From Candidatus Benthortus lauensis (GTDB taxonomy: Archaea; Thermoproteota; Nitrososphaeria_A; Caldarchaeales; Wolframiiraptoraceae), in contig JAHSRM010000087.1 of assembly GCA_021650775.1 (NCBI GenBank), positions 1 to 32,748 on the forward strand: 32,748 nucleotides of DNA. The letters run 5' to 3'. How positions within the stretch are numbered: position 1 is the first letter of the stretch; every line of letters begins with the position of its first letter. The position numbers and the translations under genes are program-made. Under the pieces are notes generated by a model, which did no database searches, was not told the origin of the DNA, and was given only the letters and a program-made list of their open reading frames with translations. This document shows positions 1 through 32,748 of the stretch, piece after piece.

Positions 1-2
1 GG

Positions 3-191
3 CTGAGGGAGCTGAGGGCGAGGTATAGGATGACCCAGGAGGAGCTGGCCAGGAGGGTTGGCGTAACCAGGCAGACCATAATCGCCATAGAGAATGGGAA
101 GTATCTTCCCTCCCTAAAGCTGGCATATAGGCTCGCCAAGGCCTTCAACCTCAGGATAGAGGATGTCTTCGAGTTCTCGGAGGACTGCTGA
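3..191 (+). CDS. XRE-family helix-turn-helix regulator, 3' part only
   Basis: The open frame enters from the left edge and gives 62 residues before TGA at 189-191, so the true start lies outside the window. The peptide has the classic short XRE/Cro helix-turn-helix: [20 protein letters not shown], then ENGKYLPSL, and ends in a helix of the RIEDVFEF type. This matches the compact 65-70 residue YozG/YgzD-like regulators, which consist of almost nothing but the DNA-binding domain and often accompany toxin or membrane genes in bacteria and archaea. Most of the protein is probably present, with only a few N-terminal residues missing. The target is unknown. The next gene downstream is Sec61 beta, 48 nt away, with its own TATA-like box, so they need not be co-transcribed. 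Confidence 0.9.
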
Positions 192-197
192 CGAGGG

Positions 198-206
198 TTT
201 ATATCC
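198..206 (+). promoter_or_regulatory. TATA-like box of the Sec61 beta gene
   Basis: The sequence TTTATATCC lies about 38 nt upstream of the TTG start at 240. It would place transcription initiation near 228-230, giving a leader of about 10 nt. Called by eye from position and composition only. Confidence 0.4.
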
Positions 207-239
207 CCGGAGGCCTTTAGGAGGCCTGGGTGCGAGAGG

Positions 240-407
240 TTGAGTAGGAGGAGGCGTAGGGAGGCTCCGATGCCCGCTAGTGCGGCCGGCCTATTGAGGT
301 TCTTCGAGGAGGAGGCTAAGGGCCTTAAGGTGAGGCCTGAGGTAATCCTGATAATAGCTGGCATCCTTATTGCGATGGTCATCCTGGCGAACAGGTTCTT
401 CCCCTAG
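240..407 (+). CDS. secG: Preprotein translocase subunit Sec61 beta (SecG)
   Basis: A 55-residue protein, the usual size of archaeal Sec61 beta, the small non-essential subunit of the SecYE translocon in the cytoplasmic membrane. It has the expected order: a basic N-terminus (SRRRRREAPMPASAAGLLRF), an acidic amphipathic stretch (FFEEEAKGLKV), then one C-terminal membrane span (residues about 34-50) ending in NRFFP. The TTG start at 240 is preferred over the internal ATG at 270 because the basic RRRRR segment and the APM..SAAGL motif are characteristic of the family. Its TAG stop overlaps the stop of the convergent winged-helix gene within a single CTAG palindrome at 404-407. Confidence 0.93.
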   Translation: MSRRRRREAPMPASAAGLLRFFEEEAKGLKVRPEVILIIAGILIAMVILANRFFP

Positions 408-682
408 GCCATGGACTCCTCGAGTGTTCTCTGACCCGCTCCCGTCAGCTTCCAAACGGTCTTCCTCCCCGTCTTAACGTGCCTGACTATCCCCTCGGCC
501 TCCAGGTTCCTAAGCTGCCTCCTTATCGCAGACGAGGTGAGGCCAAGCCTATCCGAGAGCTCCTTCACGGTGGACGGAGACTCCTCAAGAACCATGATCA
601 TCCTCGTCCGTGTCCTAAGCCCTTTCCTGACGTTCCTTATCCTGTGGAGGTATGCTCTCGGGATTATCTCGGGCCGCTGCAT
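404..682 (-). CDS. Winged-helix (ArsR-like) transcriptional regulator coupled to PolD
   Basis: 92 residues. The centre (about 25-85) is a winged helix: helix RTRMIMVLEE, then STVKELSDRLGLTSSAIRRQ as the helix-turn-helix, LEAEGIVRH as the third-helix/turn motif, and a wing KTGRKTVWKLT. There are no metal-binding cysteines, so a metal sensor of the classical ArsR type is unlikely. The gene begins 9 nt after the stop of the PolD large subunit on the same strand, with a GAGGTGGGG element just upstream of its ATG, so it is probably co-transcribed and translationally linked with the polymerase gene. Its targets cannot be read from the sequence. Confidence 0.85.
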   Translation of the reverse strand: MQRPEIIPRAYLHRIRNVRKGLRTRTRMIMVLEESPSTVKELSDRLGLTSSAIRRQLRNLEAEGIVRHVKTGRKTVWKLTGAGQRTLEESMA

Positions 683-691
683 GACCCCACC

Positions 692-3600
692 TCACAGGAA
701 CTTCTCCAGACTCGTCTGACCCCTCCTCTCCTCCACCTCGCCACGGCCAAATATCGAGTAAACATTCTCCAAGGCTATGCCCATATGCTCCTTAAGGTAT
801 GGGTCCCTGACGTGTCTTGAGAGCACCCCCTCGGCAAGCTCCATGTATTTCTCTATGGCTCCCCTGAAGACCGTCTGGGCGACCTCTCCCCCACATGCCT
901 GGCATCTTCCTGAGAGAGGCATCCTGCGGTAGGATGCCCCGCACCTCCTACACTTGAATTTCTGGACGAAGAAGGCCTTGGCGTTCCCGAGTATGTCCGG
1001 GAGTATGTGGGTCTCGGTAATCTTCTCGGCCACAACCGAGATATCCACGGAGGATATCATCTCGGCGACCTTAAGCTGCCCCTCAATCTTCTCGAGCATG
1101 GATGCGTATCTCTTGTAGGATGACTCGGCCCTCCTATAGACCAGGGTCCTCTGACTATGCGTGAACCTCGTTCCGCCGAACGCCTCCCTCCTGCCGAGCA
1201 TGGACTTTATGGTCGGGATTATATCGGCCACCTCGGATACGTGCCTCGACTCCTCCGCCGCCTGGAAGACCTCCAAAGGTATCCTATCACAGATATCCAG
1301 GTTGTGGGCCTGCTCATCAACCTCCTCTGGGTAGACTATAGTGGTTATGAGTAGGGGTGCATCCATCCTCCCACCTATCTTCGCTGGAAGATATAGTCTG
1401 GAGAAGTTGATTAGGGGGTCGAGGAGGAGCATGAGGCTGTCCTCGTCTCCGTCGCAGTCCCTCCTCTTCGCTGCGTGGAGGAGTGGGTGGGCGAAGCAGA
1501 CCAGGCCGTCCACGACCCCGATTATCCTGGCCACGACGGCTGCGTAGGTGTGGGGTGAGAGGTATGCGACGAGGTGGCCTATCAGGTCCTCGGGCCTCTC
1601 GAGCCTGTAGTATGGCTCCATCCCCGCCATCTTCACCAAGACATCGTCTATGAACTTCGAGACCTTTAGGAGGTGGTCGGCCGCCCTCCTCGGGATTATT
1701 ATGTCCTGTATCCTTAGCTCGAGGACCTGGTCCTCATGTGAGAGGGGTTCGCCGCTTATGTCGTGCGTGTATCCGAGTTCTCTTAGCTTCTCCACAGGTG
1801 TCCCTATCTGGCGTGGGGTGAAGTGCGTCATCGGGGCGTTGGTCGAGTCGAACCTTATGGTCCCATCCTTGTAGACGTAGAGGCCGTATCTGGCCCTCAG
1901 GATGCCTTTCTCGATTAGCTCCGGGACCTTGGCGAGGCTTGTCAGCCCCTTGACGCCCTTAACCCTCTGGGGGACGGGTTCCCCGATGTTTCTCGCAGCC
2001 CTGTATAGCTCCTCCCCCACATTAACCACAACCTTCTGATGATACCTCACCTGCCCCCCACACCACCTACACCTACCCTCCTCGGAATACTCGTTCTCAC
2101 GGCCGCAGGAGCCGCAAACACCCCTAATCACGGTCGGGACACCGCACTCACCGCATACATGCTTCCAAGTCGATGCGCCGCAGTTTGGGCAGATGCGTCT
2201 GACGAGGTCTACGACGGGCTTCGTGTTGTTGGATGCTGCGACTAGGTCTCTTGAGGGGCCTCCTGCCGTGGATACGGGGAAGAGTATGTTCACCGGGGGC
2301 GTGGTTTCCCTCTGGTCGGCTTTCTCAGGCCTCCCCATCCTCGCATTAACGAATGAGCCCGCCTTATCCTTCTGCGGTATCCCCGAGACCTCCTCAACGG
2401 CCTTGAAGACGCTCTCGCCCTGTAGGTGCCTGGGGTTGAAGGGGTTTAGGAGGGCTATCAGGGCCTTGACCCAGTCTCTCTGGAGGAGTATCCCATGCCT
2501 TGAGACCCTGTGCTCGATTAGGAGTTTCTCGAGTATCTGCTTGTATTTCTCGGAGTGGGGGAGGAGGAAGTATCCGCCCTGCCTCACGGGTCTCTTAAGG
2601 CTCTCCCTCAGCCATCCCCTCAAATCCTCAAGCTCGTCCACCTCGACGTTCCTCCAGAATGGGAGGTAGCGTGGGTGGATGGGGATGCCGTATCTCCTGC
2701 TAAGCCTCACCGCCTCATCTATCTCGGGGATGTTGCCCACAGGGTCCTCGAGGAAGCGTTCGGCCTCCACGTCACCCTCACTCATCTTCATCCTTAGCTC
2801 CTCGGCCCACCACTCCTCGCAGTATCCAGGCCTCCTAAACTCCACATTATTCTCTATCAGGTCTCCAAGCGAGATTAGGATGTCTCCGAGGAAGAGTATC
2901 TTCTCCAGGTTTCCCTCGGCCTCCCTCAGCTTCTCCTCCGAGTCAAGCCTCAGGACGCTTCCATCCCTGAGCCTCACAACAGGCGGCTCTATCGTGTCCA
3001 CGGGCAACGCCACCCCGCCTTTCCCCGGGTAGTCGAGCTTGAGCTGTGTTCCCGCAACTATGTATCCTTGGAGGACCTCGAGGGTGTGGGGGTGGAGTCC
3101 TACTGCGGCCATGCCCGTTGTGAATGCCCGTCCATACCTTATCCTGAGTCCCCCGAACCTGTCGGCGAAGGAGAGTATGGGTCTACCTCCTACCACCTCC
3201 TCAATCTGGCCCTGGCCATCCTTCCCCTTTTCAGCCTTCATCATCCCAACAACATCCCTAATCCACTCCCATCCCTCGATTCCAAGGGACTCGACGAGCT
3301 TCAACACCTTCTTGGCCCTACCCGCAATACCGTCATTAACAACCCTCAGGGCACCCCCACGGAGATAGTTTGTCTCAACCCTTGGGAGGTTCCGGAACGA
3401 GGGGGCGAGAATCCTGTCGGTCGCTATCCCAGTAACCTCTACTGGCAGGTGCTCGAGGACGAATCTGAGAACCTCGTCTGGGACATTATACTGGAACCTC
3501 ATCACCCTACGCTTGTAGGTCCTAATCTCCTCGATGAACCTCATGACCTCCTCCTGCGTCGGGATGTATCGGCTTAGGCCCATGAGCTTCCTGACGTGGT

Positions 3601-4081
3601 CGGAGAGAACCACAACCGATGCGAGCTCCGTTCCTCCAGCCGACCTTATGGGGCCTGCGAAATAGACTGCGAGATACTCTGAGCCATCCATGTTCTTCTT
3701 GACCTTGACCTCGACTATGCCCTCGGTTGGTGCGGCGGTTATGCATGGGGGCGTGAGGACTGCGAGGGATGTCCTGATTGCCTGCAGCATTATCTTCTCC
3801 CTGCTTCCCCGCCCCTCCCTAACTATGTCCTCCGCCAGCCTTAGGGCTATCTTCTCGGGAGGCATGGTCCAGAACATCCGCCTTATCTTCTCGGCGACAC
3901 CCTTAGGGCCTACAAGGAGCTCAACCCTCTCGGCCAAGTCCCTGGCAAACAAGACCTCGACCTGGGGCGTAGGCGATGCGATTCTCCTCCTCGCCTCTGA
4001 GGCGACCTGGATTGCCCTGCCCACCTCCCGCTCCAGCTCATCATAGTAGTCCTTGAGCTCCCAGGGTATCTCGCCCGCCAT
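692..4081 (-). CDS. polC: DNA polymerase II (PolD) large subunit DP2
   Basis: 1129 residues, the normal length of the catalytic subunit of the archaeal family D replicative polymerase. The RNA polymerase-like active-site loop is intact at about residues 873-881 (RRDCDGDED), with the Asp residues that bind the catalytic metals. A zinc-ribbon region follows residue ~630 (CPNCGAS, CGECG, CGSCG, CRWCGG), and a C-terminal zinc finger lies at ~1044-1064 (CRRCGAS...CQACGG). The extreme C-terminus, QTSLEKFL (1122-1129), is a PCNA-interacting peptide, and a PCNA gene lies in this window. No intein interrupts the protein, although DP2 inteins are common elsewhere. The small subunit DP1 is not present. 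The gene lies between a KaiC-like ATPase (65 nt upstream) and a winged-helix gene (9 nt downstream), all on the minus strand. Presence of PolD argues against a classical crenarchaeon. Confidence 0.98.
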   Translation of the reverse strand: MAGEIPWELKDYYDELEREVGRAIQVASEARRRIASPTPQVEVLFARDLAERVELLVGPKGVAEKIRRMFWTMPPEKIALRLAEDIVREGRGSREKIMLQAIRTSLAVLTPPCITAAPTEGIVEVKVKKNMDGSEYLAVYFAGPIRSAGGTELASVVVLSDHVRKLMGLSRYIPTQEEVMRFIEEIRTYKRRVMRFQYNVPDEVLRFVLEHLPVEVTGIATDRILAPSFRNLPRVETNYLRGGALRVVNDGIAGRAKKVLKLVESLGIEGWEWIRDVVGMMKAEKGKDGQGQIEEVVGGRPILSFADRFGGLRIRYGRAFTTGMAAVGLHPHTLEVLQGYIVAGTQLKLDYPGKGGVALPVDTIEPPVVRLRDGSVLRLDSEEKLREAEGNLEKILFLGDILISLGDLIENNVEFRRPGYCEEWWAEELRMKMSEGDVEAERFLEDPVGNIPEIDEAVRLSRRYGIPIHPRYLPFWRNVEVDELEDLRGWLRESLKRPVRQGGYFLLPHSEKYKQILEKLLIEHRVSRHGILLQRDWVKALIALLNPFNPRHLQGESVFKAVEEVSGIPQKDKAGSFVNARMGRPEKADQRETTPPVNILFPVSTAGGPSRDLVAASNNTKPVVDLVRRICPNCGASTWKHVCGECGVPTVIRGVCGSCGRENEYSEEGRCRWCGGQVRYHQKVVVNVGEELYRAARNIGEPVPQRVKGVKGLTSLAKVPELIEKGILRARYGLYVYKDGTIRFDSTNAPMTHFTPRQIGTPVEKLRELGYTHDISGEPLSHEDQVLELRIQDIIIPRRAADHLLKVSKFIDDVLVKMAGMEPYYRLERPEDLIGHLVAYLSPHTYAAVVARIIGVVDGLVCFAHPLLHAAKRRDCDGDEDSLMLLLDPLINFSRLYLPAKIGGRMDAPLLITTIVYPEEVDEQAHNLDICDRIPLEVFQAAEESRHVSEVADIIPTIKSMLGRREAFGGTRFTHSQRTLVYRRAESSYKRYASMLEKIEGQLKVAEMISSVDISVVAEKITETHILPDILGNAKAFFVQKFKCRRCGASYRRMPLSGRCQACGGEVAQTVFRGAIEKYMELAEGVLSRHVRDPYLKEHMGIALENVYSIFGRGEVEERRGQTSLEKFL

Positions 4082-4146
4082 CCTCCGCCCACCCCTATCT
4101 ACGTCAAGCCCCGCTAAAATTGGTTGGCCTCAGGGTGTTCTCAGGG

Positions 4147-4899
4147 TTATACGCCGAGGAGCGCCGAGTCCATCTTCTCGGAGAGCGGCTCCTTTATCAC
4201 TATTCCCTCTCCTGGCCTTATCTCGAATATGTATATGGAGGAGTCTGCGTGGCTCCACCTCATCTTCCTCACGTAGATTGTCTTGAGGAGCTTTCCCTGG
4301 AATCTTATTACCCCGAGGACTATGACGCCGCTTGATAGGAATTCCTCGAACCCGAACCTGCTTAGCCTGTTGGAGCCTGTGGGGATGTCGCAGGTTAGGA
4401 GGGTTGTGGCGCCCATCCTTTCCTCCATCATGTTGATTATCTCCCTCAGATACTCCCTGACTATGAACTCCTCCTTCGCACCTATGGCCAGGGCCGAGAT
4501 GGGGTCGAGGACTATCCTGCTTATCGCCCTCCCCCTCGCAATCTTCTCCACGGCCTCGACGAAGGCCCTGCTCTCCTTCCCGAACCTCTTGAGGTCCGAG
4601 GTGAAGAGCCTGAACTCGAAGGGATAGAAGAGCCCCTGGTTCATGTATTCCCAGAAGTCCCATCCAAGGGAGAGGGCGCCCCTCAAGACGCCGTCAATCC
4701 TCTCATCCAGGGAGACGTAGATGCACTGCTCACCGTTCCTGAGGCCATCGAGGAGGAACTGGAGGCTGAGTATGGTCTTCCCTACCCCTGTCTCACCCGT
4801 TATCAGGTATGTCCTGCCCTTGATGAAGCCTCCGCCGAGCATCTGGTCGAGCTTGGGGATTCCGCTTGAGACCCTCTCGGATACATCGGCTAAAGCCAT
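4147..4899 (-). CDS. KaiC-like RecA-superfamily ATPase (single domain)
   Basis: 250 residues when started at the ATG at 4899; one further in-frame TTG codon lies immediately upstream and is not preferred. The N-terminus SSGIPKLDQMLGGGF is typical of KaiC/RadA-like domains. A Walker A motif GETGVGKT lies at residues 35-42 and a Walker B-like strand in RIVLDPISAL. Only one RecA core is present, unlike the two-domain cyanobacterial clock protein KaiC. Such single-domain KaiC paralogues are abundant in archaea and their substrates are mostly unknown; links to signalling, motility and DNA repair have been proposed. An AT-rich box about 26 nt upstream of 4899 suggests a leaderless transcript. The gene precedes PolD by 65 nt on the same strand, so co-expression is possible, but a functional link is inference. 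Confidence 0.9.
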   Translation of the reverse strand: MALADVSERVSSGIPKLDQMLGGGFIKGRTYLITGETGVGKTILSLQFLLDGLRNGEQCIYVSLDERIDGVLRGALSLGWDFWEYMNQGLFYPFEFRLFTSDLKRFGKESRAFVEAVEKIARGRAISRIVLDPISALAIGAKEEFIVREYLREIINMMEERMGATTLLTCDIPTGSNRLSRFGFEEFLSSGVIVLGVIRFQGKLLKTIYVRKMRWSHADSSIYIFEIRPGEGIVIKEPLSEKMDSALLGV

Positions 4900-4962
4900 C
4901 AAACCCAGGGGAAACCCGTATCAAATTAATCTTTCAACCAATCAACGCTTAAATAGGATGAT

Positions 4963-5721
4963 TCAAGGCTCGCCTCCCTTAACAGCCCTAATAATCCTCC
5001 GATAGGCCTCATAGTCCCTCTCGACAACCGTCCCTGTTACCACTATCTTTGCACCCGCCCTGACCATGTCCGAGGCAGCCTCCGTGCTCCTTATCCCCCC
5101 GCCCACTATGACCGGTATATCTACGGACTCGGCCACCCTCCTAACGGTTGGGGGCGGTATATGGGTCCTCGCACCCGAGCCTGCCTCGAGATACACGAAC
5201 CTCATGCCGAGATACTGTGCGGCCAGGGCGTAGCATGCCGCAACCTCTCCATGCTCCAGGGGTAGGGGTAGGGCCCTCCCCATAGCTGCGACGGCCGTAT
5301 CTCCACCGAAGATTAGGTATCCCATGGGGATTGCCTCGAGGCCATACTGCTTCACCAGGACGGCTCCCTGGGACTGGGCTCCGATTAGGTAGTAGTGGTC
5401 GGTGCTGTTGAGGAGGCTCATGAACCAGATGGCGTCTGCGTATCTGCTTATCGAGGTTATGTTGTTTGGGAAGATTATCACGGGTATGGAGACGCTCTCC
5501 TTGATTGACTTTATGAATGTGTCTATCAGGTTTTGGGAGAATATGGTTGAGCCTCCCACCATTATCCCGTCGGTCCCCGCCTCCTCACTCCTCCTAGCAA
5601 TGGCCCCAGCGAAGTCCAGGTCCACCTCCTCGGGGTCGAAGAGGGTTAGATGCACAGGCTCACCCGACTCTATCTTCTCCATCAGGTATCGCTCAGTCTT
5701 CCCTACCCTGAGATGCCTCAT
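4963..5721 (-). CDS. Geranylgeranylglyceryl phosphate synthase
   Basis: 252 residues. It is a TIM-barrel prenyltransferase that joins sn-glycerol-1-phosphate to geranylgeranyl diphosphate, the first committed step of archaeal ether-lipid synthesis. Diagnostic segments are HLTLFDPEEVDLDF near the N-terminus, DGIMVGGST, IPVIIFPNN, the YLEAGSGA loop, and the C-terminal phosphate-binding VIVGGGIRS and AGAKIVVTGT. The open frame continues upstream to 5934, but the ATG at 5721 is chosen because a GGAGGAG Shine-Dalgarno sits 6 nt before it and because the upstream extension is Arg/Pro-rich and unlike the family. The first 29 nt overlap the end of the Elf1 gene, implying translational coupling. The protein is close to normal length (about 230-260). 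Confidence 0.95.
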   Translation of the reverse strand: MRHLRVGKTERYLMEKIESGEPVHLTLFDPEEVDLDFAGAIARRSEEAGTDGIMVGGSTIFSQNLIDTFIKSIKESVSIPVIIFPNNITSISRYADAIWFMSLLNSTDHYYLIGAQSQGAVLVKQYGLEAIPMGYLIFGGDTAVAAMGRALPLPLEHGEVAACYALAAQYLGMRFVYLEAGSGARTHIPPPTVRRVAESVDIPVIVGGGIRSTEAASDMVRAGAKIVVTGTVVERDYEAYRRIIRAVKGGEP

Positions 5722-6037
5722 CGGGTTCTCCTCCAGACCCCAAATCCTCCCCGCCTGGCTCAGCGGCCTCAGAAGACCCGGACCCCGGGACCTCGACAAC
5801 CTTCTTGGCTCCAGTAACAATGTCATAGAACTCGGCGTATGCGTCCACCGACGTGTATGCTGGATACCACTTGACCTCGGCGCTGGCCTTGCAGCTGGCG
5901 CACACCACCCTTGCGTATTCCTCTCCTTCCTCATGGTAGACTGCGACGGCCTCCTGGTTGCATATGGGGCAGACGAAGACCTTGGGCGGGGGTTTCACGA
6001 CCCTTCTCCTGATTATCTTACGCCTCTTCCTACCCAT
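5693..6037 (-). CDS. Elf1-like transcription elongation factor (zinc ribbon)
   Basis: 114 residues from ATG 6037. The order matches eukaryotic Elf1: a very basic N-terminal tail (MGRKRRKIIRRR), the KPPPK lead-in, a four-cysteine zinc ribbon CPIC (23, 26) and CASC (46, 49), then a short helix YTSVDAYAEFYDI equivalent to the VDVY..W.D segment of Elf1. In eukaryotes Elf1 binds elongating RNA polymerase II near the DNA entry channel and helps passage through nucleosomes. Archaeal homologues have been reported in some TACK and Asgard lineages. Residues ~81-114 form an acidic, Gly/Ser/Glu-rich tail, as eukaryotic Elf1 also has. A TATA-like box at 6065-6074 gives an almost leaderless start. The longer open frame to 6250 is rejected as non-family sequence. 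Confidence 0.88.
   Translation of the reverse strand: MGRKRRKIIRRRVVKPPPKVFVCPICNQEAVAVYHEEGEEYARVVCASCKASAEVKWYPAYTSVDAYAEFYDIVTGAKKVVEVPGSGSSEAAEPGGEDLGSGGEPDEASQGRED
5728..5734 (-). promoter_or_regulatory. Shine-Dalgarno that fixes the GGGP synthase start
   Basis: GGAGGAG on the minus strand, 6 nt upstream of the ATG at 5721 and inside the Elf1 coding sequence. It supports the shorter 252-residue protein over the 323-residue open frame. Confidence 0.75.
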
Positions 6038-6064
6038 CTCTCCCCAGAAGACGGCTACCTCGAC

Positions 6065-6095
6065 CCTTTTAGCCTTTAGGCCAACAGATATAAGG
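6065..6095. promoter_or_regulatory. Back-to-back TATA-like boxes between Elf1 and the RuvC-like gene
   Basis: The minus strand reads GGCTAAAAGG at 6065-6074, about 32 nt before the Elf1 ATG. The plus strand reads AGATATAAGG at 6086-6095, about 36 nt before the TTG at 6126. Both fit archaeal promoter spacing, so the two divergent genes share an 88-bp control region. Confidence 0.45.
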
Positions 6096-6125
6096 TGTGT
6101 CCGTCTAAGAGGTCTGTCGAGGGAG

Positions 6126-6746
6126 TTGGAGAGGGTTAGGATAGGGTTAATCACGCTTGATATGAGGTTCGCCAGCAGGGTTAGGAGGAGTGCCGAGAAG
6201 ATGAACGTGGAGGTAATCCATGTCTCGAGGCTGGATGAGCTTCCCCTCACGGTGAAGGCCGTGATAGCGAGGAGGGGCGAGGTGGAGGTAAGCGACCCGA
6301 GGATAATCTACGCAGAGGACTACCAGAACGAGGAGGAGCTGGTTGAGAGGGCTCTTGAGGTATCCCTCGGGCTAAGAGACTATAAGGTGGCCGCAGTGGC
6401 CATAGACCCTGGGAAGAACATGGGGGCAGCATACATAGTGGATGGACGTATAATCGGGACCAGGCGATACGGCCTGCTGGAGGCCCTGGTAGACGACGTG
6501 GTCAGGTTCCTCAAAACCCATTGGAAAGCCTCCAGATACGTTCTCGTCGGCTCCTCCCGTGGGTTAAATGTATCGGAGAAAATTATGGATGAGATTAAGC
6601 GTCATTTTTACGGTGAGGATGTGAGGTTTCTGAGGGTTGATGAGTCTGGGACGAGTAAGTGGGTTCTCCCGAGGGAGAGGGGGATGAGCAGGGACGAGTA
6701 TGCGGCCCTCATCCTTGCTTTGAGAAACTTCCTTAGGCTGGGGTAA
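6126..6746 (+). CDS. RuvC/RNase H-fold predicted nuclease
   Basis: 206 residues from TTG 6126. Residues 1-85 form an N-terminal alpha/beta domain (RIGLITLDMRF...) seen in archaeal proteins of this type. From residue ~87 a RuvC-like RNase H fold begins: AVAIDPGKNMGAAYI holds the first catalytic-type Asp (94), VDESGTSKW supplies a Glu (173), and SRDEYAALILAL near the C-terminus supplies an Asp (190) on the last helix. The D-E-D pattern is what a metal-dependent RNase H-like nuclease needs. I cannot name the family with certainty; it resembles the DUF460/YqgF-RuvC-related archaeal proteins. The longer open frame starting at 5958 runs antisense through Elf1 and is not believed. The stop lies 3 nt before the Clp1 gene, so the two are probably co-translated, suggesting a link to RNA processing. 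Confidence 0.75.
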   Translation: MERVRIGLITLDMRFASRVRRSAEKMNVEVIHVSRLDELPLTVKAVIARRGEVEVSDPRIIYAEDYQNEEELVERALEVSLGLRDYKVAAVAIDPGKNMGAAYIVDGRIIGTRRYGLLEALVDDVVRFLKTHWKASRYVLVGSSRGLNVSEKIMDEIKRHFYGEDVRFLRVDESGTSKWVLPRERGMSRDEYAALILALRNFLRLG

Positions 6747-6749
6747 GGT

Positions 6750-7955
6750 ATGGGTAGGGTTGAGGTGGATGCGGGTAGGACTGTGCTGGTTTACGGCCCT
6801 GCCTCCATTACCCTGATTGAGGGCGAGGCGGAGATTCTCGGATACCCTATGAGGGTTAAGAGGCCCGTGGTGGTTAAGAGCTGGAGGTCGAGACCCGTCC
6901 ACGTTCTACGTAGCTCGGTCTTCGAGTTCACTTCCGGTGAGGGAGGCGGCATGGAGGTTGTCGAGGGCGACACCGTTCCGAGTGAGTGGAGGTCGGCTGC
7001 CGAGAAGCTGGTAGGTGAGGAGAGGGTGGTTGCGGCTGTTTATGGTGCGGCGGACAGCGGTAAGACGAGTCTCGCCACCCTTCTTGCGAACTACCTCGCA
7101 TCCAAGGGCAGGGCCGTCTTCATGGACTTCGACGTGGGTCAGTCAAGTATCTGCCCCCCTACGACCATAGGGTTCGTAAGCCTTAGGAGGCCTGTCCCAG
7201 ACGTATCTACCCTGAGGGCCGAGAGGTCGGAGGCGGTCGGATACACCTCACCTTCACCCGTCATCCCCAGGCATCTTGAGGCTGCGAGGAGACTTGCCGC
7301 CCATGCTAAGGGTTCCTCGGATAGGTTGGTCGCCGATATGGATGGGTGGGTGGCGGGCGAGGGGGCCTCGAGGCATAAGGTCCTCCTGCTCAAGGCCTTG
7401 GAGGCGGATGCGATACTCTCGATAGGGGGGGTCCCTGATGAGGTTAGGGGCTTCTGCGAGGAGAATGGCGTGGAGGTGGTCGTTCTCCCTCCTCCGAGCA
7501 AGGTTAGGAGACGTGAGCATGGGGCGAGGAAGAAGCTGAGGGAGATGGCGTATGAGAGGTTCCTCAGGAACTCTGTTGTTAGGAGGATTCAGGCGAGCTG
7601 GGTCAAGCTGGAATCGACTTGGGGCGAGGCCAGGCCCCACCGCATACTCTCCTCGCTAATCTCCATGACGTCAAGATTCCTCGAAGACTCGGGCAAGATA
7701 GCCGAGTATGATGACCATAGAATCCTGGACGAGCTGGCCAGGGAGCGGAGGGGTTTCCTCTCCTACGTCTATGACATGGAGAACAATTTCTCGGGCATAG
7801 GCCTCCTCCTCTCCCTCAACCTCCAGAAAAACTACCTCCGAATCTACACGCCCTTCCAAGGCCAGATGAGTAGGATTGTCGTAGGAAGCATAATCCTCTC
7901 GGTTAAGGGAGAGGAGCTCCAGTCTATTCCTCCACCGCAGGTTCCCCAACTCTAA
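6750..7955 (+). CDS. Clp1/Grc3-type polynucleotide 5'-hydroxyl kinase
   Basis: 401 residues. The core is a P-loop kinase with Walker A GAADSGKT (99-106) and the family signature FMDFDVGQSSICPPTTIGF (~124-142), matching the DxDxGQs.i.PPTTi motif of Clp1, Grc3 and Nol9. These enzymes phosphorylate RNA (or DNA) 5'-hydroxyl ends using ATP. Eukaryotic Clp1 acts in mRNA 3'-end formation and tRNA splicing; archaeal homologues have shown RNA kinase activity. An N-terminal beta-rich domain (1-80) and a C-terminal beta domain (~320-401) flank the kinase, as in eukaryotic Clp1. It sits 3 nt after the RuvC-like gene. Its 3' end overlaps the convergent GINS gene by 32 nt. Confidence 0.92.
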   Translation: MGRVEVDAGRTVLVYGPASITLIEGEAEILGYPMRVKRPVVVKSWRSRPVHVLRSSVFEFTSGEGGGMEVVEGDTVPSEWRSAAEKLVGEERVVAAVYGAADSGKTSLATLLANYLASKGRAVFMDFDVGQSSICPPTTIGFVSLRRPVPDVSTLRAERSEAVGYTSPSPVIPRHLEAARRLAAHAKGSSDRLVADMDGWVAGEGASRHKVLLLKALEADAILSIGGVPDEVRGFCEENGVEVVVLPPPSKVRRREHGARKKLREMAYERFLRNSVVRRIQASWVKLESTWGEARPHRILSSLISMTSRFLEDSGKIAEYDDHRILDELARERRGFLSYVYDMENNFSGIGLLLSLNLQKNYLRIYTPFQGQMSRIVVGSIILSVKGEELQSIPPPQVPQL

Positions 7956-8502
7956 TCCTCCTAACAACACCCCTCGACTCCAAGGCCCTCGCATTACCGG
8001 GGGGAAGAACGGCTATGTCTCCCTTCCTGAAGGGCCCGTAGGTCTCCAAGTCTTCTCCAACTATCTGGGGGAAGTCCTGTAGGAATGCTACGAGCTCGTA
8101 TCTGGCCTCTATGGGCCTCCAGTCCGGGTATGCGGCCGCCTCCACCAGGGTTTTGACACGTTCCCTATACTCGGTTATCGCCCTTCTCAGGCTCTCGTAT
8201 AGCTGATGCTCGGGGCCATACAGGTTCTCGGACGGCCTCCCCTCCTTGGCGTGCTTGACAATCTTCTCCATCCTGAGGGTGAAGAGCTCTTCGGCCAGCT
8301 TCTTGACGGCTTGTAGCTCCGCCTCCCTAAGCCTCGCCGAGAGGCTCTTCTTGTCCGAGACCCTTAGATAGGCCTTGGCCTGGGCCACGTAATCCCTTAT
8401 CATGTCCTCCAAGTCCTTGGGAAGAGCTATGAGGCCGCTGCTCTCCCTCTCCTTCATCCAGAGCTCGTAGAGAAGCTCGTAGAGTCCCGTCTCCCCCGAC
8501 AT
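7924..8502 (-). CDS. GINS complex subunit, Gins51 type
   Basis: 192 residues. It has a helical A domain (about 1-130) followed by a small beta B domain at the C-terminus: VAFLQDFPQIVGEDLETYGP, then FRKGDIAVLPPGNARALESRG. The A-then-B order and the YGPF.KGD..LP..NA..L..RG motif identify the Gins51 (Gins15) subunit rather than Gins23. GINS links the MCM helicase to primase and the GAN/Cdc45-like protein in the archaeal replisome. The gene follows the primase small subunit by 52 nt on the same strand, a well-known archaeal neighbourhood that supports the call. The 3' end overlaps the convergent Clp1 gene. Confidence 0.93.
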   Translation of the reverse strand: MSGETGLYELLYELWMKERESSGLIALPKDLEDMIRDYVAQAKAYLRVSDKKSLSARLREAELQAVKKLAEELFTLRMEKIVKHAKEGRPSENLYGPEHQLYESLRRAITEYRERVKTLVEAAAYPDWRPIEARYELVAFLQDFPQIVGEDLETYGPFRKGDIAVLPPGNARALESRGVVRRIRVGEPAVEE

Positions 8503-8554
8503 CCATTAGTGGTGGAGGGACTCCCTTCTTTTAAGAGGAGCGTTAAGATGGTCT

Positions 8555-9802
8555 TCACGAGGGAAGGAATGCTGCTCCCTTGCAGAGCAGTAGTGTCGCA
8601 GCCGCCAGGGGTAGCCTTAGCCTCTGGTTCCTGTATGGGCCGTATTCCTGGTCTCCGAGCCTGAACTTGGGAGAGCTTATCACATGTATCTCGGCCTCCT
8701 GGTCCATGGGTAGCGCTAAAGCCTCTGTGAAGGGGTCGAAGTCGTCGAGTGCCCCTGGGTCGAAGACCTTGGCCAGCATGCCTGTCTTGCCGTTGAGGGA
8801 GTTTCCGAGCCTGAGCAGCCTGTGGGTGTCGGTCGTTACCACGGAGTCTATGTGGGAGGAGGAGAGCCTTGCAGCGGCCTTGAAGAGGAGGAGGCGGCAT
8901 CCCAGGGAGAGGGCGTTCCATCCAGGCTTCTCCCCCCATGCCTCTGCCAAGGCCTCAACCTCCTCCGCACACCTCCAAGCCCTGGGGTCTCCCGTAAGCC
9001 TATGGAGCTGCTCGGCCGAGGGCTGGGATGCGAGCTGTAGGGCCGCTCTGGCTATTCTCCCCCTCCACCCTGGGTCGTTTAGGTCGGGTGCTGTCTCGGG
9101 GTCCACGCTCCTGGCCGTCAGCCCCATTGCCTTCGGCTCCAGGCCTACCCCGAGTATGTAGTCGGCTATCTCCTTCCTCTCCCTCTGGCCCAGCCCCAGA
9201 ACCCCCTCATCCTTCACGACCACATGGTATCCCCTGTTGCCCGAGAACGCCATGGATATCCTCCTGAACCCGAGGTCTAGTTGGAGGAAGTCTAGGAGCT
9301 TCCGTGCCTCCTCCCTGGCAGCCTCGAGACAGAGCTCGCAGACCCACTCGACCTTCATCAGCTTGCCTCCGCATGAGGGACAGGTCTCCGAGTCCCTTGG
9401 GTGGGGTGTCCGGCAGGCTGGGCAGACCTTGAAGTCATGGCTCTTCCCGCATCCTGTTTCGAGGTGGTCGGCGTCTATGTCGAAGATTAGCTCGGCTCCC
9501 ATCCACTCCTTCTCCTCCATGGGCGCCTTGGGGTAGCGGTAGAAGGCTGCTGAGTAGTGTAGGTGGAGGGGGGCTGCCTCCACGGCAAGCCTCCAGAGCT
9601 CCTCCTCGCTGGCCACGCTGAGATGCCTAACCATAATCTTCTCACCGAAGGTGAAGTATCCGAACTCCCGCTCCTGTATCCGCTCCGGGACATAGAGGAG
9701 CCTGTAGTTCTCCTCGTAGAACCTCCTGAAGACCCTCTCCACGAACCTCGACTCCCTCGGCCCCAGGAAGCTCAAGACCCTCCTATCCTCAGCCCCTCTC
9801 AA
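8555..9802 (-). CDS. priS: DNA primase small (catalytic) subunit PriS
   Basis: 415 residues from a TTG codon at 9802. This is the archaeo-eukaryotic primase catalytic subunit that makes primers for replication. The metal-binding Asp pair is in LIFDIDADHL (108, 110). The nucleotide-binding strand has the SGNRGYH signature (in AFSGNRGYHVVV). A zinc-binding region holds CPAC...CPSCGG...CELC (~125-165). The TARSVDPE segment follows. At 415 residues it is slightly longer than the usual 330-400, partly because of the four-plus cysteine zinc region. Its start overlaps the stop of a 37-residue membrane-protein frame, and GINS follows 52 nt downstream. Confidence 0.95.
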   Translation of the reverse strand: MRGAEDRRVLSFLGPRESRFVERVFRRFYEENYRLLYVPERIQEREFGYFTFGEKIMVRHLSVASEEELWRLAVEAAPLHLHYSAAFYRYPKAPMEEKEWMGAELIFDIDADHLETGCGKSHDFKVCPACRTPHPRDSETCPSCGGKLMKVEWVCELCLEAAREEARKLLDFLQLDLGFRRISMAFSGNRGYHVVVKDEGVLGLGQRERKEIADYILGVGLEPKAMGLTARSVDPETAPDLNDPGWRGRIARAALQLASQPSAEQLHRLTGDPRAWRCAEEVEALAEAWGEKPGWNALSLGCRLLLFKAAARLSSSHIDSVVTTDTHRLLRLGNSLNGKTGMLAKVFDPGALDDFDPFTEALALPMDQEAEIHVISSPKFRLGDQEYGPYRNQRLRLPLAAATLLLCKGAAFLPS

Positions 9803-9902
9803 GGGACGTATATATCGTGTATCCTATTATGAGGAGGAATGTGGCCAAGGCAAGCCAGAAAAGGCTCCCATACAGCAGGTCTATGAAGGCCTCTACACTC
9901 AT
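9789..9902 (-). CDS. 37-residue single-span membrane protein overlapping priS start
   Basis: ATG 9902 to TGA 9789 on the minus strand. The peptide starts MSVEAFIDLLYGS and then has one strongly hydrophobic span of about 18 residues (FWLALATFLLIIGYTIY), ending in TSLERG. The last 14 nt overlap the TTG start of the primase gene. An AT-rich box (TTTAATTC) lies about 30 nt upstream of the ATG, so the promoter that would serve priS fits this small gene better, with priS as the second cistron. No family is recognised. The hydrophobic pattern and tight overlap argue that it is real, but so short a frame could be chance. Confidence 0.5.
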   Translation of the reverse strand: MSVEAFIDLLYGSLFWLALATFLLIIGYTIYTSLERG

Positions 9903-10013
9903 CCCGAGACCCAATCCAACTACCTTGAATTAAAGCATTATCCTCCCGCACATTCGGGCACCCCCCTACTCCAAAAATAGGAGGCTTACCCATGTATTGG
10001 GAGGGGTCCTGGG

Positions 10014-11453
10014 TTGGCGATTCCGATAGGGTTGGTCTCGAGCGGTGCGAGTGAGTCGCATGCGACGGTCATACTCTATGATAACATGGAGAAGATGGTT
10101 CAGAACGAGAGCCTTGTCCTAATTCGGAACAAGAATGGGGGCGAGATACTTGCAGTGTGTAGGGGTGGGCGTGGGATAAACGAGAACGTTAGAGCGACGG
10201 GCTTCACGCCTGGAGTGGCATACGCAAGGGCTGGAAGGGTTCCAAGCAGCGCCAAGGAATACTACACATTCGAGCTGGAGGTCATAGGGGTCGTAACCGA
10301 TAACGGGGTGGAGCAGAACAAGCTCATCATAGCCCCCACCTCCCAGGTAGAGATGTTCACGGACGAGGACAACCCCATGAAGTATCTCGGGAACACGGAG
10401 CTAACCATAGGACACTACTGGGGGAAACCAAACTGGAAGGTCCCCGTCCTCAAGCAATACATCAACTACCACATAGGCATATTCGGGGTAACCGGCTCGG
10501 GGAAAAGCTACTTTACCAGATACGAGATCATACCCCTGCTTAGGAGGGCCGGATACTCGGTGATAGTGATGGACTGGAAGGGAAGCGACTACGCACCATA
10601 CTACGACACCGTCATCCCACTCGACTCCATCAAGGTGGACGACTACACCGTCCTCAAATACTTCAGCTCACTCACAAGGGACTTCGGATACAGGGGCAGG
10701 GAGGAGAACCCCGTGTCGGCGGCCTTCGAGAAGGCCTTGAGGAGGGTTGAGTGGAGGGGCAAGGAGCCATCGGAGGCGAGGAGGCTACTCTACGAGAAGG
10801 CGAGGGAGATACTCGAGGCCGAGGCCAGGAACGTTAAATCCGAGACCGCCAGGCTCTGGATCGATAGGCTGAACGCATCATTCGAGGAGATAACAGAAGA
10901 GGAGTTGGAGAAGTTCCTTGGGACCATAGAGCCGTGGGAGATATACGCCGAGGCAAAGGAGAAGGGAATCATAGTGATAGACATGAGTAAGGGCGAGGAG
11001 GACCAGAAGCTCGGGGCATTCTACGCAATAGCGAGATACCTGAAGAGGCTTATGGAGAAGAAGCAGAGGCTCGACATGGCCCTGGTAATCGACGAGGCCC
11101 CCCAGTATGCTCCGTGGCAGCCCCGGGGATTGGCGAAGGAGACCACCGACATAATAATCGACATGTGCGCCCTCGGTAGGAGCTATGGCCTCAGCATAGT
11201 TCTGCTCAGCCAGGGGATGGCGGGGGAGATAGGCCTCAACGCAGCTGTCAGGAGGAACCTTAACACCCAGTTCATAGGCAGGATTCATCCACTCGACTTG
11301 GAGGAGGCCCAGAAGCTCGCCTCATCCTACTACATCTCGGCCGACAGCCTCCTAACCCTGCCCCAGGGACACTTCTACTTCCTAGGTAGGATGAACCCCT
11401 CCCCGACACCCCTGCTGATAAGCTTCGAGATAGAGGAGGAGAAGGATGAGTAG
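10014..11453 (+). CDS. herA: HerA bipolar DNA helicase/translocase
   Basis: 479 residues. The N-terminal HAS beta-barrel domain (IPIGLVSSGASE...) is followed by a FtsK/HerA-type ATPase with Walker A GVTGSGKSY (~159-168), Walker B ALVIDEAPQ, and an arginine-finger region VRRNLNTQFIGRIH. HerA is a hexameric translocase that works with the nuclease NurA in resecting DNA ends for recombination. The TTG start at 10014 is supported by a GGAGGGG element 8 nt upstream (9999-10005). nurA overlaps its 3' end by 8 nt, the standard pairing. Mre11 and Rad50, often in the same operon, are not present here. Confidence 0.95.
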   Translation: MAIPIGLVSSGASESHATVILYDNMEKMVQNESLVLIRNKNGGEILAVCRGGRGINENVRATGFTPGVAYARAGRVPSSAKEYYTFELEVIGVVTDNGVEQNKLIIAPTSQVEMFTDEDNPMKYLGNTELTIGHYWGKPNWKVPVLKQYINYHIGIFGVTGSGKSYFTRYEIIPLLRRAGYSVIVMDWKGSDYAPYYDTVIPLDSIKVDDYTVLKYFSSLTRDFGYRGREENPVSAAFEKALRRVEWRGKEPSEARRLLYEKAREILEAEARNVKSETARLWIDRLNASFEEITEEELEKFLGTIEPWEIYAEAKEKGIIVIDMSKGEEDQKLGAFYAIARYLKRLMEKKQRLDMALVIDEAPQYAPWQPRGLAKETTDIIIDMCALGRSYGLSIVLLSQGMAGEIGLNAAVRRNLNTQFIGRIHPLDLEEAQKLASSYYISADSLLTLPQGHFYFLGRMNPSPTPLLISFEIEEEKDE

Positions 11454-12744
11454 CGAGGAGGAGTCCGCGGTCTCCAAGCTTCCGCCACCCCTCCAGGCAG
11501 ACTTCTTCGAGATGAGTGAGAGGGCTGCCCAGAAGGCCTTGGAGAGGATGATGAGGGAGAGGGAGAAGATGGCGGGGCTAAGGGGTAAGCTACGTTACAG
11601 GAGAATCCCGAGGATAGGCGGCGTCGAGGACATGAGGGTAGGTGTGGTGGACGGCTCATACTCACCCGACCTGAGCGAGAAGATGGGATACCGAGTCGGC
11701 GTCTACACGGCCTCCTACATGGTCTTGGACGGCAGGGGCATATACTCCGACGATGACGACGAGGCGATGACGATAGGATACGTTATGGCCCCCCAGGTTG
11801 GAAGCAGCCTACACGCCAAGAAGATTCTCAGCCTACTCGCAACCTACGCCGAGAGGGTCATGGCCGAGAGATGCATGAAGAAGTATGACGTGGACCTCCT
11901 GATACTCGACGGCTCATTCTACGGGTTCAGGACCAGGTGCAGCGAGGTGAAGAAGCGTGGCCTCGACGACTTCGACGGGGTTTGGGGACCGGGATCAGGG
12001 GGATTCAAGACTGCTTGGGACCTGATTAACGAGGTCTATGAGAGAAGTAGGAGGCTGGCGGAGAACGGCAGGACAATAGGGGTAATCAAGAGGCTTAGGA
12101 CCCAGGCCATAGATGGATGGCTCTTCGCTCAGAGATGGAGAATCGAGGACACCATGGGGAAGAATGACCGCCTACTCCTCTGGGCAACCATGAGGCCGGG
12201 CGAATACTTCGACTACAGGGACATACTGGGGGAGCAATACAGCTACCACCACTACTCCAACATAATGACTTGGATGAACGATGTTAGGAGGTGGGTTAGG
12301 GAGGCGGATGAGAGTGGGGAGGACAGGCTCAGGAGGGTTATGAGGTTCATAGACAGGAAGCTCATGACCCAGATTGGCACAGACCTCTGCCAGGACAAGA
12401 GGGTTATCGGTGAGGAGGCTTGGGCCGAGTGTGCGGCGAGGAAGGTTGCGGAGATTACGGGTCTCAGAAGAATCTACATCAGGCCGCATGATGCCGCCCC
12501 ATTCTGCGTCGAGTTAGGAAACGGGGTAGACCTGGAGACCGTGGTGGGCTACCTCTCATGGAGCGTGAATAAGGCCACGGGCCTGCCCTTCCCACTCGAC
12601 CTAATAGACGAGCTAATCTCACTTGATAGGAGGATTTCGAGGGAGTTCGCCGAGGAGGTGGAGGCCAGGATACTCCTGAAGAGGGCCCTAAACATGAGCG
12701 AGGTCAGGGAGGAGTTCACGCCCCTGAACCCCCAGAAGGAGTAG
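11446..12744 (+). CDS. nurA: NurA 5'-3' nuclease
   Basis: 432 residues. NurA is the nuclease partner of HerA and has an RNase H-like fold with metal-binding acidic residues. Motif I is GVVDGSYSPD with the catalytic Asp, and a second conserved Asp lies in LLILDGSFYG. A basic strand GVIKRLRT and a C-terminal FPLDLID...LISLD...RRISREF helix complete the family pattern. The ATG overlaps the herA stop by 8 nt and is preceded by GGAGGAGAAGG, so translation is coupled. At 432 residues it is longer than the ~340-residue Sulfolobus protein. The difference includes an insert around residues 155-190 rich in Gly/Asp. Confidence 0.93.
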   Translation: MSSEEESAVSKLPPPLQADFFEMSERAAQKALERMMREREKMAGLRGKLRYRRIPRIGGVEDMRVGVVDGSYSPDLSEKMGYRVGVYTASYMVLDGRGIYSDDDDEAMTIGYVMAPQVGSSLHAKKILSLLATYAERVMAERCMKKYDVDLLILDGSFYGFRTRCSEVKKRGLDDFDGVWGPGSGGFKTAWDLINEVYERSRRLAENGRTIGVIKRLRTQAIDGWLFAQRWRIEDTMGKNDRLLLWATMRPGEYFDYRDILGEQYSYHHYSNIMTWMNDVRRWVREADESGEDRLRRVMRFIDRKLMTQIGTDLCQDKRVIGEEAWAECAARKVAEITGLRRIYIRPHDAAPFCVELGNGVDLETVVGYLSWSVNKATGLPFPLDLIDELISLDRRISREFAEEVEARILLKRALNMSEVREEFTPLNPQKE

Positions 12745-12748
12745 CGTC

Positions 12749-13798
12749 ATGAAGGCCTGGATAGATATACTGAGCCCGAAGCAGCTCTGGATGTTCACGA
12801 GGCTTGCGGAGGAGCTTGAGAGAAGGGGCTGGGAGGTTCTGCTAACCTCCAGGAGATACGAGCAGCTGGACGAGTTAATCGAGACCGTTTTCCAGGGATG
12901 GGATATACTGAGGGTTGGGGAGTGGGGCGGGGGAACCCTTGAGGGAAAACTCAAGGCCAGCGCCAAGAGGCTCCTAGAGCTTACACGCATCATCCCCGAA
13001 CACAGGCCGGATATAGCGTTCTCAAGCGGCTCCCCCGAGGCCTCAAGGATAATCTACGGGCTAGGCAAACCCCACATACTCGTCTCCGATACACCTCACT
13101 CGCCTGTGAACCCCCTGAGCGCCCCCCTCTCGGCCAGGGTGATGACCCCTTGGGTGATAAGTAGGGAGGAGTGGGTTAGGGCTGGGGCTATGAGGGCTGC
13201 GGTGAGGCATTACAGGGCCCTTGACCCGTGGTTCTGGCTTAGAGGCCTGAGGGAGGATGACTCGGCTCTGAGGGAGCTTGGGCTGAGCAGGGGGCGGTAT
13301 GTGTTGGTGAGGCTTCCCGAGACCCAGGCAGCATATCTTAATGTAAGCGACGAGGAGTTCCTCACATGGCTTAGGGGCGCCCTCGGAGACATGGAGGCAG
13401 TCGTCCTCCCAAGGTATAGGCGTCAGGCCGAGCTTGCCGAGAGAATCCTCCCGAACGCCCTGGTGGTCAGGAGGCTTCTACCAGGCCCACCCATACTCAG
13501 GCACGCAGCGGTCTTCGTGGGCGGTGGAGGAACCATGACCCAGGAGGCGGCGCTCATGGGTGTTCCGAACCTCTCGGTGTATCCGGGGAGGCTTCCAACG
13601 GTCTTGAGGTATCTTGTCGGCCGTGGCCTCGTCCTAAGGGTTAGGAGTGTCAGGGGCCTGGTTAAAGCCCTCGGGGAGATTCTCGGGAACCTGGATTCCT
13701 GGGCGGAGAGGTGGAGGAGGAGGTCGGCAAGGCTGAGGAGCATTATGGAGGAGCCTGAGAGGAGGGTGGCGGAGGCCGCCGAGAAGCTGTTAGGATAG
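12749..13798 (+). CDS. DUF354 family protein, glycosyltransferase-like fold
   Basis: 349 residues beginning MKAWIDILSPKQLWMF, the hallmark opening of archaeal DUF354 proteins, which resemble the two-Rossmann GT-B glycosyltransferases (MurG/epimerase-like). Conserved-looking segments are the first glycine-poor Rossmann domain with DIAFSSGSPEASR and ILVSDTPHSP, and a C-terminal nucleotide-binding-like patch AVFVGGGGTMTQEAALMGVP. That last motif is typical of GT-B and UDP-GlcNAc epimerase folds. No substrate is known. It starts 4 nt after nurA and is likely in the same transcript, though a role in DNA repair does not follow. Its 3' end overlaps the convergent gene by 9 nt. Confidence 0.8.
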   Translation: MKAWIDILSPKQLWMFTRLAEELERRGWEVLLTSRRYEQLDELIETVFQGWDILRVGEWGGGTLEGKLKASAKRLLELTRIIPEHRPDIAFSSGSPEASRIIYGLGKPHILVSDTPHSPVNPLSAPLSARVMTPWVISREEWVRAGAMRAAVRHYRALDPWFWLRGLREDDSALRELGLSRGRYVLVRLPETQAAYLNVSDEEFLTWLRGALGDMEAVVLPRYRRQAELAERILPNALVVRRLLPGPPILRHAAVFVGGGGTMTQEAALMGVPNLSVYPGRLPTVLRYLVGRGLVLRVRSVRGLVKALGEILGNLDSWAERWRRRSARLRSIMEEPERRVAEAAEKLLG

Positions 13799-15418
13799 CC
13801 TCGACCTAATGTCCTCCAGGGCCTCCGTGAAGCGTCTATGCGTCTCCCTCATCCTCCTGAGATGGTCCTCCGCTATCCTCCTGAATGCGGACCTGCCCAT
13901 CCTCCCGGTTAGGTAGCTGTGGGTGGCTATCCAGAGGGAGTCTATCTCCTCCTCGAGCCTCTTAGCGGAGTCGGCCAGCTCCCTGAGCCTGTCCTCCATC
14001 CCAGGCATGGTCTTCCTCACCTCGCCTATCAGGGCCACCAGCTTTCCAACCCTCCTCTTCATATCGCTTCTCAGCTCAAGTATCCTGGGGCGGATGAACC
14101 CTTTATCGAGGATTTTCTGCGAGGTTATCAGGTCTGCTGCGGAGAGGTAGTCGGCTGAGAGTGTGTCGGCCTCCCTGAGCAGCTCCCCGCCAGGCCCCAC
14201 CGCCTCGGGTCTGCCACGCCTAACATACACCGAGACCACGGAGCCTATCGCCACGATAATCGCCGCAGCCCACAGGTATGGCAGGATGCTGAACCTGCCG
14301 ACCGATTCACGGTAGTCTATCCTCGCCTGGATGCCACGGTAGTTGAAGGGGTCTATGTGGGTGAACGTGAATCCCAGCACCAGGGTCTCGGGGTATATTC
14401 GCTCCAGCTTATCGGCCTCGGGCTCGGTTGAGACTATCTCCACGGAGCTTAGGACCGCCTCCACGTTATACACTCTAACGGTTAGGTTGAGGGGTAGGAT
14501 TAGCCCTATGCTTAGTGTTCCGCCGCCCTTCTCCAAGGGGGTCTCGGGCCTGAAGACCACCTCCACGGAGCCTGCCTCACCCTCGTCTATCCCCTCCCTG
14601 AGATTCACCGTCAAGGTCTTCTTCTCGAGGTTGAAGCTCCCCCTAATCTTCCCCAAGGGGTCCCTAACCTCAACTATCCTAGAGGCCTCGGGTAGATTCA
14701 TGACGAGGGTGTTTAGGGTCGAGCCTCCGAGGTTCCTTATCCTTAGCTTGAGGGAGAACGTGCCCTCCGTTAGGTCCGCTCTCAGGGTTGCCTCGGTTAT
14801 GTCGAGTAGCTTGAGGTCCCCGCTCCTGAAGTTTACGGCAAGGCTCTGCGGACTCCTGTCCGTGAAATCCACCTCCTTACGCTCAGCCTCAAGTATGCCC
14901 TTCTCTCCCTCAACCTCCTTGAGGAACTCCGGGGAACTCTCAACGACCGTCGTATCGCTTGGAAGGATTACCCTGAGTTTTAGGGTGCCGCTGCCCTCCT
15001 GGAGTATCGGCGACACCGGGAAGCTTAGGGTGAAGGAGCCGTCAGGGTTCCTCTCAACTATGTCCCTGAATATTGTTGTTAGATGGACCACATCCCCCGA
15101 ACCTGATCTAACCTTAATGGTGAATAAGTCGCCGGATACCGTTAGCTCGGGTTCAGGGTCCTCCTCTGAGCGGTAATTCACCATGTATTTTACAAGCTCC
15201 CTTGGAAAGGATATCTCGGTTATGTCTCCTCTTCTTGGAACTGTGTCTGAGACGTAGAGGAGGCCGTATTCGTTTAGCTCGATTACTCTGGAGGCCTGCT
15301 GGGTTTGTGGAGATACGGGTGGAAGCAGGGAGACCAGTATGAGTATAGTGATTGTTATTGGGAGTATGAGTCTCCTCAAGGCCCTTTCACCGGCTCTCCT
15401 GCCCAGACTCCCCCTCAT
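13790..15418 (-). CDS. Secreted/membrane-anchored protein with ribophorin I-like architecture
   Basis: 542 residues. An N-terminal signal or signal-anchor (LILPITITILILVSLLPPV, about 17-35) is followed by roughly 335 residues of beta-rich extracellular sequence that seems to form two domains. The first opens RVIELNEYGLLYVSDTV and the second spans about 205-370. One membrane span lies at ~376-398 (WAAAIIVAIGSVVSVYV), and ~143 cytoplasmic residues follow as long charged helices, probably a coiled coil or helical bundle. This order (signal, beta domains, span, helical cytosolic tail) is that of eukaryotic ribophorin I, an oligosaccharyltransferase subunit, and the RVIE...G...V opening resembles its second domain. 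Homology is an inference by eye. The start overlaps tatA by 32 nt, so the two are coupled. Confidence 0.55.
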   Translation of the reverse strand: MRGSLGRRAGERALRRLILPITITILILVSLLPPVSPQTQQASRVIELNEYGLLYVSDTVPRRGDITEISFPRELVKYMVNYRSEEDPEPELTVSGDLFTIKVRSGSGDVVHLTTIFRDIVERNPDGSFTLSFPVSPILQEGSGTLKLRVILPSDTTVVESSPEFLKEVEGEKGILEAERKEVDFTDRSPQSLAVNFRSGDLKLLDITEATLRADLTEGTFSLKLRIRNLGGSTLNTLVMNLPEASRIVEVRDPLGKIRGSFNLEKKTLTVNLREGIDEGEAGSVEVVFRPETPLEKGGGTLSIGLILPLNLTVRVYNVEAVLSSVEIVSTEPEADKLERIYPETLVLGFTFTHIDPFNYRGIQARIDYRESVGRFSILPYLWAAAIIVAIGSVVSVYVRRGRPEAVGPGGELLREADTLSADYLSAADLITSQKILDKGFIRPRILELRSDMKRRVGKLVALIGEVRKTMPGMEDRLRELADSAKRLEEEIDSLWIATHSYLTGRMGRSAFRRIAEDHLRRMRETHRRFTEALEDIRSRLS

Positions 15419-15704
15419 TATTTAAGGCTATTCCAGCCCTCCTCAGAATCTCCTCGGATATCTCGTCTTTGGTCTTCCCCTCGGTCTCTATCCCAAGGCT
15501 CTTGGCAACCTCTATTAGCTTCTCGTCGCTTGCCTCAAGCCCGGCCTTGATTATCTCGGTCCTAAGCTCCGTGGACGCCCTCTCGAACTCCCTCCTCGCC
15601 TCGCCCAAAGCCCTCGCTATCTTGGGTATCTTTGAGGGGTCCCAGAGGATTAAGACTATGACTATGACCGCCACGAATATCCATTCAACGCCCTCTATCG
15701 CCAT
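15387..15704 (-). CDS. tatA: Twin-arginine translocase subunit TatA/TatB family
   Basis: 105 residues. A single N-terminal membrane span (EWIFVAVIVIVLILWDPSKI) ends in a W-x-P-x-K-I-P hinge and is followed by the amphipathic helix IARALGEARREFERASTEL, the canonical TatA/E topology. The C-terminal part is charged, ending QESR. TatA subunits form the pore for export of folded proteins carrying twin-Arg signals. TatC is not in this window. A GGTGGAG element lies 6 nt upstream of the ATG. The 3' end overlaps the next gene by 32 nt. One protein may serve as both TatA and TatB, as in many archaea. Confidence 0.9.
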   Translation of the reverse strand: MAIEGVEWIFVAVIVIVLILWDPSKIPKIARALGEARREFERASTELRTEIIKAGLEASDEKLIEVAKSLGIETEGKTKDEISEEILRRAGIALNNEGESGQESR

Positions 15705-15744
15705 ACCAGCTCCACCAAGAAGGGTGAGGAAGGCTATATTACTT

Positions 15745-16665
15745 TTAGAGCTGGATACCGCTCTCTATCTTCTCGTCGGTTAGGATTAGGGTCTCGGCGC
15801 CCCAATTCCTTGTGAGTGCTTCGGTGAGGGAGAATAGGGCTTCATGGATTCTCCCGGAGTAGAATTTGAGGCCCCTGACACCCCTATCCCTAATCCTCTC
15901 CTCAACCTCCCCTCCACTAAGCTCCGAGGGTAAACCAGCCTTGGAGCCTACCGCAAATCCCCAGATGGATGCGAAGGACTTGACGTAGACCGAGTATCCG
16001 CAGGTCTTCGGGAACACCTCCCCGAGGGTCCGGATTATCGAGAGATAGGTCCTGAGGGAGTGGGAGAGGGAGGATGCCTGGGTCACAAGCAGCCCGTCCC
16101 TCTTCAGCTTTCTGTATGCGGTGGAGTAGAATTCCTTGGTGTAGAGCTTTGCGGCAGGCCCCCACTCCACGGGGTCGGTGGCATCCATTATTATCACGTC
16201 ATATGACTCGTCGGGCTGGCTCTCAAGAAAACTCCTCCCCTCAGATATAACAAGCTTGAGACGCCTATCCTCGAATGCTCCCTGGGACCATGAGGGAAGC
16301 TTCTCCCTCACGATATCTATTAGCTCGCCGTCCAAATCCACCATCGTTATCGACTCGACGCCCCCATACCTCTCAACCTCCCTAATCGTCGCACCCTCGC
16401 CGCCTCCTATGACTAGGACCTCCCTCGGGTTGGGGTGGGTGAGCATGACAGGGTGGACGAGGGACTCATGGTAGATGAACTCGTCTATCTCCGCTGACTG
16501 GAGAAGCCCGTCCAGGACCAGGGCCAACCCGTAATCCTTCGTCCTGACTATATCGACCTTCTGATACCTGGTTCTCCCGGAGTAGAGTATCTCCTCTAGG
16601 CCGTAGAGGACCGCCAGGCTCTTGCTGAGCCACTCCATTATGTATGTGGAGGGGCGGCTACTCAA
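15745..16665 (-). CDS. speE: Polyamine aminopropyltransferase (spermidine synthase family)
   Basis: 306 residues from TTG 16665; an alternative start is the ATG at 16638. It has the spermidine-synthase order: beta domain with LVLDGLLQSAEIDEFIYHES, the AdoMet-type motif VLVIGGGEGATIREV, the acidic MVDLDGELI strand, and the aminopropyl-transfer segment VIIMDATDPVEWGPA with the catalytic Asp, followed by LYTKEFY. It transfers aminopropyl groups from decarboxylated AdoMet to a diamine. In thermophilic archaea the acceptor may be agmatine rather than putrescine, which the sequence does not decide. The start overlaps speD by 8 nt, so donor-producing and donor-using enzymes are made together. Confidence 0.93.
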   Translation of the reverse strand: MSSRPSTYIMEWLSKSLAVLYGLEEILYSGRTRYQKVDIVRTKDYGLALVLDGLLQSAEIDEFIYHESLVHPVMLTHPNPREVLVIGGGEGATIREVERYGGVESITMVDLDGELIDIVREKLPSWSQGAFEDRRLKLVISEGRSFLESQPDESYDVIIMDATDPVEWGPAAKLYTKEFYSTAYRKLKRDGLLVTQASSLSHSLRTYLSIIRTLGEVFPKTCGYSVYVKSFASIWGFAVGSKAGLPSELSGGEVEERIRDRGVRGLKFYSGRIHEALFSLTEALTRNWGAETLILTDEKIESGIQL

Positions 16666-17038
16666 CCTCCTTGACCACCTCGATAAGCCCCCGCCTCATC
16701 TCCGTCACATTCACCTTCTCCGGCTTATACATCGAGACGACGTGCTCATACGCCTTCCATGGGTCTGTGTTGTCCCCGCATGTGAAGATGTCGAGGGCGA
16801 CGTATCCATACTCAGGCCACGTGTGGATGGAGAGATGGGACTCCGCCACGGCTATGATGACGCTTACGCCGCCCCCAGGCTCAAAGACCGTGTGGAACTC
16901 ACCCAGATATGTTGCGCCTGAAAGCTCCACAGCCTCCCTGAGAACACGGCGGGCGAAGTCGAGATCAAGGAGTCTCTCCGGAGGGCAGCCATGAAGCTCT
17001 GCGACCAGATGCCGCCCCAGAATCTTCATCTCCCCCAC
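16658..17038 (-). CDS. speD: S-adenosylmethionine decarboxylase proenzyme (class 1B)
   Basis: 126 residues. The self-processing motif ESHLSIHTWPEYGY lies at 66-79: cleavage between Glu66 and Ser67 would convert Ser67 into the pyruvoyl cofactor, and Cys87 in DIFTCGDN is the usual proton donor. It makes decarboxylated AdoMet for speE, which overlaps it. The GTG at 17038 is chosen because a perfect GGAGGTGA lies 8 nt upstream; the ATG three codons inside has no spaced ribosome site. Crenarchaeal paralogues of this fold have become arginine decarboxylases, and that alternative cannot be excluded from sequence alone, but the speE overlap favours AdoMet. Confidence 0.92.
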   Translation of the reverse strand: MGEMKILGRHLVAELHGCPPERLLDLDFARRVLREAVELSGATYLGEFHTVFEPGGGVSVIIAVAESHLSIHTWPEYGYVALDIFTCGDNTDPWKAYEHVVSMYKPEKVNVTEMRRGLIEVVKEVE

Positions 17039-17046
17039 TCAGACTC

Positions 17047-17054
17047 TCACCTCC
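17047..17054 (-). promoter_or_regulatory. Perfect Shine-Dalgarno of speD
   Basis: GGAGGTGA on the minus strand, the full complement of the usual 16S anti-Shine-Dalgarno, 8 nt before the GTG start at 17038. It shows this genome uses Shine-Dalgarno initiation besides leaderless starts. Confidence 0.8.
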
Positions 17055-17104
17055 GAAGAGCCCCACATACCCCGTAAAAACCTACTTAAAAATTAAACCC
17101 CTCA

Positions 17105-17179
17105 CGGGCCCGGGGGGACTCGAACCCCCGATCTGCGGCTTAGGAGGCCGCCGCCTTATCCAAGCTAGGCCACGGGCCC
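17105..17179 (-). tRNA. tRNA-Arg (anticodon CCT)
   Basis: 75 nt. The acceptor stem pairs GGGCCCG with CGGGCCC. The D-arm stem is GCCT/AGGC with AGCTTGGATA loop. The anticodon stem GCGGC/GCCGC encloses loop CTCCTAA, giving anticodon CCT, which reads AGG. The T-arm has GGGGG/CCCCC around TTCGAGT. The discriminator is G and CCA is not encoded. There is no intron at the canonical position. AGG is a heavily used Arg codon in the genes of this window, so this is a major tRNA. T-rich sequence follows (minus strand 17083-17096). Confidence 0.96.
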
Positions 17180-17218
17180 TGCTGTTTGTTAGGGTTGTGG
17201 GCCTGCTCTTTAAGGTTT

Positions 17219-17503
17219 TCACTGCCATGTGGCTATGAATAGGAATGCTATAGCTAGGAGCTGTGTGAGGCTTAGGAGCATGGATGGCAGCCCTACCTCT
17301 GGCCCGAACCTTGCCGCTAGCTGGGTGTAGCTGTGGAGGGCCAGCATACCCTGTATTATGAGGAATGCTGCGAAGAGTGTGAGACCTATCGTGAGCTTTG
17401 ACTTAGTATATCTCAGGGTTCTCACATATATGAATAGGATTATTGCGGAGAGTATGGTCGTGGCGAGCGCCAGCAGGATAGCGGTCATCCATATCGGGCC
17501 CAT
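17219..17503 (-). CDS. Small multi-span membrane protein paired with a winged-helix regulator
   Basis: 94 residues from ATG 17503. About three hydrophobic segments are visible: TAILLALATTILSAIILFIY, then LTIGLTLFAAFLIIQGMLAL, and MLLSLTQLLAIAFLFIATW at the C-terminus. The open frame extends 20 codons further upstream, but that part overlaps the winged-helix gene by 53 nt and has no good start, whereas ATG 17503 lies 7 nt after that gene's stop. Pairs of a winged-helix gene followed by a small three-span membrane protein recur in archaea (for example the DUF7521-type proteins of halophiles) and may form a membrane-linked sensor. That role is inference. Confidence 0.7.
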   Translation of the reverse strand: MGPIWMTAILLALATTILSAIILFIYVRTLRYTKSKLTIGLTLFAAFLIIQGMLALHSYTQLAARFGPEVGLPSMLLSLTQLLAIAFLFIATWQ

Positions 17504-17510
17504 CTCTATC

Positions 17511-17858
17511 TCACTTACGTCTTCTAATCTCCCTGAGGTCAGCCCTGTTATAAATTTTCTCACAAATCTCCTCGAATAAATCTAGGTTATACTCGATTAG
17601 GGGGGAGGGGAAGTAGATTCGATTATACTTGTTTCCCTGGCTGGTTACCAGGCCGTTCCGCTCCAAGACCTCTAGGTGGTGCCGGATTGTCGTGTAGTCT
17701 AGTTGTAGGGCTTCGGAGAGCCTTCTGGCGTTGGAGGGGTTCCGTATTATCTGGAGCATGAGACGGGTCCTTGTAGGGCCTCCCCTAGTGGCTACGAAGA
17801 CATACCAGAACAGGTTCTTCAGCGACCTCCTAGACAAGTCTCTTAGCCATAAAGGCAT
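17511..17858 (-). CDS. Winged-helix transcriptional regulator
   Basis: 115 residues from ATG 17858; an in-frame TTG two codons upstream is possible. The protein matches a common archaeal winged-helix type: GGPTRTRLMLQIIRNPSNAR leads into the helix-turn-helix LSEALQLDYTTIRHHLEVLE, RNGLVTSQGNKYNRIYFPS forms the wing, and a C-terminal helix YNLDLFEEICEKI probably mediates dimerisation. The pattern resembles the ArsR/MarR-like 'TR.RI...L...P.n...La..l.ldY.tvrhHL' group. It is followed by the membrane protein 7 nt downstream, and its upstream region is shared with the divergent DUF7282-like gene, which it may control. Confidence 0.88.
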   Translation of the reverse strand: MPLWLRDLSRRSLKNLFWYVFVATRGGPTRTRLMLQIIRNPSNARRLSEALQLDYTTIRHHLEVLERNGLVTSQGNKYNRIYFPSPLIEYNLDLFEEICEKIYNRADLREIRRRK

Positions 17859-17895
17859 CTTCAAGTATATATGACCCTTTCCACCCTAAAACCAG

Positions 17896-17914
17896 ATTTT
17901 GGATAAATTTTGGA
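17896..17914. repeat. Direct repeat ATTTTGGA spaced one helical turn
   Basis: ATTTTGGA occurs at 17896-17903 and again at 17907-17914, an 11-bp period, in the AT-rich 106-bp region between the winged-helix gene and the divergent DUF7282-like gene. The spacing suits two protein copies bound on one DNA face. AT-rich composition raises the chance of coincidence. Confidence 0.45.
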
Positions 17915-17934
17915 AAAATCTTAAACCAATTTGC

Positions 17935-17944
17935 CTTTAATCGG
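17935..17944 (+). promoter_or_regulatory. TATA-like box of the DUF7282-like gene
   Basis: CTTTAATCGG centred near 17938 would place transcription initiation at about 17964, the base before the ATG at 17965. This supports a leaderless mRNA and the ATG start over the upstream GTG at 17953. Confidence 0.4.
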
Positions 17945-17964
17945 CTATCTAGGTGTTTAAGGAT

Positions 17965-18786
17965 ATGAGGGGCGTGTCTAGTAGTTTGGCTGCGGTAGTT
18001 GCGGTTGTAGGGCTTGTGGTGGGGATATTGGCGGGTTATGGAGTAGCATTATCGACTATCCAGCCCCAGACAATCTCCGTAACGCAGACGGTGACCCAGA
18101 CCGTTACCGAGGAGATGGCTATGGAGGCCGCTCCAAGCATATTCGTGGCAGACCAGGAGATAATGGATGGAAACGTGATAATCAATCAAGCCTACCTGGA
18201 TAAGCCAGGATACATAGTCATACACCAGGTTAAACTCGATGGGAAGCCGGGGAAAGTGATAGGGCGCTCCGACCTAATCAGCGGTAAAGTCGAGAACATC
18301 AGGATTAAGGTTGAGGACTACTTGGGTAGAGGGGAGCTAATAGCAATGCTACACTACGACAACGGGGATGGAAGATACGAGTTCCCGGGACCCGATAATC
18401 CTGTCAAGGTTGCCGGAGTCATCGCCCAAGTGAAGTTTAAGGTGATTCAGACTGTTCCCAGCATAGCGGTGAGCGACCAGGAGATAATGGACGGGTGGGT
18501 CACCATCGACGGCCTCTATCTCGACAAGCCTGGATACGTGGCCATACATCTTGTAACCGAGGAGGGGAAGCCTGGAAAGGTTATCGGCTTCAGCGGCCTC
18601 CTATTCGGGCAGCTGGAGAGGGTGAAGGTCAAGGTAGAGGGATACGAGGGCCAGAAAGAACTGATAGCCATGCTACACTACGATAATGGAGACGGGGTCT
18701 ATGAGTTCCCAGGACCCGATGGACCCGTCAAGATAGACGATAAGATAGTGATGGTGAAGTTCAGCATAATGATGGGCGGAATGTAG
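17965..18786 (+). CDS. Signal-anchored protein with two DUF7282-like repeats
   Basis: 273 residues from ATG 17965. An N-terminal hydrophobic segment (LAAVVAVVGLVVGILAGYGV) is followed by a Thr/Gln/Val linker (TQTVTQTVTEE), then two similar domains of roughly 100 residues. Both copies contain the same ordered blocks: PSI.V.DQEIMDG, YLDKPGY, GKPGKVIG, ELIAMLHYDNGDG and YEFPGPD.PVK. These are the landmarks of DUF7282, an archaeal extracellular beta-rich domain. The acidic DNGDG and PD blocks could bind metal, which is inference. A signal peptide or signal anchor puts the domains outside the cell. The gene diverges from the winged-helix/membrane-protein pair and has a T-run after its stop. Confidence 0.8.
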   Translation: MRGVSSSLAAVVAVVGLVVGILAGYGVALSTIQPQTISVTQTVTQTVTEEMAMEAAPSIFVADQEIMDGNVIINQAYLDKPGYIVIHQVKLDGKPGKVIGRSDLISGKVENIRIKVEDYLGRGELIAMLHYDNGDGRYEFPGPDNPVKVAGVIAQVKFKVIQTVPSIAVSDQEIMDGWVTIDGLYLDKPGYVAIHLVTEEGKPGKVIGFSGLLFGQLERVKVKVEGYEGQKELIAMLHYDNGDGVYEFPGPDGPVKIDDKIVMVKFSIMMGGM

Positions 18787-18795
18787 CCTTCAAAC

Positions 18796-19599
18796 CTATA
18801 TTTTTTGTAAGAGCAGCGTGAAGAGGGCTGCGGCCAACGCTCCAATCACGGTGGAAACCAGGTTAACCATATGTGTATCTATTATCTTTAAGCCCTTCAC
18901 ATGTTCCGTCCCTACCCCGCAGTGAGTCTGTGTCTCAACTATTTTTCCGCAACTATTGCACCTGTATTGTGCTTGGATTGTTGCCCCGAGCAGGCTGTCA
19001 GCTGTTACCCCTATGAGGCCTGATATGAAGAGTATTGGGATTAGGTCTTGGCGGCCGCATAGTATTGGGAAGGGTGTGAGGGCAGTGAGGGCCAGGATGC
19101 TTCCCATGTATCCGTATGTGGAGACCGCTCCAGGGGTTCCAGGCTGGGTTCCCTTCATGCTGGTTATCAGCCTAGGGTTCCTAGGCGAGAGCAGGCCTAT
19201 CTCGGTGGCGAGGGTGTCTGCAAATGATGTTCCGATTGCACCTAAATAGGATGCGAGAACCATGGGGTTGCAGCTTGCGTAGAATGATGATATGACCGCT
19301 GTCAGAGATGCTGTTAACCCATTTGCCGCCACATTCCTCCACCCCCTCTCCCAGGACTTCTCCACATAATCTAGCCTAACCCTCCTAACCCTATAGACCG
19401 TGGCAACCGAGGAGACTATGAAGAATAGGAAGAGAGCTGCAAAGTATATTCTTCCCCCAAATGCGTAGACGAGGAACCCTACTATGACCGAGGCGGCTAA
19501 CCCCTTTCTGTCAAGAAACTTTAGCCTAAGGGAGATTAACGTGATTACGGCTATTACCGCTGCGGCCTCCATCACCCTTCCAACCGGAATCGTCAGCAT
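18796..19599 (-). CDS. DUF92 integral membrane protein (VTE6-like)
   Basis: 267 residues, mostly hydrophobic, with about six or seven membrane segments. Family landmarks are the N-terminal LDRKGLAASVIVGFLVY, the charged RNVAANG segment, GTSFADTLATEIG, and GAVSTYGYMGS. A soluble loop YRCNSCGKIVETQTHCG carries a Cys-x2-Cys...His-Cys cluster that could bind zinc, as seen in other archaeal members. The plant homologue VTE6 is a phytyl-phosphate kinase, so a CTP-dependent isoprenoid-phosphate kinase role is possible for archaeal members but unproven. Its start overlaps the hisS stop by 7 nt, implying co-translation. Confidence 0.87.
   Translation of the reverse strand: MLTIPVGRVMEAAAVIAVITLISLRLKFLDRKGLAASVIVGFLVYAFGGRIYFAALFLFFIVSSVATVYRVRRVRLDYVEKSWERGWRNVAANGLTASLTAVISSFYASCNPMVLASYLGAIGTSFADTLATEIGLLSPRNPRLITSMKGTQPGTPGAVSTYGYMGSILALTALTPFPILCGRQDLIPILFISGLIGVTADSLLGATIQAQYRCNSCGKIVETQTHCGVGTEHVKGLKIIDTHMVNLVSTVIGALAAALFTLLLQKI
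18801..18806 (+). terminator. Oligo-T terminator after the DUF7282-like gene
   Basis: TTTTTT starts 14 nt after the TAG at 18784-18786. Archaeal terminators are typically short T-runs in the non-template strand. It lies inside the 3' end of the convergent DUF92 gene. Confidence 0.4.
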
Positions 19600-20906
19600 A
19601 TCCTCTCTCCCAGCATCTCCGCCAGACGCCCACCTTCATCAAGGCTTACCTCTACCTGAGTCTTCCTCTCCAAATCCCTGACCGACGCAGTGTTCCTCGA
19701 CTCCTCCCTCGAGCCCACGATTACCAAGTATTTTATCCCCGATTTTAGGGCGTATTCTATCGCTGCTGGGAGACGCTTCCCAGTCACCTCAACTTCTACT
19801 GGGATTCCCATTCTACGGAGGGTTCCGGCGACCCTTGAGATGTATCTCTCGGATGCCTGGATTCCTACGAGGAGTGTGCATGGTCTCTTTGCACGCTGCC
19901 TTACTCCACGTTTCTCGGATAGGTAGTGTGTTATCCTTGTGATTCCTATTGCGCATCCAACCCCGGGCGTCGGTTTTCCTCCGAAGAGTTCCACGAGCTT
20001 GTCGTATCTTCCTCCACCGTTTAGGGATACGTCTGCCTCCGGGACACCCTGCTCGAATATGAATCCCGTATAGTATTCGAGTCCCCTGGCCATACCCGGC
20101 TCCACGATTATCTTGGAGTTTACTCCATACTCGACGGCTGAGTCGATTATCGTGTTAAGCTCCTCTAGGTGTTTCCCTGCTTCACGCCAAGGCGACAATA
20201 TGTCGGATGCCTTGGAGAATATTTCTCCACGCTCCTCTCCCTTGAGCCTGATTAGCTCCTCCACCGCCTTTACCCCGTCTTCATCCACCCCGTTCTCCCT
20301 CATGGCGTTGAATGCCTCGGCCTCCATGCCCCTGTCAATCATGGTTAGGATTCTGTCCTGAACAGATTCCTCCACATTATAGTCTGTGAGGATGCTTCTC
20401 AGGATTCCCACATGCCCCACCCTGAAGAAGTGGTCCTTCATCCCAAGCCTCACGAAAACCTCGTAGCTGGCCTGAAGTATCTCGGCGTCCGCCAAAGGGC
20501 TCCTGCTCCCGAAGAGCTCGAACCCTCCCTGCCAGAACCTTCTCTTCCTCCCCCACTGAGGCTCATCATACCTATAGCAGTCGGCTATGTATCCGAGCCT
20601 TATCGGCAGGGGGGCGGCCTTAAGCTTTGTGGACATGAGCCTCGCTATGGAGGCGGTTACCTCGGGTCTTAGGACCAGGTGCCTGCCAGCCTTGTCCCTG
20701 AAGTCGAACATGCGTTCCCGTATCTCCTCGCCCGACTTGGCTGCGAACAGCTCATAATACTCGACTGTGGGTGTCTCCACCTCCAGGTAGCCGAAGAGCT
20801 TAAAGACCTCCCTGATAACCTCAACAACCCTATGCTTCAAGGCAAAGTCATCTGGGAGGAGGTCGTCCATCCCCCTCGGAGGACCCAGCACCCTCAACCC
20901 AGACAT
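19593..20906 (-). CDS. hisS: Histidyl-tRNA synthetase
   Basis: 437 residues, standard for class II HisRS. Motif 1 region PRGMDDLLPDDF and EVETPTVEYYELF, motif 2 RPEVTASIARL followed by the R..FWQGGFELFG segment, and the HisRS-specific GLEYYTGFIFEQ are visible, then the motif 3-like GGRYDKLVELFGG...GVGCAIGITRI. The C-terminal anticodon-binding domain (~340-437) has VGIQASERYISRV and a final Gly-rich helix. It charges tRNA-His in the cytoplasm. The ATG at 20906 follows the tRNA-Pro gene by 39 nt on the same strand; DUF92 overlaps its stop. Confidence 0.97.
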   Translation of the reverse strand: MSGLRVLGPPRGMDDLLPDDFALKHRVVEVIREVFKLFGYLEVETPTVEYYELFAAKSGEEIRERMFDFRDKAGRHLVLRPEVTASIARLMSTKLKAAPLPIRLGYIADCYRYDEPQWGRKRRFWQGGFELFGSRSPLADAEILQASYEVFVRLGMKDHFFRVGHVGILRSILTDYNVEESVQDRILTMIDRGMEAEAFNAMRENGVDEDGVKAVEELIRLKGEERGEIFSKASDILSPWREAGKHLEELNTIIDSAVEYGVNSKIIVEPGMARGLEYYTGFIFEQGVPEADVSLNGGGRYDKLVELFGGKPTPGVGCAIGITRITHYLSEKRGVRQRAKRPCTLLVGIQASERYISRVAGTLRRMGIPVEVEVTGKRLPAAIEYALKSGIKYLVIVGSREESRNTASVRDLERKTQVEVSLDEGGRLAEMLGERIC

Positions 20907-20945
20907 CCAGAAAACCCCAACCTAATATCCATTCCCCCAGATAGG

Positions 20946-21020
20946 TGGGGCCGCTGGGATTCGAACCCAGGACCTCGCGGGCCCGAGCCGCGAATCATAG
21001 CCAAGCTAGACCACGGCCCC
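20946..21020 (-). tRNA. tRNA-Pro (anticodon CGG)
   Basis: 75 nt. Acceptor GGGGCCG pairs with CGGCCCC, with A as discriminator and no encoded CCA. The anticodon stem CGCGG/CCGCG encloses loop CTCGGGC, giving anticodon CGG for Pro codon CCG, with G at position 37 as in other tRNA-Pro. The T-arm CTGGG/CCCAG encloses TTCGAAT. The D-arm is weaker, with G-T pairs. There is no canonical intron. Confidence 0.95.
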
Positions 21021-21049
21021 TCGCTGTGTTTCTTTGCTCTGTGGTTATT

Positions 21050-22243
21050 TTAGGTTTTCTTGATTTTTATCACGGTTTCCTGGATTGTTAGGTTGGTTAT
21101 TGTTATTTTGTGTTCTGTTAGTTTTTGGAGGAGGGGTTCGGGTGGGAGTGCTTCTGGGGGGACTACTCCCCGGGTCTTGATTACCTGGTTTGCGATTAGT
21201 TGGGCTGTTATGGCTGGCGGTGTGCCTGTTAGGTATGCTGTGGCGGTTGTCCCGAACTCCTTGTATGCCTTCTCGTGGCTCATGATGGTGTATAGTATCT
21301 GCTTGATGGGCTTCCTTCCCTGCCTCCCCGCCACCTCGACCACCACACCCGCATACCCGGACACCTTTCCTATGAGTTCCTCGGGCTCAGGTAGGACGGC
21401 GTAGAGGACCTTGGCCGGGGATATCTCCTGCCCATCGACCCTTACCTTCTTCCTGCTAAGAAGCCCTAGGACCTTGAGGACCCTGAGTATCTGGACCACG
21501 TCGGGTGGGATGAAGAGCTTGAAGTCCACGTATCTGACTCCTTTGATGTATCTGGGTAGGGTGAAGACCTCCTCGTGGGAGACTGCGTAGACGGGTAGCC
21601 TACCTATGGGTGGGGGGAACTCGTATTCCTCGTATCCGCTTAGGGGTGGGAGACGCTTAATCCTGCCATTCTGATATATGTAGGCAGACTCCGAGAGCTC
21701 GCTGAAGTATACCTCCTTGGAGAAGAGTGGGGTTAGGTGGCTCCGCATACCCTTGATTATACTTGACTCGCAGTCCCTAATCTTGATGGAAAGGGTCTTG
21801 GAGAGCTGGTCTGCGCCGTATCTCGCAAGTATGTTGGATATCCCGGGGTCCTCGCCCATACAGATTATCGCCGTTAATCCCGCCTCCTTGAACCTCTCAT
21901 GAAACTCTAGCTGCTCGTCTGTGTCGTCGCTTGCCAGGTCTATGTAGTGTGTCCCCGCCTCAAGGCATGCCTTCATTAGGGGTATGTTGTAGCGTGGGAG
22001 GGTTGCGTTAATCAGTAGGTCGGCGTTCCTCGCAAGGCTTGACACCTTCCTTGAGTCAGCCGCATTCACCCTCTTTAGGGTGATTTTCTTCCGCCCTATC
22101 TCGGAGGCCACCAGCTTCGCCCTCTCGATGCTTTTGTCGGCTATTATTAGCTCGGAGACCTCCTCGCTCCTGGCCAGATGCTTGGCTATAACGGAGCCTA
22201 CTGCTCCTACACCTATTATGAGAACCCTCAAATCTCTCCACAC
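21050..22243 (-). CDS. Saccharopine dehydrogenase-like NAD(P) oxidoreductase
   Basis: 397 residues from GTG 22243; the TTG at 22231 is an equally plausible start. The N-terminal Rossmann motif VLIIGVGAVGSVIAKHLA is followed by an acidic strand LIIADKS, NADLLINATLP, CLEAGTHYIDLASD and ICMGEDPGISNILA, the usual order in the saccharopine dehydrogenase/lysine dehydrogenase family. The C-terminal GTTATAYLTGTPPAITAQLI segment is also typical. Members act in lysine metabolism, or as carboxynorspermidine synthases in polyamine synthesis; the sequence does not distinguish these. It is a single cistron between tRNA-Pro and PCNA, with no lysine genes nearby, so I leave the substrate open. Confidence 0.82.
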   Translation of the reverse strand: MWRDLRVLIIGVGAVGSVIAKHLARSEEVSELIIADKSIERAKLVASEIGRKKITLKRVNAADSRKVSSLARNADLLINATLPRYNIPLMKACLEAGTHYIDLASDDTDEQLEFHERFKEAGLTAIICMGEDPGISNILARYGADQLSKTLSIKIRDCESSIIKGMRSHLTPLFSKEVYFSELSESAYIYQNGRIKRLPPLSGYEEYEFPPPIGRLPVYAVSHEEVFTLPRYIKGVRYVDFKLFIPPDVVQILRVLKVLGLLSRKKVRVDGQEISPAKVLYAVLPEPEELIGKVSGYAGVVVEVAGRQGRKPIKQILYTIMSHEKAYKEFGTTATAYLTGTPPAITAQLIANQVIKTRGVVPPEALPPEPLLQKLTEHKITITNLTIQETVIKIKKT

Positions 22244-22312
22244 TCTCTCATAAAGCCCTTTATCCCGCCCCTCGTGTATCCATTGATAGTGTCCCGAGGA
22301 TGTTATTCTACT

Positions 22313-23077
22313 TTACTCTCCCTCTATCCTCGGAGCGATAAGGTATTCAAGCTTTCCTGAGGGTATGGGGAACCCGAGCCTTATGGGCTTGTTGGTTGAG
22401 AGCTCCATCACCATCTCGTCGCTGAGCTCCGAGGCGGGGCGGACTATCTTGTCGAGGTAGCTTATGCTGAAGTGTGCCCAGACCTCCTTGTCGGTCTCTA
22501 TGTCGTAGACGGTGGCGCCCATCTTGGTCAGCTTGGTCTGAACGGTCCCGAGCTCCCCCTTGGCTAGGAATATCACCTCCTCGGGGGCTATGGTTATCTT
22601 CACGTAGTCGCTTACAAGGCTGCTGTCCTTAACTGCGTCCTTGACTGCGTCTGTGTTCACCCTCGCCTTGGCGTCGAATGTTAGGTTCGGTGTTGCGGTT
22701 CTTGTCTCCACGGTCTCGAGGGTATTGAGGGTGAATGTTCTCTCACGTGAGCCTGTTGCGTCTATCAGGGTTATGCTAAGCTTCTTTGTCTCGTCGTTGT
22801 AGGTCAGGATTAGGCTCTCCCCCTTCTTGGCCCTCTTCAGGAACTTCATCAGCTCCGATATGCTCACAGTCATCTTCATCTCCCCGCTGCACTCATACTC
22901 CTCGGCGGCCGAGTTGCTCAGCTCGAAATCCACCAAGGAGATGTGGGCCGGGTCCATGGCCACAAGCCTAATAGACTCGGAGGTAATCTGGAAGGTCCCC
23001 TCATCCACAATAGCGTGGATGGCCTTCACGAGGTCCGAGAAATAGTCGGCGCTTGGCAGACGCATCCTAAACGACAT
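22313..23077 (-). CDS. pcn: DNA polymerase sliding clamp PCNA
   Basis: 254 residues, the normal size of a PCNA protomer. Two similar halves are visible. Typical segments are IVDEGTFQITSESIRLVAMD, HISLVDFEL, the interdomain connector region around ETRTATPN, SDYVKITI, and the C-terminal GKLEYLIAPRIEGE. The ring tethers polymerase and repair enzymes to DNA, and the PolD large subunit encoded at 692-4081 ends in a PCNA-binding peptide. A GGAGGAG element lies a few nt before the ATG, with an AT-rich TATA-like stretch (AATTAATAT) ~40 nt upstream. Only one PCNA is seen here; crenarchaea often have three. Confidence 0.96.
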   Translation of the reverse strand: MSFRMRLPSADYFSDLVKAIHAIVDEGTFQITSESIRLVAMDPAHISLVDFELSNSAAEEYECSGEMKMTVSISELMKFLKRAKKGESLILTYNDETKKLSITLIDATGSRERTFTLNTLETVETRTATPNLTFDAKARVNTDAVKDAVKDSSLVSDYVKITIAPEEVIFLAKGELGTVQTKLTKMGATVYDIETDKEVWAHFSISYLDKIVRPASELSDEMVMELSTNKPIRLGFPIPSGKLEYLIAPRIEGE

Positions 23078-23150
23078 ACCCTCTCCTCCAACACCAAGGG
23101 AACCCGCCAGATATTAATTGTTAATTTATCTCGGATGGAGGGGCTTCGCC

Positions 23151-23172
23151 CAGTATTACCCCTAGAATACTG
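23151..23172. repeat. Inverted repeat in the PCNA-GAPN divergent region
   Basis: CAGTATT at 23151-23157 and AATACTG at 23166-23172 form a perfect 7-bp inverted repeat with an 8-bp gap. It lies about 27 bp upstream of the GAPN TATA box and 74 bp upstream of the PCNA start. The layout suits a dimeric regulator; an RNA hairpin is less likely because neither mRNA should contain it. Confidence 0.5.
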
Positions 23173-23198
23173 TTCTGAGGGGGCGGGGGTCTGAGATA

Positions 23199-23208
23199 CA
23201 ATATAAAG
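23199..23208 (+). promoter_or_regulatory. TATA box of the GAPN gene
   Basis: CAATATAAAG, a good archaeal TATA element, would place initiation near 23228. That is downstream of the ATG at 23214 and so favours the ATG at 23241 as the real start. Confidence 0.6.
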
Positions 23209-23240
23209 TTTTTATGTATGCATATGGCTTCTCTTCGCAA

Positions 23241-24809
23241 ATGGTCGAGAAGGTTGAGCTTGTTCGGGATGAGGGTCTTGGGCCTGCGAGGCTGAGGCTT
23301 GGAGGAATCTTCGAGGACATATATGAGGTTGTGGATGGCGTGCCGAGGTTCAAGCTGTTCATAGATGGGAGATGGGAGTATAGCTCTGGTAAGGAGTTCC
23401 AGCCCACCCACTCGCCAATAGACGGGAGCGTGATAGCCTATGTCTCAAGGGCCTCCAAGGAGGATGCGGTCAGGGCCGTTGAAACCGCTGAGAAGAACCA
23501 GCCCAAGATAAGGAGCATAGCGGCGATAGAGAGGATAAGCATACTCCTGGACGCCATAGAGATTATGCGTGAGAACTTCGACTACTTCGTGGACGCCCTC
23601 GTCATAGATGGGGGTAAGCCGAGGCATAACGCCGAGAGCGAGGTCAAGGCAACGATGGAGAGGATGAGGATGACCATGCAGGAGGCGAGGAAGATATTCG
23701 GCGAATACATCCCCGGCGACTGGTCCCATGACACCGCTGGGAAGATAGCCCTCGTTATCAGGGAGCCTGTAGGAGTGGTCGCTGCGATAGGCCCCTTCAA
23801 CTACCCGCTATACATACCTGCGGCGAAGATTATCCCGGCCCTCGTCTCGGGGAACTCAGTGGTCGCCAAGCCCTCCAGCTACACGCCGATAACCCTCCTA
23901 CTCTTCGCAAAGGTCCTCCAGGAGGCAGGCCTCCCCGACGGAGTCTTCCAGGTAATCACAGGCCCGGGCAGGATAGGCTCCGAGATAGCCTCCCATCCAT
24001 CGGTCGGAGTCGTATCATTCACAGGGAGCACGGAGGTTGGGAAGGAGCTATACAGGGTCAGCGGTATGAAGCACATGCACCTTGAGCTAGGTGGGAAGGC
24101 GTATGCGATAGTGCTGGAGGACGCAGACCTAAAGCTGGCTGCAACCAAGTGCGTGGACGGGTCTTTCGCCAACAGCGGCCAGAGATGCGACGCCATCAGC
24201 TCCGTCCTCGTAATGGAGTCCGTCGCAGACGAGTTCGTGAATAACGTCTTAGAGAGGGCGAGGCAGTGGAAGTGGGGAGACCCGAGAATCCACGACGTCA
24301 TGATGGGGCCTCTAATCGACTCGGGTGCAGCCGAGAGGGTTCACTCGCTTGTTAAAGATGCCTTGGATAAGGGGGCTGAGCTGCTCATGGGAGGATACAT
24401 GGAGGGAGCATACTATGCCCCAACGGTTCTCGACAGGGTTCCCGAGGACGCCAAGATTCTCTGGGAGGAGATATTCGGCCCCGTGGTGGTGATTAAGCGT
24501 ATAAAGAGCGTGGAGGAGGCAATAGAGATAACCAGAAAGTCGAGATACGGCCTCGACTCCTGCATCTTCACCAACAACTTCTACAACATGTGGAGGATAG
24601 CCAAGGCCATGAAGGTCGGCGAGATAACCATAAACGACATGCCGAGGCACGGTGTAGGGTTCTTCCCCTTCGGAGGAGTCAAGGACTCAGGGATAGGCAG
24701 AGAAGGAATAGGATACTCGATAGACGAGATGACCGTCCTCAAGACAATAGTCTTCAACCTAGAGCCAGCCAAGCTCGGGAAAGGGAAACGCCAGAAGAAA
24801 CAGCGATGA
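23241..24809 (+). CDS. gapN: Non-phosphorylating glyceraldehyde-3-phosphate dehydrogenase (GAPN)
   Basis: 522 residues from ATG 23241. It is an aldehyde dehydrogenase-fold enzyme that oxidises glyceraldehyde-3-phosphate straight to 3-phosphoglycerate, bypassing PGK, typical of modified glycolysis in archaea. The cofactor-binding IGPFNYPLY, the FTGSTEVGKEL turn, catalytic Glu282 in HLELGGKAY and catalytic Cys316 in NSGQRCDAIS are all present; the RCDA context is characteristic of archaeal GAPN rather than general aldehyde dehydrogenases. The ATG at 23214 is rejected because it lies only a few nt after the TATA box. An unknown 186-residue protein overlaps its stop as ATGA. A separate phosphorylating GAPDH-PGK operon lies at 29642. 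Confidence 0.9.
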   Translation: MVEKVELVRDEGLGPARLRLGGIFEDIYEVVDGVPRFKLFIDGRWEYSSGKEFQPTHSPIDGSVIAYVSRASKEDAVRAVETAEKNQPKIRSIAAIERISILLDAIEIMRENFDYFVDALVIDGGKPRHNAESEVKATMERMRMTMQEARKIFGEYIPGDWSHDTAGKIALVIREPVGVVAAIGPFNYPLYIPAAKIIPALVSGNSVVAKPSSYTPITLLLFAKVLQEAGLPDGVFQVITGPGRIGSEIASHPSVGVVSFTGSTEVGKELYRVSGMKHMHLELGGKAYAIVLEDADLKLAATKCVDGSFANSGQRCDAISSVLVMESVADEFVNNVLERARQWKWGDPRIHDVMMGPLIDSGAAERVHSLVKDALDKGAELLMGGYMEGAYYAPTVLDRVPEDAKILWEEIFGPVVVIKRIKSVEEAIEITRKSRYGLDSCIFTNNFYNMWRIAKAMKVGEITINDMPRHGVGFFPFGGVKDSGIGREGIGYSIDEMTVLKTIVFNLEPAKLGKGKRQKKQR

Positions 24810-25366
24810 GGCATGAGAAGGTCCAGATAATACTAGATGCCTGGAAGAAGGTCTTCTCCCTGAGAACCCTCGGCGGAGGATACATCCGCCACTTCCTATT
24901 ATTTACCAGCCACGGAGTAGCCATAGTGGAGACAAGCCACGTCGACAACGTCCCGCCATGGAGGCAGGAAACAATACATGAGACCTTCGGTGAAGGAGAC
25001 CCCCTCTCCCACCTCTTCTGGGGACCCATACTCTCAACACTCTACGAGTATCTCTTCAAACATCAGAGGAGACGTGATGAAGAAGTCCTTAGGGGGCTTC
25101 GGCTTGGAGAACCAACCTTGGAGGAGGCCTTGGAAGCCCTCCAGGAACTCAGGAAGAGAATGGGCATATGGAGCATAAAGTTCAAGGAGTATCTCCCATA
25201 CGATTTGGTGAAGCTGCTTGAGATTGGCTCAAGTAGTCTTAGGCTGATTAGGGTGGGTGGAAAGAAGGAGGACTATGCCGTGTATCTTCCCGGGACCCGC
25301 TTCCAAGAATTTGTGGAGAGGGTTAAGGCCCTCGTCGGCGAGTCCAAGGTAAGGGTGAGGCAATAG
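24806..25366 (+). CDS. Unknown 186-residue protein translationally coupled to GAPN
   Basis: I do not recognise a family. The ATG overlaps the GAPN stop (ATGA at 24806-24809). The N-terminal part (1-55) has a beta-rich look: LGGGYIRHFLLFTSHGVAIV. The middle (75-120) is a charged helical stretch with KHQRRRDEEV and EALEALQELRKRM. The C-terminal part (120-180) is beta-rich again, with DLVKLLEIGSSSLRLIRVGG and YAVYLPGTRFQEFVERV. Two beta segments with a helical connector could be a PH-like or similar small fold, but this is guesswork. There is no signal peptide or membrane span, so it is cytoplasmic. Coupling suggests a role tied to GAPN dosage or to sugar metabolism. Confidence 0.8.
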   Translation: MRHEKVQIILDAWKKVFSLRTLGGGYIRHFLLFTSHGVAIVETSHVDNVPPWRQETIHETFGEGDPLSHLFWGPILSTLYEYLFKHQRRRDEEVLRGLRLGEPTLEEALEALQELRKRMGIWSIKFKEYLPYDLVKLLEIGSSSLRLIRVGGKKEDYAVYLPGTRFQEFVERVKALVGESKVRVRQ

Positions 25367-25374
25367 ATATATTG
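25365..25374 (+). promoter_or_regulatory. TATA-like box of the seryl-tRNA synthetase gene
   Basis: AGATATATTG, partly overlapping the stop of the preceding gene. It is centred about 35 nt before the ATG at 25404, giving a leader of only some 9 nt. Confidence 0.45.
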
Positions 25375-25403
25375 CCTGAGCTGTCCAGGGTTTCACGGGA
25401 CTC

Positions 25404-26954
25404 ATGGAGCTTAGGTTTCGCCTCGAGGGATACATAGAGCTGACATCGGATATCAGCAGGGTTATGGGCGAGATAGGTGAGGCGGTCAAGGAGGCGAACG
25501 AGTCATTCAGGAAGGGTGCCAGAAACGAGCCCGGGGAGGCTGCCGTGATAGCCGAGTATGGGGGTGAGGGGAGACGCCTAAAGGTTAGGATATTCTCGGG
25601 ACGTGCCGTGAGGGCCCATGACGCCCTCCTCAGGTTCAAGAATATTCTGGCAGGGAAGGTTGGGCCTAGGAGGGTTGGTGTGAGGGATGTGGTGGCAGAG
25701 GTGGTTGAGGTGTGGGTCTCGGGCGGCCACGTTGGCAGGGAGAGGGCCGAGGAGCTTCTGAAAGGCGTTGCGGAGGTAAGCGAAGAGAACGGGCAGCTCC
25801 ACCTAATCTTCAGAAACCTGAGCGACAAGGACATCAAGAACAGGGTAATCGACAGGGCGGTCAAGCTCGTGAGGGTTGAGGAGAAGGTCGAGGAGAGGGC
25901 GGAGGGCAGGCTCGCACCCTTCGGAACGGTTCTGAAGCAGGGGGAGGAAAAACCCTTCAAGCTTGACAAGGAGATAGCGTCGGAGGCCGAGAGACTCGGG
26001 TGGATTAAGAGGTATCCCGGGAGAGGTCAGTGGATATTCGGGCCGCCTATGACAGCCCTCCTGAGAGCCTTGTCGGAGCTGATAATCGAGAGGGTGGCCA
26101 AGCCCCTTGGATTCGAGGAGTGGATGTTCCCACGCCTCATGCCCATGGAGGTCTTCAAGAAGCTAACCACATACGTGGAGCACCTGCCCGAGGGACTCTT
26201 CTATGTCTGCGCACCCCCAAGGGACCCGCACGCACTCGACGACTTCAAGAGGGAATACACTTTGAAGAGGGAGCTGAGGGTGGACCTCTTGAGGGAGAAG
26301 CTGGAGAACCCGGGATACGTGATGGAGGCTGTTCAATGCCCGCCCTTCTACCAATACTTCAGCGGAGAGATAGTCAGGCTCGAGGACCTCCCGGTAAAGG
26401 CATACGACCTCCTGGGGGGATGGACTTGGAGGAACGAGGCCGGAGGAGTCGAGGGCATAGTCAGGACAAACGAGTTCTGGAGGATGGAGATGGTCTTCCT
26501 CGCCTCACCCCAAGACGCAGTCGAGATAAGGAACAAGGTAACCGACCTAACCGTCGAGCTGCTGGACAAGGAACTCGACATGGAGTGGAGGATAGTGGCG
26601 GGGGCGCCCTTCTTCCTCTCACCCGAGGAGGCGTCGAAACGCATGATAGATGTCTCGGACATAAACAGGGTTCCAACCCTTGACGTGGAGGTCTACCTAC
26701 CTTACCGTGGCCCGAGGGACAAGGCCGAGTGGCTCGAGATAACCGCCGCAACGGTCCATAAGGACTTCTATGTCAAGAATTTCAGGATAAAGGAGGCTAA
26801 GGGCAGGGAGATATGGACAGGGTGCGTGGGCCACGGATTAACCAGGTGGGCGGCGGGGTTCCTCGCCAGGCATGGATTCAGCTTCGATGACTGGCCCAAG
26901 CCCGTCAGGGAGAAGATTGGGAGGCTTCCCCAACCCGTCAAGACCGTAACTTGA
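25404..26954 (+). CDS. serS: Seryl-tRNA synthetase, type 2 (archaeal/methanogen form)
   Basis: 516 residues. It is not the common SerRS. The N-terminal domain (1-165) is the alpha/beta type of the rare form, with RIFSGRAVRAHDALLRFK. The catalytic domain carries the zinc-site residues of type-2 SerRS: Cys312 (AVQCPPFYQYF), Glu357 (RTNEFWRME) and Cys474 (IWTGCVGHGLTRW), close to Cys306, Glu355 and Cys461 known for the Methanosarcina barkeri enzyme. The C-terminal GFLARHGFSFDDWP also matches. This form was first known from methanogens. Class II motif 2 and 3 Arg residues are present. The start fits a TATA-like box ~35 nt upstream. FAU-1 follows 19 nt later. Confidence 0.9.
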   Translation: MELRFRLEGYIELTSDISRVMGEIGEAVKEANESFRKGARNEPGEAAVIAEYGGEGRRLKVRIFSGRAVRAHDALLRFKNILAGKVGPRRVGVRDVVAEVVEVWVSGGHVGRERAEELLKGVAEVSEENGQLHLIFRNLSDKDIKNRVIDRAVKLVRVEEKVEERAEGRLAPFGTVLKQGEEKPFKLDKEIASEAERLGWIKRYPGRGQWIFGPPMTALLRALSELIIERVAKPLGFEEWMFPRLMPMEVFKKLTTYVEHLPEGLFYVCAPPRDPHALDDFKREYTLKRELRVDLLREKLENPGYVMEAVQCPPFYQYFSGEIVRLEDLPVKAYDLLGGWTWRNEAGGVEGIVRTNEFWRMEMVFLASPQDAVEIRNKVTDLTVELLDKELDMEWRIVAGAPFFLSPEEASKRMIDVSDINRVPTLDVEVYLPYRGPRDKAEWLEITAATVHKDFYVKNFRIKEAKGREIWTGCVGHGLTRWAAGFLARHGFSFDDWPKPVREKIGRLPQPVKTVT

Positions 26955-26973
26955 AGCCCATCTAACCGGGGCC

Positions 26974-27921
26974 ATGAGGTTCGCAATAAGGGGGATATAC
27001 TCAACGGCCCTCATCAAGGTTCTACTTGACGGAGGCTTCGAGCTGACGAATCCCACGAGGTCTCAGCGTGAGAGGTTCGGGGCGGAGGACAGGGGCGAGG
27101 CCGACATCCTAATCCAGGAGAACCTCAGGAACAGGCATTACGTCGAGTTGAGGGGCTTGAGGGAGGCCGTGGACGAAGCCGTGGAGCATATCACTAAGAG
27201 GATTGGGGACACCCTGGTCCTCAGGAGGGATGACGGAGACCTGGCGAGGGCTAGGATAGGGTTCCCAGCGCATTCGAAGAAGGTCTTGGATGAGGTGAGG
27301 TCCGAGGTGGCCTACACGGTTCCCTGGCACCACTACTGTAGGGCTGGGGGAGAAGCCCTCTCAACCCTCGTAAGCTTTGCGGAGGACTTGGTAGAGCAGG
27401 GGGTAGCGTCCGAGGGAGATGTCTCGAGGCTCTTCGAGGATATGGTCGCCCGCATGTCCCCCAGGAGGGGGGTTGTAGTCAAGATACTCCACGACAAACC
27501 CGACGGAACCACGCTAAAGCTAAGGCCGGGCAAAACCGTGTGGCGAGGAAGCGGTGAGGTGAAGATTCAGAGGAGAATCATGGGAGGCGGGTCCTACGAT
27601 GGACTCAACGTCCCCAAGTCCCCGGGAGACTACGCAATAACCGAGGCAAAGCTGATGGAATGGTATACCAAGACAAGATACTTCGACATCTCCGGAAACC
27701 TCAAGGGGACATACTATAATGTCTGCACGCCCGTGGCCCTCTACCCAGACCATATACACTACTTCGACCTGGAGGTGGATGTGGTTGTTTACCCCGATTC
27801 ACGCTCGGAGATAATTGACGCTGAGAAGCTTGAGAACGCTGTTGAGGAGGGTAGGATTCCCAGGGGGCTTGGGGAGAAGGCGTTGAGGAAGGCTGAGGAG
27901 CTGGCTGAGAAGCAGCCCTAA
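26974..27921 (+). CDS. FAU-1-like RNA-binding protein (RNase E/G-type with DUF402)
   Basis: 315 residues. The opening RFAIRGIYSTALIKVLLDGGF is the hallmark of archaeal FAU-1 (AU-rich RNA binding), followed by an S1/RNase E-like region (ADILIQENLRNRHYVELRG). The C-terminal part (~175-300) is a DUF402 domain: GVVVKILHDKPDGTTLKL, the GDYAITEAKLMEWYTKTRYF block, then YFDLEVDVVVYPDSRSEIID. FAU-1 of Pyrococcus binds U/AU-rich RNA and has been implicated in 5S rRNA processing. This protein is clearly shorter than the ~470-residue Pyrococcus form. The stop TAA overlaps the convergent ECF gene by 4 nt. Confidence 0.88.
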   Translation: MRFAIRGIYSTALIKVLLDGGFELTNPTRSQRERFGAEDRGEADILIQENLRNRHYVELRGLREAVDEAVEHITKRIGDTLVLRRDDGDLARARIGFPAHSKKVLDEVRSEVAYTVPWHHYCRAGGEALSTLVSFAEDLVEQGVASEGDVSRLFEDMVARMSPRRGVVVKILHDKPDGTTLKLRPGKTVWRGSGEVKIQRRIMGGGSYDGLNVPKSPGDYAITEAKLMEWYTKTRYFDISGNLKGTYYNVCTPVALYPDHIHYFDLEVDVVVYPDSRSEIIDAEKLENAVEEGRIPRGLGEKALRKAEELAEKQP

Positions 27922-28553
27922 CCTTTCCTCTTAATCCTCGCATAGAACCATGGCCTCGCAAAGCTCAGGAACAACCCATCCCTTATCATGAAGTTTAGGA
28001 GGAATATGGAGGGGACGAGGCTCAGGAAGACGTGGAGGGCGTTGTATATAGCCGTGAAGACCAGGACCAGTATGAGGGCTGAGAGGCCAGCCTCCAGCTG
28101 CACCCCGAGGCTATGCGAGACCATGTATGCTGCGAACTCGAGGAACTCTGGGAACAGGATTACCAGGACGACGTAGTTTGCGAGGGTCATGACCAGGACC
28201 CTGAGTGTTATGCCGAGGGTGAAGCAGAGGGGGACTCCCAGCCTATAGCTCCTCGAGAGCCTCAGGCCAGCCCAGATACCCGTCAAGGTGGAGACCACGG
28301 CCAGAAACTTCATGGCAGGCCCAATCGGGACGAACTCGCCCACAAGGTTCAGGATACCCCAATATGTCAGGGCCGATATAAACCCGGGGATAGGCCCGAA
28401 CCCCAGGAACGCCAGGAAGACAGGTATCTCCGCCACATCAAACTTTAGGTAGGGGATTACGGGGAAGGGGAAGCTCAGGGGCAGGGCGGCGAGAACCGAT
28501 GCAAGGGCTCCGAAGACTGCTGAGGAGGCGATTGCAAGGCTTAGCCTCGTCAT
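27918..28553 (-). CDS. ECF transporter S component, RibU-like
   Basis: 211 residues from ATG 28553 (an in-frame TTG two codons upstream is possible). About six hydrophobic segments are present. The region PYLKFDVAEIPVFLAFLGFG, followed by PAMKFLAVVSTLTGIWAG, matches the RibU-type substrate-binding subunits of energy-coupling factor vitamin transporters, so riboflavin or a related compound is the likely substrate. The K-F-D...E-I-P block recalls the RibU L.KYD..D.P motif. No EcfA or EcfT is nearby, so it would share a distant energising module. A close paralogue lies at 31847-32488. A TATA-like CATAAAAC on the plus strand at 28581-28588 is ~26-30 nt upstream. Confidence 0.85.
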   Translation of the reverse strand: MTRLSLAIASSAVFGALASVLAALPLSFPFPVIPYLKFDVAEIPVFLAFLGFGPIPGFISALTYWGILNLVGEFVPIGPAMKFLAVVSTLTGIWAGLRLSRSYRLGVPLCFTLGITLRVLVMTLANYVVLVILFPEFLEFAAYMVSHSLGVQLEAGLSALILVLVFTAIYNALHVFLSLVPSIFLLNFMIRDGLFLSFARPWFYARIKRKG

Positions 28554-28625
28554 CTTCAACTACTTGCCGTCAAGTCAATTCATAAAACGTGAGATTCAAC
28601 ACATTATTGCGTATTTTTAAGCGGG

Positions 28626-29462
28626 TTATGGGAGGACCCCGCTGAAGAAGTCTCTCACAACCTTCTCATAGTCCTCTGGCTCACCCACGTCGACCCAATA
28701 CCCGTTATGGACGTATGCGTAGAGCTTGCCCTCGTCTGCCAGGTCCGGGAAGACCTCCTCCTCAAGCGAGGCGGGCTTACCCGCGGGGATATACTCGAAT
28801 ATGCTAGGCTCGAAGACGTAGATTCCTGCGTTCACGAGGCCTGGGGCTGGGTGCCGTGGCTTCTCCCTGAAGGCTATAACCCTTCCGTCATCATCCATTG
28901 AGACGAGGCCGAACCTGCTGGCGTCATCTACGCGGGTCAGGACCATGGTGGCCACGGCATCCTTCTCCCTGTGATACTTCACGAGCCTGGAGATGTTGAG
29001 GTCGTCGAAGATTATGTCTCCGTTTATGGTTAGGAAGGTGCTGTTCAGCTTCTTCTCGGCGAGCTTCACCGCCCCACCCGTCCCCATAGACTTCTCCTCA
29101 ATCGAGTAATCTATCGTTACACCCAGCCCAGAGCCGTCCCCAAAATACCTGATTAGGTGCTCGGCCAGGTAGCCGACCGCCAGGATGAAGCTGTATATTC
29201 CCTGCTTCTTGAGCTTGAGGATTAGGTGCTCCAGGAGGGGTTTGTATCCCACGGGCATCATGGGCTTCGGGATGCTGACGGTGAGGGGACGCATACCTAT
29301 CCCGGGGCCACCGCAGAGAATCAAGGCCCTAAGAGACTCCCTCATCAGCTTCTCCCTAACCGCATCGATGATGAAGGCGCTCCTCTTCCTAGGAGGAACA
29401 TGAGCCTTCAGAGCATCCCACAAATCGGCTGGAAACTCTATGCTCGTCCTATGCTTATGCAT
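28626..29462 (-). CDS. Ribbon-helix-helix / sugar-phosphate nucleotidyltransferase fusion
   Basis: 278 residues from ATG 29462, which a TATA box exactly 26 nt upstream makes leaderless. Residues 1-43 form a ribbon-helix-helix DNA-binding domain: strand HRTSIEFPADLWDALKAHV, then KRSAFIIDAVREKLM. Residues ~45-278 are a nucleotidyltransferase of the GlmU/RmlA/GMPP type: LILCGG...PLTVSIPKPMMPVG, VGYLAEHLIRYFG, INGDIIFD and WVDVGEPEDYEKV. The two metal-binding Asp regions are present. However, the usual GTRLRPLT loop reads GIGMRPLT (residues ~54-61), so the conserved Arg is Gly. The domain may bind nucleotide or sugar without normal catalysis. It faces gapA-pgk across a repeat-rich promoter region. 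Confidence 0.85.
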   Translation of the reverse strand: MHKHRTSIEFPADLWDALKAHVPPRKRSAFIIDAVREKLMRESLRALILCGGPGIGMRPLTVSIPKPMMPVGYKPLLEHLILKLKKQGIYSFILAVGYLAEHLIRYFGDGSGLGVTIDYSIEEKSMGTGGAVKLAEKKLNSTFLTINGDIIFDDLNISRLVKYHREKDAVATMVLTRVDDASRFGLVSMDDDGRVIAFREKPRHPAPGLVNAGIYVFEPSIFEYIPAGKPASLEEEVFPDLADEGKLYAYVHNGYWVDVGEPEDYEKVVRDFFSGVLP

Positions 29463-29555
29463 ACTATTACATCCCCTATATGCACATATAACCATTATGC
29501 ACTATTTTCCAGGCCTGAAAGACCTGCATGTATGAGATGGTATGCAGATTCATAC
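29456..29555. promoter_or_regulatory. Divergent control region with TATGCA cluster and nested inverted repeats
   Basis: TATGCA occurs at 29456-29461, 29479-29484, 29496-29501 and 29541-29546, two as TATGCAC 17 bp apart. A reverse copy TGCAT lies at 29525-29529, forming CTGCAT...ATGCAG (29524-29529 and 29542-29547). GTATGA at 29530-29535 pairs with TCATAC at 29550-29555. One copy covers the fusion gene's start codon and another touches its TATA box (29484-29491), a typical autorepression layout. Confidence 0.55.
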
Positions 29556-29611
29556 GATTTTCTGAATTATGTCTAATTTTTCCGAAATTTCATGCGTGTT
29601 TAACGTAATAA

Positions 29612-29619
29612 TTAAAAGT
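29612..29619 (+). promoter_or_regulatory. TATA-like box of the gapA-pgk operon
   Basis: TTAAAAGT centred near 29615, 26 nt before the ATG at 29642, so the operon mRNA is probably leaderless. The inverted repeats at 29524-29555 lie 57-88 bp further upstream. Confidence 0.5.
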
Positions 29620-29641
29620 TTGGTGAACATATTTCGTATCG

Positions 29642-30667
29642 ATGCTGCGTGTTGGGATTAATGGGATGGGTAGGATTGGGAGGCTCTTCCTTAGGGCTGC
29701 CTTGAGGAGCCCTGAGTATGGTAGGAGATTCCAGGTTGTTGCCTTTAATGACTTGTTCGATACCAGGTCCGTCGCCTTTCTCCTGAAGTATGACTCGGTT
29801 CATGGTAGGCTGTCTAATGAGGTTGGCTTCTCGGAGAGTCATGTAAGCGTGGATGGATGGGAGATTAGGGCGTTCAGGGAGCCTGACCCCTCCAAGATTC
29901 CCTGGGGGGAGGAGGACGTAGACCTGGTGGTCGAGGCCACGGGGAGATTCACTGCGAGGTCTGATGCAGCGAAGCATCTTAGGGACACCGTGAAGAAGGT
30001 CTTAATCTCCGCGCCCTCCAAGGACGCAGACGTAACCATAGTCCCGGGAGTGAATGACGGCGCCCTCGACCTCGGGAGACATGACGTTATCTCGGCTGCA
30101 TCATGCACGACCAACTGCCTGGCACCCATGGTGAAGGTCCTCCTAGACAACTTCGGCCTAAGGAAGGGATACATGACGACGGTCCACGCATTCACGAATG
30201 ACCAGAGGCTGCTCGACCTATTCCACAAGGACCTGAGGAGGGCCAGGGCCGCAACCCTCTCCATAATCCCGACCACCACAGGTGCGGCTAAGGCTCTCCA
30301 TCTTGTTATCCCTGAGGTTAAGGGTAAGATGCATGGTCTCGCCCTCAGGGTTCCTGTTGCCGATGGCTCGATAACGGATTTGGTAGCCTTGCTTGGGAGG
30401 GAGGTGAGCGTCGAGGAGGTTAGGGAGGCGTATAGGAGGGCTGCGGAAAATGAGATGAAGGATATCTTGGAATACACGGAGGACCCGATAGTTTCAGCCG
30501 ACATAATAGGGAACCCCCACTCATGCATCATAGATGGAGCGAGCATAACCATCCTCGAGGGGAGGAACGACCTGGTCAAGATTCTCGGATGGTATGACAA
30601 CGAGTGGGGATACTCCAACAGGCTGGTGGACATAGTCTCCAGAATCGCCCGAGAGGGGATTCCATGA
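29642..30667 (+). CDS. gapA: Phosphorylating glyceraldehyde-3-phosphate dehydrogenase, bacterial (class I) type
   Basis: 341 residues. All landmarks are those of bacterial and eukaryotic GAPDH, not of the usual archaeal class II enzyme: VGINGMGRIGRLFLRA at the N-terminus, the FNDLFDTRSVAFLLKYDSVH segment, catalytic Cys155 in SAASCTTNCLAP, His182 in TTVHAFTNDQ, TTTGAAKAL, and WYDNEWGYSNRLVD at the C-terminus. Asp37 after Asn36 at the end of the second strand favours NAD over NADP. The stop overlaps the pgk start as ATGA. With GAPN in the same genome, this pair probably serves gluconeogenesis or a separately controlled flux. It is probably a transfer from bacteria in an old lineage; its codon use looks like that of its neighbours. 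Confidence 0.95.
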   Translation: MLRVGINGMGRIGRLFLRAALRSPEYGRRFQVVAFNDLFDTRSVAFLLKYDSVHGRLSNEVGFSESHVSVDGWEIRAFREPDPSKIPWGEEDVDLVVEATGRFTARSDAAKHLRDTVKKVLISAPSKDADVTIVPGVNDGALDLGRHDVISAASCTTNCLAPMVKVLLDNFGLRKGYMTTVHAFTNDQRLLDLFHKDLRRARAATLSIIPTTTGAAKALHLVIPEVKGKMHGLALRVPVADGSITDLVALLGREVSVEEVREAYRRAAENEMKDILEYTEDPIVSADIIGNPHSCIIDGASITILEGRNDLVKILGWYDNEWGYSNRLVDIVSRIAREGIP

Positions 30668-31893
30668 AGTTCCCAACCCTCGACGACATAGACCCCCAAG
30701 GAAAGACAGTCCTCATACGGGTTGACCTTAACTCCCCAATAGACCCCGAGACCCGTAGGGTGAGGGATAATGAAAGGTTTAGGGCCCATGCCCAGACCGT
30801 TGAGGAGGTTGCGGCCAAGGGTGGGAAAGCGGTTGTGCTGGCTCATCAGGGCAGGAGGGGTGAGCCGGACTTCCTACCCCTCGAGCAGCACGCCGAGATT
30901 CTCTCAAAGTATCTTAACAGGGATGTCAGGTATGTTCCAGATGTAATTGGTGATGCTGCCAGGGAGGCTATAATGGGTATGGGGGAGGGTGAGGTGATTC
31001 TCCTTGACAATGTTAGGTTTCTTGAGGAGGAGACCCGTGAGGCGGACCCCGAGACCCATGCGAGGAGCAGGCTCGTCTCATCCCTCGCACCCCTATCCGA
31101 CGTCTTCGTCCTCGACGCATTCTCGGTCTCCCACCGCAGCCACGCATCCATAGTAGGCTTCCCCCAGGTTCTCCCAACGGTCGCTGGAAGGGTCATGGAG
31201 AGGGAGCTCAAGGCACTCTCCGAGATACTTGAGAAGGATAGGGAGATAACGCTCTTCACGGGCGGCAACAAGCCCAAGGACTGCATAGAGGTTATAGAGG
31301 CTCTATGGAGGTCTGGGAGACTTAGGAGGCTTCTAACCGCAGGGATACTTGGCCAGCTCTTCCTACTATCACGTGGCCACGACCTAGGGGAGCCGAGCCT
31401 CAGGTATCTCAGGGAGAAGGGCTTCATGGAGCTTGCCGGGAGGGTCAAGGCCCTCGGGGAGGCTCTAGGAGACCGGGTTCTAACACCAATAGATGTTGCC
31501 TGCAGGGTTGATGGAGGGAGGGTGGAGGTGGATGTCGGGGACCTGCCTGCACCAGGCCTAATACTCGATATAGGTAGGAGGACCGCCGAACTCTATGGGG
31601 GAATCATCAGGGAGTTGAGGGAGGATGAGGCAGTGGTGGTTAAGGGGCCTGCGGGCGCCTATGAGCTCCCAGAGTTTAGGCTGGGTTCGAGGATTATCTA
31701 TGAGGCTCTGAGGAGGAGTAGGGCGTTCACCCTCATCGGGGGAGGAGACTCATCAACAGCGTTAAAGATGCTTGGGATGAGGTTCGAGGACTTCTCCTAC
31801 GTGAGCCTCGGCGGAGGAGCCTTGATACGGTTTCTGGCGGGCAAGCCTATGCCCGGTGTCGCTGTTCTTCTAAGGCAGGTTGCCTCCCCGTAG
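30664..31893 (+). CDS. pgk: Phosphoglycerate kinase
   Basis: 409 residues from ATG 30664, whose ATGA overlaps the gapA stop. The N-domain has the substrate-binding VLIRVDLNSPID and AVVLAHQGRRGEPD segments and ILLDNVRFLEEETR. The hinge region follows FVLDAFSVSHRSHASIVGFP. The C-domain has the nucleotide-binding TLFTGGNKPKD and FTLIGGGDSSTALKMLG. The RVDLN and AHQGR variants, and the SVSHR segment in place of the bacterial ..AHR block, are typical of archaeal PGK, so unlike gapA it looks native. It interconverts 1,3-bisphosphoglycerate and 3-phosphoglycerate with ATP/ADP. The last 47 nt overlap the convergent ECF gene. Confidence 0.95.
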   Translation: MKFPTLDDIDPQGKTVLIRVDLNSPIDPETRRVRDNERFRAHAQTVEEVAAKGGKAVVLAHQGRRGEPDFLPLEQHAEILSKYLNRDVRYVPDVIGDAAREAIMGMGEGEVILLDNVRFLEEETREADPETHARSRLVSSLAPLSDVFVLDAFSVSHRSHASIVGFPQVLPTVAGRVMERELKALSEILEKDREITLFTGGNKPKDCIEVIEALWRSGRLRRLLTAGILGQLFLLSRGHDLGEPSLRYLREKGFMELAGRVKALGEALGDRVLTPIDVACRVDGGRVEVDVGDLPAPGLILDIGRRTAELYGGIIRELREDEAVVVKGPAGAYELPEFRLGSRIIYEALRRSRAFTLIGGGDSSTALKMLGMRFEDFSYVSLGGGALIRFLAGKPMPGVAVLLRQVASP

Positions 31894-32488
31894 CCTTGAC
31901 GTAGGCTTTGTAGATTGCCGCAGCCGGGATTACCGAGAGGGGTGTGTGGAGGAGGTTGAAGAGCGAGGTAAGGGCAACCATGATTAGCGTGAGGAGGAGC
32001 GCCGACTCGACCTGTAGCCCGAGGACGTTTCCAAGGACCTTGCCTGCGAAGGAGAGGTATCTCTCGGGGAAGATTATGTAGTAGAGTAGGAATGTGGCGA
32101 GGGCCATGGCCGAGACCCTGACCAAGGCGCCCAGGACAGTCATCAGGGCCACGTGCCTACCCCTGAGAGGCTCACCCCTCCTCCAGAACCTCCCACCAAC
32201 ATAGAGCCCCACAAGCATCGAGGTTACGGCGAGGAGCTTCATAAGCGGGCCGACGCCAGGCTGGAAAGGAACCCCGAGGTTGAGGGCGAACCACTGGGCA
32301 AAAGCCACGACCATACCGGCCTTGAAGCCCATGAGGAGGAAGGCCAGCACCACAGGAATCTCGGAGAGGTTGAAGGTGAGGAACGGCAGCAGAGGATAAT
32401 TAATCTTGACTCTCAGGAGGTCGAGGACCACCGCCAAGGCCGCCAGGAGCGCCGCCGTGGCCACCCAAACACTAGCTCTATAACTCAT
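31847..32488 (-). CDS. ECF transporter S component, RibU-like paralogue
   Basis: 213 residues with about six hydrophobic segments, and clearly related to the protein at 27918-28553. Shared blocks are PFLTFNLSEIPVVLAFLLMG, the LNL...GP.MK.LAV.S.L.G pattern, LVRVSAMALATF and the C-terminal FNLLHTPLSVIPA. The first copy has PYLKFDVAEIP where this one has PFLTFNLSEIP, so the charged Lys-Phe-Asp of the RibU motif is changed to Thr-Phe-Asn and substrate could differ. A GGAGG element lies about 8 nt before the ATG at 32488. A CTTAAAATAAAGTGTG stretch ~35-50 nt upstream may be the TATA region. No EcfA/EcfT gene is present nearby. Confidence 0.83.
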   Translation of the reverse strand: MSYRASVWVATAALLAALAVVLDLLRVKINYPLLPFLTFNLSEIPVVLAFLLMGFKAGMVVAFAQWFALNLGVPFQPGVGPLMKLLAVTSMLVGLYVGGRFWRRGEPLRGRHVALMTVLGALVRVSAMALATFLLYYIIFPERYLSFAGKVLGNVLGLQVESALLLTLIMVALTSLFNLLHTPLSVIPAAAIYKAYVKATGRQPALEEQRHRA

Positions 32489-32572
32489 AGCTTCGCCTCC
32501 GCAAACTTATCTCTCAGGAAAACACACTTTATTTTAAGGATTTGTGGAAGAAAATTTTATGTTTTCATAAAA

Positions 32573-32748
32573 TTATTTCTCGGGTTTAAGCTCATTAATT
32601 AATGCGAGAACCTTCCGTATCTCCTCGGGCTTCGTTAATGCTATGACCCTTGAGCGTCCTACTTCGTAGATTTTGATTATGCCTGCTTTCTTGAGGAGGG
32701 TTATGTGGCGGTAGATGGTTGGGTAGCTTACCTTGAGGGTCTTGGAGA
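32573..32748 (-). CDS. Winged-helix (ArsR-like) regulator, 3' part only
   Basis: The frame enters from the right edge and gives 57 codons before TAA at 32573. It shows SKTLKVSYPTIYRHITLLKK as the recognition helix and its follow-on, AGIIKIYEVGRSRVIALT as the beta wing, and a C-terminal helix PEEIRKVLALINELKPEK. The N-terminal helix lies outside the window. It is on the same strand as the RibU-like paralogue, 84 nt upstream of it, with AT-rich sequence and a TATA-like stretch between, so the transporter gene probably has its own promoter. Confidence 0.88.
   Translation of the reverse strand, partial: SKTLKVSYPTIYRHITLLKKAGIIKIYEVGRSRVIALTKPEEIRKVLALINELKPEK

Follow-up and report, generated by a model that had tools for sequence, protein, structure and literature searches.

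What does a cell gain by joining a DNA-binding domain to a sugar nucleotidyltransferase that lacks the usual Arg of its active-site loop? The question is raised by a gene of Candidatus Benthortus lauensis (Wolframiiraptoraceae, a group of heat-loving archaea) that lies within a 32,748-nucleotide stretch of DNA, which is referred to here as the window. An earlier note on this DNA read the gene product as a ribbon-helix-helix (RHH) domain fused to a poorly active enzyme, and suggested that it serves as a one-component metabolite sensor.

Architecture of the fusion protein

The open reading frame at 28626-29462 is genuine and lies on the minus strand; stops interrupt the opposite strand. Alignment shows the start codon at 29462 to be common to 16 orthologues, and these do not possess the stretch by which the frame could be extended upstream to 29495. 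The gene and the parts of its product are as follows.

28626..29462, minus strand: RHH-nucleotidyltransferase fusion gene (278 aa, ATG at 29462; 16 family members)
29334..29462, minus strand: RHH domain (residues 1-43: strand KHRTSIEF, helices 12-21 and 24-42)
28653..29327, minus strand: GMPP/RmlA-type nucleotidyltransferase domain (residues 46-270; Pfam PF00483 NTP_transferase, E 1.1e-47)
29277..29312, minus strand: degenerate loop, residues 51-62 (GGPGIGMRPLTV), with Gly56 in place of VTC1 Arg13

The C-terminal domain is identified directly by its PF00483 homology (Pfam E 1.1e-47). The top NCBIfam match of the protein is a mannose-1-phosphate guanylyltransferase model (E 5e-68, below the model cut-off), and GMPPB, VTC1 and their relatives are among its best PDB matches by both sequence and fold (E 3e-21 for the fold match of the domain to VTC1). 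The protein ends about 8 residues past this domain and has no left-handed β-helix domain.

The window N-terminus yields less by itself. A direct Pfam search returns RHH_4 alone (E 0.093, below cut-off), a PDB search with the N-terminus alone is too weak, and a profile built from window-type N-termini gives only noise. The AlphaFold model of the 43 N-terminal residues has a pLDDT of 89, with helices at 12-21 and 24-42; its sole Foldseek matches in the PDB above TM 0.5 are to ParD2, an RHH antitoxin (TM 0.60-0.62, E > 1). Among homologues of the same architecture, 13 of 18 N-termini match RHH_1 (best E 4e-7), and the joint profile of homologue N-termini has E. coli NikR as its best PDB profile match (E 2e-6). 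Because these homologues match RHH_1 and NikR, the RHH assignment of the window protein is secured, and the confident model and homologue matches together describe the strand-helix-helix fold of about 45 residues that defines an RHH domain. The proposed fusion is therefore borne out, by direct match for the enzyme part and through same-architecture homologues for the RHH part. The model of the full-length monomer has low confidence at residues 1-9 and 53-64; for residues 1-9 this fits a strand that would pair only within a dimer.

The earlier note named free variation of the first 43 residues as an outcome that would count against its reading. The N-terminus proves to be as conserved as the enzyme part, with a mean pairwise identity of 73% vs 71% across the 16 family members. 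The dN/dS values are 0.02-0.10 in both domains, which speaks against decay and indicates that both are under purifying selection.

Active-site losses and distribution of the fusion

The window loop reads GGPGIGMRPLT, with Gly56 at the position of Arg13 in human GMPPB and Arabidopsis VTC1. In VTC1, Arg13 contacts citrate at the pyrophosphate site, and Lys196 is named critical together with Glu195, Asp111 and Asp219 (PMC9168903). Alignment on VTC1 places Gly at the Arg13 position and Glu at the Lys196 position in 16/16 family members, and the Thr12 position varies. The loop Arg of active enzymes (G-x-G-T-R-L-R-P) is thus replaced throughout the family, whereas it is present in 29/29 unfused relatives. 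Unfused relatives vary at the Lys196 position too, so that this loss weighs less than that of Arg13.

Much of the remaining site is retained. Asp111, Asp219, Lys23, Gly146, Asn173 and an acidic residue 80 (VTC1 numbering) are invariant in 16/16; Gly146 and Asn173 of VTC1 are mannose contacts (PMC9168903), and residue 80, a guanine contact, is Asp in the same paper (PMC9168903) and Glu in the VTC1 sequence used here. The EKP motif is intact in family members, and the metal-binding Asp pair of the window protein, D149 and D258, is kept and is likewise invariant in 16/16. Both parts of the earlier description hold, namely a missing loop Arg and persisting later Asp motifs, and the loop alignment that it called for finds Arg absent not only from the 16 family members but from 41/66 fused archaeal proteins of several lineages, vs 0/29 unfused relatives. 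Judged by these residues, the nucleotidyltransferase domain of the family members has probably lost catalysis.

The search covered 61 genomes, 22 of which belong to the window family, Wolframiiraptoraceae. The full-length fusion occurs in 16 of the 22, the other 15 members being 62-76% identical to the window protein; in six genomes of genus g3, among these 22, it was not found. Across 398 genomes of the phylum, a profile of the N-terminus and loop detects 19 fusions. All score E 1e-30 or better and are clearly set apart from the next matches, which come at E 1e-18. The fusion is also present in Geothermarchaeota, in 28/156 genomes of the phylum of the Aenigmatarchaeota record (E 1e-16) and in 28/196 genomes of Asgard archaea (E 1e-18). 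The window family forms one clade, and its sisters, L091 (Geothermarchaeota) and L094 (Aenigmatarchaeota), retain Arg, as do 13/26 further Aenigmatarchaeota homologues. The fusion is wider than the Arg loss and, since both sisters keep Arg, is likely also to be older, and some Arg-keeping homologues, such as these two, may be active enzymes. Parsimony on the tree gives nine state changes of the loop Arg; the fusion needs one change, with a support of only 67.

Two Asgard groups have features of their own. In the second Asgard fused group (L192-L201) Ser or Gly takes the place of the loop Arg in 10/10 proteins, and a prenyl diphosphate synthase gene adjoins the fused gene of L192. The Heimdallarchaeota fused proteins (L095-L107, L202-L204) mostly keep the loop Arg, and the aligned ones are without the EKP Lys; their genes lie mostly beside aminotransferase-like and ribosomal protein L30e-like genes (names judged by eye).

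The retained residues might instead belong to a bifunctional trigger enzyme (cf. NadR, PutA, RbkR), a sugar nucleotidyltransferase that still works, binds DNA as well and has other groups in place of Arg. The metal-binding Asp residues, Lys23 and EKP motif are all intact, as this explanation would have it, and Arg is kept in L091, L094 and half of the 26 further Aenigmatarchaeota homologues. In the window family, however, Arg is lost from 16/16 members and fixed as Gly, with the Lys196 position fixed as Glu. Moreover, the source genome encodes three other nucleotidyltransferases with intact loops, and elsewhere an Arg-less fused protein adjoins a separate intact nucleotidyltransferase (L168) or lies with a separate nucleotidyltransferase in a heptose-gene cluster (L187, L188). 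We consider a trigger enzyme unlikely.

Gene neighbourhood and operator-like repeats

The features around the fusion gene are the following.

27918..28559, minus strand: RibU-like ECF transporter S component, downstream (phmmer to RibU 3p5n, E 3e-9; syntenic position conserved)
29483..29501, minus strand: operator-like inverted repeat TGCAT-aatggttat-ATGTG (1 mismatch to TRCAT-N9-ATGYA)
29642..30667, plus strand: type I GAPDH, divergent neighbour (Pfam; TIGR01534 above cut-off; synteny)
30658..31893, plus strand: phosphoglycerate kinase (PGK), after GAPDH (Pfam PGK, E 2.5e-101; synteny)

Wolframiiraptoraceae loci have the fusion gene followed by the RibU-like ECF gene and, in most, GAPDH divergent with PGK near. 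The ECF gene is a probable member of the same operon, and the type I GAPDH gene is a likely, predicted regulatory target of the fusion protein. In Geothermarchaeota L091, the fused gene lies between a type II GAPDH and a type I GAPDH-PGK pair; in Aenigmatarchaeota L094, PGK-GAPDH II-TIM run divergently from it; and in G081 and G067, it stands third in a cluster with GAPDH I and PGK, and GAPDH II is divergent. Four lineages have the fused gene divergent from, or clustered with, GAPDH/PGK. Most fused homologues outside the window family are without this linkage, and as a rule for the whole fused family it was rejected, since the further loci from Aenigmatarchaeota and Asgard archaea do not show it. 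Eight Aenigmatarchaeota genomes instead have a heptose-kinase-like (HddA) gene divergent from the fused gene, in most with GmhA-/GmhB-type genes nearby, and others have UDP-glucose dehydrogenase (UGDH) near it or an epimerase-like gene 2-6 bp away; for most of these neighbour names, the matches fall short of the curated NCBIfam cut-offs. What the neighbours have in common is the metabolism of sugar nucleotides and sugar phosphates; they suggest control of GAPDH-PGK in the window family and sugar-nucleotide control elsewhere.

Two further genes of the window are recorded here. A second ECF S-component-like gene (31847-32488, minus strand), a paralogue of 27918-28559, lies beside PGK, and one is found near PGK in three genus g5 genomes as well. 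A gene for a GAPN-like protein (non-phosphorylating glyceraldehyde-3-phosphate dehydrogenase) is located at 23214-24809 on the plus strand (NF040869, E 1e-163, below cut-off).

Counted from the ATG, the inverted repeat begins 39 bp upstream, and it shares bases with a TATA-like sequence. Of the 16 family members, 14 have TRCAT-N9-ATGYA or a near form beginning 35-44 bp ahead of the start codon; at ≤1 mismatch within 60 bp, it precedes 13/16 orthologues vs 1/221 other genes in the same loci. Conservation is 0.87 and 0.97 in the repeat arms, 0.72 in the TATA-containing spacer and 0.44 in the flanks, which have diverged although the family loci share ancestry. When the 22 whole family genomes were searched with a stricter form, 11 gave a match, 8 of them in the intergenic region of the fusion gene and GAPDH. 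Four further matches, considered as extra targets, were rejected, as all lie inside ORFs. The gap between GAPDH II and GAPDH I of L138 and L139 was searched for a shared repeat, and none was found.

The two orthologues without the repeat before the fused gene are G001 and G017. In G001 (Candidatus Wolframiiraptor allenii), the repeat is still beside GAPDH; about 9 kb (~3200-12200 of L046) interrupt the fused gene at its 5' end and separate it from GAPDH. The old promoter and first codons stay beside GAPDH, and the new 5' end of the displaced gene encodes the same first residues in other codons. The ORFs of this segment show no more than weak matches. It resembles either an integrative element that restores the gene it enters or an error of assembly.

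A different element is found in Aenigmatarchaeota. The tandem TTCATAC-N4-TCATAC occurs exactly once per genome in eight of them (L168, L170, L172, L175, L177, L180, L187 and L188), within ~60 bp before the fused gene; these are the eight with the divergent heptose-kinase-like gene. The operator of NikR is GTATGA-N16-TCATAC and its recognition strand is R-V-T-I-T; the N-terminal strand of several Aenigmatarchaeota fused proteins is also R-V-T-I-T. This combination of NikR-like half-site and strand is the strongest sign of RHH binding at the proteins' own promoters, which is predicted from it. Two groups of different phyla accordingly carry conserved, nearly genome-unique operator-like repeats just upstream of the fused gene.

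These repeats bear on a further explanation, in which the fusion protein is a non-catalytic allosteric partner of an active nucleotidyltransferase and the N-terminal helices oligomerise rather than bind DNA. GMPPA offers a precedent as a non-catalytic paralogue that binds GDP-mannose (PMC11228364), and an intact nucleotidyltransferase is next door at some loci. The window, however, has no nucleotidyltransferase gene adjacent to the fusion gene, the N-terminus is an RHH domain downstream of a nearly genome-unique repeat, and the left-handed β-helix domain that carries the GMPPA-GMPPB contacts (PMC9168903) is absent. Such a partner role is improbable. An ordinary nucleotidyltransferase with an incidental N-terminal extension and a repeat that is core promoter only would suit the TATA-like overlap and the weak direct RHH score, but it is highly improbable given an extension as conserved as the enzyme part, the same architecture in other archaeal phyla, and a repeat that the 13/16 vs 1/221 control and the footprint, with arms more conserved than the TATA-containing spacer, rule out as a mere core promoter.

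A predicted regulator and its relation to known systems

Architecture, conservation, motif losses, the conserved operator-like site and the neighbourhood are computational observations. On this basis, the fusion protein is likely to act as a one-component regulator: it would sense a sugar phosphate or sugar nucleotide and is predicted to control its own gene and the neighbouring ones. The metabolite-sensor reading of the earlier note thus gains support from the conserved N-terminus, the Arg and Lys196 losses, and operator-like repeats in two phyla.

In the proposed mechanism, the RHH domain would dimerise and bind TRCAT-N9-ATGYA between the fusion gene and GAPDH-PGK, where the repeat overlaps the TATA region of the fusion gene's promoter. 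The nucleotidyltransferase domain, with Gly for Arg13 and Glu for Lys196, has presumably lost catalysis, yet it keeps the metal, base and sugar residues and would bind a ligand, most likely a nucleotide sugar (GDP-mannose-like) or a sugar phosphate. Binding would shift the DNA affinity and so adjust the protein's own operon, including the ECF transporter gene; GAPDH-PGK is probably also under its control. Most likely, the RHH dimer represses its own operon, and probably GAPDH-PGK, until ligand is bound, or the reverse; the direction of regulation is our inference. GAPOR is predicted in W. gerlachensis (PMC9246946), and where GAPN and GAPOR exist, it is plausible that GAPDH-PGK works in the gluconeogenic direction. 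If so, regulation by the fusion protein would be end-product control.

With somewhat less assurance, we propose a widespread and so far unrecognised archaeal family of one-component regulators, in which the sensor is a repurposed, repeatedly inactivated nucleotidyltransferase and each member has a single operator at its own locus and is tuned to the adjoining sugar-nucleotide or gluconeogenic pathway. Hardly any regulators of sugar metabolism are known from uncultivated archaea, and the fusion gives a testable one, with a predicted operator, a predicted target in GAPDH-PGK and a predicted ligand class. The repeated loss of the catalytic Arg in DNA-binding fusions provides a natural series that makes the enzyme-to-sensor transition directly testable.

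NikR shares the plan of an N-terminal RHH domain and a C-terminal ligand-binding domain, and the Aenigmatarchaeota homologues add the R-V-T-I-T strand and TCATAC half-site. Unlike in NikR, the sensor is a sugar nucleotidyltransferase and the neighbours are sugar metabolism genes; the C-terminal domain is NTP_transferase by Pfam, and the nickel-binding domain of NikR is not present. CggR of Bacillus is a one-component sugar-phosphate regulator of the gapA operon, and belongs to the SorC family. It is bacterial, with unrelated DNA-binding and sensor folds, and the fusion protein has no Pfam match at E up to 1 to the CggR/SorC domains (helix-turn-helix and phosphosugar isomerase-like). NadR, PutA and BirA join an enzyme domain to a DNA-binding domain, which in PutA is RHH. 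The archaeal RbkR likewise combines enzyme and DNA-binding domain, but all four have different enzyme folds and keep catalysis. TrmB consists of a winged-helix and a TrmB sugar-binding domain, an architecture unrelated to that of the fusion protein. The SorC family is described in PMC11229326 and RbkR is noted in PMC8305020; in archaea, TrmB/TrmBL1 regulate sugar uptake and the switch between glycolysis and gluconeogenesis (PMC4706686, PMC10817205).

The sensor resembles GMPPA in kind, an inactive nucleotidyltransferase-fold protein that regulates by binding a nucleotide sugar (PMC11228364, PMC9168903). GMPPA acts on an enzyme by contact and has a β-helix domain, whereas the fusion protein has an RHH domain and no β-helix. 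In a search of literature mostly outside the subscription journals, no paper came up on a protein that combines RHH with a sugar nucleotidyltransferase. Enzyme-derived one-component regulators (RbkR, NadR, PutA, BirA) and non-catalytic nucleotidyltransferase regulators (GMPPA) are known already; the predicted union of the two in this fusion protein probably makes it a type of sugar-sensing gene switch that has not been described before.
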